Assembly (NCBI GenBank): GCA_020832405.1
Contig: JAFIET010000006.1
Coordinates: forward strand, 1 to 64,000
Length of the DNA: 64,000 bases
From: Balneolales bacterium
GTDB taxonomy: Bacteria > Bacteroidota > Rhodothermia > Balneolales > Cyclonatronaceae
Direction: 5' to 3'
Below, piece after piece: positions 1-64,000 of the stretch. Below the pieces are notes generated by a model. It was not told where the DNA came from, searched no databases, and worked only from the letters and a program-made list of their open reading frames with translations. How positions within the stretch are numbered: the stretch's first letter is position 1; the number at the start of each line of letters is the position of its first letter. The position numbers and the translations under genes are program-made.

Positions 1-131
1 TTCTACCCATATAATTTCCCTCCGGGAAATGGGCGTCAGGAGCTGTTTCTGAGGCCAAATCCGGAATTAGGGTGCCATCGCCTGTTGTCGCGGATACAGG
101 TACCGGAAACGCGCTTCCCGTTAGGGAAGCT
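1..131 (+). repeat. Interspersed repeat unit A, copy 1
   Basis: First copy of an imperfect repeat of about 130 bp whose second copy begins 233 bases later, at 234. It opens with TTCTACCCAT, then a short palindrome (ATTTCCC-TCC-GGGAAAT) at about 13-29, and closes with a second hairpin (GCTTCCC-GTTA-GGGAAGC) at about 113-130. Both copies share the word AGGGTGCCATCGCC. It may extend left of the window. No coding function is supported. Confidence 0.8.
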
Positions 132-146
132 ACAGGGGTAGAAAAC

Positions 147-265
147 CGATTATTCAAACCTCCGCTTCCTTTACCCATGCCTGCATACACATTGCATACC
201 TACGGCATGCGGATTTGGGGGTGTTGGCAATATTTCTACCCATATAATTTCCCTCCGGGAAATGG
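147..265 (+). repeat. Left arm of an inverted repeat pair
   Basis: This stretch reappears in reverse complement at 2640-2764. Perfect shared words include the 18-mer at 147-164 (inverse 2747-2764) and the 20-mer at 194-213 (inverse 2698-2717), followed by the TTCTACCCAT/ATTTCCC hairpin core (inverse near 2645-2678). The two arms enclose the gene at 513-2213. Confidence 0.8.
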
Positions 266-366
266 GCGTCAGGAGCTGTTTCTGAGGCGAAATCCGGAAA
301 GAGGGTGCCATCGCCTTATTTTTTCGGATATGGTTACCGGAAACACGCTTCCCTGTAGGGGAGGGA
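234..366 (+). repeat. Interspersed repeat unit A, copy 2
   Basis: Second copy of the unit at 1-131. The first 60 or so bases are nearly identical; after that the copies diverge but keep the same word order up to the CGCTTCCC hairpin, which here is imperfect. It ends about 145 bases before the start codon of the secreted-protein gene at 513, so it may lie in that gene's promoter region. Confidence 0.8.
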
Positions 367-512
367 CATCGGCAAAATTTGATGTGACCGGCGGTAACAC
401 GCTGCTTGCCCCTAAAGAAGTAACAACGGCAAATTACGGGCAGAAAATTTTTTTGCCGGTTCACGGGGCTGTATTTTATGAGGATAGCTTTTAAACTCCT
501 TAACCGTTTCTG

Positions 513-2213
513 ATGCGCGTATTCCTTCTTTGTTTTTTGCTGCTGCTGTCGGGCAGCGCTCCGCTTTCGGCTGCTTCGGAGCCGCCGCTGTACAATTCAC
601 TGCGGCTGCTTTCGGTGCAGGCCCTTCCGGTAATTGATCCTTCCGGGCTTGACCTGCACAGCGATCCGAACTATCTGTGGACCGTTAGCGATGAGCCTAT
701 GGGCGAGATTTTCCGCATCACTACGAGCGGACAAATTGTGGAGGTGCTGCCGTATATGGGGGAGGATATGGAGGGCATCACCTACGACCCGCAGACCGAT
801 ACGCTCTGGATTCTCGAAGAGCGCGCCCGACTCATGAAACAGATCGACCGGCAGGGCAACATCCTGCAAACCCGCAGCCTGAATATTGGTCAGCCCAACG
901 AAAATGACGGTCCCGAAGGCATCGCCCTGAACCTGCTGAACCGGCACTTTTTCGTGGCCAACGAGAAAAATCCGCGGGTCATCATGGAGCTTAACCCGGA
1001 GCTGGACATCATCCGGACAACCTTCATCAGTTTTCCGGAACCCTTCACCATCACCGATATTTCCGGGCTGTTTCATGAGCCGCTGCGCAACGAACTCTGG
1101 GTACTCAGCGATGAAAGCCGCAAAATCGTGGTCACCGATACGGACCTGCAGCCGCTTTACCATTTCGACCTGGATATTCTTAAACCCGAGGGCATAGCCG
1201 TCGATTTCGCCGGTCGCCGGGTGTACGTGGTTTGCGATGCGCAAAACCGTCTGTACACCTACAAGCTCGAAAACCTGCTCACACCGGAGCCGCATGTGCT
1301 TGCCGGCGGCAGCTATGCCTTCGATTTCTGGTCGCCCGACGAGCCCGATTTTTCCTATCCCGCGCACATGGTTTTTCTGATGAGCGCCGAAGACGACCCC
1401 GGCCTTGGGGCGGTTTTCAACCGGCCCTACGTAGTGCCGGCAAACGACTACCATCCGGATGATGCGCAGACCATCGGCTTCCCTTACAACAACACCCGGC
1501 GGACCCGCATCAACGGGCTTGGGTCGCAGGGGGTCAGTTTTATCAATACCGCGCGGGGGCGCGATGTGGGTGCGGCCGTGCTTGCGCTCGATACGCGGGG
1601 CGTTTCTGCGGCGCAGCTTTCCTGGCTGGGCGGCACCATTGCTGCCAACAACCGCCGCTACGCCATCCGGCTTCAGTACCGCACGGGCAGCACCGATGAT
1701 TTTCAGGATTTCCTGCATCTTGATGAAGCCGTGGAATATGAACGGCAGTTCAGCGGACATACGCGTCAGTTTACGGAGCTGCCCCTGCCCGAAGCACTAT
1801 TGGGCCGCAGCTACGTGCAGCTCCGCTGGGTGTTTTACTACACGGGGCAGCAAACGGGCGGCGGCGGGCGCGATGAACTGCGCCTCGATAACATCCTCGT
1901 GGAGCCACTCACCTTCAGCTCGGCTGAACGCACCCCCGAACGGCCCGCCTTTGCGGAACTCCATCCCAACTATCCGAATCCCTTTAACCCCGAAACGACC
2001 ATCGCCTTCACGCTGCGGGAACAGGCGGAAATCCGCCTTGAAGTTTTTGACGCCCTGGGCCGCCGCGTGCAGCTCATCGCCGAAGGCAGCTACGCAGCCG
2101 GAACCCATCATTTCCGCTTCGCCGCCTCAGAGCTCCCAAGCGGGATTTACCTCACCCGCCTAAGTACAGAAAACAGCAAGACCCAAACCCGCAGTATGCT
2201 GCTGGTTAAATGA
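513..2213 (+). CDS. Secreted SdiA-regulated-like beta-propeller protein with T9SS sorting domain
   Basis: 566 residues. Residues 1-22 form a Sec signal peptide. Residues about 25-255 read as a beta-propeller of the SdiA-regulated (YjiK-like) type, with repeated strands around phrases such as LWTVSDE, DMEGITYDP, GPEGIAL and PEGIAVDFAGRRVYVV. A middle region (about 265-465) looks like a beta-sandwich. The last 88 residues are a type IX secretion/cell-surface sorting domain, with NYPNPFNP at 486-493 and the usual FDALGRRV and LPSGIYL segments. This predicts export across both membranes. Ligand and activity are unknown; related propellers often bind or hydrolyse phosphate esters, but no catalytic residue can be named. 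It is monocistronic and sits between repeat arrays. Confidence 0.8.
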   Translation: MRVFLLCFLLLLSGSAPLSAASEPPLYNSLRLLSVQALPVIDPSGLDLHSDPNYLWTVSDEPMGEIFRITTSGQIVEVLPYMGEDMEGITYDPQTDTLWILEERARLMKQIDRQGNILQTRSLNIGQPNENDGPEGIALNLLNRHFFVANEKNPRVIMELNPELDIIRTTFISFPEPFTITDISGLFHEPLRNELWVLSDESRKIVVTDTDLQPLYHFDLDILKPEGIAVDFAGRRVYVVCDAQNRLYTYKLENLLTPEPHVLAGGSYAFDFWSPDEPDFSYPAHMVFLMSAEDDPGLGAVFNRPYVVPANDYHPDDAQTIGFPYNNTRRTRINGLGSQGVSFINTARGRDVGAAVLALDTRGVSAAQLSWLGGTIAANNRRYAIRLQYRTGSTDDFQDFLHLDEAVEYERQFSGHTRQFTELPLPEALLGRSYVQLRWVFYYTGQQTGGGGRDELRLDNILVEPLTFSSAERTPERPAFAELHPNYPNPFNPETTIAFTLREQAEIRLEVFDALGRRVQLIAEGSYAAGTHHFRFAASELPSGIYLTRLSTENSKTQTRSMLLVK

Positions 2214-2219
2214 GCGGGA

Positions 2220-2330
2220 AGACGAAAGACCGGGGACCGGGGAGGGCAGACGGCGGACGGCAGACCGCAGACCGCAGGCCGGGGACCGCAGCTAAAAGCT
2301 AACAGCTAAAAGCTAAAAGCAAAAAGCCCC
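2220..2330 (+). repeat. Tandem GACCG-type and GCTAAAAGCTAACA-type microsatellite, copy 1
   Basis: Short degenerate tandem units of 7-9 bases (GACCGGG, GGCAGAC, GACCGCAG) run to about 2290. They are followed by alternating AGCTAAA/AGCTAACA units and then a C run. The same two-part satellite recurs at 2905-2996, each time directly before repeat unit B. No coding potential is visible. Confidence 0.75.
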
Positions 2331-2335
2331 CCCCG

Positions 2336-2500
2336 TGTCATCCCGAACGCTTCTCATTTGGGAAAGATGCGACCGAAGCCACGGCGGCGGCCCCGCGCGG
2401 TACAGGTTTGGCTGACTCCGGCGGCCGCGCCTCGCAGCTACGCTGCGTTGTTTGGAATTGGGGGCGCGGTTTTTTTTCTACCCATGTTGCTTCCCTGCCG
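2336..2500 (+). repeat. Interspersed repeat unit B, copy 1
   Basis: A GC-rich unit of about 165 bp beginning TGTCATCCCGAACGCTTC and ending in a T run, TTCTACCCAT and a GCTTCCC-TGCC-GGGAAGC hairpin. By eye it is about 90% identical to the copy at 3000-3158. Its tail shares the TTCTACCCAT core with unit A, so A and B are parts of one composite family. Confidence 0.8.
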
Positions 2501-2639
2501 GGAAGCCTGATGTGCAGGCTGGTTTTGTTAAATTTGAACAGCTTTTTGCTTCAACAGGCCTCGAAAAGGTTTTGGGGTATCCGTACCGGGTAGCCGGAAG
2601 CTCCCTTTAAACGGGATATTATTGACCGCAAATCAGCTT

Positions 2640-2764
2640 CCACTCCCCATTTCCCGGAGGGAAATCATATGGGTAGAAAACCGCCGCTACCCCGAAGTCC
2701 GCATGCCGTAGGTATGCCATGTGCCTGCGGGAATGGGTAATGGAATCGGAGGTTTGAATAATCG
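2640..2764 (-). repeat. Right arm of the inverted repeat pair
   Basis: Reverse complement of 147-265, with perfect 18- and 20-base shared words and the same hairpin core (here ATTTCCC-GGA-GGGAAAT). With the left arm it flanks the secreted-protein gene. No inverted terminal ends or target-site duplication could be confirmed by eye. Confidence 0.78.
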
Positions 2765-2785
2765 TTTTGAGGGGTTTATCTATTT

Positions 2786-2895
2786 TGCTTGTTTGGCTGG
2801 CTCCGCCGATCACGCAACGCAGCTGCACTGCGCTGTGTGAAATGGGGGGGCGCGGGGTTTTATTTCTACCCATATTGCTTCCCTAACGGAAAGCT
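2786..2895 (+). repeat. Partial repeat unit B, copy 3
   Basis: A 5'-truncated copy of unit B. It matches from the TTTGGCTGGCTCCG word through the GCAGCTGCACTGCG segment, G run and T run to TTCTACCCAT and a GCTTCCC-containing hairpin (GCTTCCC-TAAC-GGAAAGC). It is less GC-rich at its left end than copies 1 and 2. Confidence 0.7.
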
Positions 2896-2904
2896 GAAGC
2901 AGCC

Positions 2905-2996
2905 GTTCGCAGACCGCAGGCCGGTGACCGCAGACCGAGGACCGCAGACCGAGGACCGCAGCCAAAAGCTAACAGCCAAAAGCTAAAAGCCCCCTC
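2905..2996 (+). repeat. Tandem GACCG-type and GCTAAAAGCTAACA-type microsatellite, copy 2
   Basis: Second copy of the two-part satellite at 2220-2330. GACCGCAG/GACCGAG units repeat about six times and are followed by AGCCAAA/AGCTAACA/AGCTAAA units, then a C-rich link into repeat unit B at 3000. Confidence 0.75.
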
Positions 2997-2999
2997 CCA

Positions 3000-3195
3000 T
3001 GTCATCCCGAACGCTTCTCATTTGGGAAAGCGACGACCGAAGCCCCGGCGGCGGCCCCGCGCGGTACAGGTTTGGCTGACTCCGGCGGCCGCGCATCGCA
3101 GCTGCGCTGCGCTGTGTAGAATGGGGGGCGCGGTATTTTTTCTACCCATGTTGCTTCTACTCCCCATTTCCCGGAGGGAATTTATTTGGGTTAGG
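3000..3195 (+). repeat. Interspersed repeat unit B, copy 2, with trailing unit A hairpin
   Basis: Matches unit B copy 1 from TGTCATCCCGAACGCTTC to TTCTACCCATGTTGCTTC. It then runs into a fragment resembling the inverted A hairpin (CCCATTTCCCGGAGGGAA) that ends just before the stop codon of the DUF1810 gene. The unexplained interval 2214-3211 is thus almost fully made of repeats. Confidence 0.78.
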
Positions 3196-3211
3196 GGAAG
3201 CTGAGGATCGG

Positions 3212-3646
3212 TCAGTTTCGCTGATTCAGCAGCTGTAGCGTTTTTTTATCCGGGCTGCCAGTGAAGTATTGATGGATTACGTCCGTAAATAAGGTGTCGC
3301 CTGAATCATCAGCGACCGAAAACAGGGTCATACAGGATTTGAGCTTCAGGTCATCAGGGCTACCGAAAATATTCCGCGCATTTTTCTCGTCGAGATCCAG
3401 AAGTGCAGCGGTAATTTCTCTGAGTCTGAATCCCAAAACGGGATGGCTAAGGTAGGCTCGTGCCTCTTCCACTGACTGAATGGCGTAAAATTGCGATGTT
3501 GTACTGAACCCAAGTCCGCGAAATTGCGGAAAAATAAACCACATCCAATGGGTGCGCTTTTTTCCTGATCTGATTTCAGTTAATGCTTCGCCGTAGGTGT
3601 GCTGCTGCGCATCAATAAATTTCTGAAGGTGGGTGTCAGTAGTCAT
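3212..3646 (-). CDS. DUF1810 family protein
   Basis: 144 residues, the usual length for this small family. Recognised by the N-terminal block LQKFIDAQ...Y, the central THWMWFIFPQFRGLG segment, and the YLSHPVLGFRL and FGSPDDLKLKSCMTLF blocks. The family is widespread in bacteria and has no established biochemical role; some databases carry an unsupported calpastatin label. Predicted cytosolic, with no signal peptide or membrane segment. It is a single gene whose 3' end abuts the repeat field; no partner can be inferred from neighbours. Confidence 0.85.
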   Translation of the reverse strand: MTTDTHLQKFIDAQQHTYGEALTEIRSGKKRTHWMWFIFPQFRGLGFSTTSQFYAIQSVEEARAYLSHPVLGFRLREITAALLDLDEKNARNIFGSPDDLKLKSCMTLFSVADDSGDTLFTDVIHQYFTGSPDKKTLQLLNQRN

Positions 3647-3903
3647 CTTTTTGATTTGCTGATGTCTGTGGTAAATTTTGGCAGATCGGGCTGTAGCGGT
3701 GTGTGAAAAAAAGCCGGTTTCCGGAGGCGGGATTAATTTACACCCGGGAGCGCCCTACAAAAAAGCACGGGCTTCTCCGCTGGTTTGGGATATCAGGAGC
3801 AGCACGAAAGACAGTGATGGGCACGGAGTTTCTCCCAAATAAAAAAGCTTCGGGTTGCCAAAGGAGCAGGGTTCAGGGCACGGATTTACAGCTTGCTTTT
3901 CGG
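3647..3903. other. Intergenic stretch between DUF1810 gene and ABC gene
   Basis: 257 bases between two minus-strand genes. It should hold the promoter of the DUF1810 gene and the 3' end of the ABC unit, but no clear terminator, promoter or repeat is visible. An open frame on the plus strand that continues across the ABC gene is a shadow. Confidence 0.4.
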
Positions 3904-4566
3904 TTAGGCGGTTTCGCCCAGGGGGAACTGCAGCACCTGATCGCAGAGCTGTTCTACGATTTCGGGCAGGTGGGAGGAGATGATGATGGTGTCGCCGTGG
4001 TTTTTTTTGCGGGTGTTGAGGTAATCGGTGAGGGCGGTGCGGGTGGCTACATCGAGGGCGCGGAAGGGTTCGTCGAGCAGGATGAGGGGCGGCTCGGTGA
4101 TGAGGGCGGCGGCGAGCAGGGTTTTCTGCATCATGCCGCTTGAGTAGGTGCCGATCAGGGTTTTGCGGCGCTCGTCGAGGGAGAGCAGCTCGAGCAGGGC
4201 GGAGATTTTTTTCGGGCTTTCGGCATCATCCCACAAACCGCGGGCGCGGAGGATGACTTCGAGCAGTTCGTCGGTGTTGGCAAACTGCGGCAGCTCGCTG
4301 CTGTCGAAGGCAAAGCCGGTGCTCGCGAGGTAGCGGTGCGGCTGCTGATGGATATCCACATCACCCCAAAAAATTTGCCCCGAAGTGGGGTAGGCCGCCG
4401 TGGTGAGCATGCGGAGCAGGGTCGTTTTCCCGGAGCCGTTGGGCCCGCTGAGTCCGGTCGCGGTTCCCCGCGGAAAGCTGTAGCTGAAATCCTGAATGAT
4501 GTAGCGGGCCTGACCGTAGCGTTTGCTCAGGTTCACGGCTTTGAGGGTTTGTTGGGAATCAGGCAT
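3904..4566 (-). CDS. ABC transporter ATP-binding protein
   Basis: 220 residues from the ATG at 4566, which overlaps the stop of the upstream membrane-protein gene by 8 bases; a longer in-frame start at 4635 would overlap more and adds no conserved sequence. Walker A is GPNGSGKT (41-48), the signature is YSSGMMQK (141-148) and Walker B is LILLDEP (161-167), followed by a switch His in IIISSHLPE. It is the nucleotide-binding subunit of an ABC exporter or membrane-remodelling complex, paired by overlap with the predicted integral membrane protein upstream. The non-canonical signature (YSSGM instead of LSGGQ) resembles ABC-2-type ATPases of CcmA/NatA style. The substrate cannot be inferred. Confidence 0.85.
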   Translation of the reverse strand: MPDSQQTLKAVNLSKRYGQARYIIQDFSYSFPRGTATGLSGPNGSGKTTLLRMLTTAAYPTSGQIFWGDVDIHQQPHRYLASTGFAFDSSELPQFANTDELLEVILRARGLWDDAESPKKISALLELLSLDERRKTLIGTYSSGMMQKTLLAAALITEPPLILLDEPFRALDVATRTALTDYLNTRKKNHGDTIIISSHLPEIVEQLCDQVLQFPLGETA

Positions 4567-5839
4567 AGAGGGATTTGAGTCGGAATTCGTGGAGCAGGGT
4601 GAAGAGCAGGGCCGCAGCGAGTGAAATACCGGCATCGATGGCGGCCCATTGCAGGATGAAGCCGGTATCGACCCGCGCGCTCAGCAGGGAGACGGCCCAG
4701 AGGCTCACGAGCAGCAGCGGCAGCCAGCGCAGGTTCACAAAGAAACGGACCAGAATCCAGTCGGTGGGGGCGAGCAGGCGGTACTGAAACAGCAGCGGGG
4801 CGAAGGGGCGGGTGATGAGCATGTAGCTCATCAGCGATTTCCCGAGGATGATGAAGCTCAGCAGGGTTGCAATTGCGGCATCGCTGAGGCCGGCGTAGAA
4901 GGCGGTCCAGAGGATGAGGTGCATCACAACCATGATGCGGCCGAGCGGCTGCCGGCGGTCGAGCTGCAGCAGGGAGAACCACACGGCGGGCTTCCAGCGG
5001 CGGGGCACCCAGTACAGGGCTTCGTGCCGGAGCGGCTCGCGGCCTTCCTGCACGGCTTTGGGGTTCAGGAATAGCTCGGCGTAGAAGGCGTTGGTGTGGT
5101 AAAAAAAGCGGTCGAAGACCGGCCTGATCTGCGCGATGCGCAGCAGTCCGTAGCCGAGCAGCAGCGCGCCCGGCAGGATTTCAGCCAGCGGGTTTTGGGT
5201 GAAGGCTCCGAGCCACGCCCCGGCAACCACCAGCAGCATGCCGCCCGCGGAAACCGAAACCGTTGTTACGATTGAAGGGAAACTGCCCGGCGGCATGGAG
5301 GGCGATTGCCCGATCTGCCGGAGGCCGCCCAGCAGGCCCGTGCCGCGTTTGCCTTCCTGCCATTCCTGACTCACGGAGCCGATGGTGCTGTAGCGGACCG
5401 CCGCAACGGTGCCGATGCCGGCCATCAGCGCCCATCCTGCCAAAAAGACGGTCGCTTTTTCGCTGAGGTTTTGGGCGGGGGCCTGCGGGTCAAAGAATGC
5501 GAGCAGCAGCAGCATGGCGGTGAACAGGCCAAAGAGCGGGAACAGGGCAGCGGCGGCATAGCGGAAGAGTCCGGCGGCCGGCAGGTTCATGGCCTGAAGC
5601 AGATAGCGTTTTTTGTCGGGAAAGCGCAGGTGCGGGATGATGAAGGCAAAAAAGCCGCAAAACACGAAGTTGAGGTAGCGGATCATCACCATGCGCTCCC
5701 CGGCGGAGGCGGCATCCTGTGCGAGGCTGCCCATCAGGAAGAGCAGCACGCCGGCGGTGAGGCCGAAGGAAATGCGCGCCGTGCGGTCGGGGTTGGTGCG
5801 CAGAAAGCGGAAAACGGATGGAGATGAGGAGGAGGTCAC
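4559..5839 (-). CDS. Integral membrane protein, probable ABC permease subunit
   Basis: 426 residues with roughly ten hydrophobic segments, for example about 25-40, 52-68, 90-115, 130-150, 205-235 and several after 290. No specific family is recognised. Translational overlap with the downstream ABC ATPase (8 bases) and with the upstream pdxB-like gene (4 bases) argues for one operon and for this protein being the transmembrane partner of that ATPase. The architecture without a large periplasmic domain fits ABC-2-type permeases. Substrate unknown. Confidence 0.6.
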   Translation of the reverse strand: MTSSSSPSVFRFLRTNPDRTARISFGLTAGVLLFLMGSLAQDAASAGERMVMIRYLNFVFCGFFAFIIPHLRFPDKKRYLLQAMNLPAAGLFRYAAAALFPLFGLFTAMLLLLAFFDPQAPAQNLSEKATVFLAGWALMAGIGTVAAVRYSTIGSVSQEWQEGKRGTGLLGGLRQIGQSPSMPPGSFPSIVTTVSVSAGGMLLVVAGAWLGAFTQNPLAEILPGALLLGYGLLRIAQIRPVFDRFFYHTNAFYAELFLNPKAVQEGREPLRHEALYWVPRRWKPAVWFSLLQLDRRQPLGRIMVVMHLILWTAFYAGLSDAAIATLLSFIILGKSLMSYMLITRPFAPLLFQYRLLAPTDWILVRFFVNLRWLPLLLVSLWAVSLLSARVDTGFILQWAAIDAGISLAAALLFTLLHEFRLKSLYA

Positions 5840-6939
5840 GGGAGGAGGGTAAATCCGAGGGCTTTGGCCGTTTGATGTTCGTGTTCGGGCAGCCCGCTGA
5901 GGGCAATGTACGCAAAGCCGCAGCGATCTGCCGCTTCGTTGCGCAGGGCTGAAAAAGAGGATGGATTTGTCCGCAGGCTTTGGTCGAGCCGGAAGGCCGG
6001 GTGCAGGCGGCGGAGCGCATCAGCAAGTCCGGCTTCGGCGCGGACAGGCTCCGGAATGTCGAATGCGGGCGGACTGCTGTTGAAGCGGAAACCGAGGAAG
6101 CCGGAGAGGGATTCGCAGATAATCCGGCTTGCGTTGTACTTGGCCTGCTGACTGTAGCCGGCAATGTGGGGTGTTGCCAGCGCCGCGGCTTCGAGGCTTT
6201 GGGGGGAAAGCGTAGGCTCGTTTTCCCAGACGTCGAGGACGAGGGTTTCCAGGCTGCCGGTTTGGAGGGCGCTCAGGGCTGCGGCTTCATCGAGCACGCC
6301 GCCTCTTGCAGCATTGATGAGCAGCCGGAGCGGTTTTGTGCGGTTCAGGAATAAACCCGGACCGGCAAGGTGACGGGTCGGGTGCGGTCCGCCGGATGTT
6401 AGGGGCACGTGCAGGGTTATGAAGTCGGCATCCCGGAGTTCTTCGAAAGCGGCACTCGCGAAAGCCGGTTCCCGCTCCGATTTGGGCGGGTCGTAGCAGA
6501 TGCACGCTATGCCCAGCTGCCGCAAAATGGCGGCGGACTGTGAGCCGGTTTCCCCGTACCCGATGATGCCGGCTTTGAGTCCGGCGAGGGCGTCGGAAGC
6601 GGTCCCGAACCGGCTCACAACTGCGGTTGCGACGTACTCGGCAACCGAGCGGGCGTTGCAGCCGGGGGCGTGAAAAAAACGGATGCCGTTGCGTCTGAGC
6701 CAGTCCGCATCTACATGATCAAAACCGGCGGTTGCCGTTGCCACGGCTTTGAGGCGTTCGGGAAAGGCGGGGAAGCTCAGCCGGTCGATGCGCGTAACGG
6801 TCCTGATGAGCAGGGCATCGGCAAGGGGCAGCTGTTCGCGCAGGGAGGCATCATCCCAAAAAGAAAGCACCTGAACCTCCGGAAACGGAAGCAGGTGCTT
6901 TAGCCAGGGGATTTGGTTTTCACAAAGCAGCGTAATCAA
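5836..6939 (-). CDS. pdxB: Erythronate-4-phosphate dehydrogenase (PdxB-like)
   Basis: 367 residues. D-isomer-specific 2-hydroxyacid dehydrogenase fold: an N-terminal catalytic half, the NAD-binding segment GIIGYGETGSQSA near 124-136, the LINAARGGVLDEAAAL block, DVWENEP, and the catalytic His in ATPHIAGYS. The order and the C-terminal extension (to about residue 365) fit PdxB, which oxidises 4-phosphoerythronate in the DXP-dependent vitamin B6 pathway. Phosphoglycerate dehydrogenases are related, but lack this C-terminal shape and start motif (LCENQIPW). It is first in a three-gene overlapping unit with the ABC-type membrane pair, an association with no obvious functional logic. Confidence 0.85.
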   Translation of the reverse strand: MITLLCENQIPWLKHLLPFPEVQVLSFWDDASLREQLPLADALLIRTVTRIDRLSFPAFPERLKAVATATAGFDHVDADWLRRNGIRFFHAPGCNARSVAEYVATAVVSRFGTASDALAGLKAGIIGYGETGSQSAAILRQLGIACICYDPPKSEREPAFASAAFEELRDADFITLHVPLTSGGPHPTRHLAGPGLFLNRTKPLRLLINAARGGVLDEAAALSALQTGSLETLVLDVWENEPTLSPQSLEAAALATPHIAGYSQQAKYNASRIICESLSGFLGFRFNSSPPAFDIPEPVRAEAGLADALRRLHPAFRLDQSLRTNPSSFSALRNEAADRCGFAYIALSGLPEHEHQTAKALGFTLLP

Positions 6940-6984
6940 GGGTGCGCGGTCTGAAGGCGGGATGTGTTTTGGGAATGATCCCGC

Positions 6985-7593
6985 TCAGAAAATGCGGACT
7001 TCATGACGGCGGCGGGAGAGCGGTTTGTCCAGAATTTCTTTCAGGATGATGGCCATTTGGTTGGAGTCCTGATCCTTGAGCAGTTTCACGGCGCCGGTAG
7101 TGTGGCGGCTGCCGGTACCAGCGGTATGGTTGTACACATCGTACGCAACATCAGTTTTCTGGAAAATCGGATTGTCGCCGGCTTCCTCGAGTTCGCGCAA
7201 GCCGGGTTCGGCTCGCCGGTTGCTGCTGCGGCTGCTGCTCATGCCAGCGTGAGCCATAAAGGGATTGTCGGAGGGTTTGGGCTGCGGACTGAAAACCGGT
7301 TGCGGCTCGGGCCGCCGGTATTCGGCTTCTTCGCGGGCGCGTCTTTCTTCGGCGGTTTCCACCGGCTCGGGGGAGAAAATCGATTCGAGCTCTTTCATCG
7401 CATCTTCCCAGCTCTGCGGTTCGCGGCGCTCTTCCTGCTGGCGGGCAGTGCGCGGGTTGTCAAACCTCGGATCCTGCTCCTGTTCCATCTGCTGCTGCTG
7501 ACGGCGGCGCTTCAATTCTTGCTGCTTCTTTTTATCACCAAGCAGCCACTGAAAGAAAGAATAAATGATGAACAGGATGATGAGAAATTCCAT
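6985..7593 (-). CDS. Small membrane-anchored hypothetical protein
   Basis: 202 residues. Residues 1-18 are one hydrophobic helix followed at once by a Lys/Gln/Arg-rich coiled coil (KKKQQELKRRRQQQQ). A low-complexity acidic/proline linker leads to a conserved-looking C-terminal block (AIILKEILDKPLSRR) at about 180-197. This layout, with one membrane anchor, a disordered spacer and a short C-terminal motif ending in ILDKPLSRR, looks like a conserved uncharacterised protein of the FCB group. Function not recognised. It lies just upstream of pdxB with a 45-base gap, so it may be co-transcribed. Confidence 0.65.
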   Translation of the reverse strand: MEFLIILFIIYSFFQWLLGDKKKQQELKRRRQQQQMEQEQDPRFDNPRTARQQEERREPQSWEDAMKELESIFSPEPVETAEERRAREEAEYRRPEPQPVFSPQPKPSDNPFMAHAGMSSSRSSNRRAEPGLRELEEAGDNPIFQKTDVAYDVYNHTAGTGSRHTTGAVKLLKDQDSNQMAIILKEILDKPLSRRRHEVRIF

Positions 7594-7905
7594 GGAGATA
7601 AACCTAAGGGTTCCGGTATGAGGTTTTATTTAAACTGAAACAAGCACAACGCAGCAACCGGCGCTGTGGTTTCAGAAGTTAAGGAATTAAGCCGGTATTC
7701 GCAGGAGAAAAGCCGGCATTGATAAATAAGAAAGCCGACCAAAGCAGCGAAGGCCGAACTAAGCTTCAGCTTTGCCAAAAAAGCTTTATTTTAGCTGTTT
7801 GGTTTTCTTAATTAGTAAAGAAAATCGTGCAGTCCGTCAGAAACGACGGTCAGTCTTTTTTAATATCCGGGCAAAAATAATCATTCGACTTATAGAACTT
7901 CTTTC
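7594..7905. other. Divergent intergenic region upstream of deoA
   Basis: 312 bases between divergent genes, AT-rich toward the right. It holds an imperfect hairpin with CCAAAAAAGCT and AGCTGTTTGG arms (about 7778-7805) and the CCGTC/GACGG hairpin followed by a T run described separately. It must carry the promoters for both flanking genes, but no -35/-10 pair stands out. Confidence 0.45.
7834..7862 (+). terminator. Possible attenuator in the deoA leader
   Basis: Stem CCGTC-AGAAAC-GACGG at 7834-7849, then TCAGTC and a run of six or more T. It ends about 45 bases before the phosphorylase start codon. Since no plus-strand gene lies upstream, it would act on the leader of that gene. The 5-bp stem is short, so this is tentative. 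Confidence 0.35.
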
Positions 7906-9276
7906 ATGAATTCCTCATCCTATAATATAGTATCACTCATCCGCCGCAAGCGGGACGGCGGAAACCTCACCAAAGACGAAATTCAGTTTCTGATCGATTC
8001 CTACACCCGCGATGAGCTGCCTGACTATCAGATGAGTGCCTTTCTGATGGCCGTTTTTCTGCGCGGGATGAATGATGAGGAGGCCTCTGCCATTGCCTAC
8101 GCCATGCTGCACTCCGGCAAGGTGATGGACCTGAGCGAAGTGCCCGGTATTAAAGTGGACAAACATTCGACCGGCGGAGTTGGCGACAAGCTTTCCCTGA
8201 TTCTCGCCCCCATCGTAGCGGCGGCGGGCGTGCCTGTACCGATGATTTCGGGACGCGGACTCGGCCATACCGGCGGAACCCTCGACAAGCTTGAATCCAT
8301 CCCCGGGTTTGACGTGAACCTGGATTTGGTGCGCTACGTGGAAGTCATCAAAAAACATAATGTTGTGTTTATTGGTCAGACCGAAGATATCGCCCCGGCC
8401 GATAAGCGGCTGTATGCCCTGCGCGACGTTACGGCTACCGTTGAGTGCATCCCGCTGATTGCGAGCAGCATTATGAGCAAAAAACTGGCTGAAGGCATAG
8501 ACGCCCTCGTGCTTGATGTGAAGTACGGCTCGGGCGCTTTTATCAAAGACATTGAGGAGGCAGGCGTACTGGCGCGCAGGCTCGTGGATATCGGCACGGA
8601 GTTTAAGAAAAACACGGTAGCCTATCTCACCAATATGGATCAGCCGCTGGGGTACAAAATCGGCAACTGGTTCGAAGTTGAGGAAAGTATCGAATGCCTC
8701 AGAGGCGAATGGCCCGATGATGTGCGCGAAATTACCCTGCTGCTTTCCGGTGCGATGATCTGGCTGGGCGGCAAGGCTGCTACGCTTAATGAAGGCATAG
8801 AACTGGCGATCAGGCATGTTGAAGACGGCAGCGCGCTCCGCAAACTGCGTGAAATCGTGGAAGAGCAGGGCGGCGATACCGGCATGATCGATAACCCTGA
8901 GAACTACCCGAAAGCCGCTCATCAGGCTGCGTTTACCGCTGATGCGGACGGCTTCGTTACCGGCATTGATGCCTACAGCGTGGGCATGGCGTCGCTGGAG
9001 CTGGGCGCGGGCCGCCGCGAGAAGAAGCAGCCGATCGACCCGACAGCCGGCATCATCCTGCACAAAAAGCTTGGTGATGAAGTAAAGAAAGGTGAAACAA
9101 TCGCCGTGCTGCACACGAATAAAGCCGATATGTTGTCTGTTGCACGCAACCTAATGCAGAACGCGTATAAGCTTGGAAGCGCAGCACCAAAGCCGGGCGT
9201 ACTGATTTCCCGGACGGTTGATGCAAAGGGTATTCATCCGTTTGATTATAATGAGGTTCCTGCGTTAAAAACGTAA
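7906..9276 (+). CDS. deoA: Thymidine/pyrimidine-nucleoside phosphorylase
   Basis: 456 residues, normal for the family. The phosphate-binding glycine-rich signature KHSTGGVGD sits at 86-94, followed by SGRGLGHTGGTLDKLESIPG (115-134) with the substrate-contacting region, VTATVECIPLIASSIMSKKLAEG and a C-terminal PYNP-type domain (about 345-430). It reversibly cleaves thymidine/uridine with phosphate to base plus (deoxy)ribose-1-phosphate in the cytosol, in nucleoside salvage. By sequence alone it may be the broader pyrimidine-nucleoside phosphorylase (Pdp) rather than strict DeoA. Monocistronic, with a terminator after it. Confidence 0.93.
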   Translation: MNSSSYNIVSLIRRKRDGGNLTKDEIQFLIDSYTRDELPDYQMSAFLMAVFLRGMNDEEASAIAYAMLHSGKVMDLSEVPGIKVDKHSTGGVGDKLSLILAPIVAAAGVPVPMISGRGLGHTGGTLDKLESIPGFDVNLDLVRYVEVIKKHNVVFIGQTEDIAPADKRLYALRDVTATVECIPLIASSIMSKKLAEGIDALVLDVKYGSGAFIKDIEEAGVLARRLVDIGTEFKKNTVAYLTNMDQPLGYKIGNWFEVEESIECLRGEWPDDVREITLLLSGAMIWLGGKAATLNEGIELAIRHVEDGSALRKLREIVEEQGGDTGMIDNPENYPKAAHQAAFTADADGFVTGIDAYSVGMASLELGAGRREKKQPIDPTAGIILHKKLGDEVKKGETIAVLHTNKADMLSVARNLMQNAYKLGSAAPKPGVLISRTVDAKGIHPFDYNEVPALKT

Positions 9277-9281
9277 GCTGT

Positions 9282-9314
9282 AACAGCCTGAGTATTGCAG
9301 GTTCCTGTTTTTTT
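9282..9314 (+). terminator. Terminator after the phosphorylase gene
   Basis: Stem AACAG-CCTG with loop AGTATTG and return arm CAGG-TTC-CTGTT (bulge TTC), followed by seven T. It lies 6 bases after the stop codon. Confidence 0.7.
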
Positions 9315-9380
9315 CACTTTCCTGAAGCTTCGGTGTCGCAGAATCACTTAAATATAAAGTCCCAAAAATCTTATTGACTT

Positions 9381-10166
9381 ATGTGGAACAGATTTGTAAG
9401 AGCCATAAAATCCCTGTTTGGCGGTGTCGTTTCCAGCATGGAAGACCCCAAGCTCATTTTAGAGCAAAATATCAGGGAACTGAATGATCAGGTTCCCAAG
9501 ATGAATGAAAACATCGCAACGGTGAAGGCCAATTTGGTGATGATCCGCAAGGAGCGCCAAAAGTACGAGAAGCTTGAAGCCGAGCTCGTGAATAAAATTA
9601 AGGCGGCTATTAACGCGAACCGCGACGACATTGCCGAGAGCTATGCCCTTCAGCTCGAAAAGGCGCGCGAAAATGTGGTCTCAACTGCTGAGCAGGAAAG
9701 ATTCGCCGAGCAGGCCTATGATAAATCGCTTCAGGTGAAGCGCGCCTTCATGCGCGAAAAAGACCGCAAAATCCGTGAAGCCCGCGAGGCATTGCAGGCG
9801 CACGAGCGGGCCAAGTGGCAGGCTAAGATTGCCGATACGCTCGAGCAGTTTGAAGTAACCGGCCTCGATGCCACGCACAAGGAAATGGTGAACCGGCTGA
9901 ATGAGAAAACGGCTATGAGCGAAGCCCGCATGGAAATCGCCCTCGACAGCGTTGACACCAAAACCCTCGAAATCGAGATTGATGCCGAGAAAATGCGCGC
10001 CTCAGATCTGGTATCGCAGTTCAAGCGCGAAATGGGCAAAGCAGCTGATGCACCGGCCCCTGCAAAGGAGCAGGCCACCCGCAAAATCGACATCAGTCTT
10101 GAATCAGACAGCCCGGCTGAAGATGAAGCCGCAAGGTCAAAAACCATCGGGCGTCAGAAAGAATAG
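9381..10166 (+). CDS. pspA: PspA/IM30 (Vipp1) family ESCRT-III-like protein
   Basis: 261 residues. The start MWNRFVRAIKSLFGG is the amphipathic helix that binds membranes; next come the family marks SMEDPKLILEQNIRELNDQVPKM and the long Ala/Glu/Lys/Arg-rich helices (about 25-215) that build the hairpin core. The PspA/Vipp1 family polymerises on stressed inner membrane and repairs leaks. It is 30-40 residues longer than typical PspA. The tail (215-261) is disordered and ends in SKTIGRQKE, a motif repeated at the end of the neighbouring protein. Two coiled-coil genes follow on the same strand, separated by a strong terminator hairpin. No PspF or PspBC is visible. Confidence 0.92.
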   Translation: MWNRFVRAIKSLFGGVVSSMEDPKLILEQNIRELNDQVPKMNENIATVKANLVMIRKERQKYEKLEAELVNKIKAAINANRDDIAESYALQLEKARENVVSTAEQERFAEQAYDKSLQVKRAFMREKDRKIREAREALQAHERAKWQAKIADTLEQFEVTGLDATHKEMVNRLNEKTAMSEARMEIALDSVDTKTLEIEIDAEKMRASDLVSQFKREMGKAADAPAPAKEQATRKIDISLESDSPAEDEAARSKTIGRQKE

Positions 10167-10175
10167 TTTACCTCT

Positions 10176-10219
10176 AAGCGGACAGAAGCGCGGCAGCCGT
10201 CGCTTCTGTCCGCTTTTTT
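10176..10219 (+). terminator. Strong terminator between pspA and the next coiled-coil gene
   Basis: Perfect 15-bp inverted repeat (10176-10190 with 10201-10215), 10-base loop and T run. It begins 10 bases after the pspA stop and ends 32 bases before the next start, leaving little space for a separate promoter. It may give partial termination, so that more PspA than partner is made. Confidence 0.88.
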
Positions 10220-10250
10220 CAGATGATCATCACCCCAAACCGGTACGCAG

Positions 10251-10766
10251 ATGTCAGAAGAGCGGGAGCGCCTTAAGGAAGAGTACAAGCAGCATTACAG
10301 GCAAATCCTGGAGGATAAAAAGCGCCTGGCTGCGGCTGAACGAAAATCCCGCGTGCTGAAGTCCTTCCAGGAGATTGATACCCGGCCGGTACTCGAAAGC
10401 TTTCAGGATGCCCTCGGGGCGGTGCGTGAGCGTATTGTGCAGGCCGAGGCACGGCTCGAAGTGTGGCTTGATAACCGCGATGCTGATACAGCATCATCCG
10501 GCGCAGCTCCGGAAGATATGGAAGCTTTTGAGCAAAAAGAAAAAGCGCGGCAAACGCTGGCGCAGATCAGGGCCGAAATGGGCACCATTGAGCGGCAGCT
10601 CGATGAAAAAGCCGCCGCTATAACAGGTGCAAAAACCATAGCTGATACAACCGGAACCCCGGGGGAAAAGGCGGCACCCGCAGCATCAAGAGAGAAAATG
10701 CCTGAGCCCGACCCCGTGAGGCTCCCCGAAGGCAACACAAAAACAATCGGCAGAAATGAACCTTAG
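10251..10766 (+). CDS. Coiled-coil hypothetical protein, putative PspA partner
   Basis: 171 residues, cytosolic, with no signal peptide. Residues 1-130 are charged helices (two coiled-coil segments around 1-70 and 85-125). A disordered Ala/Pro/Thr-rich tail follows, and the protein ends in NTKTIGRNEP. The last residues mirror the end of the upstream PspA (SKTIGRQKE), which suggests a common binding site for both tails or a shared origin. No known family recognised. A role in the Psp-like membrane module is inferred only from position and the shared tail. Confidence 0.65.
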   Translation: MSEERERLKEEYKQHYRQILEDKKRLAAAERKSRVLKSFQEIDTRPVLESFQDALGAVRERIVQAEARLEVWLDNRDADTASSGAAPEDMEAFEQKEKARQTLAQIRAEMGTIERQLDEKAAAITGAKTIADTTGTPGEKAAPAASREKMPEPDPVRLPEGNTKTIGRNEP

Positions 10767-10850
10767 CTCCTGCATTTTACTTCATTAGCACGGAAAGCAT
10801 CATTCAGCAATTCATCATTCAACCAACCAACCTGCGAAGCGAAGCACTCA

Positions 10851-11720
10851 ATGGATAAGCCGGTTAACTACACCAAAGAAGCCTTTTTGCATCCGCTCAA
10901 CCTCGCGCTGCTTATAGCTGCTTTTTCGAGCGCTTTTTTTATGTCGGGAAGCGCGGGGGATGTTGTGAATCTCATCATTTCCATCACCGTAGCTGCGGAG
11001 CTGCTGTATCTGGGCATTGTTCCGCGACAGCCGCGGTTTCAGAAGTACATCAACCTGCGCACTTTTAAGGAGCGCAACAGCCGCTTCGACGAGCGCCGCA
11101 TTTTCGGAGAGCTTTCAGAAGCTTCCCAAAAGAGATTTCTGGTACTCAAGCACATTACCGGGCTTATCAGAAAAAATTTCGAGAAGGTAAATTACAGCTC
11201 ACAGGGCATCATTGATAATCTCACTACCCGGCTTGAGGCGCTGCTGACAAGCTACATTCTGCTGCTTGAGGGCAACGAGCGTTACCGCAGTTATCTCGAA
11301 AGCACTACGCAGGCGCGCTTACAGGAAGAGGCTGAAATTACCCAAAAAGAAATTGAGGAAGCTGAGTCGCCGCGCCTTAAGCAGGTGCTTGAAAGAAGGC
11401 TGATTATCCTGAACAAAAGAGGCGAGAAATATGGGGCAGCCCGCGAAAAATACTTAATTTCAGATTCGCAGCTCAAAACCATTGAAGACACGGTTCGCTA
11501 TATTTATGAAAAATCCATGACGCTTAGTAATACAGCAGAGATTGAACATCAGATGGACAGCCTGCTGCTCGATCTGGAGGATGCTGACTCGGTTTTTGCG
11601 GAATTCAGCGAAGGAAAAAGCACGCTTCCTTCCTATCTTGATGAACTGCGATCTCTCGAGAAAGAAATTGAGCAAACCGACGAGCTGTTCCGGAAAACAT
11701 CAGTGAAAACTGAAAATTAA
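10851..11720 (+). CDS. Membrane-anchored coiled-coil protein, putative PspA-module component
   Basis: 289 residues. Two hydrophobic segments near the N-terminus (about 17-32 and 38-57) form a membrane hairpin or double anchor. The rest is soluble and helical with coiled-coil character (about 80-285), presumably on the cytosolic side. No known family is recognised. It follows the coiled-coil gene by 84 bases in the same direction and lies two genes downstream of pspA. It could serve as the membrane docking partner that PspB/PspC provide in Proteobacteria; that is an inference from context, not homology. Confidence 0.6.
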   Translation: MDKPVNYTKEAFLHPLNLALLIAAFSSAFFMSGSAGDVVNLIISITVAAELLYLGIVPRQPRFQKYINLRTFKERNSRFDERRIFGELSEASQKRFLVLKHITGLIRKNFEKVNYSSQGIIDNLTTRLEALLTSYILLLEGNERYRSYLESTTQARLQEEAEITQKEIEEAESPRLKQVLERRLIILNKRGEKYGAAREKYLISDSQLKTIEDTVRYIYEKSMTLSNTAEIEHQMDSLLLDLEDADSVFAEFSEGKSTLPSYLDELRSLEKEIEQTDELFRKTSVKTEN

Positions 11721-11761
11721 CCGATTCGAACTGTTACTTAATCCTGAAAAATCACTCTTTC

Positions 11762-12556
11762 ATGAAACTTCCATTATTTCAAAATCTGCTTCTTGAGGTT
11801 GAAAACAAGATCTGCCTCCTCACCATCAACCGCCCTGATAAACTCAATGCTCTGAATAACGCCGTTTTGGATGAGCTTAGCGAGGCTGCTGATTTCGTTG
11901 AAACCACCGACGAAATTTCAGCGCTTATTATAACCGGCGCTGGTGAAAAGGCCTTTGTAGCGGGCGCCGATATTGCGGAGCTTTCAGCGCTTAACGAAGA
12001 TTCAGGTACCGATGCTGCTGAAAAGGGGCAGGATATTTTTAATGATATCGAAAGCCTTTCAAAGCCGGTAATTGCGGTGGTTAACGGCTATGCGCTTGGC
12101 GGCGGAACTGAGCTGGCACTGGCAAGCCACATTCGCGTTGCTACCCAAAACGCCGTTTTTGGTCTGCCCGAAGTGAGCCTCGGCCTCATTCCCGGCTACG
12201 GCGGCACACAGCGCCTGCCCAAGCTGATTGGCCGCGGCCGCGCCCTCGAGCTCATCCTCACCGGCCGCATGGTGAAATCGGAGGAAGCCGGCGCTCTTGG
12301 CATTGCCAACTATGTGCTCGAAACCAAAGCCGACGCCCTGGCCAAAGCCAAAGAACTGATCGGAATGATGACCAAACATGCCCCCATCGCCCTCTCGGGC
12401 GCCATTTCTGCCGTTGTTGCCGCACAGGATTATGAAGCGGAAGACGGCTTCACCATTGAAGCCAATATCTTTGGTGATTTGTGCGCAACTGATGATTTTA
12501 AAGAAGGGACGGGCGCTTTTCTCGAAAAGCGAAAACCCGTTTTTACCGGTAACTAA
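11762..12556 (+). CDS. Enoyl-CoA hydratase/isomerase (crotonase) family
   Basis: 264 residues, standard crotonase length. The oxyanion-hole segment is AFVAGADIAEL (64-74), and NGYALGGGTELALASHIR carries the first catalytic Glu (E117). GLPEVSLGLIPGYGGTQRLP carries the second (E137). Both glutamates present points to a true syn-hydratase acting on 2-trans-enoyl-CoA in fatty-acid oxidation, not a MenB-type synthase. The C-terminal GTGAFLEKRKPVF block closes the trimer interface as in the family. It follows the PspA-module genes by 41 bases but probably has nothing to do with them. Confidence 0.88.
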   Translation: MKLPLFQNLLLEVENKICLLTINRPDKLNALNNAVLDELSEAADFVETTDEISALIITGAGEKAFVAGADIAELSALNEDSGTDAAEKGQDIFNDIESLSKPVIAVVNGYALGGGTELALASHIRVATQNAVFGLPEVSLGLIPGYGGTQRLPKLIGRGRALELILTGRMVKSEEAGALGIANYVLETKADALAKAKELIGMMTKHAPIALSGAISAVVAAQDYEAEDGFTIEANIFGDLCATDDFKEGTGAFLEKRKPVFTGN

Positions 12557-12588
12557 CTCAATACAGGATTGGAACCACCGTCGGAAAT

Positions 12589-12614
12589 AAGCACTGCCCT
12601 CACAGGCAGTGCTT
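12589..12614 (+). terminator. Hairpin terminator after the crotonase gene
   Basis: Perfect 10-bp stem AAGCACTGCC/GGCAGTGCTT with 6-base loop CTCACA. The T run is only three long, so strength is uncertain. It lies between the crotonase stop and the ribosome-binding site of the next gene. Confidence 0.65.
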
Positions 12615-12638
12615 TCGTGCAAAAAAAAGGAGCAGCCC

Positions 12639-13913
12639 GTGAATGAGTTGCTCATCATACTGGGCGTTTTGGGCCTGAGTGCCTTTTTCTCAGGCTCTGA
12701 GATCGGGTACGTTGCGGCAAACCGGCTTCGCCTGGAAATAAAGTCGCGTGAAAATACGCTCAGTGCGCAGTACATCTCCTATTTCGTAAAAAATCCGGAG
12801 AGTTTTCTCTCCACAACCCTGCTGGGGAATAATGTGGTTAATGTGGCTTATGCTACGCTTATGACCCTCTTCCTGCTTGGCCCTATTACGGATACCTGGG
12901 ATTATTTATTCGGCCATACTCCTTCTGAGCTAAGTATGCTGATTGCACAGACAATGATAGCCTCTGGTGTTATTTTGGTAGTTGGGGAAGTCATTCCCAA
13001 AAGCATTTTCAGGGTACACGCCGACCGCCTGATACCGCTGGTTATGGTTCCAATCGGTATCACCAATTTGCTGCTGCGACCGCTTATTTTTGTGGCGAAT
13101 GCGATTTCGCTGCGCATTGTGCGTTTCCTGAATCCCGAGGCGAACTCCGTGGAAGATTTTTTCAAAAGGGAAGACATCGAAATGATTTTCCGGGATATTG
13201 CTTCAAATCAGCAAAGCGATATGGATGAAGACGATTCCGAGATTCTGACCAACGTTCTTGAGCTGTCCACCAAGCGCGTGAAGGAAAGCATGATTCCGAG
13301 AACGGAGATTGTCGCAGTTGAGAAAGGAAGCTCACTTGAAGACCTGCTCACCACATTCATTACAAGCGGATACTCCAAAATTCCGGTCTATGAAGGCAGT
13401 ATCGACAACATCACCGGGGTAATTCTGGCTTACGATTTATTTAAGCAACCAGCTGATATTACTGACATTATACGCCCTGTAAAGTATGTACCCTCATCGA
13501 GAAAAGCGACGAGCCTGCTCAGCGATTTCCGGAAGGAGAATATTTCCCTGGCCGTTGTGCTCGATGAGTATGGCGGAACAGCGGGCCTCGTTACAAGTGA
13601 AGACCTGATCGAAGAAGTTGTGGGCGACATTCAGGATGAGTACGATACCGATGAGGTCATTATGAAAAAGCTGCCCGGAAACCGCTTTATTTTTTCCGGC
13701 AACCTTGAAATCGAAGATATTGAGGAGAACTTTCCGGAAATCGGCCTCAGAGAAGATGAGGTTGAATTTGAAACCATCGCGGGCTTCATCATAAATGATG
13801 TTGGCCGGATTCCGAAAGTTGGTGAAGAAATCCGCATTGGCAGACTTAAATTTACCATAGTAAAAGCGAGCCATTCCCGCATCGAAGTAGTGAAGTGTGA
13901 AGTAATGAATTAA
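12639..13913 (+). CDS. CorC/HlyC-family (CNNM-type) membrane protein with CBS pair
   Basis: 424 residues from the GTG at 12639, chosen because a clear AAGGAG at 12627-12632 lies 6 bases before it; an in-frame GTG at 12609 lies inside the hairpin. Residues about 1-160 are the DUF21/CNNM membrane domain with three or four helices and the motif FFSGSEIG; then a CBS pair (about 195-320, with MIPRTEIVAVE and LAVVLDEYGGTAGLVT) and a C-terminal transporter-associated domain (about 335-424). Family members are linked to magnesium or other cation efflux. Function inferred from family only. A 45-base gap leads to the AAA gene. Confidence 0.88.
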   Translation: MNELLIILGVLGLSAFFSGSEIGYVAANRLRLEIKSRENTLSAQYISYFVKNPESFLSTTLLGNNVVNVAYATLMTLFLLGPITDTWDYLFGHTPSELSMLIAQTMIASGVILVVGEVIPKSIFRVHADRLIPLVMVPIGITNLLLRPLIFVANAISLRIVRFLNPEANSVEDFFKREDIEMIFRDIASNQQSDMDEDDSEILTNVLELSTKRVKESMIPRTEIVAVEKGSSLEDLLTTFITSGYSKIPVYEGSIDNITGVILAYDLFKQPADITDIIRPVKYVPSSRKATSLLSDFRKENISLAVVLDEYGGTAGLVTSEDLIEEVVGDIQDEYDTDEVIMKKLPGNRFIFSGNLEIEDIEENFPEIGLREDEVEFETIAGFIINDVGRIPKVGEEIRIGRLKFTIVKASHSRIEVVKCEVMN

Positions 13914-13958
13914 GCCTGATTTCAGTTTCCGAGTTTTTAAATTAGCCTTCCTCAAATA

Positions 13959-15686
13959 ATGGATCAGTATCCGAACTGGGCACAGCTGTTTGCCCGAAAA
14001 TATCTCAGCAAAACCCTAAATCAGTTTACCCTGCACGGAAATATTCGTGACTTGGTGATCACACGCGGCGCTTCGGATGGCAGTGTTGAATTCAGCCGGC
14101 TGCTGCGCTTTTTGGGTGATGAGCTTTTTGCATCCCGCGATATTGTGGTTATGTACGACCGCGCAGGCGGTATTCACTTCCGGGATGAACAGAGCCGTGC
14201 CGATTTTTACCGTGCGCTGCCTGCTCCTTACAGTCCGGCCGCTGGCCGCAGCGCCGAACCTTTGCCGAAGCTTCCGGCTGTGGTGCTGCTGCTGCTCGAA
14301 AAATATTTTCGGCTGCGCCTCGAGGAAGGCAAAAGTATAGCCTGTATTATCGATTATGCGGAAACCATTGTACCCAACTCCGATAACAGCTCATCGGCCC
14401 CCGACGACAGAAATGTTCTTGTTAACTTACTGAAATGGTCGCAGGATCCCATTTTCCTGGCATCGGATTTTACGGTGGTAATGCTTGCCGAAAACCTGGC
14501 CGATATCAACCGGAGCCTTGTACAAAGCCCTTACAATGCGGCCATTAAAATCGGGCTGCCTTCACAGGATGACCGCATCGATTTCATCCGGCACTTTTTT
14601 AATTATGATGCCGAAAAAACAGCTCAGCACAGCGTGCCGGGTATTGAAGTGCTTGCACAGCAAACCGCGGGCCTGAGTTTTGTACAGCTCCGAAGCCTTC
14701 TGGCAAATGCGGTTGAAAACAGCGAAAAGCTCACATTTGATACGCTTGTAACCAAGAAAAAAGAGCTGATTGAAGCCGAAGCGCATGATCTACTTGAATT
14801 TGTTGACACAGCCTACACCCTCGATCATGTTGCCGGGCATGCGCAGGTTAAAAAACATCTGCGCAATGCGAGTCAGGCGCTGCAAAACGGCCGTGGGGAT
14901 GTGCTGCCAATGGGCTGGCTCGTATGCGGACCCGTGGGTACCGGTAAAACCTTTATGGTAAGCTGCTTCGCCGGCGAAGTTGGGGTGCCTATGGTGAAGC
15001 TCAAAAATTTCCGCTCGCAGTGGCAGGGGGTTACTGAGGGCAATCTGGAAAAAATCCTCACCCTGCTCGAAGCGATGGCGCCGGTTGCGGTCATGATTGA
15101 TGAAGCCGATGCCTACCTCGGCGACCGCGCCGCATCGGGCGACAGCGGCGTATCGAGCAGGGTTTTCGCCAAAATCGCGAGTTTTATGAGTAACAGTGCC
15201 AACCGCGGACGCATCCTATGGTTTTTGATGACGGCACGTCCGGATCTGATGCCCGTTGACCTGAAGCGTCAGGGCCGTGCTGAAGAGCATCTTGCGCTGT
15301 TCTATCCCGATACCGAAGAAGAACGCGTCGAAATTTTTGAGGCGATGAAGCGCAAAACCGGCATGGTAATGACCAAAAACGAGGTGCCTGAATCCATCCG
15401 GCTTGGCAAGCACACCTACAGCGGCGCCGATATGGAAGCCGCCCTCACACGGGCCCGTTTCCGGGCAGCAGCGGCGGGCAAGCAGCGGGTTTCGCTGGAA
15501 ATTCTGGAAGAAACCTTCGAAGACTTCATACCCCCAACCTACCCCGAAGAAATCGAGCTCCAAACCCTGCTCGCCGTGAAGGAGTGCACCTCCCGTGCGC
15601 TGCTGCCGGAGCGTTTCCGGCATTTGAAGCCGGAGGACGTTGCAGAGCGCATCAGCGAGCTTAAAATGCAGCTTGAAGGGCTTTGA
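13959..15686 (+). CDS. AAA ATPase with degenerate first and intact second domain
   Basis: 575 residues. The second half is a classical AAA module: Walker A GPVGTGKT (324-331), Walker B VAVMIDEADAYLGDR (376-390), a sensor region (FLMTARPDLMP) and a lid with the SGADMEAALTRAR motif. The first half (about 10-270) looks like a decayed AAA core: CIIDYAE (129-135) resembles Walker B and TVVMLAENLADIN sensor 1, but no Walker A is present. This suggests an ATPase assembled as a hexamer with inactive upper ring, as in several AAA chaperones. Substrate unknown. It lies near the pspA module, and surveys of Psp neighbourhoods have reported associated AAA ATPases. Confidence 0.82.
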   Translation: MDQYPNWAQLFARKYLSKTLNQFTLHGNIRDLVITRGASDGSVEFSRLLRFLGDELFASRDIVVMYDRAGGIHFRDEQSRADFYRALPAPYSPAAGRSAEPLPKLPAVVLLLLEKYFRLRLEEGKSIACIIDYAETIVPNSDNSSSAPDDRNVLVNLLKWSQDPIFLASDFTVVMLAENLADINRSLVQSPYNAAIKIGLPSQDDRIDFIRHFFNYDAEKTAQHSVPGIEVLAQQTAGLSFVQLRSLLANAVENSEKLTFDTLVTKKKELIEAEAHDLLEFVDTAYTLDHVAGHAQVKKHLRNASQALQNGRGDVLPMGWLVCGPVGTGKTFMVSCFAGEVGVPMVKLKNFRSQWQGVTEGNLEKILTLLEAMAPVAVMIDEADAYLGDRAASGDSGVSSRVFAKIASFMSNSANRGRILWFLMTARPDLMPVDLKRQGRAEEHLALFYPDTEEERVEIFEAMKRKTGMVMTKNEVPESIRLGKHTYSGADMEAALTRARFRAAAAGKQRVSLEILEETFEDFIPPTYPEEIELQTLLAVKECTSRALLPERFRHLKPEDVAERISELKMQLEGL

Positions 15687-15753
15687 GCTTATTCCGGCCC
15701 GTGAGAGCATCATCCTAAAAAAACAACATCAACAAAACCGAAAGAAACAGTTT

Positions 15754-16632
15754 ATGGCGCACATCATGCTGGAAATCGAAATCCCTGACGAATATCAGGA
15801 GTGGCTCATAGCTGAGCTCGATGAGCTGGAGTTCGAAGGCTTTGATCAGCGTCGCAACGCGCTCATCGCGTGGATTCCGCAGGCTTCCATGAATGATGTG
15901 ACCCGCGAGACCATCGAGCAGCTGCTGCTGGGCATCGGGCACGGCGCCTGCATCATGAAAGAGGAGCGGGTGGAAGACCGCAACTGGAATGAAGAATGGG
16001 AGCAGACCATACAGCCGATGGAAGTCGGCCGGTTTCTGATCCGGCCCAGTTGGGCGGCTCCAAACCCTGAGCCTGAAACCGAAGCCGGGCGTATTGTACT
16101 CGAAATTGACCCCAAAATGTCGTTCGGAACAGGCTATCATGAAACGACGCGCATTTTACTCAGGCTGATGCCGGAGGTTTTCCGTATGTGGGCTGAACGT
16201 AACGGCGGCGGGTTGCCCGCTGAGGTGATGGATGCCGGAACCGGAACGGGCATTCTCGGTATTGCTGCCCTGAAACTTGGTGCCGGACACTGTTTTGGCT
16301 TTGATGTGGATGAGTGGAGCACCATCAATACGACCGAAAATGTGCTGATGAATGGCGTTGAAGGGCGTTTTGAAGTGAAGCAGGGTGATGGCAGCGTAAT
16401 TCCGGCAGATACGACCTATGATATTGTAATGGCCAACATCAACCGGAATATTCTGGAAGATATGTCTGTAATGCTTACCAAACCGCTGAAGCCCGGCGGT
16501 ATTCTGATGCTTTCCGGCCTGCTGTATTCTGATGAGGAAATTATACTGAAGCACGGTGCCTACGCGCAGTTCAAAAAAGTTGAGGGAGAGCAGGAAGGCG
16601 ACTGGATTGGTCTGATTCTCATTCGGGACTGA
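15754..16632 (+). CDS. prmA: Ribosomal protein L11 methyltransferase
   Basis: 292 residues from the ATG at 15754; the longer open frame back to 15640 overlaps the AAA gene and adds no family sequence. It has a short N-terminal substrate-recognition domain (EERVEDRNWNEEWE at about 70-83) and a SAM-binding Rossmann domain with VMDAGTGTGILGIAAL and the MANINRNIL motif. PrmA trimethylates L11 (uL11) on the large ribosomal subunit, in the cytosol. Convergent with sua5, with only 18 bases between stops. Confidence 0.9.
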   Translation: MAHIMLEIEIPDEYQEWLIAELDELEFEGFDQRRNALIAWIPQASMNDVTRETIEQLLLGIGHGACIMKEERVEDRNWNEEWEQTIQPMEVGRFLIRPSWAAPNPEPETEAGRIVLEIDPKMSFGTGYHETTRILLRLMPEVFRMWAERNGGGLPAEVMDAGTGTGILGIAALKLGAGHCFGFDVDEWSTINTTENVLMNGVEGRFEVKQGDGSVIPADTTYDIVMANINRNILEDMSVMLTKPLKPGGILMLSGLLYSDEEIILKHGAYAQFKKVEGEQEGDWIGLILIRD

Positions 16633-16650
16633 TTCTGGAGGAGGTGAGCC

Positions 16651-17616
16651 TCAGCTACCCGGGCCAGCAGCTTTGCTGATACGGTTTACGAGAGAAAGCA
16701 GCCGCTCATTGCCGGCAAGCTGTTCCGGCTCAAATTCTTCCACGAGAATGAGATCAAACCCATCCCGATCGGCTTTGCGGAAGGTGTCGTACAGCTCACG
16801 GGCAAAACCGGGATAATCTCCTCTCCAAAACAGGCCGGTTGCCGCGGGCGGCATTTTGGGCTCAGAAGTGTGGCAAAGTACAAGTGCAGGCCCAGCTACA
16901 GCTGACAGCTCACCCGTGCTGAACCATCGGACTTTTGCCTTAGGGGCATAGTGGGTGTACTTCATACCCGGACTTTTTGGTGCCTCTGCTTTTGTATCTG
17001 AGCCGTCTGTTGGGGTAAAACCACATGCCTCATAAATATCGGATGCTGTAATATTACCGGGCCTGAGAATAACCGGCGGGTTAACCGTGAGGTCAAGTAC
17101 GGTTGATTCGATGCCGATATCGCAAATACCGCCATCGATTACGGGTAATTTTCTTTGGTAATCGGCATAGATGTGCTCAGGGCGGGTAGGGCTTGGCCTG
17201 CCTGATTTATTTGCACTTGGTGCTACGAGCGGGCCGCTGAGCTGTATGAGCGCAAGAGCTGTCGGATGATTGGGCATCCGGAGGGCTACGGTGTTCATAC
17301 CCGCGGTAACGATATCAGGAACTTCCGGGCGTTTATTGAAAACAAGGGTGAGCGGACCGGGCCAGAATTTTTGCATCAGTAACTTTGCCCTTGCTGAAAC
17401 CGAAGGGGTAAACTCCTTTACCATATCTACATTGCTGATGTGCACAATCAGCGGGTTGTCGGAAGGCCGTCCTTTAACTTCAAATATTTTCTGAACAGCC
17501 CTGGGGTTCCATGCTGAAGCACCAAGTCCGTAAACGGTTTCGGTAGGGAATACCACGAGCTCGCCCTGCTTAAGCAATTCGGCAAATGTGTGGAGCTGTT
17601 CTTTAGAATGTGGCAT
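16651..17616 (-). CDS. L-threonylcarbamoyladenylate synthase, Sua5 type
   Basis: 321 residues from the ATG at 17616 (MPHSKEQL); an upstream start at 17685 adds a non-conserved stretch. The N-terminal YrdC/TsaC domain carries PTETVYGLGASAWN, KGRPSDNPLIVHI and APSANKSGRPSPT. The SPGMKYTHYAPKA linker and C-terminal Rossmann-like domain show the longer Sua5 form. It makes threonylcarbamoyl-AMP from Thr, bicarbonate and ATP for the t6A modification of ANN-decoding tRNAs. Preceded by a terminator at 17706-17729, so probably transcribed alone. Confidence 0.92.
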   Translation of the reverse strand: MPHSKEQLHTFAELLKQGELVVFPTETVYGLGASAWNPRAVQKIFEVKGRPSDNPLIVHISNVDMVKEFTPSVSARAKLLMQKFWPGPLTLVFNKRPEVPDIVTAGMNTVALRMPNHPTALALIQLSGPLVAPSANKSGRPSPTRPEHIYADYQRKLPVIDGGICDIGIESTVLDLTVNPPVILRPGNITASDIYEACGFTPTDGSDTKAEAPKSPGMKYTHYAPKAKVRWFSTGELSAVAGPALVLCHTSEPKMPPAATGLFWRGDYPGFARELYDTFRKADRDGFDLILVEEFEPEQLAGNERLLSLVNRISKAAGPGS

Positions 17617-17705
17617 ATTCGGCAACCGCCTGCAGCAGGGATAATTTAAAGAGTATCTGCTAAAATAGGAGGTTTCTGATTTCAATAAAATTGCTGTACA
17701 AACAA

Positions 17706-17729
17706 AAAAAGCCCGGTTAAGGGCTTTTT
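17706..17729 (-). terminator. Terminator after the AP2-like gene
   Basis: Symmetric hairpin AAAAAGCCC-GGTTAA-GGGCTTTTT (9-bp stem, 6-base loop). Reading minus, it ends the transcript of the gene at 17760-18311 and lies about 90 bases before the sua5 start. Confidence 0.85.
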
Positions 17730-17759
17730 GGGTTGTACAGATAAAGCAGGACGAATCTT

Positions 17760-18311
17760 TTAAGCCGGCCTTTGTTTTTTTTCTTTCTTAGCCTTGGTTA
17801 CTTCAGCCACTTCGTCAGCTTTTTTCTTTCGAAGTTTGAAGTTTACATAACGTAAGCCATAAATCTTGTGCATCATTTCATCACGAAACTCGATGGCTTC
17901 CTGAAGTTTAGCCTTGAAGTTCCGCTTGAATTCAGCGTTATTTTTACTTTTCGGGATGTAGAAGGTCTTGTTTTTATTGACCCCTTTTTCTGGCGAGTAA
18001 CACACTGAAAACACATGTTCGATGTACTCCTTATCGTTGCGTTTTTTCTTTTTCTGTGTGTAGCTGATACCATTTTGACCGATGTTGCTGCGGGTACCTA
18101 CGTGCATGGGCCGGCTGTGGTTTTTAGCGAAATTTTCCCATTCAGCAATATGCTCATCACGAAAAGACACAGCTTTTTTTAAAGCCTCATCTTTTCCGCC
18201 ATATTTGCCGTCGCTGAAAAACTTGCTGATTTGCCTGCCGTCACGTCTTATTCGTACAAACCACCCAAATGTATTTTTTGAAGGTTGATCGATTCGGGAT
18301 ATGTTTTTCAT
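17760..18311 (-). CDS. AP2/ERF-like DNA-binding protein (orphan)
   Basis: 183 residues, very basic. Two copies of an AP2-like fold can be traced: residues 1-57 (SRIDQPSKNTFGWFVRIRRD...KEALKKAVSFRDEHI pattern) and about 78-148 (GISYTQKKKK...HVFSVCYSP...FKAKLQEAIEFRDEMM). Each has the three-strand-plus-helix layout with an Arg/Trp-rich strand and a closing helix of the A-x-x-FRDE type. A lysine-rich tail follows. Bacterial AP2 domains usually occur in integrases or homing endonucleases, but here there is no nuclease or integrase domain. It could be a transcription factor or a remnant of a mobile element. Single gene with its own terminator. Confidence 0.65.
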   Translation of the reverse strand: MKNISRIDQPSKNTFGWFVRIRRDGRQISKFFSDGKYGGKDEALKKAVSFRDEHIAEWENFAKNHSRPMHVGTRSNIGQNGISYTQKKKKRNDKEYIEHVFSVCYSPEKGVNKNKTFYIPKSKNNAEFKRNFKAKLQEAIEFRDEMMHKIYGLRYVNFKLRKKKADEVAEVTKAKKEKKQRPA

Positions 18312-18690
18312 GATTTCTTAATAATTGATAAAGGCCGTTACCCGAGCTGAACGTGTATTTGTTGTGCCTGCCGCTGTTTTTTCTTGGTTTTGCCTGAAAC
18401 GAATGTCTTTCGCATCAGGCATAGGTAAGATTAAGTCAGTGGTTAAGGTGAAGGGAGCCTGCATTTATGATGTACAAGTAAATATTAGTTCCCGGCAGTC
18501 GGTGCTTAAGTTCAAAATAGTTTGGTAAGCTCGGTTATTTGTAATAATAAAATTTAAATTTAAACTTTACAAGTTCGTTGGTTTAGAAATGCAGAAAAGT
18601 TTATGCGGCTAATCAAACCCAAATCACCTTCAAATAAGATACTATTAATCAAGCTGTTCTGCATTCAGGCATTAATATTTGTAAGACCTT
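18312..18690. other. Intergenic region between umuC end and AP2-like gene
   Basis: 379 bases, clearly AT-rich (a self-complementary AAATTTAAATTT near 18550). It should contain the promoter of the AP2-like gene. An open frame at 18325-18528 has no recognisable protein. No terminator for umuC is evident except a weak T-rich end near 18690. Confidence 0.45.
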
Positions 18691-20016
18691 TTATTTTACT
18701 GTGGGCAATTCATCCCAGTTGGTCGTGTAGCGCGGCGATTTATGCTCCTGCCGCATTGTCCATTCCTGCTTCAGGCCGTTAACGGCATAGATTAGCTTGT
18801 TTCGCCCCATTTTCTGATTGACGGCATCAACGGCATCCGCCAGCTTTTTTTTTCGCTCAAGCTCATCCTGATTCACAAAAAGATTGCCCTGTATCTGATC
18901 TCTTCGCCTGATTTCAGTGAGCATCACCCCGGCTTTCTGATAGGCGTAGCCATCCACAAAAACTTCCGTGAGCCCGGCGAGGGCGGCCTTTGTGAGGTCT
19001 GGCGTAAAGTCCGTTGCAAGCGGCAGCGGCATGGTTGCCGTGTTGCTGTAGTACGGCTGACTTTTGGCGAAACGGTTCGTTTTCACGAAAACATGAACCA
19101 CGCCGGCCACAGAATGCTGTCCCCGTAATTTTTCGGCTGCCCGGGCCATGTAGGCCGATACGGCTTCCTGCATGTGGCCGAAATCCGTTACCGGTTTCCG
19201 GAAGGAGCGGGATGACAGAATGCCTTTTCGGGGCTCGATGTCTTCCATTTCGATGCTTGGTATGCCGTTGAGCTCGCGTAGGGTGCGCAGCCCGGTTACG
19301 TGCATGTGCCGCTTCACCCAGCTTTCCGGTGCCGTTTTCAGGTCGTAGGCGGACTCAATGCCGTGGCTGTGCAAAAACTGCGTGTGCTGCCGCCCGATGC
19401 CCCACACTTCACCCACGGGCAGCCGGCGCAGGTAGGTATCAAAATCTTTGATGAGGTCGGTGTGCAGTACGCCTTCCCAAAGCTGCTCTCGTTTTGCAAA
19501 ATGGTTGGCAATTTTGGCCAGCGTTTTGGTCGGGGCAATGCCGATGCTCACCGGCAGTCCGGTCCACTGCCGCACCCTTTGCCGGATTTCCTGCCCGTAC
19601 AGGTGCACGGGCCTTCCTTTAGGCGGCTGAAGCAGCATGAAGGCCTCATCAATCGAGTAAACCTCCACATCATCGCTGAAGCCCCGCAGGGTCTGAACCA
19701 CCCGGCCGGATATGTCGCCGTACAGCGCGTAGTTCGATGAAAACACCCGGATGCCCTTCTCCCGAAACTCCCGCTCATATTTGAAAGCCGGTGCCCCCAT
19801 GGGGATGCCCGCTTCCTTCGCTTCCGCTGAGCGCGCTATCACGCAGCCGTCGTTGTTAGAAAGCACCACAACCGGCTTGCCCCTGAGTGCCGGGTTAAAC
19901 ACCCGCTCACAGGATGCATAAAAGTTGTTGCAGTCCACAATGGCATAAAACGGACCCCGGCCTTTTTGCGGCGCCTCGCGGAAGGGGTCGTGTTGGTTTT
20001 TGGGTGATGCGTTCAT
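18691..20016 (-). CDS. umuC: DNA polymerase V catalytic subunit, UmuC type
   Basis: 441 residues. The Y-family polymerase palm begins with FYAIVDCNNFYASCERVF (first catalytic Asp), followed by GKPVVVLSNNDGCVIARS and VEVYSIDEAFMLL (Asp-Glu pair). Then GIAPTKTLAKIANHFAK, the helix-hairpin-helix region (VWGIGRQHTQFLHSHGI) and a C-terminal little-finger/UmuC domain. With cleaved UmuD it forms translesion Pol V. A 22-residue charged N-terminal extension precedes the usual start. Paired with umuD 25 bases upstream, so expected to be damage-inducible. Confidence 0.94.
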   Translation of the reverse strand: MNASPKNQHDPFREAPQKGRGPFYAIVDCNNFYASCERVFNPALRGKPVVVLSNNDGCVIARSAEAKEAGIPMGAPAFKYEREFREKGIRVFSSNYALYGDISGRVVQTLRGFSDDVEVYSIDEAFMLLQPPKGRPVHLYGQEIRQRVRQWTGLPVSIGIAPTKTLAKIANHFAKREQLWEGVLHTDLIKDFDTYLRRLPVGEVWGIGRQHTQFLHSHGIESAYDLKTAPESWVKRHMHVTGLRTLRELNGIPSIEMEDIEPRKGILSSRSFRKPVTDFGHMQEAVSAYMARAAEKLRGQHSVAGVVHVFVKTNRFAKSQPYYSNTATMPLPLATDFTPDLTKAALAGLTEVFVDGYAYQKAGVMLTEIRRRDQIQGNLFVNQDELERKKKLADAVDAVNQKMGRNKLIYAVNGLKQEWTMRQEHKSPRYTTNWDELPTVK

Positions 20017-20041
20017 AGCCCTGATCTGAGTTCCGGCAGGT

Positions 20042-20482
20042 TTAAGTGGCCCGATGGATGATCCACGTAACTACGCCCCAAACCTCAAAATCAGATTCAG
20101 GTGTTACGGGGATGGGTTCAAAATCGTCATTTTCCGGCAACAGCCACAGCTGACCGTTTTCTTTCCGGAGGCGCTTCACCGTGAACTCCCCGTTGAGCAA
20201 GGCCACGATAATTTTGCCGTTGGTTGCCTCAAGCGAGCGGTCCACAATCAGGATGTCGCCTGAGTGAATGTCCGCTTCCCGCATCGACTCCCCCTGAACC
20301 CGCACAAAAAAAGTAGCAACCGGGTGACTCACGAGGTATTCGTTGAGGTCAAGCTGTTTTTCGATATGGTCCTGCGCCGGCGACGGAAACCCGGCCTGCA
20401 CCGCCTCACTGTACAGCGGCAGCTGAGCAGGGGCGGCGGCCTCAGAAGGGTTGATCAGGCGGATTTCGGTGATTTTGAGCAT
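20042..20482 (-). CDS. umuD: UmuD, self-cleaving Pol V accessory protein
   Basis: 146 residues from the ATG at 20482; an earlier in-frame start at 20536 falls in the upstream terminator hairpin. Peptidase S24 (LexA-like) fold: predicted self-cleavage site Ala30-Gly31, catalytic Ser66 (in GESM) and Lys103 (in FTVKRL). These match E. coli UmuD positions 24-25, 60 and 97 with a constant shift of six. No N-terminal DNA-binding domain is present, so it is UmuD and not LexA. It forms Pol V with the UmuC gene 25 bases downstream. The upstream region is only about 50 bases, with no clear LexA box. Confidence 0.92.
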   Translation of the reverse strand: MLKITEIRLINPSEAAAPAQLPLYSEAVQAGFPSPAQDHIEKQLDLNEYLVSHPVATFFVRVQGESMREADIHSGDILIVDRSLEATNGKIIVALLNGEFTVKRLRKENGQLWLLPENDDFEPIPVTPESDFEVWGVVTWIIHRAT

Positions 20483-20533
20483 GTGCAGGGCGTTCGCGGG
20501 GTTTTGACTGTTGTGTGATGATACGGGCTGTAG

Positions 20534-20570
20534 CAAAAAAACAGCCCGTACTTCCGTTAAGAAGCACGGG
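20534..20570 (-). terminator. Terminator after the SDR gene
   Basis: Reading minus: CCCGTGCTTC-TTAACG-GAAGTACGGG (one mismatch) followed by CTG and seven T. An alternative pairing ACGGGCTG/CAGCCCGT overlaps it (20523-20549). It separates the SDR/men unit from umuDC. Confidence 0.82.
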
Positions 20571-20635
20571 CCAATTTAACAGTCTTTGCGTGAGAAAGCA
20601 TTCCGGAATCAGCGGGCTTGCATCCGGTAGCGGCT

Positions 20636-21403
20636 CTATTTGCTGAGAAACTTCATCACAGGTTTCTCCACAAAAGGGAAGAGCCTGCTGAGCGTACGCA
20701 GCGTTTTTAGTTTGAAGGTCGGCACCCAGTGGATTTTCTTCTGCTGATGGCAGGCTTTCCAGGCCACTTCCGCGATCTGAACCGGCCGCAGGTTGGCTCC
20801 GAAAATATTGAGGGTTCCGGCTTTGTGCTGCTGTGAGCTGATCATGTTGGTGTTCACATACAGCGGCATGATGTCGGTTACGTGAATGCCTTCGCGCTCA
20901 AGCTCGATATGAAGGGCTTCGGTGAGGCCGCGAACCGCGAATTTGGAGGCCGAATACACGGCAAGGTCAGGCACCCCGTACAGCGCCGAGGCAGAGGACA
21001 TGCTCAGGATTACCGGCTTGTCTGCTTTTTTAAGCAGCGGCAGCGCGGCATAAACGCCGATCACAATGCCTTCCACATTGATGCGCATGGTGCGGAGCTG
21101 CTGTTCGAGGGTCACATCTTTTACAGAACCCATGTACATGATGCCCGCACAGTTAAAGAGCACGTCCATTTTGCCGCCGCTTGCCTTGCCGAAAACTTCG
21201 ACCGCATTGGCGTAGGAGGCCGGATCGGTTACGTCGAGTTTGGCGTAGCAGCAGTTGTTTTCGCCGGCTTCGGCGGCAACGGCTTTCAGCCCGTCTTCAT
21301 TAAGGTCGAACAGACCGACAAACCAGCCGCGCCCTGCAAAAAGCAGCGCTGTCTCGCGGCCAATCCCCGAGGCCGCACCGGTGATGAATATGCTTTTTTT
21401 CAT
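20636..21403 (-). CDS. Short-chain dehydrogenase/reductase (SDR)
   Basis: 255 residues. Classical SDR: TGAASGIG cofactor loop near the N-terminus, acidic residue after strand 2 (FDLNEDG; suggests NAD(H) preference), NCAG at about 90, catalytic Ser in SMSSASALYG and YSASK (Tyr/Lys). The C-terminal HWVPTFKLKTLRTLSRLFP segment suggests an amphipathic, perhaps membrane-associated end, as in SDRs acting on lipid or retinol-like substrates. It follows menB by 64 bases, so a role with isoprenoid/quinone or lipid metabolism is possible but unproven. Confidence 0.82.
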   Translation of the reverse strand: MKKSIFITGAASGIGRETALLFAGRGWFVGLFDLNEDGLKAVAAEAGENNCCYAKLDVTDPASYANAVEVFGKASGGKMDVLFNCAGIMYMGSVKDVTLEQQLRTMRINVEGIVIGVYAALPLLKKADKPVILSMSSASALYGVPDLAVYSASKFAVRGLTEALHIELEREGIHVTDIMPLYVNTNMISSQQHKAGTLNIFGANLRPVQIAEVAWKACHQQKKIHWVPTFKLKTLRTLSRLFPFVEKPVMKFLSK

Positions 21404-21467
21404 GATGGTTGGAATAGGGTGAAGGATACAGTCGAATGATAAAATGGGCGCGGGCCGGGTACTTTTT

Positions 21468-22292
21468 TCAGATGCGGTATTTGTCGAAATCCGGCTTTCG
21501 TTTTTCGAGGAAGGCGTTTTTGCCTTCGCTCGCTTCTTCGGTCATGTAGGCAAGCCGGGTTGTTTCGCCGGCAAACACCTGCTGACCCACAAGGCCGTCA
21601 TCAATCAGGTTGAAGGCGAATTTGAGCATGCGGATGGCGGTGGGGCTCTTCTCCAGAATTTCTTTGGCCATTTTGATGCCTTCGGCTTCGAGCTCCTCAT
21701 GCGGCACCACTTTATTGACCATGCCCATTTCGTAGGCTTCCTGCGCGGAGTAGTTCCGGCCGAGGAAGAAAATCTCCCGTGCCCGCTTTTGTCCGACCTG
21801 CCGCGCGAGGTAGGCCGAACCGAAACCGGCATCGAAGCTTGCCACATTGGCGTCGGTTTGCTTAAAGATGGCGTGCTCACGGCTTGCGAGCGTCATGTCG
21901 CAGACCACGTGCAGGCTGTGCCCGCCGCCTACGGCCCAGCCGGGCACCAGGCAGATCACGACCTTGCCCATAAACCGGATGATGCGCTGTACATCGAGGA
22001 TGTTAAGCCGCTGCCGGCCGTCTTCCCCCTGATAGCCTTTGGCCTGCCGCACCCGCTGATCGCCGCCCGAACAAAAGGAGTACACCCCGTCTTTCGCCGG
22101 ACCCTCGCCCGTGAGCAGCACAACGCCGACCGAGCGGTCTTCCTGTGCATCCAGAAAGGCATCTTCGAGTTCAAAGACGGTTTTTGGCCGGAAGGCATTG
22201 CGCACATCCGGCCGGTTAAAGGCTATCCGCGCGATGCCTTCAGCTTTTTTGTAGGTGATATCCTCGTAGGTTTTGGCAGTAATCCAGTTCAT
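21468..22292 (-). CDS. menB: 1,4-dihydroxy-2-naphthoyl-CoA synthase
   Basis: 274 residues. Crotonase fold with MenB marks: SFCSGGDQRVR, PGWAVGGGHSLHVVCD, FKQTDANVASFDAGFGSAYLAR and the C-terminal EGKNAFLEKRKPDF. It closes the naphthoate ring by a Dieckmann-like condensation of o-succinylbenzoyl-CoA. The QTDA motif has an Asp where E. coli-type enzymes have Gly; from what is known of the family, this Asp replaces the bicarbonate base, so the enzyme should be bicarbonate-independent (type II). Located 122 bases after menH with its own promoter and operator candidate, so it can be regulated separately from menFDH. Confidence 0.95.
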   Translation of the reverse strand: MNWITAKTYEDITYKKAEGIARIAFNRPDVRNAFRPKTVFELEDAFLDAQEDRSVGVVLLTGEGPAKDGVYSFCSGGDQRVRQAKGYQGEDGRQRLNILDVQRIIRFMGKVVICLVPGWAVGGGHSLHVVCDMTLASREHAIFKQTDANVASFDAGFGSAYLARQVGQKRAREIFFLGRNYSAQEAYEMGMVNKVVPHEELEAEGIKMAKEILEKSPTAIRMLKFAFNLIDDGLVGQQVFAGETTRLAYMTEEASEGKNAFLEKRKPDFDKYRI

Positions 22293-22318
22293 GGAATTTG
22301 AATTTGATTTGATGGTGT

Positions 22319-22339
22319 CAGGATAACACTGTTATCCTG
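22319..22339 (-). promoter_or_regulatory. Perfect 21-bp palindromic operator candidate upstream of menB
   Basis: Arms CAGGATAACA and TGTTATCCTG around a single central base. It lies 27-47 bases before the menB ATG and just downstream of a good promoter -10, where a repressor would block initiation. A further CAGGA half-site word occurs at about 22351-22355. Confidence 0.7.
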
Positions 22340-22344
22340 TGTTG

Positions 22345-22373
22345 ATATTACAGGAATAAGCCCTGATTTGCAA
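22345..22373 (-). promoter_or_regulatory. Predicted menB promoter
   Basis: Reading minus: TTGCAA (-35, 22373-22368), 17-base spacer, TAATAT (-10, 22350-22345). Predicted transcription start near 22338, inside the palindrome at 22319-22339. Spacing and hexamers are close to the sigma-70 consensus; Bacteroidota primary sigma factors often use other motifs, so this needs experimental support. Confidence 0.55.
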
Positions 22374-22414
22374 TTTAAAAACAGCCGGCCTGCAAACAAG
22401 CAGCTGATGTACGC

Positions 22415-23263
22415 TCATTTTTGTGCCGCAATTTCGCTTAGCAGCCTGCACAGCAGTGTTGGGTTTTCCAGATGGACCCGGTGTCCGCAGTCAGGGATGG
22501 TGAGGTGCCGCTTTTGGCTGCTGCCAAAGAGCGGCAGCAGTTCGCGTGCAATTTCGGAAAATTTGGAGTCGCAGGCCCCGGTAAGCAGGGTAACGGGCGC
22601 CGAAATCAGGCCAAGCTTGCCGTGCAGCGGGGGCATGCTGCCGGTGCCAAACGCGCGCAGGGAAGCCGCAAGCTGTACCGGATCCTGCGCCCGGCGGATG
22701 TCCCTCATTTTTTTGTTTATTTCGGGGGATGGCTCCGTGCTGCTTTCGAACACCGGAAGCGTATCCCAGTTTTGGTCAAAGCCTTCGAAATCGGTCAGGA
22801 TTTTTTGGGCGAGCGCACGGTCCTGTTCGCGGCGCTGCCGGCGCTCTGATGCGCTGCGGAGTCCGGCTGTGCCGCTCTCCAGTACCAGGTGTTGCAGGCT
22901 GAACCCGGTTTCCGGCTGCTCCGCCAGCGATACGGCAAGCTGCAGGGCCAGCCGGGCGCCCATGCTGTAGCCGTACACCACCAGCGGACCTTCAACCTGT
23001 TCACGCAAAAGCTGCCGCAGGTCGAGAACCTGCTTCTTAGTTGCGTAGCGGGCCGTCGGGTCAGCGGCCCTGCTAAGGCTCCCGCCATGACCGGTGAGAT
23101 CGGGACACATCACCCTTGAAAACCCTTCAAGCTGCGACAGCAGGTGAGCGAAACTTTGGTGCGACCCGGCAAAGCCGTGCAGCATAAGCAGGGCAGGGCC
23201 GGCGCCCTTGCTTTCGGTTGTATGAACCCTGTAGGTGAGGCCTTCCCGGGTGAATTCAGTCAT
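22415..23263 (-). CDS. menH: 2-succinyl-6-hydroxy-2,4-cyclohexadiene-1-carboxylate synthase (MenH-like)
   Basis: 282 residues, alpha/beta-hydrolase. LMLHGFAGSHQSF supplies the oxyanion region, CPDLTGHGGS follows, VVYGYSMGARLAL holds the nucleophile Ser100, and the C-terminal PDCGHRVHLENP provides the catalytic His. MenH eliminates pyruvate from the MenD product. The call rests on fold plus placement: its start overlaps the menD stop by one base (TGATG), and menF and menB flank the pair. A general esterase would be the alternative without this context. Confidence 0.88.
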   Translation of the reverse strand: MTEFTREGLTYRVHTTESKGAGPALLMLHGFAGSHQSFAHLLSQLEGFSRVMCPDLTGHGGSLSRAADPTARYATKKQVLDLRQLLREQVEGPLVVYGYSMGARLALQLAVSLAEQPETGFSLQHLVLESGTAGLRSASERRQRREQDRALAQKILTDFEGFDQNWDTLPVFESSTEPSPEINKKMRDIRRAQDPVQLAASLRAFGTGSMPPLHGKLGLISAPVTLLTGACDSKFSEIARELLPLFGSSQKRHLTIPDCGHRVHLENPTLLCRLLSEIAAQK

Positions 23264-25119
23264 CAGCGGGGATTATCGGCCTGCCAGAGGGCACGGCGCT
23301 CTTTCATGCTTTGGGTGGTGTCGGTCACGGCTTCGATTACGAGCACGGCAGCGGCCGATTCCTGAGCCTGCGCAAGCGCATCGCTAAATTCGGGCCGCGA
23401 GGCTGCCTTCAGGTGGCTGATGCCGTGTGCCCGGCACAGCAGGCTCAAATCAACCTGTTGCGGGGTTTCGAAGTAGGTTTCGTACACCCCGGCATGAGCG
23501 CTTACGGGGAGCATTCGGAAGATGGTGCCGCCGCTGTTGTTGAGCACGATGATGCGCAAAGGCGCGCCGTGGTGCCGCGAGAGCTGCAGGAGGGCATTGG
23601 TGTCGTGCAGGAAAGACAACTCGCCAAGGAGCAGCCACACGGGCGTGTTGCTGCCGGTGCAGATGCCGGCCGCGGTTGAAGTGATGCCGTCGATACCGCT
23701 CGCACCCCGGTTGTGGTGCACGGCAGCAAAAGGCAGTGGCATATCGTTGAACAGGTCGAGATCGCGCACCGAAAAGGAGTTCGAAATAAAGAGCTGAGCT
23801 GCACTGAAGTGAGCAGGGTGCTCACGCGCAAAACCCAGAAAGCTCCGGAAAACCTGTCCGTCGCTGAGTGTGGTATTGGGTTCTGAACCGGAATTCAGCG
23901 CGTTAAGCTGTTTGCCAAATGCCGATTCGTGTGATTGCCAAAGGCTGCGCCATTCGTCGTGTTTCTGCTGTACGTCGTCGGCAGCGAGCCCCGCAGCAAA
24001 GCTTTCTGATGATGCGGTGAGGGTGCTGAACGGATAAAACTGCACGAAGCGGGTATGGATTTTGAGCGGATCGGGCACCTGCTCGGTGCTGCTGAGGCAC
24101 CATTGCACCACGTAGGCGTGTGCCTTCAGGAAATCGTTGAGCGCCCGGCTTACCGGCGGAAATCCCACCCGCAGAATAAAATCGGGTTTCAGCTCCTGAA
24201 CGATTTTTTTGTTTCGGAGGAAGCTTTCATAGCCGTAAACCGTGCTCCGGGGCGTTTCGGTATCGGTCTGCTGCACGGATGCAGTGCCTTCGATCAGGTG
24301 CGGGATGCGGCTCTGGCTCATCGTGAGCTCGAGCAGCCTCCGCTCTGCCACCGAAGCCGCACCAAGCGGACCGCAGATGATCAGCGGCCGGTCGGCATCT
24401 TCAAGCAGCCAGAAAAGCTTCTCGAGCATGGCATCGTTGTCCTCGTCAGCGGGGATTTCTGCCAGTGGCGGGAGTTCCTCTTCAAGCCGCTGACGGGTTT
24501 CGGTGCACCACTGCATCAGCCCGGGGATGCGGTCTGCCTTTGGCTCAAGCGGTTTGCTGAAACCTGCATTAAGGTGTGCTGGGCCGCCTTCCGTTCGGGA
24601 GGCTTCGAAAAGAGTGCGGGCAAGCTCCGCGGTTTTGAGCCCGGAAGCGTCGGCTTCTATCAGGGCTTCCGATTCGCGGAAAAGCACCGCATAATCGCCG
24701 TAAAGGTTGGTTTGGTTGATGGTCTGCGGAGCCAGCACGCCATGAAGACCAAAGGGCCGGTCGGCCGAGAGTACGAGCAGGGGGGTGGAGGTCATCCGGG
24801 CTTCGATAACCGCGGGGAAGTAATTCGCAGCGGCCGTGCCGGATGTACAGATCAGCGCTACGGGCAGGCCGGTAGATTTGCCGATGCCGAGCGCAAAGAA
24901 AGCGGCGCTGCGTTCATCCAGGATGATGTGGGCGGAAAGCCGGCCCTGCTGCTGCAGCATGGCTGCGGCAAGCGTGAGCGGGGTGGAGCGGGAACCGGGC
25001 GAGATAACAACGTGAGAGAGTCCGAGGGCTGCAAATTCTGAGAGCAGCCGGTATCCGAAAGTAAAATTGAGTTCGCCGGTTCCCACAGGCATGTGGGGGT
25101 CAGTGCCGGTGTCAGGCAT
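23263..25119 (-). CDS. menD: 2-succinyl-5-enolpyruvyl-6-hydroxy-3-cyclohexene-1-carboxylate synthase
   Basis: 618 residues, thiamine-diphosphate enzyme. N-terminal Pyr domain with HVVISPGSRSTPLTLA and the LDERSAAFFALG Glu motif; a central domain; and a C-terminal PP domain with NRGASGIDGITSTAAG and the LNNSGGTIFRMLP region. It joins isochorismate and 2-oxoglutarate. The metal-binding motif, normally GDLSFLHD, reads GELSFLHD (about residue 500), so the Mg-ligand Asp is replaced by Glu; this is conservative and may be tolerated. Overlaps menF by 8 bases. Confidence 0.94.
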   Translation of the reverse strand: MPDTGTDPHMPVGTGELNFTFGYRLLSEFAALGLSHVVISPGSRSTPLTLAAAMLQQQGRLSAHIILDERSAAFFALGIGKSTGLPVALICTSGTAAANYFPAVIEARMTSTPLLVLSADRPFGLHGVLAPQTINQTNLYGDYAVLFRESEALIEADASGLKTAELARTLFEASRTEGGPAHLNAGFSKPLEPKADRIPGLMQWCTETRQRLEEELPPLAEIPADEDNDAMLEKLFWLLEDADRPLIICGPLGAASVAERRLLELTMSQSRIPHLIEGTASVQQTDTETPRSTVYGYESFLRNKKIVQELKPDFILRVGFPPVSRALNDFLKAHAYVVQWCLSSTEQVPDPLKIHTRFVQFYPFSTLTASSESFAAGLAADDVQQKHDEWRSLWQSHESAFGKQLNALNSGSEPNTTLSDGQVFRSFLGFAREHPAHFSAAQLFISNSFSVRDLDLFNDMPLPFAAVHHNRGASGIDGITSTAAGICTGSNTPVWLLLGELSFLHDTNALLQLSRHHGAPLRIIVLNNSGGTIFRMLPVSAHAGVYETYFETPQQVDLSLLCRAHGISHLKAASRPEFSDALAQAQESAAAVLVIEAVTDTTQSMKERRALWQADNPR

Positions 25120-26626
25120 GGTTGATGGCAGTTAACATGGGGATGAGTTTCAGCTTGGTCTCTTCCCACTCTGCTACCGGATCAGAATCCTGTACGATGC
25201 CGCAGCCGGCATAAAACAGCGCCTCGTGCTCGGTAATAAGGCCGCTTCTGATGGCGACTACAAATTCGCCGCGCCCTTTACTGTTGAGCCAGCCAACAGG
25301 GGCAGCATACCAGCCCCTCTCGTAAAGCTCATATTCGGGGATTAAACCGAGCGCTTTGCGTGAGGGCACCCCGCCAACAGCGGGTGTGGGATGCAGGCTC
25401 CTGAGAATTACAAAAGGATCGTATTTGTTATTGGTCCAGGCGGAAATGGGAGTATAGAGATGCTGAACGTTGGTGAATTTTTTTATCCCGGGTTGAGCGG
25501 GATGGTTTACTTCATCACAAAAGTTACGCAGTTTTTCGCGTATGTCCTCAACAACAAGGCGGTGCTCTTCAAGATCTTTGGCACTGCTGAGCAGTTTCTT
25601 TTCCATAATGGCATCCTCTGTGGCGGTTTTGCCTCGGGAGATGCTTCCTGCAAGTCCCTCAGTAAGGATGTAGTTCGAGCGGATGGAGAGCAGGCGCTCG
25701 GGGGTGCTGCCCACAAAAGCCGTTTTGCCCTCGGGCCGCATCATAAAAGTATAGCAGGAGGGGTACTCATTGCGAAGCTGATTCAGGATGCGGGTTGGCT
25801 GCTGCCGGCCGCAAAGCCTGACCCTCAGCATGCGGGAAAGCACAATTTTGGTTAAGGCACCAAGCTCGATAAGCTTTTTGGCTGCACTGATATTTTCGAT
25901 CCATTTACCGAGCGATTCCGGCTCTTCAATTACCTCGGCGTATTCGTGAGCCGGCGCGGGTTCTTCATGCAGGGCCGCAGAGGTTGATTTTAGCAGCTGC
26001 GTTGCCATACGGTCGATGGTAGCCCGTACACTGTCAGCCAGTTTCTCAGCGCTGATGTTTTTCGGTACTTCTTTGTTCACGGTGAGCAGGCAGAGTTCGC
26101 CGTCCCGAACAAATGACCATTCCGGTACAAAAAAATCAGATGCGTTGAAATTTTTCCAGGCTTCAGCATCCTGACGGTCGAAAAATGAAAATCCACCTAA
26201 AAAATGTACGCCTGCCAGGCTGTGCCGGAAGGCGCTGTATTCAACAATATCTTCGCAGGCTTTTTTTATGGCCTCGGAGGTTGCAGTAAAACGATCGCTC
26301 GATTTGCCGTTGCGGCCGGCTGCGGCACACTGACCCGGGCAGCTGATTTTGCGGATAGCTCTCCCGGCTGAAATACCCAGCCGTTCATCAGGATGTTCCC
26401 AGTAGTACTGAAACTGATCAGACTCAGCAAGTATTTCCAATACTGCCAGGGGATCGATATTTTCGAAAGGTACGGTAACAGAGAAAATAACCGGCTGATC
26501 TGCAACCGGTGTAACGGATACGGCTTCTTGTGCACATTCCAAATACCCCTGCTTTTCCAGGCTATCGATAACGGATTTCAGTCCGGATGTATGTATCTGT
26601 TTTTCAGAAGGTTCAGTTCGGATCAT
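25112..26626 (-). CDS. menF: Isochorismate synthase
   Basis: 504 residues. Chorismate-binding C-terminal domain with IVLSRMLRV, FVGSTPERLLSIR, TEGLAGSISRG, LHPTPAVGGVPSRKAL and YAGCGIVQDSDPVAEWEETKLKL. The active-site pattern is that of isochorismate synthase (chorismate to isochorismate, Mg-dependent), not anthranilate synthase. The longer N-terminal half is typical of MenF/DhbC types. First gene of the menF-menD-menH overlap group; the linked menD makes the menaquinone role secure. menC, menE and menA are not in the window. Confidence 0.93.
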   Translation of the reverse strand: MIRTEPSEKQIHTSGLKSVIDSLEKQGYLECAQEAVSVTPVADQPVIFSVTVPFENIDPLAVLEILAESDQFQYYWEHPDERLGISAGRAIRKISCPGQCAAAGRNGKSSDRFTATSEAIKKACEDIVEYSAFRHSLAGVHFLGGFSFFDRQDAEAWKNFNASDFFVPEWSFVRDGELCLLTVNKEVPKNISAEKLADSVRATIDRMATQLLKSTSAALHEEPAPAHEYAEVIEEPESLGKWIENISAAKKLIELGALTKIVLSRMLRVRLCGRQQPTRILNQLRNEYPSCYTFMMRPEGKTAFVGSTPERLLSIRSNYILTEGLAGSISRGKTATEDAIMEKKLLSSAKDLEEHRLVVEDIREKLRNFCDEVNHPAQPGIKKFTNVQHLYTPISAWTNNKYDPFVILRSLHPTPAVGGVPSRKALGLIPEYELYERGWYAAPVGWLNSKGRGEFVVAIRSGLITEHEALFYAGCGIVQDSDPVAEWEETKLKLIPMLTAINHA

Positions 26627-27126
26627 TCAATTTGTATGAGGAGGCTCTTTTTGCTGCCTTTGTTGAATTTGCTAAAAAAAGAATGCTATGTGTTTAATTG
26701 ATAGTTCGCTCAGCTGAATTTTTGCGCGAAAGCTAATAACCAAACCAATTTGTGGCATTATATCAATTACACAAGGAAGCGATATCAATATAAAGTTGTC
26801 TGAACACCGAAGCGCCCTGAATAATTTGGTTTCAGAAAATATTGAAATAATTGTAATTAAGGAAAATTCGCAGAAAATTTATCCGAAGTATGTGTTAGAA
26901 ATGCGGCATATAAAGTATTTAAACCGGTTTTTGAGAGTTCAGGTGCTAAGTTTTCGCGATCCTTCTGTAAGAACCAGGCAGGGATGAGCCGGGCAGGGTT
27001 GAACTAACTGTTTGTATTCTATAGTCTTGTATAAAAAGCGCTTTTTTGAATCAAAATAGTGGATATTTACCCCAATGTTAGCTTAAATTCGCACTACATT
27101 AAATTATTAATCAACTTACAGACCGC
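26627..27126. other. Intergenic region between menF and the acetyltransferase gene
   Basis: 500 AT-rich bases between divergent genes. It holds the perfect palindrome AAAAAGCGCTTTTT near 27033-27046, which may be a terminator or a regulator site. A 63-codon plus-strand frame at 26796-26987 shows no family resemblance and lacks a standard start, so it is not called. No RNA gene found. Confidence 0.5.
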
Positions 27127-27675
27127 ATGATAACAATTCGCCCGGTGGATATGGATAACATCAAAACCCATCACGCCTGGAACAACGACCCTGAACTTAA
27201 CTACTTTGATTCCGATTTTCCGCTTGACATGGAACCAATTTCTTCGTTCAGGCAGCGCATGCAGGAAATGCTGAATGACCCAAACAGCGGTATTCTCATT
27301 CTGGAAATTCACCATGAAGCAGATCAGAAGCTGATTGGAATTGTTGATATTCACGGTATCGACCCAATTAATAAACGTTGTATTATTGAGTGCACCATAG
27401 CAGACCGCTCCTATCAAAATCAGGGGTATGGAACTGCTGCTTTTCGGGATGCGGTCCGTTTTAGCTTCGAAGAGCTGGGTATGAACAAGGTGATGTCAGC
27501 AGCTTTTGATTTTAATGAAAAGTGGATTCGTATCCTCAAGAATCATGGCTTCACTCTTGAAGGTACCCTGCGCGAGCATGCCCTCAAAAATAATGAATAT
27601 GCCGACAAACTCATTTTTAGTATTCTGAAGTCGGAGTTTGTTGATTCAGAGCATTTTCAGATGTCCGTTTCATAG
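27127..27675 (+). CDS. GNAT-family N-acetyltransferase (RimJ/RimL-like)
   Basis: 182 residues. Acetyl-CoA-binding motif A is DRSYQNQGYGTAAFRDAV (about 98-115), in the QxxGxG/A form; the C-terminal strand pattern (NEKWIRILKNHGFTLEGTLREHALKN) is typical of the RimJ/RimL branch that acetylates protein N-termini or small amines. The substrate cannot be told from sequence. Cytosolic. It precedes the lipoprotein gene by 57 bases, without obvious functional link. Confidence 0.85.
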   Translation: MITIRPVDMDNIKTHHAWNNDPELNYFDSDFPLDMEPISSFRQRMQEMLNDPNSGILILEIHHEADQKLIGIVDIHGIDPINKRCIIECTIADRSYQNQGYGTAAFRDAVRFSFEELGMNKVMSAAFDFNEKWIRILKNHGFTLEGTLREHALKNNEYADKLIFSILKSEFVDSEHFQMSVS

Positions 27676-27732
27676 CTTAAGTTAGGAGGGTGCGGGTCAG
27701 GTATCTGAACACATCATCCTAAAACTTAAATT

Positions 27733-28197
27733 ATGAAAATACTCCTGCCGATTGCCATAATGCTACTGTGCATATTTTCTGGATGCGCAGAAACCTCAGT
27801 ACAGGAAACGCTACTCTCGGAGGAAGAAGCCCGGACTGAAATTCTTCAAAAGCTCGATCGTTTCATGGAGGGTGCTTCTCGGGGAGATGCTGAGATTCAC
27901 GGCTCGTTTTGGCATGAAGAGCTGGTTTATACCTCTTCTTCGGGAGCAAGATTCGGAAAGGCAGCTTTGATGGCCGGGCTTCAGCCCCTTCCTGCTGATA
28001 CACCGGCTGAAGTGCGCTATCATGCTGAAAATCCGAACCTCCGTTTTTACGCAGGCACAGCACTGCTTGATTTTACGCTGGTAGCTGTTGAAGGAGAATC
28101 TGAAACCCGCTTTCTGAACAGCGGCGTATTGATTATGTCAGAAGGTAGCTGGCAGGTTGTAAACTGGCAGGCAACCCGTGCCGGCATTGATAACTGA
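27733..28197 (+). CDS. Lipoprotein with SnoaL/DUF4440-like (NTF2) domain
   Basis: 154 residues. Signal peptide with lipobox IFSGC (lipidated Cys about 19). The mature part is an NTF2-like cone: an N-terminal helix EILQKLDRFMEGASRGDAE followed by strands (ELVYTSSSGARFGKAALMAGLQ, LRFYAGTALLDFTLVAV, SWQVVNWQATR). This matches the DUF4440/SnoaL-like group, which covers many unrelated small-molecule binding or enzymatic roles. Attached to a membrane facing the periplasm or surface. The role is unknown. Confidence 0.75.
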   Translation: MKILLPIAIMLLCIFSGCAETSVQETLLSEEEARTEILQKLDRFMEGASRGDAEIHGSFWHEELVYTSSSGARFGKAALMAGLQPLPADTPAEVRYHAENPNLRFYAGTALLDFTLVAVEGESETRFLNSGVLIMSEGSWQVVNWQATRAGIDN

Positions 28198-28270
28198 GCT
28201 TCTTTTCAGTTTGTTTTGCGAAATCAGGCAGCTGATGCTGTTTTCTGCCGCTGACTGTTTTTAAATTAAA

Positions 28271-28312
28271 AAAGCCCGGCCCGGAGGTGAACTCCAGACC
28301 GGGCTTTCTTTT
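28271..28312. terminator. Bidirectional terminator between convergent genes
   Basis: Stem AAAGCCCGG/CCGGGCTTT (28271-28279 with 28299-28307) enclosing a GGAG/CTCC inner stem. T-rich on the plus side and A-rich on the other, so it can end both the lipoprotein gene and the minus-strand metal-ABC operon. Confidence 0.85.
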
Positions 28313-28337
28313 TTGGAAAAATCCTAAACGGCGAAGT

Positions 28338-28877
28338 TTACAGATCGCCGTAAAAATGGAAGTTATCAGGAAGTCCTTCGAGTTCAGCATCGGAAGCACT
28401 GCTTGAGGAAACCCGAGCATTGCTGATGGTGTAAACGCTCACGAGAAAACCTTCCACGTAAACTTCGTCTATCTTAAGTGTACCTGTAACGCGGAGGGGG
28501 TCGAAGGTATAAGTTGCTAATGGTCTGGTAGTTTCGATCATCAGTGTTTCATTGGCTTGAGGCGGCGGCACGTGCATGCAACCCATAAACGGAGCCTGAA
28601 GCAGAATAAACTGCGTGATGTTTTCGATACGGTCGAAAGGCACCATATAGCCCACTACGCTGATTTCCTGCCCGTTCAGCGCTTTGAGGTCTTCGGGTAC
28701 CGCTGCATTTTGCCGGTGAATCTGGTAGCGTCTGAAATCGCTGAACATGATGCGGGGTGCTTCTGATGAAGCCTCAGAAAGGCCCGCCTCACCAACGGCA
28801 GCTGAAGTTATCGTGGGTGCTGCGCCAAATACAGAAAGCGTGAAAAGGACGATGAACAAGCCTGATACAGTCTTCAT
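28338..28877 (-). CDS. DUF3299 periplasmic protein
   Basis: 179 residues with a signal peptide (1-26). Family mark: VVGYMVPFDRIENITQFILLQAPFMGCMHVPPPQANETL, with a conserved Cys/His pair (GCMHVPPP) that may bind metal. It is the last gene of a four-gene minus-strand unit, 20 bases after the FtsX-like permease. DUF3299 proteins are commonly found beside MacB-like ABC genes in zinc-responsive clusters (Vibrio ZrgABCDE is the described case, from memory). So a periplasmic metal-handling role is plausible but not proven. Confidence 0.82.
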   Translation of the reverse strand: MKTVSGLFIVLFTLSVFGAAPTITSAAVGEAGLSEASSEAPRIMFSDFRRYQIHRQNAAVPEDLKALNGQEISVVGYMVPFDRIENITQFILLQAPFMGCMHVPPPQANETLMIETTRPLATYTFDPLRVTGTLKIDEVYVEGFLVSVYTISNARVSSSSASDAELEGLPDNFHFYGDL

Positions 28878-28897
28878 AGTTTCAAAAAGTTGAGGGG

Positions 28898-30445
28898 TTA
28901 GGGAGCAAGATTTGCGACAACATCCGTGCGGTAAGCTTTGAGTGCTGGTATGATACCTGCCAAAATACCGAGCAATACAAACGTTAGCAAGGTAACGAAC
29001 TGAGCGCTGTCTATTGCATAGGCCGAAACGATGATACCGGCGGTTTCAGCTATAAACGGAGCTGTGGCGGCAACAATTCCGATACCGCCGGCAAGACCCA
29101 GAATACAGCCGATACCCACAATGAAACCGGCTTCCAGCAGGATAAGCCCGAGCACGGTTCCGCGCCTTGCACCAAGGGAGCGGATGATGGCGATATCGCG
29201 GCGGCGTTCTTCCATGGTGTTGTAGATGGCAACCAGAACGCCGAAAAGAGCTACGATAAATACGAGCCAGCCTACATAGCGAAGCACAAGTTCGGCATTC
29301 CCGATAATGCTCATCAGTTCCTGAATCTGCATGGCGGGCACTACGGCCATTAGTTCATCTTTGTGTGCAAAGAAGGGATCGCGCATCATATTGCGCGCCA
29401 GCAGCGGATTTTGGGGTGTCGGCATATTGATCATGCCGGCAATCTGCAGCGCGGCAGCCTGATTGCCAAAACTCAGTAAAACGGCATCGAGGCGGCTTAC
29501 ACGGCTTTCATACTCCGAAAGCGGGTGCGGAAACTGACGGCTGAGCCGCTCGGTCATGGCGTTAAGGCGCTCCGTATCAGCCGGTGCATGGTGGCTGTGG
29601 CTGTGCCGGTGCGTATGGCTGTGGTTGTGCGCATTGTCGCTGCCATGACTGTGAGAAGCGTGGTCATGGTCCTCACCATGATCGTGGTTGTGGTCTTGCT
29701 CGTGCTCGTGGTCATGATCATGATCATGATCATGACCGTGCGCATGGTCGTGATCGTTGTGCTCGTGATCGTGATCGTGATCGTGGTCATGCGCATGGTA
29801 GTGCACTGCATAGGCACTGTAGATGCTGGTAAAAATTACATTGTCGTGGGCAGTGCGGCTGGGCTCGAGAATGCCCGTAATTACAAGTTCGAACTCATCA
29901 TGCACGTGCGGCTCAATGTCGTCACCATCAAGCTCGCTTACACCGTGCGTCATAAAAAAGGTGTGCCCAATTCCGATGCCGAGCCTTCGTGCTGCATTGC
30001 TGCCGATTACGGCTTCAAAAGGGCGTTCAAAATTCCGGCCTTCTGCGATCTGGAAAGGCTGCCCGGAGCGGGGTTCGCCTTCAGCGATAAACCCGGCTGA
30101 GGTACCTACAACCCGTACGCCGCGGTAGTTGTCACCTACAAAAACGGGAAAAGCCTGATCGATGCGGCCGTCGCGAAGGGCGATCTGATACACATCTCCG
30201 GGAATTACCCCGGTAGAGGTTTCAAGGTGATAGATTGTGTTGAGGGTCGTTTGCATCCGGCTGCCGGGTGCAGCGAGGATTAAATCGAAGCCGACCGAAG
30301 TTTGGGTGTAACCCTGTTCGGTTTCGCGTTCGAGGGTTTGCACCGCAATAACGAGGGATGCGGCCAGCGCTACTGAGCCAATGGTAAGCAGAGTGCTGAG
30401 AAGCCGCAGCTTCATATTTTTGAAAACTATCTTTACAGGACTCAT
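28898..30445 (-). CDS. FtsX/MacB-type ABC permease with poly-His periplasmic loop
   Basis: 515 residues. N-terminal helix (about 12-34), a periplasmic domain (about 40-375), and three C-terminal helices (about 385-410, 435-462, 478-505) with the FtsX core (MEERRRDIAIIRSLGARRG). Inside the periplasmic domain, residues about 215-286 contain roughly 32 His among 72, mostly as HD, HE, HN and HS pairs, typical of metal-binding spacers. The rest matches MacB-like permeases that couple ATP hydrolysis to periplasmic work. It overlaps the ATPase gene by 4 bases and precedes a DUF3299 gene, so zinc or another divalent metal is the probable ligand. Confidence 0.85.
   Translation of the reverse strand: MSPVKIVFKNMKLRLLSTLLTIGSVALAASLVIAVQTLERETEQGYTQTSVGFDLILAAPGSRMQTTLNTIYHLETSTGVIPGDVYQIALRDGRIDQAFPVFVGDNYRGVRVVGTSAGFIAEGEPRSGQPFQIAEGRNFERPFEAVIGSNAARRLGIGIGHTFFMTHGVSELDGDDIEPHVHDEFELVITGILEPSRTAHDNVIFTSIYSAYAVHYHAHDHDHDHDHEHNDHDHAHGHDHDHDHDHEHEQDHNHDHGEDHDHASHSHGSDNAHNHSHTHRHSHSHHAPADTERLNAMTERLSRQFPHPLSEYESRVSRLDAVLLSFGNQAAALQIAGMINMPTPQNPLLARNMMRDPFFAHKDELMAVVPAMQIQELMSIIGNAELVLRYVGWLVFIVALFGVLVAIYNTMEERRRDIAIIRSLGARRGTVLGLILLEAGFIVGIGCILGLAGGIGIVAATAPFIAETAGIIVSAYAIDSAQFVTLLTFVLLGILAGIIPALKAYRTDVVANLAP
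29588..29803 (-). repeat. In-frame hexanucleotide repeats coding for the His-Asp run
   Basis: The minus strand encodes alternating His and Asp/Glu/Asn/Ser from imperfect CATGAT/CACGAT hexamers, with runs of four to five units near 29710-29740 and 29765-29785. Low complexity makes it prone to slippage by multiples of 6 bases, which keep the reading frame but change the number of His residues. Confidence 0.85.
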
Positions 30446-31113
30446 ACGGGAACCGCCTGGTTTAATTCTGTGAGATCGATGTTGATTTCAAATTCGGCAA
30501 GCACTTCGGTTTCGTGGCTCACCAGGATAAGCGTTTTACCGGCCGTGATTTCTTTAATCAGCGCCAGCACTTCAGCCGATGTTTTGGGGTCGAGTGATCC
30601 TGTGGGCTCATCTGCCAGAATAATCTCCGGGTCGTTGGCAAGTGCCCTGGCAATGCAAACGCGCTGCTGTTGCCCAACTGACAGCTGAGAGGGCCTGTTA
30701 TGCAGCCGTTCGCCAAGCCCGACTCGCTTCAGCAGATCCTCTGCCCGTGCCGGCGGGATTTTCTTATCGGCAAACTGCATGCCCAGCTGCACATTTTCCA
30801 GGGCAGTGAAGCCGTCAAGCAGGTTGAAAGACTGAAAAATGTAGCCTATGTGGTTGGCACGGAAGCGGTCCCGCCGGGATTCGGCAAGTTTTGTAATATC
30901 CCTTCCCAAAATGCTGATTTCGCCTGAATCAGGTAGGGTCATGCCGCTGATGCAGTGGAGAAGCGTAGTTTTTCCGGACCCTGAGGTGCCGCGGAGTGCA
31001 ATATGTGTGCCGGCTTCAACCTTCAGTGAGGGTATGTCCAAAACGGCTTGCTTAAGCCCCGTTGATGGTTCAGGATATGATTTTTTTAAGTGAGATAAAG
31101 CAATGGCGGCCAT
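30442..31113 (-). CDS. ABC transporter ATP-binding protein (LolD/MacB type)
   Basis: 223 residues from the ATG at 31113; a longer frame to 31269 runs into the preceding gene and carries no family sequence. Walker A is GTSGSGKTT (42-50), the signature is LSVGQQQRVCIARALA, Walker B is IILADEPTGSLD, with switch His in LVSHE. This is the MacB/LolD/FtsE-like class that drives FtsX-type permeases by mechanotransmission, not by passing substrate through the membrane. The 4-base overlap with the permease shows they form one complex. Confidence 0.9.
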   Translation of the reverse strand: MAAIALSHLKKSYPEPSTGLKQAVLDIPSLKVEAGTHIALRGTSGSGKTTLLHCISGMTLPDSGEISILGRDITKLAESRRDRFRANHIGYIFQSFNLLDGFTALENVQLGMQFADKKIPPARAEDLLKRVGLGERLHNRPSQLSVGQQQRVCIARALANDPEIILADEPTGSLDPKTSAEVLALIKEITAGKTLILVSHETEVLAEFEINIDLTELNQAVPV

Positions 31114-31198
31114 AGAAAAATGAACCTTATGATTAACAGATGAATGGTTTTGGAAACGGTAAAAAGCCAGGCAAATTATAGCTGAAAACGATACGCTA

Positions 31199-31708
31199 TT
31201 ACCGTATGAACTCGATAAAATGACCCTCCTGTATATCGTGCCGGGCGGTGAACCCGCCGTGAACCTCAACTACGTATAGCGCTGGTCGGCCGGAAGGGTA
31301 CTGCTGCTGAGAGAAAGGAGTAGTATTCTGATGAATACGGACAATCTCAAATTCATCATTAACGAATACCATGTCGAGCGATAGAGGGGTGTTCGCCATC
31401 CAAAAACTAAGGGGCTGCTGCTGATCAAAAATGAAGATCATGCCCCCGTCTTCCGGCATTTCGTAAACGTTCATAAGCCCCTGCTGTCTTGCCATGTTGC
31501 TTTCAGCAACAGCTACCCTAACGGTAGCAGAAGGTTCCTGCGCATCATGTGAAGTTTTGAAATGAACGGTAGCCGGGTACTCAAGCACACGGGCAGCCGC
31601 AGCACTGCCTGTCTGTTCACCGGTGCCACCGTTATCATCGCTGCAGGCATTGAACAATAAAAAGAGCAAGGCAAATGCCGGTGCAACAAAGTAAGCAGGC
31701 AGTCTCAT
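31199..31708 (-). CDS. DUF192 lipoprotein
   Basis: 169 residues from the ATG at 31708 (MRLPAYFVAP); the longer frame to 31837 adds no conserved sequence. Signal peptide with lipobox LFNAC, then the DUF192 domain (AVAESNMARQQGLMNV, GGMIFIFDQQQPLSFWMANTPLSLDMVFVNDEFEIV, PALYVVEVHGG). DUF192 is a common small secreted domain of unknown activity. Located 85 bases upstream of the ABC ATPase gene, so it may be co-transcribed with the metal-linked unit. Confidence 0.82.
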   Translation of the reverse strand: MRLPAYFVAPAFALLFLLFNACSDDNGGTGEQTGSAAAARVLEYPATVHFKTSHDAQEPSATVRVAVAESNMARQQGLMNVYEMPEDGGMIFIFDQQQPLSFWMANTPLSLDMVFVNDEFEIVRIHQNTTPFSQQQYPSGRPALYVVEVHGGFTARHDIQEGHFIEFIR

Positions 31709-31943
31709 AAAGTCAGGAATGTTAGTTGAGAGGAAAGTGATTGCCAAAGTGCGAAGCGCGAAGTTAAGAAAGCATGGGCATAAAGTTAAGCATAAGCTGT
31801 TGAGCTGTTTTAGTAATAAGATGCAATTATGTTGCACAATTTAAGTAAAGCAACAAGCTGCTGTTCACAGAGTTCTGCTCAGCGGGGTGGTCAGTGGTTT
31901 GTATAAGGCTTCCAAAAAGCGTATATTAGCAATCTGAAAGAAA

Positions 31944-31975
31944 GTGAGCCCGCACTTACGGGTCTCACTTTTTTT
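31944..31975 (+). terminator. Leader terminator/attenuator upstream of rimP
   Basis: Stem GTGAG-CCCG / CGGG-T-CTCAC with loop CACTTA, followed by seven T. It lies 110 bases before the rimP ATG, and no plus-strand gene is upstream, so it belongs to the leader of the rimP-nusA-infB operon or ends a short unannotated RNA that starts near 31920. Confidence 0.65.
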
Positions 31976-32085
31976 GTATCAGACCGATTTATATGTACGG
32001 CTGTTTGACGGCAGCGAAGGATGCATCTGTAAAAATGCCCTGATCTGCCGGTTCGGACAGCCTGCTTTCAAGTCTAATTAAATTT

Positions 32086-32562
32086 ATGCTTCAGAAAGAT
32101 ACACAACTTGATCAGCTTCGCGGGTTGATAGAACGCAACATCACCCGAAGTGATGTTTTTTTGGTTGATTTAGAGCTCAAGAGCAGCTCCAAATCGCCCG
32201 CGCTATCGGTGTATGTAGAATCTGATGCCGGTGGTATTAAACTGGACGACTGCGCCCTGATCAGCCGGCAGCTGCAAACCGTAATTGAAGCCCACGATTT
32301 ACTGGGCGAACGCTTTACTCTCAACGTTTCCTCGCCGGGGCTTGACAGGCCTTTAAAACTTGTGAGGCAATATCACCTTAATAAAGGCAGAACGGCTAAG
32401 GTAAAGCATCAAAGTGAAACTGAAAAAGGCCCTAAAGTTTTGGTAAACGAGGGTCTTTTAAAGGAAGTTAATGATGAAGGTATTGTGCTTGAGGCAGCCA
32501 AAACCGATTCTTTCATCAGGTTTGAAGACATCATTGAAACTAAAATCGTACCGACTTTCTAA
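32086..32562 (+). CDS. rimP: Ribosome maturation factor RimP
   Basis: 158 residues. Two-domain RimP: an N-terminal alpha/beta domain with SDVFLVDLELKSSSKSPALSVYVESD, the central LTLNVSSPGLDRPLK-type motif (here FTLNVSSPGLDRPLKLV) and a C-terminal Sm-like barrel. It assists 30S subunit assembly. First gene of the standard rimP-nusA-infB order; 24 bases before nusA. Confidence 0.93.
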   Translation: MLQKDTQLDQLRGLIERNITRSDVFLVDLELKSSSKSPALSVYVESDAGGIKLDDCALISRQLQTVIEAHDLLGERFTLNVSSPGLDRPLKLVRQYHLNKGRTAKVKHQSETEKGPKVLVNEGLLKEVNDEGIVLEAAKTDSFIRFEDIIETKIVPTF

Positions 32563-32586
32563 GAGATACTTATTCCGGAGAAACTC

Positions 32587-33846
32587 ATGCCAAACGAAGA
32601 AAGCAAACTTATTATACAGTACTTTGCCGAGATTGCCCGAGAGAAAAACATCGGCAAAGATATGCTTATGACCATCCTTGAGGATGTTTTTCGCTCCATG
32701 ATACGTCGTAAGTACGGTTCAGACGAAGCCTTTGAAATTATTCTGAATCCCGACCGGGGTGATATTCAGATGTTTCATACCCGTGAAGTAGTACCTGATG
32801 ACGAGCTCACCAATGATGTAACTGAAATTAAATACTCGGAAGCGATCAGGCTTGATCCCGACCTTGAGTTGTTTGATGAGTATGCTCAGGAAATCTTTAT
32901 TACAGATTTCGGGCGCAGGTCGGTACTTACAGCACGTCAGACACTGGCACAGCGTATCCGTGAGATTGAAAAGGAAAAGCTGTTTCAGGAGTACACTGAA
33001 CGCATCGGGGAAATTGTGCTGGGTGATGTTTATCAGATTCGTGCCCGTGATATGCTTATTAATCACAACGGTACGGAACTCGTGATGCCCAAAAACCAGC
33101 AGATTCCGAAAGACCGTTACCGTAAAGGCGATACTATCCGTTGCGTGATTGAAGAAGTAAATATGGATAATGGCAACCTCAGCATTATTGTTTCGCGTAC
33201 TTCGCCGGCTTTCCTTGAGCGTTTGTTTGAAAATGAAATTCCTGAAGTGTATGATCGCATTATCGAAATCAAGCGGGTTGTTCGTGAACCCGGCGACCGG
33301 TCTAAGGTAGCCGTTATTTCCAATGATGAGCGCGTTGATGCTGTTGGGGCATGTGTTGGTATGAAAGGCATCCGCATTCACTCTATCGTGCGTGAGCTCT
33401 GTAATGAGAATATTGATGTCATCAACTTTACAACCGACAAGGTAGAGTTTATTAAGCGTGCACTGCAGCCTGCAAGGGTGTTATCAGTAGAGCTTAATCC
33501 CAAAGGCAACCATGCAAAGGTTAACGTACCTGCTGATCAGGTTTCTAAAGCCATTGGGAAAGGTGGTGTAAACATCAAACTGGCCTCATTGCTAACAGAG
33601 TGCGAGATCGATGTGTATCGTGAAACAGATTACGAAGACGATATCGAAATTTCGGAATTCGAAGAAGATTTCGGACCCGATGTAATTGATGTACTTTATG
33701 AAATAGGGTGCGACAGCGCACGTGCCGTACTGCGCCTCAATCCGGGCGAACTTGTTCGCAGAACCAACGGTCGGATCGACGAGTACAGCGCAAAAAACAT
33801 CTTCAAAATGATTCGCGATGAGTTTGATGAAGATGAGTTAAATTAA
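32587..33846 (+). CDS. nusA: Transcription elongation/termination factor NusA
   Basis: 419 residues. N-terminal RNA polymerase-binding domain (1-130), S1 domain (about 130-205; GEIVLGDVYQIRARDMLI), then two KH domains (VGACVGMKGIRIHSIVRELCNENIDVI and KAIGKGGVNIKLASLL). The acidic tail ends near 419 without the AR1/AR2 repeats of E. coli NusA, as usual outside Gammaproteobacteria. It acts in pausing, intrinsic termination and antitermination of rRNA operons. It lies between rimP and infB. Confidence 0.95.
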   Translation: MPNEESKLIIQYFAEIAREKNIGKDMLMTILEDVFRSMIRRKYGSDEAFEIILNPDRGDIQMFHTREVVPDDELTNDVTEIKYSEAIRLDPDLELFDEYAQEIFITDFGRRSVLTARQTLAQRIREIEKEKLFQEYTERIGEIVLGDVYQIRARDMLINHNGTELVMPKNQQIPKDRYRKGDTIRCVIEEVNMDNGNLSIIVSRTSPAFLERLFENEIPEVYDRIIEIKRVVREPGDRSKVAVISNDERVDAVGACVGMKGIRIHSIVRELCNENIDVINFTTDKVEFIKRALQPARVLSVELNPKGNHAKVNVPADQVSKAIGKGGVNIKLASLLTECEIDVYRETDYEDDIEISEFEEDFGPDVIDVLYEIGCDSARAVLRLNPGELVRRTNGRIDEYSAKNIFKMIRDEFDEDELN

Positions 33847-33876
33847 TAGTTATTTATAATCAGTCAGATTTATTGT

Positions 33877-36846
33877 ATGTCGAACGGTGCAAAGCCAAAG
33901 CGATTATTTAAAGTAGCACAGGAATTTAATGTCGCGACACAAACCATTGTCGAGGCGTTAGCCAAAAATGATTTTGAGGTCGATAACAAGCCTAATTCCA
34001 AAATTACGCCTGAGATGTATTCGGCGCTCGAGTCATTGTATGGTTCAGATAAAGCGAGGCATCAGGAACATGAGCTGGCACGCGAGAAAAGAGAAAATGC
34101 TGCCAAGCCTGTGCCGCGTTCGGCATCCGTTGATAATCTGCTGACACCCGAGGAGCCATCCGTTAAGCCTTTGCCGCCCGTACCGGCTGCTCCTAAAGCT
34201 GTTGTTAGCGAACCTGCTCTGGAACCGCAAACGGACAAACCGGAACCTCTGAAAGCTCCTGAGCCAAAACCGGAACCCAAACCTGAGCCTGTTGCTCTTC
34301 CGGCAGAAGTTGCAAAGGAAGAGTTAGCAAAAGCGCCTGAAAAAGAGGTCGTTAAAACCGAAAAACCAGCGCAAGCGGCCAAACCTCCGGTTTCCCCGCC
34401 TGCAGAAGAAAAACCTGCTGCGAAAGCTGCCCCTGAAAAATCAGCTGACGCGGATTCAGCTTCCGCAAAAACGCCTCAGGCAACACTACAAAAAGCTGCG
34501 GAGCCAAAACCTGCTGATAAGCCGAAATTTGAGCCCAGGCCAAAATTCGAGCCGAAGCCTAAGTTTGAACCCAGGCCCAAGTTTGATGACAGGCCAAAAA
34601 TGCCTCCCAAAACAGAAAAGGCACCCGTTATTCCTGAACCGGATGAAGCGGAAGACGACGACGATCTTATACGTGCACGCGATAAAAACCGTCTGAAAGG
34701 CACCAAGGTTCTCGGTACCATCAATGTACTTCCCCCGGAAGAAGGCGCTGATGCGACAGCCAAAAAACGCAAAAAAAGAAAGCGTAAAAAGGTTAAAACC
34801 GAAGAAACGCCTGAAGAAGTGCTGGTGCGCAAAAAAGCCAAGCTGGCTGAAAAGCCTGAGCCGGCAACTGAAGACGCTTCCAAGCTCAAAAAGAAACGCA
34901 TCCGCAAGAAGGCTGTAAGTCCCGATGTAACCGCTAAGGAAGCAGATAAAAAGGTCAGGGAAACTATGGCTGCTGCACAGGGCGGAAAAGGCAAGCAGCG
35001 TCAGAAGCGGAGACGTGAAAAGCGCGATCAGATGGCTGAAAAACGCGAGCTCGAAGCTATGATTCAGGAAGAACAGCAGTCAGTTATTGAGGTTACTGAA
35101 TTTATCACGGTGAGCGATCTTGCACAGCTTTTCGATATCAGCCCTACTCAGGTAATTACGAGCTGCATGAACCTCGGCCTCATGGTGTCAATCAATCAGC
35201 GCCTTGAAGCAGGTACCATCGAGCTTATCGCTGAGGAATATGATAAGGAAATCCGGTTTGTAGATGCCGATGCGGTAGCTGAAGAAATTTTCGAAGAAGA
35301 TGAAGATGATGAAGCAGATCTGCTTCCTCGTGCACCCATCGTTACGGTTATGGGTCACGTTGATCACGGTAAAACATCCCTGCTCGATCACATCAAGAAA
35401 ACCAAAGTCGCAGAAGGCGAGGCCGGCGGAATTACCCAGCACATCGGTGCTTACGCGGTTGAACTCGACGGCGGCCGGAAAATATCCTTCCTCGATACAC
35501 CTGGTCATGAGGCTTTTACGGCCATGCGTGCCCGTGGTGCACAGGTAACTGATATTGTAATTCTGGTTGTGGCGGCTGACGATTCGGTGATGCCGCAAAC
35601 CATTGAAGCGATTAATCATGCTCAGGCTGCCGGAGTTTCTCTGGTAGTTGCCTTAAACAAGATTGACAAGGAAGCTGCGAACCCCGATAAAATTATGCAG
35701 CAGCTGTCAGATCATAACGTGCTTGTGGAAGATTGGGGCGGCAGCGTTCAGTGTGCCCGCGTTTCGGCTAAAACCGGAACCGGTATCGATGAGCTGCTTG
35801 AGAAAGTGCTCATTGAAGCAGAGCTGCTTGAGCTGAAGGCCAATCCCGAGCGGAATGCCGCAGGTATCGTGCTGGAAACCAAGCTCGACCGCGGTAAAGG
35901 GGTAGTGGCCAATGTGCTCATTCTTAAGGGAACCCTCAAAATTGGCGATACCTTTGTTGCCGGTAAACACTTCGGTCGTGTACGTGCTATGGAAAATGAG
36001 CGCGGTCAGCGTATTGAAACCGCCGGCCCCGCTACTCCTATTCAGCTCACCGGTTTCGATGGTCAGCCGCAGGCAGGTGATAAATTCAACGTTACCAACG
36101 ATGAGAAAACAGCTAAGAATATCGCGCTGAAACGTCAGCAGATTAAGCGCGAGCAGGAACTGCGCAAGGTGAAACACATGAGCCTCGACGAGTTCGCGCG
36201 GAGAATGTCGGCTGGTAATGTTTCTGAGCTTAATATCATCATAAAAGGTGATGTGGATGGCTCTATTGAAGCCCTTTCAGGTGCACTGCAAAAACTCGGT
36301 ACCGGCGAAGTGATAGTAAACATTATACATACCGGTGTGGGAGCTATCAGTGAAACTGACGTGCTGCTTGCAACGGCTTCGAACGCTATCATCATCGGTT
36401 TTCAGGTACGCCCGACTGCCAATGCACGAAAACTTGCCGAAAAAGAAGAAATCGACATCCGTCTGTTCAGCATTATCTACGAAGCTGTCGATCTGGTTCG
36501 CGATGCCCTCGAAGGCATGCTTTCACCGGATATCAGTGAAAAAATTACAGCTTCTGTTGATGTACGCGATACCTTTAAAGTACCTGGTGTCGGTACCATT
36601 GCCGGCTGTTATGTTACGGAAGGGAAAATCACCCGGAATACACGAGTACGCCTCATTCGAGACGGCATCGTAATATTTACCGGGGAAATTTCTTCACTCA
36701 AGCGTTTTAAAGACGACGCGAAGGAAGTCCTCACCGGCTACGAATGTGGTATCAGTATCAAGAACTTCAACGATATTAAAGTCGGTGATGTAATTGAAGG
36801 ATACGAAATGGTTGAAACCAAGCGTACGCTTGACTCTTCCAACTAA
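33877..36846 (+). CDS. infB: Translation initiation factor IF-2
   Basis: 989 residues. The C-terminal half is the standard factor: G1 GHVDHGKTS (about 493), G3 DTPGHE, G4 NKID, domains II, III and the fMet-tRNA-binding IV (to about 980). The N-terminal region (1-400) is unusually long and low in complexity: Pro-Glu-Lys-Ala tracts, PKPEPKPEP-like units, and repeated [12 protein letters not shown] units near 207-230, then very basic stretches ([12 protein letters not shown]). N-terminal IF-2_N domains appear at about 7-55 and 405-455. It delivers initiator tRNA to 30S. Confidence 0.95.
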
Positions 36847-36875
36847 CCGCTGTTCATGCCAAACCCAATAAAGTT

Positions 36876-37244
36876 ATGAGTATCAGAACACAGCGGGTTG
36901 CGTCGGTAATTAAGCAGGATTTGAGCAAAATCCTGCTTGATTACCAGCACAACAATATTATTACCATTACTGATGTAAAAATGACTCCCGATCTTTCGAT
37001 TGCGCGGGTTTACATCAGCGTGATTGACAGCAGCGGTGCTGACGAAACGGTATATCAGATGCTGTCTGATAAAAAAACCGCAATTCGTGCCGCACTTTCT
37101 GCCCTGCTACGGCATCAGCTGCGGAAAATGCCCGAAATTGAGTTTTATCGGGATGAAACTGCAGAGTATGCCAGTAAAATGGAAAACCTTTTTCGCAAGG
37201 TGAAGGATATTCCTCCGGCTCCACCGGAAGACGATAAAAAATGA
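36876..37244 (+). CDS. rbfA: Ribosome-binding factor A
   Basis: 122 residues. KH-like RbfA fold with SIRTQRVASVIKQDLSKILL, ITITDVKMTPDLSIARVYISV and LRHQLRKMPEIEFYRDE. It aids late 30S maturation at low temperature. Stop codon is followed immediately by the truB ATG. Confidence 0.93.
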   Translation: MSIRTQRVASVIKQDLSKILLDYQHNNIITITDVKMTPDLSIARVYISVIDSSGADETVYQMLSDKKTAIRAALSALLRHQLRKMPEIEFYRDETAEYASKMENLFRKVKDIPPAPPEDDKK

Positions 37245-38024
37245 ATGGAGAATATGCCGGCTAAATCGCCGCCCGAACCCGGCAGTTTTTTTCATGCTGA
37301 CCGGCACACAGCTGATGAGCAGCTGCTCGATCATGATTACACTGCCGGTGCTGTGATTCTGCTCGACAAACCTGGCGGGTGGAGCAGTTTTCGGCTCGTA
37401 GGGCTTACGAGACGGCTCATTGGCATCAAAAAAGTTGGTCATGCCGGAACCCTCGACCCCATGGCTACCGGTCTGCTGGTGCTGTGCACCGGGAAGGCTA
37501 CAAAGTCCGTTTCGGCTGTTCAGGATGGCATTAAGGTTTATGAGGCAAGGGTTCAGTTCGGCGCCTCAACACCCAGTTATGATGCTGAAACCGAGCCGGA
37601 TGCCACATCTTCTTTTAGCCATATCACCCATCATGCTGTGGCAGCAAAGCTGAAAGAGTGTTTTACCGGTGAAATTCAGCAAGTGCCGCCCATGTATTCG
37701 GCTATTAAAATAAAAGGGCAGCGGCTGTACAAATTAGCCCGAAAAGGACTGGAAGTAGAAAGAAGCCTGCGTACCGTTGTAATTCATAAAATTGAACTGA
37801 GCAGCTATGATGCCTCTGCAGGAGAAGCTGAACTGGAAATTACCTGCAGTAAAGGCACTTACATTCGGAGCCTTGCCCACGATTTAGGGCTGGCTCTCGG
37901 CAGCCGCGCCCACCTTACGGCCCTCAGACGAACCCAAATAGGCCCATATTCGGTTGAACGGGCATTAACTGCAACAGAACTCGTATCTCGTTTCAAAGCT
38001 GATGACGTCATTGACTTATCTTAA
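37245..38024 (+). CDS. truB: tRNA pseudouridine(55) synthase TruB
   Basis: 259 residues. LLDKPGGWSSF and GHAGTLDPMATGLL carry the nucleophile Asp; then YDAETEPD, QVPPMYSAIKIKGQRLYKLARKG and the KGTYIRSLAHDLG C-terminal motif. It makes pseudouridine 55 in the T arm of tRNAs. It has about 30 extra charged residues before the usual start; a later ATG at 37254 is also possible. Overlaps ribF by 23 bases. Confidence 0.93.
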   Translation: MENMPAKSPPEPGSFFHADRHTADEQLLDHDYTAGAVILLDKPGGWSSFRLVGLTRRLIGIKKVGHAGTLDPMATGLLVLCTGKATKSVSAVQDGIKVYEARVQFGASTPSYDAETEPDATSSFSHITHHAVAAKLKECFTGEIQQVPPMYSAIKIKGQRLYKLARKGLEVERSLRTVVIHKIELSSYDASAGEAELEITCSKGTYIRSLAHDLGLALGSRAHLTALRRTQIGPYSVERALTATELVSRFKADDVIDLS

Positions 38025-38943
38025 CGATGCCACCCATCACCCCCAAACCGCGATAACAGTCGGTACTTTCGACGGGGTACACCTCGGGCACCGTACCCTC
38101 ATTGAAAAGCTCGTAACTAAGGCGCGGGAAATAAACGGCAGGAGCGTACTCGTTACGTTCAATCCCCACCCGCGGGAAGTGCTGCACGGCGGGCACAACA
38201 CTGTAGGCCTGCTCACAACACTGGAAGAAAGAGCCGAAATACTGCAGCAACTCGGGGTTGATGCCATGGTTGTGATTCCGTTTGACCGGGATTTCTCCCT
38301 GCTCAGTTCTCAGGATTTCATCCAAAAAATTCTTTTCAGTAAAATCGGAATCGCTGAATTTATCATCGGGTACGACCATCAGTTCGGTAAAAATCGTGAA
38401 GGCACCATCCAAACAGTAAAGGAACTTTCCGGAACGCTTGGCTATAACGTACACCTAATTCAGGCCCATGAAGTTGCCCACCATACGGTAAGTTCAACGC
38501 TAATCCGTAAGGCACTTGTGGAAAAGGGGGATGTGCGCCTTGCCCGCACCATGCTTGGCAGGCCGTATCCGCTGAGCGGTATGGTTGTGCATGGCGATAA
38601 AAAGGGCCGGATACTGGGCTTTCCTACAGCTAACCTCAAAATTGAAGAAACCCGGAAAGTTATCCCTCAAAAGGGGGTGTATGCGGTAGAAGTGCTGCTC
38701 GACGATCAGGTTTATAAGGGCATGCTCAATATTGGCGTAAGACCAACAGTCACGAGTTCGGCAGAACTTCGAATTGAAGTCAATATCTTCGGTTTCACAA
38801 GTGATATATACGGGCGGCAGCTTCGGGTTCGCTTTTATGATAAAATACGGGAAGAAAAAAAATTTGAAGGACTTGATGCCCTTCGGGCACAGCTGCATCA
38901 GGATAAAGCAGATTGCATACAACTGTTTAAAGCGCTATATTAA
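38002..38943 (+). CDS. ribF: Bifunctional riboflavin kinase/FAD synthetase
   Basis: 313 residues. N-terminal FMN adenylyltransferase domain (VGTFDGVHLGHRTLI, FNPHPREVL) and C-terminal flavokinase domain (GRPYPLSGMVVHGDKKGRILGFPTANL, KGMLNIGVRPT, FYDKIREEKKFEGLDAL). Converts riboflavin to FMN and FAD. The start inside truB gives the first conserved block at residue 18, as expected. A rimP-to-pnp operon member, translation likely coupled to truB. Confidence 0.94.
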   Translation: MTSLTYLNDATHHPQTAITVGTFDGVHLGHRTLIEKLVTKAREINGRSVLVTFNPHPREVLHGGHNTVGLLTTLEERAEILQQLGVDAMVVIPFDRDFSLLSSQDFIQKILFSKIGIAEFIIGYDHQFGKNREGTIQTVKELSGTLGYNVHLIQAHEVAHHTVSSTLIRKALVEKGDVRLARTMLGRPYPLSGMVVHGDKKGRILGFPTANLKIEETRKVIPQKGVYAVEVLLDDQVYKGMLNIGVRPTVTSSAELRIEVNIFGFTSDIYGRQLRVRFYDKIREEKKFEGLDALRAQLHQDKADCIQLFKALY

Positions 38944-39007
38944 CAGGCTTAACAGTTAAAGTTTCTACTTTAGCATGATATTAATCTAAAGCGGATACAT
39001 TCATTTT

Positions 39008-39277
39008 ATGAACGTCTCACAAGAAGAAAAAAAAGCTATTTTTGAGAAATACGGCAAAAATGGCGAAGATACAGGTTCCGTAGAAGGTCAGATTGCGCTC
39101 TTTACCGAGCGGATTAACCGCCTTACCGGTCACCTTAAAATACATAAGAAAGATCACTCAACCCGTCTTGGTCTTCTTAAATTAGTTGGTAAGCGTCGTC
39201 GCTTGCTCAACTACCTGATGAAAAAAGATATTGAAGGCTACCGCACGCTCATTCAGCAGCTCGGTATTCGTAAGTAA
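39008..39277 (+). CDS. rpsO: 30S ribosomal protein S15 (uS15)
   Basis: 89 residues, exact family length. [48 protein letters not shown] is the canonical core split across helices 2-4. Binds 16S rRNA at the central domain. Terminator after the stop; pnp begins 334 bases on, matching the rpsO-pnp order of many bacteria. Confidence 0.97.
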
Positions 39278-39611
39278 GCTTTTCGTTTCTCCAAAAAGGC
39301 ACGGTAACCCCGTGCCTTTTTTGTAGCACAGGCTGTTCTTTTTTAATTGATGCCCTAATGCCACGATGCGCCGTTGCGGATTTAACAAGCCCGCGCACCC
39401 GCTGTACTAAACCACAGTTGCTGCGCTTGCCTCTTGAATCCGCCTGCGCCATGTAGTACCGGGCTTCATAGAAAAACTGCCTTTTGTGCTGCACAAGCCA
39501 ACCGCTGCAAGTGCACAATCAGGTGTGCTGCAGTATCATTACCGGAAGCCGGAGCTGTGAAAAAGCATTCACAGTAAGCCGTTTCCAGCAGTTAAACGCA
39601 GTTAAAATATA
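39278..39611. other. Intergenic region between rpsO and pnp
   Basis: 334 bases. It begins with the rpsO terminator; the remainder should hold the pnp promoter and 5' leader. An 89-codon frame on the minus strand (39249-39518) shows no recognisable protein. Small inverted words (GCACAAGCC, CTGCAAGTGCAC) are present but no clear folded leader was found. Confidence 0.45.
39293..39323 (+). terminator. Terminator after rpsO
   Basis: Stem AAAAAGGCACGG-TAACC-CCGTGCCTTTTT with a following T run (12-bp arms, loop 5). It separates rpsO from pnp, unless read-through occurs. Confidence 0.9.
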
Positions 39612-41714
39612 ATGAAAGCAGATTTCAGATCAGTAGAATTCGCTCCGGGTAAAACCCTGAGCATCGAAACCGGCCGCCTTGCAAAACAGGCGCACGGTAG
39701 TGTTGTTGCCCGCCTGGGTGACACCATGGTACTCGCAACCGCCGTTGTTGCACAGGATGCGCGCCCCGGCCAGCCCTTTTTTCCGCTCACCGTGGAGTTC
39801 CGCGAGAGCTACGCCGCCGGAGGCAAGTTTCCCGGTGGCTTCATCAAGCGTGAAGGTCGTCCTTCAGAGAAGGAAATCCTTTCCGCACGCCTAATCGACC
39901 GTACCATCCGTCCGCTTTTCCCGGATGGATTCATGAACGAAACCCAGGTAATTTGCCAGGTGATTTCGTCTGACGGTCAGAATGATGCCGATGTTATTGC
40001 GCCCGTTGCAGCATCCTGCGCGCTTCACCTTTCAGACGCTCCTTTTGCCGGGCCTATGGCGCAGGTTCGTATCGGCCGCGTTTTTGGTGAATTCATCGTT
40101 AACCCAACCGTTGATGAGCTCGCAACAGCAGACCTCGACCTCACCGTTGGCGGTCTGAAAGACAGTATCGTAATGGTCGAAGGCGAAATGCACGAAGTTT
40201 CTGAGGAAGACATGCTCGAAGCTATTCAGATCGCTCACGAAGCAATTAAGAAACTCTGCGCTTTCCAGGAAGAGATCCGCGCTGAGTTCGGTAAAGAAAA
40301 GCGTGAGGTTTCTATTCCCAAGCCGGAAGAAACCCTCGTTGAAAAAGTACAAGCACTCGTTGGTGATCGTTTTTACACAGCTTCAAAAGCACAGCTCGGT
40401 AAAAAAGCTTATTCTGAAGCCAACAAGGCTATTTACGATGAAGTAAAAGCCGCGCTTGCCGAAGAATTTCCCGAGCAGGAGCAGGATATCGACAAGATTT
40501 GTCACGACATTCAGCAGGATGCTATACGCACCATGATGCTTAAAGACCGCGTTCGCATCGACGGCCGCGAAGCCGATACCATCCGCGATATCTGGACCGA
40601 AGTCGGCTATCTGCCCCGTACACACGGTTCGGCCATATTCACCCGCGGTGAAACACAGGCCCTCGTTACCGTAACTCTCGGTACCAAGCGCGACGAGCAG
40701 TCAGTTGATACGCTCTTCAACACCAACTCCAAGCGCTTCATGCTTGATTACAATTTCCCGCCCTTCTGTACCGGAGAGGCTAAAATGCTGCGCGGTGTTA
40801 GCCGTCGCGAAATCGGACACGGAAATCTGGCCGAGCGCGCCCTCAAAATTATGGCGCCTTCCGCCGAAGAGTTCGGCTACACCGTTCGTGTTGTAAGCGA
40901 CATTCTTGAGAGCAATGGCTCTTCATCTATGGCCTCCGTTTGCGGCGGTTCTATGGCGCTGATGGATGCCGGTGTGCCAATGAAGAAGCCTGTTGCCGGT
41001 ATCGCTATGGGCCTTTGTATGGGTGCCGACGGCGATTACATCGTTCTCTCCGACATCTCTGGTGAAGAAGATCACTTCGGTGATATGGACTTCAAAATTA
41101 CCGGTACGTCTGAAGGCGTAACTGCGTGTCAGATGGATATCAAAGTGCAGGGTATTACGCCGGAAGTGATGCTCGAGGCCCTCAAACAGGCCAAAGCCGG
41201 CCGCCTCCACATTCTCGAACGCATGGCTGAAAGCATCTCAACACCGCGTCAGAGCATTTCTAAATATGCACCAAGCTTCACCCGTTACGAAGTGGATACC
41301 GACATGATTGGTGCCATCATCGGGCCGGGCGGTAAAGTGATTCAGGCCATTCAGAAAGAAACCGGCACCGAAATCATGATCGAAGAAGTGGACAACAAAG
41401 GCATCGTGACAATCGCAGCCGATTCCGCTGAAAAAGCAGAAGCTGCCCTCGCGCGTATCAAAGCAATTGCCGGTAAACCTGAAGAAGGCGAAATTTATGA
41501 AGGTACCGTCCGCTCCATTAAAGAGTACGGCGCTTTTGTGGAAATCATGCCGGGCAAAGACGGCCTGCTCCACATCTCTGAAATCTCTCACGAGCGTATC
41601 CGCAACGTGGAAGATGTGCTCACTGAAGGTCAGAAAATTCAGGTTAAACTTGTGCGCGTGGAAGCCGGCGGCAAACTCCGCCTTTCCATGAAAGCCCTGC
41701 TTGACAACAACTAA
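39612..41714 (+). CDS. pnp: Polynucleotide phosphorylase
   Basis: 700 residues. Two RNase PH-like domains (about 10-230 and 310-540; [16 protein letters not shown]-like block as [21 protein letters not shown]), a helical spacer, the KH domain ([23 protein letters not shown]) and a C-terminal S1 domain ([35 protein letters not shown]). It degrades RNA from the 3' end with phosphate, and builds tails. The S1 part ends at residue 695, so it is complete. Followed by a terminator. Confidence 0.97.
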
Positions 41715-41777
41715 ACCTGAGCAGCCAACTTAACGGCTGCGTTCCGTGCGAACGGTAGCAGCCTTTGCTTTACTTTT

Positions 41778-41817
41778 AAAAGCGCCGTTGATGTGTTCAA
41801 CCGGCGCTTTTATTTTT
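41778..41817 (+). terminator. Terminator after pnp
   Basis: Stem AAAAGCGCCG (41778-41787) and CGGCGCTTTT (41802-41811) with an inner TTGA/TCAA pairing, followed by ATTTTTT. It separates pnp from the protease/asnS pair. Confidence 0.87.
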
Positions 41818-41913
41818 TGCTCTTTTTTTCGGGTGAAGGCATCACGCCCCTATGCGGGCAGCTGGTTTAACATCTCCTCTCAAAGGCCAATAATTATTAT
41901 TTATCAGGAATTT

Positions 41914-43161
41914 ATGAAACGCTATCCACAGGATGATATTCAAAAAACGACGCTGCCTAACGGCCTGCGAATCGTAACCGAAACCATAGATTCGGTGCGC
42001 AGCCTCTCATGTGGCGTTTGGGTGAAAACCGGCAGCCGGCACGAAACTGACCGGCAGGCGGGCATCACCCATTTTCTGGAGCACATGCTGTTTAAAGGCA
42101 CCGAAAACCGCAGCGCCTTCGACATCGTGCAGACGATGGAGTCGGTTGGGGGTTTCCTGAATGCCTTCACTTCGCTTGAGCACACCTGCTACTACAGCCG
42201 CTGCCTCGATTCCGAGAAGGAGCGGGCCATAGATGTACTTTCCGATATGGTGCTGCGCTCAACTTTCCCCCCCGAAGAAATCGAAAAAGAAAAAAAGGTG
42301 ATTATCGAAGAAATGAAGATGTACCGGGATTCACCCGAAGATTACATCTTCGAAATCTTCAACGGCCTGATGTTCGAAAACCATCCGCTCGGGCGGCCGA
42401 TTCTTGGCTATGAACACACCGTAAATTCATTCGCTCAGGATGCCCTGAGTGCCTACCTTGCGCAGCGCTACAACCCGGCAAACACCGTGCTTTCTGTAGC
42501 CGGCAACGTAACCCATCAGGAAATCGTGGATCTGGCACTGCGCTACTTTACGGTCGATTCATCACCCTACGTTCCTGTGGAAGACCTGCCGCTCAGTACC
42601 TTTGTGAAGCAGCACAAGCGCGTAAGCCGTGCCATTGAGCAGACGCACCTGGTGCTGGGCCGCCGCTCGCTGGGTATCAACCATCCGAACCGTTACGAAC
42701 TGCTGCTCGCCAATACGCTGCTGAGCGGCGGAATGAGTTCACGCCTGAATCAGAACATCCGTGAGAAGTACGGCTACTGCTACTCAGTTTCTTCTTTTAA
42801 TCAGGCCTATCACGATACCGGACTTTTTGGTGTGTATGCCGGAACCGATGAAAGCTATGCCGAACACGTTCAGGAGCTTATTTATCAGGAACTTGGCCGT
42901 CTTGGCAGTGAAATCGTACCGGAAAAAGAGCTGATGGAAGCCAAGTCGCAGCTGAAAGGAAAACTCCTGCTCGGGCAGGAAAATATGAGCAACCGTATGA
43001 CCCGCCTCGCAAAGAGCGAGCTTTATTTCGACCGCTACATCTCGCTTGATGAGCTTGTGGAACATATCGACGCGGTAACTTCCGAAGAGATTCGTAACTT
43101 CGCCGTTGATTTTTTCAATCCGGAATTTTTCACCGAAACGATTTTAGTACCTGAATCATGA
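41914..43161 (+). CDS. M16-family zinc peptidase (mitochondrial-processing-peptidase-like)
   Basis: 415 residues from the ATG at 41914 (MKRYPQDD); the frame back to 41746 overlaps the pnp terminator. Inverted zinc-binding motif HxxEH (HFLEH, 53-57) and the second metal Glu in the IIEEMKMYRDSPED block. The C-terminal M16 half follows with RxxGY-type residues (IREKYGYCYSVSS). These peptidases cut short or unfolded peptides in the cytosol or periplasm; no signal peptide is seen. Overlaps asnS by 4 bases. Confidence 0.9.
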   Translation: MKRYPQDDIQKTTLPNGLRIVTETIDSVRSLSCGVWVKTGSRHETDRQAGITHFLEHMLFKGTENRSAFDIVQTMESVGGFLNAFTSLEHTCYYSRCLDSEKERAIDVLSDMVLRSTFPPEEIEKEKKVIIEEMKMYRDSPEDYIFEIFNGLMFENHPLGRPILGYEHTVNSFAQDALSAYLAQRYNPANTVLSVAGNVTHQEIVDLALRYFTVDSSPYVPVEDLPLSTFVKQHKRVSRAIEQTHLVLGRRSLGINHPNRYELLLANTLLSGGMSSRLNQNIREKYGYCYSVSSFNQAYHDTGLFGVYAGTDESYAEHVQELIYQELGRLGSEIVPEKELMEAKSQLKGKLLLGQENMSNRMTRLAKSELYFDRYISLDELVEHIDAVTSEEIRNFAVDFFNPEFFTETILVPES

Positions 43162-44666
43162 CAGCTGAAAACACGACCTATATAAGCGGACTGCATCAGT
43201 TTGAAGACCAAACGGCTACCCTGCAGGGTTGGGTGCAGAACATCCGCAGCAGTAAATCTCTCATTTTTGTAATCATGCGGGATGGCTCCGGCCTTTGCCA
43301 GTGCATCGTATCAAAAGATGATGTGCCCGAAAAGGTATGGGATAAGGCAGGGCAGCTCACTCAGGAGTCTTCGCTACGTATTAAGGGCATGGTAAAAAAA
43401 GACGACCGCAGTGCTGGTGGTTATGAAATGCACGTACGCGACCTTGATATTATTCAGATCGCCCGGGATTATCCCATCACTCCCAAAGAGCACGGCGTTG
43501 AGTTCCTGATGGAAAACCGGCACCTGTGGCTTCGCAGTCAGCGCCAGTGGGCTGCTATGCGGGTTCGGAACCGCATTATTTTTGCCGTTCATGAATTTTT
43601 TCAGCAGCAGGGTTTTGTACAGATGGATGCCCCCATCTTTACAGGTAATGCTGCTGAGGGCACAACCAACCTGTTCGAAACCGATTACTTCGATCAGAAA
43701 GCCTACCTGAGTCAGTCAGGGCAGCTGTACGGGGAAGCCATGGCACTGGCACACGGCAAGATATACACCTTCGGCCCGACCTTCCGGGCGGAAAAGAGCA
43801 AGACCCGCCGGCACCTCACCGAGTTCTGGATGATTGAACCCGAGATGGCGTTCTACGACCTCAAAATGAACATGGACCTTGCCGAAGATATGGTTGTGTT
43901 TATAGTGGAGCGGGTTCTGCTCGACTGCCGCAGCGAGCTGGAAACCCTCGGCCGGGATGTAAGCAAGCTGGAGCAAGTGAAGAAACCTTTTCCGCGTATC
44001 ACCTACACCGAAGCTGTTGAGCTGCTTTCCGGCGAGAAGACCAAAAACCTGCTCGATACTATGGAGCGCGATAATACCGCGGCACTCCAGGCAATTAGTA
44101 CTGAAATACCGCAGCTGGAAGCAGAGCACGGCAAAGCCAAAAAAGGAAGAAAATTCCAGATCGACCGCCGCCTGAAAGAATTGCGTGCACAGCGCGAAGA
44201 AGCCGAAGAAAACCTGAGAAACCTGCCGGTATGGCGTAAATCGGCCCTTGAAACCAAATGGGGTGATGATTTCGGCGGCAGCGACGAAACCCTGCTTACG
44301 ATGCACTTCGACCGCCCGATTATGGTACACGGCTATCCAGCTGAAATCAAGGCTTTTTACATGAAGCGCGACCCTAACGACGACCGTGTGGCACTCGGTG
44401 TGGATGTACTCGCACCGGAAGGCTACGGCGAAATGATTGGCGGGGCACAGCGGGAAGACGACCTCGAAACCCTGCGTGCGCGGATTAAAGAGCACGATCT
44501 GGATGAAAGTGTATTCGACTGGTACCTGGACCTCCGCCGATTCGGTACGGTGCCTCACAGCGGCTTTGGTTTGGGCCTGGAACGCACCGTAGCCTGGATC
44601 TGCGGTCTTAGCCATGTTCGTGAAACCATCCCGTTTCCGCGTATGCTCGGCCGTCTTACACCTTAA
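43158..44666 (+). CDS. asnS: Asparagine--tRNA ligase
   Basis: 502 residues. Class II enzyme: N-terminal OB fold (VQGWVQNIRSSK-like, GWVQNIRSSKSLIFVIMRDGSG), motif 2 (TFGPTFRAEKSKTRRHLTEFWMIEPEMAF) and motif 3 (GFGLGLERTVAWICGL). The Asp-specific residues of AspRS are absent in the ENRHLWLRS and HLTEFWMIEPE context. Compared with E. coli (466 aa), it is longer; an insertion with coiled-coil charged helices (about residues 285-365) sits in the catalytic domain and is known in Bacteroidota-like AsnRS. Charges tRNA-Asn in protein synthesis. Confidence 0.95.
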   Translation: MTAENTTYISGLHQFEDQTATLQGWVQNIRSSKSLIFVIMRDGSGLCQCIVSKDDVPEKVWDKAGQLTQESSLRIKGMVKKDDRSAGGYEMHVRDLDIIQIARDYPITPKEHGVEFLMENRHLWLRSQRQWAAMRVRNRIIFAVHEFFQQQGFVQMDAPIFTGNAAEGTTNLFETDYFDQKAYLSQSGQLYGEAMALAHGKIYTFGPTFRAEKSKTRRHLTEFWMIEPEMAFYDLKMNMDLAEDMVVFIVERVLLDCRSELETLGRDVSKLEQVKKPFPRITYTEAVELLSGEKTKNLLDTMERDNTAALQAISTEIPQLEAEHGKAKKGRKFQIDRRLKELRAQREEAEENLRNLPVWRKSALETKWGDDFGGSDETLLTMHFDRPIMVHGYPAEIKAFYMKRDPNDDRVALGVDVLAPEGYGEMIGGAQREDDLETLRARIKEHDLDESVFDWYLDLRRFGTVPHSGFGLGLERTVAWICGLSHVRETIPFPRMLGRLTP

Positions 44667-44697
44667 AGCCATCAGGGCTACGAAACCTTCCCCCGGT

Positions 44698-44736
44698 AAA
44701 AACCCGTCCGCTAATGACTTTTGCGGACGGGTTTTT
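44698..44736 (+). terminator. Terminator after asnS
   Basis: Perfect 14-bp stem AAAAACCCGTCCGC (44698-44711) with GCGGACGGGTTTTT (44723-44736), 11-base loop. Strong, possibly bidirectional. Confidence 0.93.
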
Positions 44737-44901
44737 GTATTTTAAGGGCTTCCAAAGTTTGAGGCTTTCTGCATCGCCCTGCATAAAAAAAGAAAAAGCC
44801 GGAATGATTTGGTATTTTTGATAAATATCTGGCACCGGAAAGAACCTGGAGCCCGTCATCATCCCATCAAAAAAGATTTGCCGGAAAACGCTTATTAATA
44901 T

Positions 44902-45987
44902 ATGGCCAAACGAAGCAACAAAGCCGAACCGCAGCAGGAATTCGAGCGCATTATGCGGGACCTTGAAGCCGGAAAGTTCAAACCTGTTTATTTTCTGTGC
45001 GGGGATGAACCCTTATATATTGATGAACTGCAGCAGAAAATCATTGAAATGATACCGCCTGAAAGCCAATCGTTTGATTACGAGCTGCTTTATGGCAATG
45101 ATGTTGATCCGTCGCGTATCTTGGATTCAGCCAAAAGTTACGCCTTCAGCGGCGGCCGGCGCTTTGTAATTGTTCGTGAGTTCATGAAATGCACTGAGCG
45201 AAAGGTGTTGGCTGATAATACGACCCAAAAACCGGAAGCAGGCCTGGAAATCTTCATCCCGTATTTCAGCCGCCCGCTGGAATCAACGGTGCTTGTACTG
45301 ATTGATAGTCAGAAGCCTGCGGGGAATACGCGTTTTGGCAAAGCGCTGAGCCAGTCTGAGCATTGTGAGTTTTTTGTTTCGTCGGCACCTTCAGAAAAAG
45401 TAGTACTCGACTGGATTGTGGAGCGGGCTCAGAAAAAATTTGGTAAACAAATTGAGCATGAGGCCGTGCTTTATTTGTATAGTCTTGTAGGCAATAGGCT
45501 ACATGAACTGTCTAAAGAATTGGAAAAAATAAACGATTATGCGGGCAGGCGAACGGTCTTAACCAGGAAAGATGTAAAAGAAGTAGTTAAGATTTCACGT
45601 GAATACACGGCTTTTGAGCTTGCAAACGCACTTTCTGCACGGGATACAAAACTCACCCTTTACATTGCGGAACGTTTATTGCAGAATAAAGACACGGACA
45701 CAGGTGAGATTTTCAGAATGATGTCGCTGATTTACGGAAACTTCACGATTATGTGGAGTTTTCTGAAATATTCGGCTAAGGGCATGAGCCCGTCAGAAAT
45801 TGCAGTAAAGCTGAAAGTGAATGAATGGCGGCTAAAATTTCTGGCAAAGGATGCATCAAAATACAGGCCTGAAGAAATGCCGCTTATTTTTGAGGCCATT
45901 TTAGATGCCGATCGTGCAGTGAAAGGGTACAGCAAGCTTGACCCCAAAGCCGTTTTTATTTTGATGCTTAGGCGTATTCTTACCTGA
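44902..45987 (+). CDS. holA: DNA polymerase III subunit delta
   Basis: 361 residues. Clamp-loader delta: KPVYFLCGDEPLYIDELQQKI (N-terminal AAA-like domain without Walker A function), RRFVIVREFMK, a lid domain and a C-terminal collar with EVVKISREYTAFELANALSAR. Opens the beta clamp for the replicase. Preceded by about 235 bases with the asnS terminator. Confidence 0.9.
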   Translation: MAKRSNKAEPQQEFERIMRDLEAGKFKPVYFLCGDEPLYIDELQQKIIEMIPPESQSFDYELLYGNDVDPSRILDSAKSYAFSGGRRFVIVREFMKCTERKVLADNTTQKPEAGLEIFIPYFSRPLESTVLVLIDSQKPAGNTRFGKALSQSEHCEFFVSSAPSEKVVLDWIVERAQKKFGKQIEHEAVLYLYSLVGNRLHELSKELEKINDYAGRRTVLTRKDVKEVVKISREYTAFELANALSARDTKLTLYIAERLLQNKDTDTGEIFRMMSLIYGNFTIMWSFLKYSAKGMSPSEIAVKLKVNEWRLKFLAKDASKYRPEEMPLIFEAILDADRAVKGYSKLDPKAVFILMLRRILT

Positions 45988-46068
45988 GTCCGTGTTAACT
46001 AAAACCGGCAATCCGGGCTGTTCAGGAAGGTTAACTTCCGGCGGCTCCTCCTCAGGTAAGGTCATTTT

Positions 46069-46704
46069 ATGGATGATGAACAATTCCGGACAAGGGAAAA
46101 TCATTTTGAAGGACTGACAGACGAGCAGGTGATGCGCTGCTTTCAGGGTGGCAGTGATGAGGCGTTCAGCGAGTTGATGAAGCGATATGAGAGCCGCCTG
46201 TATCTTTACTTATTTCGCTACACCAGGCATCAGCAGGATACAGAGGATATTGTTCAGGAAACTTTTCTGAGGGTGTACAGCAGCCGCAACAGCTACGAAG
46301 AAATTGCGCGCTTTTCCACATGGCTTTACACGATAGCGGGTAACCTGATGCGTACCCGTTTCAGAAAACAGAAACGGCATCATGCTGTTTCCATAGATCA
46401 GGACCCGGACGACCCCGAAACCATTGTGACAGTACAGTTGCCCGATGAAAGCCCGCTGCCTGACGAACAGACCGGTAATGCGCTGATGCTGCGCGTAATT
46501 TCAGATGCTGTGAAGCAGCTGCCTTCTGAGTACCGTGAGCTGCTTGAAATGCGTGAGTACCACCATCTGAGCTATGAAGAAATTTCGAAGGCGGTGAATC
46601 TGCCTCTTGGCACGGTAAAAAGCCGCCTAAACCGCGGCCGCCTTCGGCTGAAGAAACTGCTTGCGGCTTATGTTGTGCATGAAAGTGCTTTTGCTGCTGC
46701 TTAG
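46069..46704 (+). CDS. RNA polymerase sigma-70 family factor (ECF-like)
   Basis: 211 residues. Region 2 with LTDEQVMRCFQGGSDEAFSELMKRYESRLYLYLFRYTRHQQDTEDIVQETFLRVY (core-binding and -10 recognition), region 4 with QLPSEYRELLEMREYHHLSYEEISKAVNLPLGTVKSRLNRGRLRLKKLL (-35 recognition). No regions 1 or 3, so ECF type. No anti-sigma gene follows directly; the next gene is on the opposite strand. Its regulon and signal are unknown. Follows holA by 81 bases. Confidence 0.92.
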   Translation: MDDEQFRTRENHFEGLTDEQVMRCFQGGSDEAFSELMKRYESRLYLYLFRYTRHQQDTEDIVQETFLRVYSSRNSYEEIARFSTWLYTIAGNLMRTRFRKQKRHHAVSIDQDPDDPETIVTVQLPDESPLPDEQTGNALMLRVISDAVKQLPSEYRELLEMREYHHLSYEEISKAVNLPLGTVKSRLNRGRLRLKKLLAAYVVHESAFAAA

Positions 46705-46759
46705 CCTGAGGGTTGAGCCGGGCTGCTGATTTGCCTTTTTTCTCTGTGATAAACTGAAC

Positions 46760-48244
46760 TCAGGGTGATTCCGTCCCGGTTTCTCGTTCCCTCAAAAAAT
46801 CGAGATAGCGCTGTGGCAGCGGGAAGAAGGGCTCTTCACTGATGGGGGGGAGGGATGGGAAGAGCCAGGTTTCAGGCTTATCAGGCCGCAGCTGCAGCTC
46901 GTACTGAAAACCTTCAAGACGAATGCTTTCCGGGTTTTGTATCTCCGGAATGTAACGCCCCTCTATGGTTCGGAAATATTTTAGGCTGTCGATGCCAGCC
47001 TCGCTGAAAAACATCAGTAACCGCTCTGCCGAGATCTGAATAGCAAATTCGGGCCGGTCGTTTTCATCCCGTTCGTGAATGATCATTTCTGCGTTCGGTT
47101 CAACACGCATTTGTGAGATTTCCCCCTCATCAAAATAAATCCAAAGGGAATCACCGAGAATCTGATTGAATCTTCCGGTGATGCTGTCGGGGGTTACAGC
47201 TATGGGTTTGGGGAAGGCGAACAGGTAGTCGATTTCGTCATCAGCAAGCTGAATATCAATCACTTCACCAGACAGCTGAAGGTCGCGCTGCCACAGCCTG
47301 GCTGCACCGGTGAGGCGGAAAAGACCTGAATTATCATCATAGGTCGATTCATCAGAAAGGGAGGCGTAACGCTCAGCCCAGATGCGCACGTTCTCAAAAC
47401 CGTTCACGATATTGACGGTATCCCGGTTGATAACTTCGATGCGGTTTGCCGTTAGGTAGGTAGTGTCGGTTTCAGCTTCATTCACCCGCTGCAGGCGGGC
47501 ATCGCCCCGAAGTTCACGGAAACCGGTACTGTCGCTCTGGCTGAAACGGCCCCGCATGCGTGTACGCTCCGTAAAATCTTCGAGGAAAACATTGCCCCGC
47601 AACTGATAAAAATCAGCTGAACGCACCGCATAAAGGGTGTCTGATTCCGCATATTGTGTGGAATCGGCAAGCTGAACGTTTCCGTAAAACGCAGCACTGT
47701 CCGGCAGGCTGAAATAAAATCCACGGCTTGCCTGTAGTGTACCGGCTTGGTCAACCAAACGGATTCGCTGCGGAAACTCAGCGATTTCAAATAGGAAGTT
47801 GTAGATCATTTCATGACTGAAAAGCCTTGCAGTACGGCCTTCAACCACAACACGCCCCCGAAAATGGCTCATATCGTTCAGGGTATTGTACCGGAGGCTG
47901 TCTGACCAAATGGTCTGATTATCGGTCCTGATCTGAATATTTCCGAAGGCGTCGATGAAATTCCGGTCCAGGTACTGGTACACGCTGTCAGCTTTGATAT
48001 GCAGCTCGTCGGTCTCCATTTCTACATTACCCCGCAGGATGCGTACCCTGCCTAATTCCGTAGTTTCGCCGCGCAGGCTTTCTGTAAACAGCAGGCGTAC
48101 TTGTGTTTGCGCAACGGCCTCGCCGCCAGCCGGCCAAAGCTGCGCCGATACCGATAGCAGGATCAGCAGCATTAATCTGAGCCTGAGCCTGCTGAGGTGA
48201 TGCAGGGCTATATATTGACCGGTGATGGCGTTTGCTTTAATCAT
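46760..48244 (-). CDS. OstA/LptA-like lipopolysaccharide transport protein
   Basis: 494 residues. N-terminal signal/hydrophobic segment at about 20-46, then OstA-like beta-jellyroll repeats with the GNVEMETDELHIKADSVYQY, FRGRVVVEGRT, FYGNVQLADST, YQLRGNVFLED and FRLTGAARLWQRD blocks. This is the LptA/LptD-N fold that forms the LPS bridge in the periplasm. It is much longer than LptA (about 185 aa) because of several fold copies, as in other FCB bacteria. Overlaps lptC by 8 bases, which supports a transport role. Confidence 0.82.
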   Translation of the reverse strand: MIKANAITGQYIALHHLSRLRLRLMLLILLSVSAQLWPAGGEAVAQTQVRLLFTESLRGETTELGRVRILRGNVEMETDELHIKADSVYQYLDRNFIDAFGNIQIRTDNQTIWSDSLRYNTLNDMSHFRGRVVVEGRTARLFSHEMIYNFLFEIAEFPQRIRLVDQAGTLQASRGFYFSLPDSAAFYGNVQLADSTQYAESDTLYAVRSADFYQLRGNVFLEDFTERTRMRGRFSQSDSTGFRELRGDARLQRVNEAETDTTYLTANRIEVINRDTVNIVNGFENVRIWAERYASLSDESTYDDNSGLFRLTGAARLWQRDLQLSGEVIDIQLADDEIDYLFAFPKPIAVTPDSITGRFNQILGDSLWIYFDEGEISQMRVEPNAEMIIHERDENDRPEFAIQISAERLLMFFSEAGIDSLKYFRTIEGRYIPEIQNPESIRLEGFQYELQLRPDKPETWLFPSLPPISEEPFFPLPQRYLDFLRERETGTESP

Positions 48245-48827
48245 TGATGCGGAATTGCCCGGTTACGCGGTTCAGGCGGTACTGGGTGAGGTCCTGATCG
48301 CCCACGAGTCCGTAACCGGTAATGCTGTCTTCAGGTGTGGTGATAATTACGAAACCGTTGGAGGTAAAACGGCTTCCGATTTCATCCCAGGTGAGCTGCT
48401 CGGTGCGAAGGCGGCGCTGTTCGCCGGTATGCACATCCACATCACCAATAAATTCAAACAGATACTGCCGGCTCAGAAAGCTCGCCTGATTGGCAGTTAT
48501 ATGAGTTTCGACATGCCCGAGGGAATCAAATACAGTGATTTCAACAGGAGGCCCGAACAAATCGGTGCGATTGAGGTTGGCACTTTCGCGGGTTACGCCC
48601 CGGGGAGCGGTTGCCGACACCCTAACCCGATTGCCGGCTATAATTTCGATGTGCGGGTTATTGCTTTCGGTCATGCCCGCAAGGGTATCAGCGAGCGGGT
48701 TGGGCGGTCGGTCTCTGTGCTGATCTGCATCACTGCAAGACTGCATCATAAAAGAAAAGGCTATTAGCCCTGTAATTAGGGCAAATAGCCTGAAGGTAAT
48801 GCGGCAGTGTTGTGCCAAAGCTGTCAT
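48237..48827 (-). CDS. lptC: LPS export protein LptC
   Basis: 196 residues. Hydrophobic start with lipobox FMMQSC (about 25-31), so lipoprotein-like anchoring; then the LptC beta-jellyroll (VEITVFDSLGHVETHITANQASF, FIGDVDVHTGEQRRLRTEQLTWDEIGSRFTSNGFV) with the typical I/V-F-D-G/S and L-x-W motifs. It hands LPS from LptBFG to the LptA bridge. The lptB, F and G genes are not in the window. The protein that follows (46760-48244) is its probable bridge partner. Confidence 0.85.
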   Translation of the reverse strand: MTALAQHCRITFRLFALITGLIAFSFMMQSCSDADQHRDRPPNPLADTLAGMTESNNPHIEIIAGNRVRVSATAPRGVTRESANLNRTDLFGPPVEITVFDSLGHVETHITANQASFLSRQYLFEFIGDVDVHTGEQRRLRTEQLTWDEIGSRFTSNGFVIITTPEDSITGYGLVGDQDLTQYRLNRVTGQFRIND

Positions 48828-48842
48828 GAAAAGAAATGTGGG

Positions 48843-49481
48843 TCAGGTCGTGCCAAAAATCCGGTCACCCGCATCCCCGAGCCCGGGAACAATAAATTTG
48901 TTCTCATTGAGGCGCTCGTCGAGGGCGGCAGTGATAACGGCCACATCGGGGAAATGTTTCTGCACTTCGGCTACGCCTTCAGGTGCGGCAATGAGGCAGA
49001 TAAAGCGGATTTCACGGGCCCCTTTCGATTTCAGAAACCCAATGGCATCGCAGGCGCTGCCACCGGTTGCAAGCATGGGATCAACTACAAGCACCAGTGC
49101 GTTCTCTATGCCATCAGGCACGTTCACGTAGTAATCGACCGGTTTTTTGGTAACTTCATCGCGGTACATACCAAGATGACCAACGCGTGCATCGGGCACA
49201 AAGGTTGTGATGGCATCAACCAGGCCGAGCCCTGCCCGCAAAATCGGAATTACAACGATGTTGGTATCGAGCTTGTAGCCGGTGGTTTTTTGGATGGGCG
49301 TTTCTACCTCGAAGCTGCTCAGCCCGATATTATTGAGCGCGTGATAGGCAAGGATGGTTGAGATACGCGAAAGTGCCAGCCGGAAATTGGCTGTATCGGT
49401 GCGTTTATCACGCAGGATGGTGAGATCCCGCGCGATAACCGGATGCTTGATTTCAGTAAAATTCTGAGGATTTGGCTTCAT
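48843..49481 (-). CDS. upp: Uracil phosphoribosyltransferase
   Basis: 212 residues. PRPP-binding motif VLVVDPMLATGGSACDAI, the N-terminal LRDKRTDTANFRLALSRISTILAYHA and C-terminal AALDERLNENKFIVPGLGDAGDRIFGT are standard Upp. Makes UMP from uracil and PRPP in salvage. Overlaps the stop of the upstream symporter gene by one base (TAATG). Pairs logically with the pyrimidine phosphorylase at 7.9 kb. Confidence 0.94.
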   Translation of the reverse strand: MKPNPQNFTEIKHPVIARDLTILRDKRTDTANFRLALSRISTILAYHALNNIGLSSFEVETPIQKTTGYKLDTNIVVIPILRAGLGLVDAITTFVPDARVGHLGMYRDEVTKKPVDYYVNVPDGIENALVLVVDPMLATGGSACDAIGFLKSKGAREIRFICLIAAPEGVAEVQKHFPDVAVITAALDERLNENKFIVPGLGDAGDRIFGTT

Positions 49482-51136
49482 TAATCTTCGCCTTCTTCGT
49501 CCATTTTTTTGAAGTAGGTGTTGGTGAGTTTAACAACAACGCCGCTGAGCGCAAACAGTGCAATCAGGTTGGGGATTGTCATAAGGCCCAGGGCAATATC
49601 CCCAAGCCGCCACACCAGTTCAAGTGCAATAACGGCACCTACAAAGTTCATAAAAACATAGAAAATCCGGAAAGGCAGGATGGCGCCATCCCCGAAAAGA
49701 TACTGCGCGCCACGGTCGCCGTAGTAACTCCAGCTAATGGAGGTGGAAATGGCAAACAAAAGCACGCAGATGGTAACCAGCAGGCTGCCCCAGGGCATAA
49801 TGGGCTCGAGGCCGATCTGAAATGCGCGTGCGGTAAGTGAAGCACCGTTATCGATTGCGTTCCCGAATAATCTTGCCATTTGCTCGCCTGTAGCTGTTGT
49901 GGCGGTGAGTGTGCTCAGGTTAATTTCACCAGTGAAAGGCACCTGCTGTGCGGCATCTACAAAGAGCGTGTCAACACTGAACCGGAACCGCTGTACGAGT
50001 ACATCGCTTGCCGGCAGGCCTTCCTCAAACAAAATAAGTTGGGGCAGCTCAGTGCCTGCCTGCGGAGAATTCTGTACCCATCCAAAGCTCGTATTGCCTT
50101 CAGAAAGCGAAATGGATTCAGGGTGCTTGGTATCCCAGGCACCGGTGGTGATGATTACGAGGCCCGTCATGGTGCAGACAATCAGGGTGTCGATGAAAGG
50201 TTCGAGCAGAGCTACAACGCCTTCGCGAACGGGCTCATCGGTTTTTGCAGCGGCATGCGCAATAGGTGCAGAACCCTGACCGGCTTCATTTGAAAACAAT
50301 CCGCGCTTAACACCCCACACCAGGGTAGTCATGATTGCGCCCGAGCCTACGCCGAATGCGCCTGCAACGGGGTCAAAAGCAGAAGTAACAATCAAATAGA
50401 GGGAAGGCAGTACCTGATCGTAATTAAGAATCAGAATAACAAGTGCACCAAGCACATACAGAACTGCCATAAGAGGAGTGAGGCGGGAAGTTACATAGCC
50501 GATGCGTTTAATTCCGCCAATAATTACAACGCCTACTATACTTGCGGTTATAAAGCCTGTTACCACGACCGGAACAGAAAACGAGCTTGACATTACATCA
50601 GCAACCGAGTTTGCCTGAATGGCATTGCCTGTGAAAAAAGAACAGATAACCGTAAAACCGGCAAAAGCCATAGCCATCCATTTCCAGTTGCCACCGAGCC
50701 CTTTTTCAATATAATACATAGGGCCGCCCGAAACGGAACCGTCGGCGTTTTTGGTGCGGTAATGTACCGCCAGGGTACATTCAGCATACTTAACGGCCAT
50801 ACCGAGCAGCGCGGTAACCCACATCCATACGAGCGCACCCGGCCCGCCAAAATGGATGGCAAGCGCAACACCGGCAATATTACCGATTCCAACCGTAGCG
50901 CTAAGAGCAGTGCTAAGGGCCTGGAAATGATTAACATCGCCCTCATCGTTAGGATCATCGTATTGCCCGGTTACAACTTTGAAACCGTGTTTCAGCTTTC
51001 TGAGCTGTATAAAACCGAGCCGTGCAGTAATAAAAATGCCAAAGCCCAATAAAAGTATAACCATCATCGGGAATACACTTGGTGTATCCCAAACGATTTT
51101 TTCAAGAACGTCAACAATTGACTCAAAGAATTCCAT
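49481..51136 (-). CDS. Sodium:alanine/glycine symporter (AGCS family)
   Basis: 551 residues, about ten membrane helices. AGCS marks: GDVNHFQALSTALSATVGIGNIAGVALAI (N-terminal), GPMYYIEKG, GIKRIGYVTSRLTPLMA and KRGLFSNEAGQGSAPIAHAAA. It imports small amino acids with sodium. Family members are usually about 450-490 residues; here an extra 95-residue polar, beta-rich segment (about 335-430) lies between two helices, likely outside the membrane. Position upstream of upp suggests one unit. Confidence 0.9.
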   Translation of the reverse strand: MEFFESIVDVLEKIVWDTPSVFPMMVILLLGFGIFITARLGFIQLRKLKHGFKVVTGQYDDPNDEGDVNHFQALSTALSATVGIGNIAGVALAIHFGGPGALVWMWVTALLGMAVKYAECTLAVHYRTKNADGSVSGGPMYYIEKGLGGNWKWMAMAFAGFTVICSFFTGNAIQANSVADVMSSSFSVPVVVTGFITASIVGVVIIGGIKRIGYVTSRLTPLMAVLYVLGALVILILNYDQVLPSLYLIVTSAFDPVAGAFGVGSGAIMTTLVWGVKRGLFSNEAGQGSAPIAHAAAKTDEPVREGVVALLEPFIDTLIVCTMTGLVIITTGAWDTKHPESISLSEGNTSFGWVQNSPQAGTELPQLILFEEGLPASDVLVQRFRFSVDTLFVDAAQQVPFTGEINLSTLTATTATGEQMARLFGNAIDNGASLTARAFQIGLEPIMPWGSLLVTICVLLFAISTSISWSYYGDRGAQYLFGDGAILPFRIFYVFMNFVGAVIALELVWRLGDIALGLMTIPNLIALFALSGVVVKLTNTYFKKMDEEGED

Positions 51137-51370
51137 GCGGCGTAGTTAGTTAATTGACGGGATGCTTTTGAAACGAATTTAAGAGTATAAGGCATTTTTG
51201 ATAAACATGAATAACCCAAATTCAGGATTTCCCGACAAAAGACTGAATCAAAAACCATTCTGAGTGAACTATAGCGGGAGCATTAAAGTTATATGCTTTA
51301 TTCCCGTTAAATTGGCCTTGAGTGTCATTCCTAACAATATTATCAGTACCCACAACCAAACGTTTATATC

Positions 51371-51664
51371 ATGACTAAAGCTGACATTGTTGATATCATT
51401 ACAGAGTCAACCGGTATCTCCAAAGCAGAAACAGAAGCCGTAGTTAACGGATTTCTGGACACAGTAATAGCTTCTCTTAAAGAAGGAAAAAATATAGAAT
51501 TACGCGGTTTCGGCAGTTTTAAAGTTGTGAAGCGTGCGCAGCGCGTTGCCCGTAATCCTAAAACCAATGAAGAAGTGATAGTACCTGAGCAGTACGTGCC
51601 CGTGCTGAAGGTTTCCAAAGAATTTAAGCGTGAAGTTAGCGGCAATATGCGTGTACCAGGCTGA
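51371..51664 (+). CDS. HU/IHF-family DNA-binding protein
   Basis: 97 residues. TKADIVDIITESTGISKAE, IELRGFGSFKVVKRAQRVARNPKTNE and the C-terminal arm are canonical. The DNA-contact arm reads ARNPKTNEEVIVPEQYVP; the common GRNP Gly is an Ala. Binds and bends DNA non-specifically. Preceded by a 234-base AT-rich gap that contains its promoter. Confidence 0.93.
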   Translation: MTKADIVDIITESTGISKAETEAVVNGFLDTVIASLKEGKNIELRGFGSFKVVKRAQRVARNPKTNEEVIVPEQYVPVLKVSKEFKREVSGNMRVPG

Positions 51665-51696
51665 GATTCACCCGCTGTTCATGTTTTTGGCTTAAT

Positions 51697-52494
51697 TTGA
51701 TGATTTCTGTCAGAAACCATCATAAAACATCCAAATTAATTATGTACCGCTGGTATCTTTTGTTCTTCCTGATTGCAATAGCCGGTTTATCGGTAATTAT
51801 AGCCTTTGACATGCGGTCTAAAGACCAGCAGCAACAGGAAACCGGGCAATCAACGGTTCATCACGGAGAAGGCTTCGGGCAAACAAGCGAAACTTATTTC
51901 GAGTTTCACGGTGATGTTGATGTAAGCAACCCCGAGGCAATTGCCGCACGCGTAGCTCAGATCGAGCAGCGCCTTTCTGAGATCGAACCGCTTTCAAGAA
52001 GCGCAGTACCATTTTACGGGGAACTCATGCTGCTCCATCAGCGTGTCGGCAGGCTTGATGGTGCCGCGCAGGCCAGCCGTCATATTGCCATGATTGTTAA
52101 TGACCCTCAGGATTGGTGGAATGCAGCCATGCTTAATTACAACTGGGCCGAAACTATTTCCGATACTGATCTCAGAAATCATTTTCTTTCCCTCGCGCAG
52201 GATTGTTTCGAAGAAGCACTGGCCCTCACTCAGAACGCTGAGCTGCTTACCGATTATGCGGTCGCGCTTGTTTCTATGAATCGCGATGATTACGCCCTAT
52301 CTAAACTTGAGGCTGCCATAACCAATCATGAGCCCTATTACCGTGCTTTTTTAGCTATGGGCATGATTTTGTATCATCATGATAGGATTGATGAAAGTAT
52401 TTCTTATCTTAGTCGTTCTATTGAAATAGCCGAAACGGAAGATGAAATCAAGCAGGTTCGTTCGGCTATCGCAGAAACGACCTTAAATATTTAA
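51697..52494 (+). CDS. Membrane-anchored TPR-like protein
   Basis: 265 residues. One membrane helix (about 18-35), then a polar linker and helical hairpins: WNAAMLNYNWAETISD, LAQDCFEEALALTQNAELLTDYAVAL, YRAFLAMGMILYHHDRIDESISYLSRSIEIAET. These are tetratricopeptide-type repeats (about 140-260), protein-protein scaffolds. A second start at 51742 (MYRWYLL, codon 16) is plausible. It follows HU by 32 bases. The role is unknown, but the neighbour HU and the basic peptide downstream share its direction. Confidence 0.7.
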   Translation: MMISVRNHHKTSKLIMYRWYLLFFLIAIAGLSVIIAFDMRSKDQQQQETGQSTVHHGEGFGQTSETYFEFHGDVDVSNPEAIAARVAQIEQRLSEIEPLSRSAVPFYGELMLLHQRVGRLDGAAQASRHIAMIVNDPQDWWNAAMLNYNWAETISDTDLRNHFLSLAQDCFEEALALTQNAELLTDYAVALVSMNRDDYALSKLEAAITNHEPYYRAFLAMGMILYHHDRIDESISYLSRSIEIAETEDEIKQVRSAIAETTLNI

Positions 52495-52513
52495 CATCAA
52501 AACTTATTTACCG

Positions 52514-52603
52514 ATGCCAAGCGGAAAAAAAAGAAAAAGAGCTAAAATTGCGAAGCATAAGCGCAAAAAGCGTCTGCGCAAAAACAGACATAAGAAAAAG
52601 TAA
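52514..52603 (+). CDS. AURKAIP1/COX24-domain small basic protein (bS22/mS38-like)
   Basis: 29 residues only, so below the length cutoff of many gene callers: starts MPSGKKRKRAKIAKHKRKKR and ends RKNRHKKK. All but a few residues are Lys, Arg or His. Bacteroidota-type annotation has this as an AURKAIP1/COX24 domain protein; the family is related to mitochondrial ribosomal protein mS38, and a short basic protein of this kind is found on mycobacterial small subunits. So a ribosomal role is likely. It starts 20 bases after the TPR gene and a strong terminator follows. Confidence 0.88.
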   Translation: MPSGKKRKRAKIAKHKRKKRLRKNRHKKK

Positions 52604-52632
52604 GCTTCCGTAAAGGGCTCTCCGAGTTTTCG

Positions 52633-52673
52633 AAAAAAATCACAGGTCCACCAACCATCTGTGATTTTTTTTT
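52633..52673 (+). terminator. Terminator after the small basic-protein gene
   Basis: Stem AAAAAAATCACAG with CTGTGATTTTTTTT (52633-52645 with 52659-52671), 13-base loop. Ends the HU-TPR-small protein group. Confidence 0.92.
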
Positions 52674-52687
52674 GGAATTATTTCAGC

Positions 52688-52727
52688 AAAAAGCCCCGCG
52701 ATACACATATCGTACAGGGCTTTTTTT
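52688..52727 (-). terminator. Terminator after the 215-residue hypothetical gene
   Basis: Stem AAAAAGCCC with GGGCTTTTT around an inner CGAT/ATCG pairing. Reads as a terminator on the minus strand, ending 25 bases after the stop of the gene at 52752-53399; also active in the plus direction. Confidence 0.87.
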
Positions 52728-52751
52728 ATTTTAGCATAAGGATGTGCGTAT

Positions 52752-53399
52752 TCAGGCGGCCACAGGTCTTGTTTTTCGGGCTAAATCCAAAACAAGCGAG
52801 CTTTTTCGGAGGATGTTATCGAGTTTGATGCTCACCTCATCATGAACCTCCGAAAGATTTTTTGCATCTCGGAAGGAATACTGATGGTACAGCAGTAAAG
52901 CCATTGCAGAGATATACTTGCCGTGCTGATCACCGTCAACCTCAATATGCCAGCGGTGAAGCAGTTTGCCGGTTTGAAGCATAAAGGCCATTTCCTGATT
53001 CAGTGAGTTCATCCACGAGCTTGCATAGCTGATTCTCGCATCGGCATCTCCGTTCGGAGGCAAATCGATGATTTGCTGTTCATCAAAATGCCAGGCTGTT
53101 TCGATATCAATGGTTACCGGCACTTTGCTGGAAAGCAGATCTCTTTTTTTTAGCAGCGGATGTTTGGCCATACCTTCTAATTGATTTGCAAGTTTGGCTT
53201 CCCGAAAGCTATCCCAATCCAGATTTACAGTGATCTCACGAACCCCGCAACCCGCATCTGCAGGCTCAAGGGCAAGCTCAAGACCAGCCGCATTTATTGT
53301 AGGATCATTCCAGACACGAAATTTTGACGGGTTGATGTTTCTTCTGCCAAGTTCTGTTTCAATTTTCTTTATCATTGACTTAAAAATTGGGTACTTCAT
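52752..53399 (-). CDS. Hypothetical protein
   Basis: 215 residues, not recognised. No signal peptide or membrane helix. It alternates polar strands and helices, with the middle block VPVTIDIETAWHFDEQQIIDLPPNGDADARIS and helix QYSFRDAKNLSEVHDEVSIKLDNILRKSS. Composition matches its neighbours, so it is probably a native gene and not recent transfer. It stands alone, divergent from the RqcH-like gene (83 bases between starts). Confidence 0.6.
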   Translation of the reverse strand: MKYPIFKSMIKKIETELGRRNINPSKFRVWNDPTINAAGLELALEPADAGCGVREITVNLDWDSFREAKLANQLEGMAKHPLLKKRDLLSSKVPVTIDIETAWHFDEQQIIDLPPNGDADARISYASSWMNSLNQEMAFMLQTGKLLHRWHIEVDGDQHGKYISAMALLLYHQYSFRDAKNLSEVHDEVSIKLDNILRKSSLVLDLARKTRPVAA

Positions 53400-53482
53400 A
53401 TCATATAGCCGAAGGATTTTAATTTGAATGTTGGGTTAAGAAAGTTAAGCCAGAAGCGCTTTTACACTTAGTATTTATTTCA

Positions 53483-55081
53483 ATGAACACGTATTACTCT
53501 TTAAGATATTTAGCTTCTGAGTTAAATGCAATGCTCTCTGAGGCAGTGTTTGCGCAGGCTGTTACGAGCCGCAAAAATGAGATCGGCTTGTTTTTCTCCG
53601 GCCCGGAACAGGAGCTTAAAATAATGGTATCAACGGATCCGCAGCGAACCGCTGTATTTACTGACCCACGGGTTTCTGTTAAAAAATCTAACTCAGCTTC
53701 TTTCTTTTCATCCCTCGCAGGCTACACCGTTAAGAAAATTCATATTGCAGAATCTGACCGATTTATTTTTATTCGTTTTCAGGATTCTGAGATATTTCTT
53801 ACCCTCAAAATGTTTGGAAATGATCCCAATATTTTTTTGACCGACGGTGATAAAATTATTGAAGCTTTCAAAAATCCTTCCCGTTATACCGGTGCAAATC
53901 TGCCTTTGCCGCAGTCACTTAAGGCACCTTTACTCTCAGAAGCCAAAGGCGGTTTTAAGCGCAAAGTTCAGCAGGCCTGGCCGCAGCTCCCGCGTGTTTT
54001 TTTGGATGAACTTATTGCTTTTCATAAGCTTGATGAACTCCCGCCTGATCAGGCTGACGAACTCCTAAGCAGCATTCATTTACAACTGACGCACAGCCCC
54101 GAGCCCCGCATTCTGCATGACGGCCGATTTTCACTTTTTTCTGCAGCGAACTTTCCAGTTGACGGAGCTGAAACTTTTACTGACATCAACACGGCGGTTC
54201 GCGTAGCCTTTTTTTCTGAAAGACGGGAAAATGTTTTTGCAAAGGAACTTCTGCTGCTGCAAAAACGCATTGAAAAACTCCGTGCACGGTACGAATCGGC
54301 CCTGCAGGATGCCGATAACGCCAGAAAAAGCATTGAAAAGGCTGAATTTTACGAACAGACGGGCAATATTCTGATGGCACATGCGCACGAAGCCTTGCCG
54401 GCTTCGGAGGAAATCGAGCTGGAAGATTTTTATCAGGCAGGAACAAAGCGCCGTATTAAGCTCGATCCGCGCCTCGGTATTGCAGGCAACGCTGCCCGAT
54501 ATTTTGAACTCCGAAAAAAAGCTGAACGGGCCTTCGAAACGGCAGCTGAGTATGCGGAAATGATCGAAGGCCGTTTTTCACAGCTTCGTGAAATCGAAGA
54601 AAAATTACAGCATGTAACCGACCTGAGGGCGCTTGATGCCCTGAAAGCCGAATACAGCAGCCATGAATTATTTCGGAAAAAACAGTTGCCCGGTGCGGAG
54701 AGCGTAAGGCCCTATAAGTTTGGCCGAATCGGGAAGTATGAGGTCTGGATTGGCAAAAATGCAAAAAGCAACGATCTGATTATGCGGGATTCCCATAAGG
54801 AAGATATCTGGATGCACGCCAAAGGCGTTGCCGGTTCGCATGTAATCATTCGTATGAACCGCGCACAGACCGAGCCGGATGTGTCTCAGCTTGAAAAAGC
54901 GGCCGGGTGGGCAGCCTGGTTTTCCAAAGCCAAAGGCAGCGCTTTCACTCCGGTAATCAAAACCAGGCGTAAATTTGTGCGCAAACAAAAACAAGGACCG
55001 GCAGGCGCTGTGCTGATTGACAGAGAAGAAGTACTCATAGTGCCGCCCGTTCAGCCCCGGGCTGATGAACTGGAGGATTAA
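53483..55081 (+). CDS. RqcH-like NFACT-family ribosome quality-control protein
   Basis: 532 residues. NFACT-N domain (1-~200) with the conserved Asp-Arg pair (D92-R93 in ESDRFIFI), matching the tRNA-binding DR of B. subtilis RqcH; a coiled coil (about 250-390, LLLQKRIEKLRARYESALQ); and the NFACT-R/DUF814 domain with EVWIGKNAKSNDLIMRDSHKEDIWMHAKGVAGSHVIIRM. RqcH adds C-terminal Ala tails to nascent chains on stalled 50S subunits. The arrangement is complete. It lies four bases upstream of aroK. Confidence 0.9.
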   Translation: MNTYYSLRYLASELNAMLSEAVFAQAVTSRKNEIGLFFSGPEQELKIMVSTDPQRTAVFTDPRVSVKKSNSASFFSSLAGYTVKKIHIAESDRFIFIRFQDSEIFLTLKMFGNDPNIFLTDGDKIIEAFKNPSRYTGANLPLPQSLKAPLLSEAKGGFKRKVQQAWPQLPRVFLDELIAFHKLDELPPDQADELLSSIHLQLTHSPEPRILHDGRFSLFSAANFPVDGAETFTDINTAVRVAFFSERRENVFAKELLLLQKRIEKLRARYESALQDADNARKSIEKAEFYEQTGNILMAHAHEALPASEEIELEDFYQAGTKRRIKLDPRLGIAGNAARYFELRKKAERAFETAAEYAEMIEGRFSQLREIEEKLQHVTDLRALDALKAEYSSHELFRKKQLPGAESVRPYKFGRIGKYEVWIGKNAKSNDLIMRDSHKEDIWMHAKGVAGSHVIIRMNRAQTEPDVSQLEKAAGWAAWFSKAKGSAFTPVIKTRRKFVRKQKQGPAGAVLIDREEVLIVPPVQPRADELED

Positions 55082-55084
55082 CCG

Positions 55085-55651
55085 ATGAATGCTTACTTCC
55101 CGAAAATGATCACCCTTTGTGGTATGATGGGCTGCGGTAAATCAGCTCACGGGCGGCAGCTTGCAAAGCAGCTTGGCCGCCCTTTTCTGGACCTTGATCA
55201 GGAAATAGAGCGGGTTTTTGGCAAAGCTGTTCACGCAATATTTGCACAGAACGGTGAAGCCGCTTTCCGCGCTGCTGAGCGGGAAATTCTCGCAAAGCTG
55301 CTGTTCGGAGAATCTGCCGTTATTGCGCTTGGAGGAGGCGCGCTTCAGGATGAAAGTAATGCCCGCTTTATACGCGAAAACAGCATTTTATGCTTTATTG
55401 ATGCTCCGTTTGATAGTATTTTAGACAGGGTGCAGCGCAATACAAGAAGGCCGCTATTGCTTAATGAAAACGGAACACTCAAAACCGAAGAGGAAATACG
55501 TAACATACTGCTGTCACTCGATCAAAAACGACGGCCCTTATACGAAACTGCACAGATTCATTTCAGGCCTCATCCTAACGCAAAGGTATGGGCTTCAGTA
55601 AAAAAGTTAATACAACAGATTGATGCACACAGCCGAAAAACAGAAAATTAG
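55085..55651 (+). CDS. aroK: Shikimate kinase
   Basis: 188 residues. Walker A GMMGCGKSAHG, FLDLDQEIERVFGKAVHAIFAQNGEAAFRAAE (shikimate-binding Asp and Arg), and IALGGGAL. Phosphorylates shikimate in the aromatic pathway. Overlaps the aroB start by about 29 bases, so co-translated; it also follows the RqcH-like gene closely. Confidence 0.93.
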   Translation: MNAYFPKMITLCGMMGCGKSAHGRQLAKQLGRPFLDLDQEIERVFGKAVHAIFAQNGEAAFRAAEREILAKLLFGESAVIALGGGALQDESNARFIRENSILCFIDAPFDSILDRVQRNTRRPLLLNENGTLKTEEEIRNILLSLDQKRRPLYETAQIHFRPHPNAKVWASVKKLIQQIDAHSRKTEN

Positions 55652-56729
55652 CGTAAAAGAAGCCATTGATTATCAGGTTGTTACGGCTGATGAGCCGTGG
55701 GAAGAACTTGCGGAAATTATCCGCTCAATCAATACACAGCAGGCTGTATTTTTTGTCGATGAAAATGTGTTCCGCCTCCAGGATGCATTCATCGCCCGGC
55801 TTGAAAGCCTGGTGAAGCGCCCGATACTGGCACGCGTGCCTGCCGGTGAACAAAGCAAAAGTGTGCAGAACTGGGCCTCCCTGGTTGATTTTTGTCTGGA
55901 ACAGGGCATCGACCGGCAAACTCCGCTTGTGGCTGTGGGCGGTGGCGTTACGGGTGATCTTGCGGGTTTTGTGGCTGCTTCTGTGCTGCGCGGCCTCCCG
56001 CTCATTCACATCCCGACTACCATCCTTGCCATTGTTGACAGCTCCATTGGGGGCAAAACCGGCGTTAATCATTCAGTTGGTAAAAACCTGGTCGGCGCTT
56101 TTTATCAGCCCCGGGCGGTCGTTTCTTTTCTCAAGGTGCTCGATACCCTGCCCGACAGCGAATTTATTAGCGGTTTTGCAGAAGTTCTGAAGTATGGCGC
56201 CATTGAAGATACCGGCATTCTTGCGCTCCTTAACGGGCGGAGTATTTTAAGCCTGCGTAAAGACCCTCAGCTTTTGAAAGAAATTGTACAGCGGTGTATT
56301 AAAGTGAAAGCAAGGGTCGTTAGTGAAGACACCAAAGAAGCAGGCCTGCGCATGATTCTTAACTACGGACATACCTTCGGCCATGCCCTCGAAAAAGTTG
56401 CGGGCTACGGCTGTATCTCACATGGTCAGGCTGTATTCGCCGGCATGGTAGCTGCCGGTGTTATGGCGCAAAAGTTAGGCGCACGTATCGACAACAGCTT
56501 AATTGATCAGCATGCAGCGGCTTTTGTTACACGAGGCTTTTTCGATCACTTTTCCATTGAAGACCTCAATAAAGCCATGCAGTCTGATAAAAAAGTGAGC
56601 CGCGCCACAGTACGCTTTATTCTATTGCACGAATATGGCAGACCTTATCTGCACCCTGTTAACGATGCTGAATTTATTACATCAGTTTGGGAAGAAAGCT
56701 TCCAAAAAATGAATCAGCTTTGCAGCTGA
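55623..56729 (+). CDS. aroB: 3-dehydroquinate synthase
   Basis: 368 residues from the ATG at 55623 (a TTG three bases earlier is in frame). NAD-binding GGGVTGDLAGFVAASVLRGLPLIHIPTTILAIVDSSIGGKTGVNHSVGKNLVGAFYQP, EVLKYGAIED, and metal-binding His in NYGHTFGHALE and CISHGQAVFAG. It forms 3-dehydroquinate from DAHP. The aroK-aroB pairing is the classical order. Supplies chorismate, the substrate of menF at 25 kb. Confidence 0.95.
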   Translation: MHTAEKQKISVKEAIDYQVVTADEPWEELAEIIRSINTQQAVFFVDENVFRLQDAFIARLESLVKRPILARVPAGEQSKSVQNWASLVDFCLEQGIDRQTPLVAVGGGVTGDLAGFVAASVLRGLPLIHIPTTILAIVDSSIGGKTGVNHSVGKNLVGAFYQPRAVVSFLKVLDTLPDSEFISGFAEVLKYGAIEDTGILALLNGRSILSLRKDPQLLKEIVQRCIKVKARVVSEDTKEAGLRMILNYGHTFGHALEKVAGYGCISHGQAVFAGMVAAGVMAQKLGARIDNSLIDQHAAAFVTRGFFDHFSIEDLNKAMQSDKKVSRATVRFILLHEYGRPYLHPVNDAEFITSVWEESFQKMNQLCS

Positions 56730-56754
56730 ATGACCTCTAATTCTGTTTTTACAC

Positions 56755-59700
56755 GTGATTCTTAAATGGGTTTATACCATCTGGCGTTATTTCTGGACAG
56801 CTTTTTTTGCGCTGCTCATGATAGTGTCATTTGTTTTTGGGATGGTATTGTTGCTGCTTCAGCTTTCGGCCGTTCAGCAATGGGTAGCTGACGGCATTAC
56901 AGATCGTTTCAATGAGCGTTTTGAAGGAAATATCACCATCGGCTCTGTGCGGGGTACGTTACCCCTTGAACTCGAGCTCTCTGATGTAACCCTTACTTTG
57001 CCTCTGAACGATGCCTCGGGGGGCGATATCGGGGAAAACCTCGCGGATACCCTTCTCAGCACAAGTCAGCTGTATATACGCCTTGATTTGCAACGAACCC
57101 TTTTTGACCGCCTTACCATATCTTCCATCCGGATTGAAAAACCGGAAATCAGGCTTGCCTTCGAGCCTGATCAGCCACCGGGCCTTGCCCGGGCATTTCG
57201 GCTGAAAAACCCGGATCAGGCCGATTCAGTGCATACTGCCGTTAGTGGTCGCGCATCCCTCGCAGCAGATCTGCCCCGCATTTACTTACAGGATCTGACT
57301 CTTAACGGAGGCAGGATTAACCTCAGCGGCCTCAGCAACACGGGCATAGATACGACTGTTGTAAATCTCCCTGACGCCTTTTCCGCTGAGGACTTACAGA
57401 TCAGCTTAAACCTCGAGCTTTTTGAAGATCAGCGGTTGCTGGCCTTCCGTGAGCTGCGCTTCCGCTCCGATGCCCTTCCTTTTGAAGAACTGCTGTTCAG
57501 AGGGCAGCTGTACACCGATGAGCGTTTTCTCGAATTTAATCGCATCACCCTGCAAACACCGCAGAGCCTGCTGCGTTTTAATCTTATTTTTGAGGGTGTA
57601 AATGCAGCCATGCCCGACCTCACTGAACAGCTCAAATCGGCCAGCTTTCAGTTCAGGGTTGATGAATCCCGTGTGCTTACAGATGAGTTCAGACCGCTGT
57701 TTCCGGCTCTGCCTGTGCTCGGCAAAGCACTGGAAGTTGGCTTGCAGGCTCGGGGAAGCCTTGGCGAAGCCGAACTCTCCCGGTTTAGCCTCCGTTTTGG
57801 CGACAGCAGCCTGCAGCTCTATGGTGAAGCCTCAGGGCTATCCGGCCCGTTCGCTTACGCGGCCGTTATCGACTACCTGAACGTAACTTCCGACGATCTT
57901 GACCTGCTGTTCGCTGAAGTCGGGCCATTCCGGCTTCGCGAGCTTGAACTTTTTACACTCAGGGGAGAAGTTTCCGGAACCCTCTCTGAGCTTGATGCAG
58001 AGCTGCGGGCAGAATCAGCAGCCGGCGAACTCCTTCTAAGAAGTAGTGCCAACTGGGCCAGTCTGCCGGTCTATGACACGCAGCTCGAAGTCAGAAACCT
58101 GAGGTTCTCACGCCTGCCGAGTATGCAAATGGGCAATTCTGTTCTTAATTTCGCCGTGAATGCCACAGGCAGCGGAAGTACCCTGGCCAACGGAAAAGGA
58201 AAGCTCGAAGCAGCCCTGACCAACAGCAGAATAACGGATCTTCAGCTGGATGACGTGCTGCTAAAGCTCGAACTCAAAGACGGTTTCCTCGAGCCGGACT
58301 TGCTGGTTCGTCAGCCGGAGGGAGGTGAACTCAGCCTGCGCGGCTGGCTCGACCTTATCAGCGAGCAGCCCCTGCTGAACCTCGAAGGAAGGCTCAGCGG
58401 CTTCAGGCCGGAGCTCACTCTGCTGGATGAGCAAATCCTACCCGGCCTGCTTAATTCGGATATCACCCTTGTAATTCAGGGCAGCGATGCCGATAGTTTT
58501 GTAGGGGAAGTTTATCTCAACCTGATCAGCTCTGTTTACGGGGATGAAAATATCGACGAGTTTGAGTTTTTTGTAACCCTTGAGGAAGACGCCGCCGCTG
58601 TATCAGCTGATCAGGGATCTCCCCACAGGCTGCTGAGGATTGGCGGTACCATGCTTGAAGCCGAAATCAGGGGCAGGCTTATCCCTTCGGAGCTCCTTGC
58701 TGTAACCGAATACTGGTATCAGCAAATTGACCGCCTTATCACGGAGCGCTCGCTGTACCAGCTCAGCGATGCAGCTCCGGTTTCGGCACGGCAGCTCAGC
58801 CGCCATGCTGCCCAAATGCCGGCACAACAGCTCAATATAAAAATGCAGCTCGACGATCTGAGCCTGCTTCACGCACTATTTCCGGCTGTTCCACGAATCA
58901 ATACCCTCTCCAACCTCGATGCAACCGTAACGGCCGATGGCTCATCTGTACAATTCAGATCTTCCTTTTTCTCTGATTTTATTGATGCCGAAGCCGTAAC
59001 TGCCGACAGCGTTGTAAGCCGGCTCTCATTCAGTATAAGGCCGGATGCAGAAGCCGGCTTCTTCTCCGGCCTGCTACAGCTTGATGCCGCAAGCATCGGC
59101 ACCCGCAACGGGCAACAGCTGCGCGATGCAAGCCTCATGCTCGATATGTACGACGAAGCCTTCGTGCTTCAGCATCTCCGCCTTGTAACCGGCGACGATG
59201 TGATGCTCGGTGCAATGGCAAGTGCCGTATTCACCAACCGCGATGTAGATATCCGCCTCATGGATTTCTTTGTGGGTGATGAAGCCTACACCTGGAGTAA
59301 CATCCGGCAGACACCAATCCGAATTTTTGACGGAGGTCAGATTTTTGTGGACCGCCTCGAGTTTGGAAATCAGGAAGAGCGCTTCATCATTGAAGGAACC
59401 TTCAGTGAAGACCCGGATGACGTAGTGTACTATAACATCAGCGGCCTGCAGCTTGAGCGCATTTCTGCCCTCATTAACAGGCGCGTGAGTTTCAGCGGTA
59501 CGCTTGACGGCAGCTTTGAAACCCGGACCATAGGCTCAGACCCGGGTTTCAGGGGCGGCTTTCAGGTTGATAGGCTCCGCCTCAATGAGCGGCTTGTTGG
59601 CGATATTACTTTCAACAGCAGTTTCAACGCGCTGCTCGAACGCTTTGATACCATCCTCACTGTTCAGGCACAACCCGATGACATTTCGGAGGAGGAGGCC

Positions 59701-61554
59701 GGCGGGCCGTTTTTTACAGATGACCTTGTAGTGAAAGATGTAGTTGTGGAGGGCTTCTTTAATACCCTTGCTTCGGCAAGGGAAACCGGCGTGTATGCAT
59801 CTTTTGATGTGCGTCTCAATGAAATCGACCTTTGGGTTCTCCCGCTTATTGTGAGTAATGTTTTTGAAGAAGTGGAAGGCCGCGCAAGAGGAAACGGCGT
59901 TTTTGAATGGGGAGAAGAGGGCATGTATTTTGATTCCCGCTTTGAACTGATCGATATTGAACTTGTACCCGTATTTCTGATGACCCGCCTCGTGCTAAAC
60001 GGAAACATCGATTTCAGCAGTGAACGCGGTGTTGAAATCAACAATGTAAGGGTGCGTGACACCCGCAACGGAAGAGGAACTTTGAGCGGCGTAGTTGACC
60101 TCAACAACTTCACCGGCCCAACGCTGTTCAACTTGCAGCTTCAGATGAATAACCTCACCTTTCTGAACAATCAGGCCGGCCCTGATGTGCCATTCTTCGG
60201 CCGCGGGCAGGGAACCGGTATTGTAAGGCTTTCCGGTTCTAACGATGATCCGTTCATCAGTACACCGCAACCTATTGTGATGAGCGGTAACTCCATCATC
60301 TCCATCCCGATCAGCACCGATCAGTCGGTTGAAGGTGGTACACGGTTTATTCAGTTTGTGGATGAATTTGATTTCAGCCGGCTATTCCTCCCGCCGGATC
60401 CCGAAAACGGCGGAAACGGACAAAACGGGCGGGAAGTGAACCTCACCTTTATGGAAAAATTCGGCCTCGACCTTCAGTTTGTTGCAAACGATAATATGAC
60501 GGTTCGTCTTATTTTTGACGAAGTGACCTCCGAAATCCTTTCCGCGCGCGGTACCGGGCGCATCCGCTTGGGGCTTCAGGATGAGGTTTTTCAGGTATTC
60601 GGAAGTTTCGATGTGGCAAGCGGCGACTATTTGTTTGTAGGCGGCGATATTTTCAGCCGAAGGTTTACCCTGCGCGATGGCGGAACCATTACCTGGGACG
60701 GCGACCCCATCAACGCTATGATTGATGTTTCGGCCTCATACAGGGCGCGGCCCAACATCAACGTGCTGCGGCCCGGAACCACTATTGATGACGTACCCGT
60801 GCGCATCCCCGTTGACCTCGTGCTGGTGATTACCGGCACCCTCGACAGTATCGAAAACGATTTCTTTTTCGAATTTCCTACCGGGACAGACATCACCCAG
60901 ATTGCCGCAATTCAGGCCGCGCTCGATAATGAAGATACCAAGTTGTTACAGGCTACCAGCATTTTGCTCTCCGGCAATTTTGTGCCGCTCGACAGCGAAC
61001 TGAACAGCGTGTTCGCCAATCAGTTCGGGGCACAGGGCCTGAGCATGTTGCTTTCCTCACAAATCAGCAGCCTGCTTAATTCTAACATCAGCAATCTTGA
61101 TATTGACCTGAACCTAACCGGCTTCGATGAAGCCGACCTCGGCATTGCGCTGCGTCTGTTCGACGATCGCCTCACCGTGCGCCGCGAAGGAACCGTTACC
61201 GGCCCGGATTCACACTGGGGCGATTTCGACGTAACCTACCGCTTTAACCGCTATTTTTCGATTGAAGCCTTTCTGCGCAGGGAGTCGCTGCTGCCTTCCG
61301 CCATCTCGGTGGGCCGCGACCAAAACGATGAAGTTTACGGTATTGGTCTGGAAGCGCGGGTACAGTTCAATACCTGGGGTGAATTACGCGACCGCATATG
61401 GGGTTCTGTAAGGAGGCTGTTCGGTTTGAGAGACGCCGATGAATCAGCCGCATCTGAAAACGACCCCGACAATCAGCCGCTTTCTTATTTTCCGGCCGCG
61501 GCTACTGAAGCAAGAACCGAAACAAGGCCCGCAAGCCGGCGGGTACATCCCTGA
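56755..61554 (+). CDS. TamB-like (DUF490) translocation/assembly protein
   Basis: 1599 residues from a GTG at 56755. One membrane helix near 12-37, then a long repeated beta-rich body (AsmA-like start with GNITIGSVRGTLPLELELSDVTL) typical of the bridge-forming groove, and a C-terminal DUF490/TamB domain (about 1200-1530; VGGDIFSRRFTLRDGGTITWDGDPINAMIDVSASYRARPNIN). TamB-like proteins span the periplasm and move phospholipids or assist autotransporter assembly. The partner TamA/BamA-type gene is not adjacent. The C-terminal tail (1535-1599) is disordered. It follows aroB by 25 bases. Confidence 0.88.
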   Translation: MILKWVYTIWRYFWTAFFALLMIVSFVFGMVLLLLQLSAVQQWVADGITDRFNERFEGNITIGSVRGTLPLELELSDVTLTLPLNDASGGDIGENLADTLLSTSQLYIRLDLQRTLFDRLTISSIRIEKPEIRLAFEPDQPPGLARAFRLKNPDQADSVHTAVSGRASLAADLPRIYLQDLTLNGGRINLSGLSNTGIDTTVVNLPDAFSAEDLQISLNLELFEDQRLLAFRELRFRSDALPFEELLFRGQLYTDERFLEFNRITLQTPQSLLRFNLIFEGVNAAMPDLTEQLKSASFQFRVDESRVLTDEFRPLFPALPVLGKALEVGLQARGSLGEAELSRFSLRFGDSSLQLYGEASGLSGPFAYAAVIDYLNVTSDDLDLLFAEVGPFRLRELELFTLRGEVSGTLSELDAELRAESAAGELLLRSSANWASLPVYDTQLEVRNLRFSRLPSMQMGNSVLNFAVNATGSGSTLANGKGKLEAALTNSRITDLQLDDVLLKLELKDGFLEPDLLVRQPEGGELSLRGWLDLISEQPLLNLEGRLSGFRPELTLLDEQILPGLLNSDITLVIQGSDADSFVGEVYLNLISSVYGDENIDEFEFFVTLEEDAAAVSADQGSPHRLLRIGGTMLEAEIRGRLIPSELLAVTEYWYQQIDRLITERSLYQLSDAAPVSARQLSRHAAQMPAQQLNIKMQLDDLSLLHALFPAVPRINTLSNLDATVTADGSSVQFRSSFFSDFIDAEAVTADSVVSRLSFSIRPDAEAGFFSGLLQLDAASIGTRNGQQLRDASLMLDMYDEAFVLQHLRLVTGDDVMLGAMASAVFTNRDVDIRLMDFFVGDEAYTWSNIRQTPIRIFDGGQIFVDRLEFGNQEERFIIEGTFSEDPDDVVYYNISGLQLERISALINRRVSFSGTLDGSFETRTIGSDPGFRGGFQVDRLRLNERLVGDITFNSSFNALLERFDTILTVQAQPDDISEEEAGGPFFTDDLVVKDVVVEGFFNTLASARETGVYASFDVRLNEIDLWVLPLIVSNVFEEVEGRARGNGVFEWGEEGMYFDSRFELIDIELVPVFLMTRLVLNGNIDFSSERGVEINNVRVRDTRNGRGTLSGVVDLNNFTGPTLFNLQLQMNNLTFLNNQAGPDVPFFGRGQGTGIVRLSGSNDDPFISTPQPIVMSGNSIISIPISTDQSVEGGTRFIQFVDEFDFSRLFLPPDPENGGNGQNGREVNLTFMEKFGLDLQFVANDNMTVRLIFDEVTSEILSARGTGRIRLGLQDEVFQVFGSFDVASGDYLFVGGDIFSRRFTLRDGGTITWDGDPINAMIDVSASYRARPNINVLRPGTTIDDVPVRIPVDLVLVITGTLDSIENDFFFEFPTGTDITQIAAIQAALDNEDTKLLQATSILLSGNFVPLDSELNSVFANQFGAQGLSMLLSSQISSLLNSNISNLDIDLNLTGFDEADLGIALRLFDDRLTVRREGTVTGPDSHWGDFDVTYRFNRYFSIEAFLRRESLLPSAISVGRDQNDEVYGIGLEARVQFNTWGELRDRIWGSVRRLFGLRDADESAASENDPDNQPLSYFPAAATEARTETRPASRRVHP

Positions 61555-61664
61555 GCCGGCACTGGTATCCCCGAAAAAAAGGGTGATACCCGCATCAAAA
61601 TAAATCAATACTTTGTACCAGCTTACAGCCGGCTCTAATAATTAATGAATTTCAAACGAACACC

Positions 61665-63821
61665 ATGGGAAAAAAGAAAAAAGTAAAAGAACTTGAAGCC
61701 TTCATGCTTGGCTTCCTTCGCAAAAACACCGAATATGAGGTGCCGGAAGAGCTGCTGCTAAAAACAGCACAGCATACCGGCGGGCAGGTTAAAGCGCTAA
61801 AGCGCGCGCTCGACGGTCTGATAGACTCCGGAGCGGTTATCCGCAATAACAAGGGAGAGCTCAGCCTGGCCAAAGGCGGCACAGTTGAGGCTGCAAGAGC
61901 TGAAGGGCAGGTCGGAAAAATTTCCATTAACCGGCACGGAACCGGCTTCGTAACACTTGAAGGCCATGATGAGGACATCCGCATACCCGGTAAAAAACTG
62001 AGCGTAGCCCTCGACCGTGATATTGTACGCATAAGGCTTCAGGGAACCGACCGCATGGGGCGCACCGAAGGTAAAGTACTCGACATTGTGGAGCGCGGAA
62101 AGAAGTATTACGTAGGTACGCTCAAACGCGAAAACAAAAATGCCTGGCTTATTGAGCCGGATGAAAAGTCGGCCCACACCGAATTTTATGTGCAGCCCGG
62201 TAACATCAGTGGCGGTCAGTCAGGCGATAAAGTGATTTTTAAACTGCTCGATTGGGTGCACCCCCGTTCGCTGCCGGAAGCAATTGTGACCGAAGTACTT
62301 GGTGCCAAGGGAACCAACCGGGCTGAAGTGCTTTCCATACTCGCAGAAAATGACATGATAAGCAGCTTCACCCCTGAAGTTGAGGAATGGTGCGAACAAA
62401 TTCCCCTTTTTCCGGGCGAAGAAGAAATTGCACGCCGCAGGGACATTCGCGACATGCTCGTATTTACCATAGACCCCGAAGACGCCAAAGATTTTGATGA
62501 CGCCCTCAGCATTTCCGAACTCGAAAACGGAAACTATTATCTTGGGGTGCATATTGCCGATGTAAGCTACTACGTGCATCCTAAAACCATACTCGATGAT
62601 GCCGCCCATGAGCGGGCAACGAGTGTGTACCTGGTTGACCGTGTGATACCGATGCTGCCCGAAAAGCTCAGCAACGGCGTTTGCAGCCTGCGACCTAACG
62701 AGGACAAGATGACCTACAGCTGTTTCATGGAGGTAAGCCCGGCAGGTGAGGTGCTTGGCTATAGCATTGAGGAAACCGTGATTCACTCCAAATACCGCCT
62801 CACATATGAGCAGGCACAGGAAATTATTGAAGGCAAGGCACATGCAGAGCTGAGTGAACCAATGGAGATGCTGGTAAAACTCACGGACCGCCTCACCGAA
62901 AAACGTTTCGAAGAAAACGCCATCGATTTTGAAACACCCGAGCCCCGTTTTGTGCTTGATGAAAAAGGAACGCCCGTTGATGTGATCATCAAAAAAAGCT
63001 TTAAAGCGCACCGCCTCATTGAAGAATGCATGCTGCTGGCTAACCGCTCGGTAGCCGAACACGTGGACGCCCTGCGGGCAAGGACCGGAAAAAAAATCAC
63101 GCAGGATACTTTTCCGTTTTTCTACCGCATCCACCCGGAGCCCGATACGGAGCGTCTTGAGCAGGTCGCTGAACATGTGCGCCCCGTTGGGATTAAGTTT
63201 GATGTGCGCAAAGGTCAGGTTGACGCCAAAACCATCAATAATGTGCTTAAGCAGGTAAAAGGAAAAAGCATAGAGTTTACCGTAAATGACCTGATGCTCA
63301 GGTCAATGGCTAAGGCGGAGTACTCACCCAAAAACATTGGTCATTTCGGGCTGGGATTTAGTCATTACGCGCATTTTACGAGTCCTATAAGAAGATATCC
63401 GGATGTGCTCGTGCACCGGTTGCTTAAGAGCTACTCAGCCGGACTTCCCTCATATAATTTCAAAAGCCTTCTCACCTATGGCGAGCATTGCAGCGAAAGG
63501 GAACGTGCAGCGGTTACGGCCGAGCGTGATTCTATTAAACTCAAGCAGGTTGAATACCTTTCTACCCGCATCGGGCAGGAGTTTGATGGCGTTGTGAGCG
63601 GTGTAACCGAACGCGGCGTGTACGTGCTTCTTAAAGATATTTACTGCGAAGGCATGGTAAGTATGTCGGAGCTAAGCGACGATTACTATGTTTTCGATAA
63701 GCGCCGGCATTGCCTCACCGGGCGCCGTAAAGGCAGAACTTACATGCTCGGAAATGAGTTGAAGGTTCGTGTCGTAAACACCAATCTGGAACTTCGTCAG
63801 ATTGATTTTGAGCTGGCCTGA
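61665..63821 (+). CDS. rnr: Ribonuclease R (RNase II family 3'-5' exoribonuclease)
   Basis: 718 residues. N-terminal helical and cold-shock domains, then the RNB catalytic core: RRDIRDMLVFTIDPEDAKDFDDALS (about 260-283; four metal-binding Asp), GVHIADVSYYV, RVIPMLPEKLSNGVCSLRPNEDKMTYS, and FGLGFSHYAHFTSPIRRYPDVLVHRLL. The S1 domain (about 630-700; FDGVVSGVTERGVYVLLKD) closes it. RNase R degrades structured RNA. It lacks the Lys-rich C-tail of E. coli RNase R, so is shorter (718 vs 813 aa). Confidence 0.93.
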   Translation: MGKKKKVKELEAFMLGFLRKNTEYEVPEELLLKTAQHTGGQVKALKRALDGLIDSGAVIRNNKGELSLAKGGTVEAARAEGQVGKISINRHGTGFVTLEGHDEDIRIPGKKLSVALDRDIVRIRLQGTDRMGRTEGKVLDIVERGKKYYVGTLKRENKNAWLIEPDEKSAHTEFYVQPGNISGGQSGDKVIFKLLDWVHPRSLPEAIVTEVLGAKGTNRAEVLSILAENDMISSFTPEVEEWCEQIPLFPGEEEIARRRDIRDMLVFTIDPEDAKDFDDALSISELENGNYYLGVHIADVSYYVHPKTILDDAAHERATSVYLVDRVIPMLPEKLSNGVCSLRPNEDKMTYSCFMEVSPAGEVLGYSIEETVIHSKYRLTYEQAQEIIEGKAHAELSEPMEMLVKLTDRLTEKRFEENAIDFETPEPRFVLDEKGTPVDVIIKKSFKAHRLIEECMLLANRSVAEHVDALRARTGKKITQDTFPFFYRIHPEPDTERLEQVAEHVRPVGIKFDVRKGQVDAKTINNVLKQVKGKSIEFTVNDLMLRSMAKAEYSPKNIGHFGLGFSHYAHFTSPIRRYPDVLVHRLLKSYSAGLPSYNFKSLLTYGEHCSERERAAVTAERDSIKLKQVEYLSTRIGQEFDGVVSGVTERGVYVLLKDIYCEGMVSMSELSDDYYVFDKRRHCLTGRRKGRTYMLGNELKVRVVNTNLELRQIDFELA

Positions 63822-63905
63822 TTTTTTTCAGGCGGAGCACGGCAGCGATCAAAAATCCGTTACCTTACTCTTCTGTGTACAGACTAACAAGACCCCTAAT
63901 CAACC

Positions 63906-64000
63906 ATGCACACTGCGATTCTAAGATTCTTTCCGGCATTACTGCTACTGTTGTTTTCGGCGGAAGCGCTTCAGGCTCAGGCCTTTAACTTCGGCAAAAA
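63906..64000 (+). CDS. 5' end of an exported protein (cut by window end)
   Basis: Only the first 31 codons are present. They form a Sec signal peptide: MHTAILRFF, a hydrophobic stretch of Leu-rich residues, and a cleavage-type end LQAQA before FNFGK. The family cannot be told from this. It begins 84 bases after the rnr stop, so may be co-transcribed. Confidence 0.6.
   Translation, partial: MHTAILRFFPALLLLLFSAEALQAQAFNFGK

Follow-up and report, generated by a model that had tools for sequence, protein, structure and literature searches.

A predicted Zur-controlled Zrg-family ABC operon with a histidine-rich loop inside its type VII permease

What might an ABC permease do with a dense run of histidines in its periplasmic domain when the histidine-rich helper protein ZrgA is missing from its genome? 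This question is raised by a four-gene operon of a Balneolales bacterium, which lies in a stretch of 64,000 nucleotides that we call the window. The four genes were confirmed at their positions, all on the minus strand, in the order DUF192 lipoprotein, ATPase, FtsX/MacB-type permease and DUF3299 protein, with likely starts at 31708, 31113, 30445 and 28877, respectively (Table 1). They are tightly packed, the permease gene overlapping the ATPase gene by 4 bp, and they are divergent from a rimP-nusA-infB-like group. The ATPase retains intact Walker A, signature and Walker B motifs; its closest NCBIfam models are LolD, DevA, FtsE and MacB, all with scores below the model cut-offs. Profile homology, a set of invariant residues and the adjacency of the ATPase and DUF3299 genes identify a Zrg core, comprising a ZrgB permease, a ZrgC ATPase and ZrgE/DUF3299. 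The whole genome gave no match to ZrgA (PF10986), and for this reason we do not class the operon as a complete ZrgABCDE system. Scans for sigma-70 promoters and Rfam families returned nothing useful.

Table 1. Features of the operon and its upstream region, in window coordinates.
Feature	Position	Strand	Basis or remark
DUF192 lipoprotein, first gene of operon	31199-31708	-	PF02643, E 9.4e-29; lipobox LFNAC
ABC ATPase, LolD/MacB type	30442-31113	-	PF00005, E 1.5e-35
Zrg-type permease (type VII, FtsX/MacB/LolC fold), 515 aa	28898-30445	-	PF12704 MacB_PCD and PF02687 FtsX
DUF3299 protein (ZrgE/PA4066 homologue)	28338-28877	-	PF11736, E 1.3e-15
His-rich periplasmic loop, residues 215-286	29588-29803	-	32 His in 72 residues; densest 72-residue window of permease
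Asp105, invariant	30131-30133	-	101 Asp and one gap among 102 Zrg permeases
His167, invariant, strand end before hairpin	29945-29947	-	102/102 Zrg permeases; 0/25 paralogous permeases
His182, invariant, start of next strand	29900-29902	-	102/102 Zrg permeases; 0/25 paralogues
Asp201, invariant	29843-29845	-	102/102 Zrg permeases; 6/25 paralogues (weak alignment)
His215, invariant, last core residue before His loop	29801-29803	-	102/102 Zrg permeases; 1/25 paralogues
Predicted Zur operator TGCAATTATGTTGCA, inverted repeat	31822-31836		114-128 bp upstream of operon's first ATG

The outer genes of the operon presumably both have roles in the system. The DUF3299 protein begins with a signal-like segment and matches PDB 4hsp (E 1.8e-9). 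Its Cys100 (28578-28580) is present in 97/97 DUF3299 proteins, within C-x-H-x-PPP or C-x2-C/H variants in which a His or Cys follows the Cys in many members, and this conservation marks it as a possible metal ligand; that DUF3299 may be a zinc acceptor is our guess. Two or three tandem DUF3299 genes stand beside several proteobacterial Zrg loci (L210, L246, L248, L249, L261). In the genus and family members sampled, and also in another family of the order, the DUF192 gene adjoins the Zrg genes; other Zrg loci are without it. In the operon of one genome of a related family (G017), a gene for a heavy-metal (HMA-domain) lipoprotein sits between the DUF192 and ATPase genes (L360:17479-17781). A lipoprotein as first gene, and the HMA-domain lipoprotein in one second-family operon, would suit a LolCDE-like machine whose cargo, extracted or delivered under zinc starvation, is the DUF192 (or HMA-domain) lipoprotein of the same operon, the permease loop acting as a metal switch, and LolCDE is indeed the best solved fold for the permease and LolD the best model for the ATPase. 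We hold this to be quite improbable, as the DUF192 linkage was seen in this order only and the LolCDE fold match is unspecific, because all type VII transporters have the same fold.

The original prediction drew attention to about 32 histidines in a 72-residue stretch of the permease, a figure that proved exact (Table 1). The histidine codons are mixed (12 CAT and 20 CAC), and a congener permease that is 83% identical keeps 28 of the 32 in alignment, with an identity of 61% in the loop versus 88% in the core. The mixed codons and the retention of the histidines in the congener argue that the loop is neither a product of chance nor purely a DNA-repeat accident. It is not confined to this genome, and every member of the genus sampled retains 13-32 loop histidines. 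Long spurious open reading frames cross the repeat in other frames (29525-30100, plus; 29554-29817, minus; 29584-29832, plus) and are not genes. An AF2 model of the permease (mean pLDDT 87) is good throughout except for the loop, which is disordered, and the closest solved folds are LolCDE (the best), MacB, the streptococcal MacB-like permease 5xu1 and the haem exporter HrtB. The model and these folds identify the protein as a type VII ABC permease whose loop faces the periplasm. Searches of open-access papers returned none that describes such a loop in a Zrg permease.

Conservation around the loop directs attention to the core of the permease. Five Asp/His residues (Table 1) are invariant among 102 distinct permeases, down to about 25% identity, and the His residues are not kept in paralogous FtsX permeases of related genomes. 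The paralogue N-termini were left unaligned by hmmsearch and hmmalign and were placed with a MAFFT add-on instead, which gave weak alignments. Runs of histidine are inserted at two places, both touching invariant residues: directly after His215, as here, and, in another lineage, in the hairpin flanked by His167 and His182. These two positions lead us to predict a core metal site, which Asp105, His167, His182, Asp201 and His215 are presumed to form by coming together in space.

DUF3299 loci were gathered from named genomes and from two phyla, represented by 394 and 398 genomes, and their surroundings supplied 98 distinct Zrg permeases. The loop is present in 0/56 loci with ZrgA, none of which has more than two histidines at the loop position, and in 30 of the 42 without it (at least six histidines; range 8-51), an exclusion with a Fisher p of 8e-16 when kinship is ignored. 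ZrgA was absent from every loop genome searched, the sole trace being a fragment in G064 that scored below the cut-off. In a loop-free tree the ZrgA loci form one large group, with one ZrgA-less loop permease inside their clade with good support (L205) and two near its base (L253, L254); well-supported branches force at least eight changes of loop state, and two to three swaps between ZrgA and loop are seen. Kinship-independent comparisons number only two to three, all in the expected direction, and the exclusion is thus consistent, though not significant by a sign test. In twelve of the 42 loci without ZrgA, the usual place holds no loop. One of these, from Phycisphaerales, encodes a permease whose His run falls between residues 167 and 182; in another, from Sumerlaeota, a separate, adjacent lipoprotein-like gene with a His-rich tail takes the place of the loop. 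The permease with the most loop histidines seen, 51, is that of Taylorella (L045:4893-6497), whose genome has no ZrgA. Six gamma-type loci that at first appeared to lack both ZrgA and loop do have ZrgA, which lies just past the fetched stretches.

These results bear on the proposal that the metal-binding part had been fused into the permease. The His-rich element does lie within the permease, in a genome without ZrgA, and excludes it; what is present is only a disordered His-rich loop that lacks the ferredoxin-like ZrgA domain, so that fusion of a ZrgA domain is not borne out. The same arrangement, sought in relatives, is the common form in most ZrgA-less lineages sampled. Alternatively, the loop might be a metal buffer or a low-complexity expansion that plays no part in transport, the permease being otherwise an ordinary Zrg permease: loops differ widely in length and in number of histidines (8-51), some relatives have nearly none, and V. 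cholerae can dispense with the His-rich loop of ZrgA, although not with ZrgA itself (PMC9820375). By this last result, a His loop on its own may fall short of the whole job of ZrgA, and we would regard the result as the main caution against equating the two. We nevertheless consider a buffer or expansion unlikely, given that His positions are kept while their neighbours change, that the exclusion with ZrgA is strict, and that loops have been gained repeatedly beside invariant His residues.

Upstream of the operon we found a near-palindrome, TGCAACATAATTGCA, which is a predicted Zur operator. A matrix for the palindrome TGCAAYnnnRTTGCA, trained only on sites upstream of a putative zur gene, gives this site 17.1 bits, the top score in the 64 kb window, where the next site reaches 8.0 bits; the pattern TG[CT]AAN5TT[GA]CA has its single match in the window at the same place. 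A search for Zur boxes before 31113 and 31708 had been suggested: a predicted box lies upstream of 31708, and none was found before the ATPase start at 31113. In the 3.96 Mb genome a pattern search, as distinct from a matrix scan, returned four full palindromes, including that of the operon. The other three lie at a FUR/MerC gene pair, at a TonB receptor divergent from a DtxR-linked A-I ABC cluster, and in a fourth region whose congener counterpart precedes a lipoprotein and a TonB-receptor-like gene.

The motif recurs upstream of this second FUR-family gene, the putative zur with a MerC-family gene next to it, both here and in most relatives examined. One type of COG0523 GTPase has one or two sites in G000, in the congeners G001, G004 and G005, and in other genera (G006-G008, G014, G017), and the other COG0523 type has no such sites; part of the COG0523 family, a subset, has a link to zinc homeostasis (PMC2770081). 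Before the operon itself, the box is found in 7/11 related loci (G001, G003, G005, G006, G008, G014, G026) and is missing in the remaining four (G002, G004, G017, G023). Since one operator is common to the putative zur, the COG0523 GTPase and TonB receptors, the operon very probably belongs to a Zur regulon and is induced by zinc starvation, the regulator being putatively Zur.

Several other genes were observed near such boxes. The predicted box precedes a pair of lipoprotein and TonB-receptor-like genes in two congeners (L315, L321); in the G000 counterpart (L312, G000:C164) it lies near a similar receptor-like gene, and a lipoprotein frame was not seen in the ORF list. A protein family with an HQQCWCWG motif occurs at a predicted box in two congeners (L318:4148-4729, L328:503-1117), and its L318 member has no Pfam match. 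In distant bacteria, too, genes of MerC-like type are found repeatedly next to the putative zur and in the neighbourhood of Zrg-type loci (L152:2554-3435, L129, L135, L141, L205, L221; Pfam-confirmed for L152 and L205, and identified by reading the sequence for the others), which suggests a zinc-linked role for MerC-like proteins.

The regulon also bears on the identity of the metal. The A-I ABC cluster that shares the operator was considered as a ZnuABC system and rejected on account of its DtxR/FeoA-type neighbour, which makes manganese its likely substrate. Its place behind a DtxR/MntR-type gene, the capacity of His runs to bind several metals and the HMA domain in one related operon would all be compatible with the same machine handling nickel, cobalt, copper or manganese. 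We judge another metal very unlikely, as the operator is common to the putative zur and to a COG0523 GTPase of a family with a zinc-linked subset, and the characterised homologues are zinc-regulated.

Taken together, these observations indicate that the operon is probably a Zur-repressed, zinc-starvation-induced Zrg-family ABC system whose type VII permease carries its own zinc collector. Zinc starvation would lift repression by Zur, and TonB receptors under the same control would carry zinc into the periplasm. There the disordered His loop, lying beside conserved Asp/His residues, would collect Zn2+ and hand it to the Asp105/His167/His182/Asp201/His215 site in the periplasmic domain, from which ATP-driven movement of that domain would release it, to enter the cell or to reach an acceptor in the periplasm, for instance DUF3299. 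The loop would thus replace ZrgA, the separate collector protein of most gammaproteobacteria. Zinc binding by the loop and the permease, the hand-over from loop to site and the direction of transport are presumed in this scheme. We further propose, tentatively and at somewhat less than even odds, that a mechanotransmission (type VII) ABC transporter here serves as its own zinc-binding receptor, the loop and the invariant Asp/His site replacing a binding protein, and that such transporters make up a binding-protein-free class of zinc ABC systems over several phyla. The observation behind the original prediction is confirmed, and its interpretation is supported in part and extended to a ZrgA-less Zrg variant with the His loop inside the permease.

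The Zrg literature is divided, one group viewing ZrgA as the binding protein of an importer and another taking the transporter for an exporter. A naturally occurring ZrgA-less variant, and five invariant permease residues common to both variants, suggest that metal is handled by the core of the permease. The five residues are named targets for mutation, and the predicted operator defines a candidate Zur regulon for the lineage that is open to testing.

Among known zinc systems, cluster A-I importers (ZnuABC) are distinguished by a PF01297 binding protein and a ZnuB-type permease; the operon contains neither, the genome's only PF01297 gene lying elsewhere. The ZepA zinc system was rejected as a match, as its paper never mentions FtsX, MacB, DUF3299, an ABC transporter or a permease. 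ZnT7 and other carriers with His-rich loops resemble the permease in loop composition (a phmmer match to 8j7t through the loop alone) but belong to an unrelated protein family with an unrelated mechanism, so that the likeness is compositional. MacB and LolCDE share the fold and the ATPase type; MacB, however, needs MacA-TolC and LolCDE has two permeases, and the proteins described here score below the MacB and LolCE cut-offs (permease, 30 versus 362 bits for lolCE; ATPase, 185 versus 308 bits for LolD). The paralogous permeases, in turn, have neither the invariant His set nor the His loop.

Pseudomonas PA4063-PA4066 (PMC8561739, PMC11481552) has the same core genes and the type VII fold, and there PA4063 (ZrgA) supplies the His-rich part. 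Both this system and Vibrio zrg are Zur-regulated and zinc-linked (PMC9817125, PMC9820375, PMC11481552). In a P. aeruginosa zinc-importer mutant, deletion of PA4065 caused no further drop in cell zinc, and the authors regarded the system as one that exports pyochelin-cobalt (PMC11481552). Together with the match to the MacB fold, this reading would allow the operon to encode a MacB-like pump, induced by zinc starvation, that would clear the periplasm or cytoplasm of a metallophore or metal complex while the loop protects or senses. Such a pump seems to us rather unlikely, because the operon contains no gene for a MacA-type adaptor or a TolC-type protein and mutation of zrg in Vibrio gives a zinc-acquisition phenotype (PMC9817125, PMC9820375). 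The parallel with Vibrio ZrgABCDE (PMC9817125, PMC9820375) that was originally drawn holds: the permease (about 25-30% identical), ATPase and DUF3299 protein are homologous, and both systems have a His-rich metal-binding element and Zur control, which for the operon described here is predicted. Unlike the Vibrio operon, the one described here has no ZrgA or ZrgD-like gene, carries its His-rich loop inside the permease, and includes an additional DUF192 lipoprotein.
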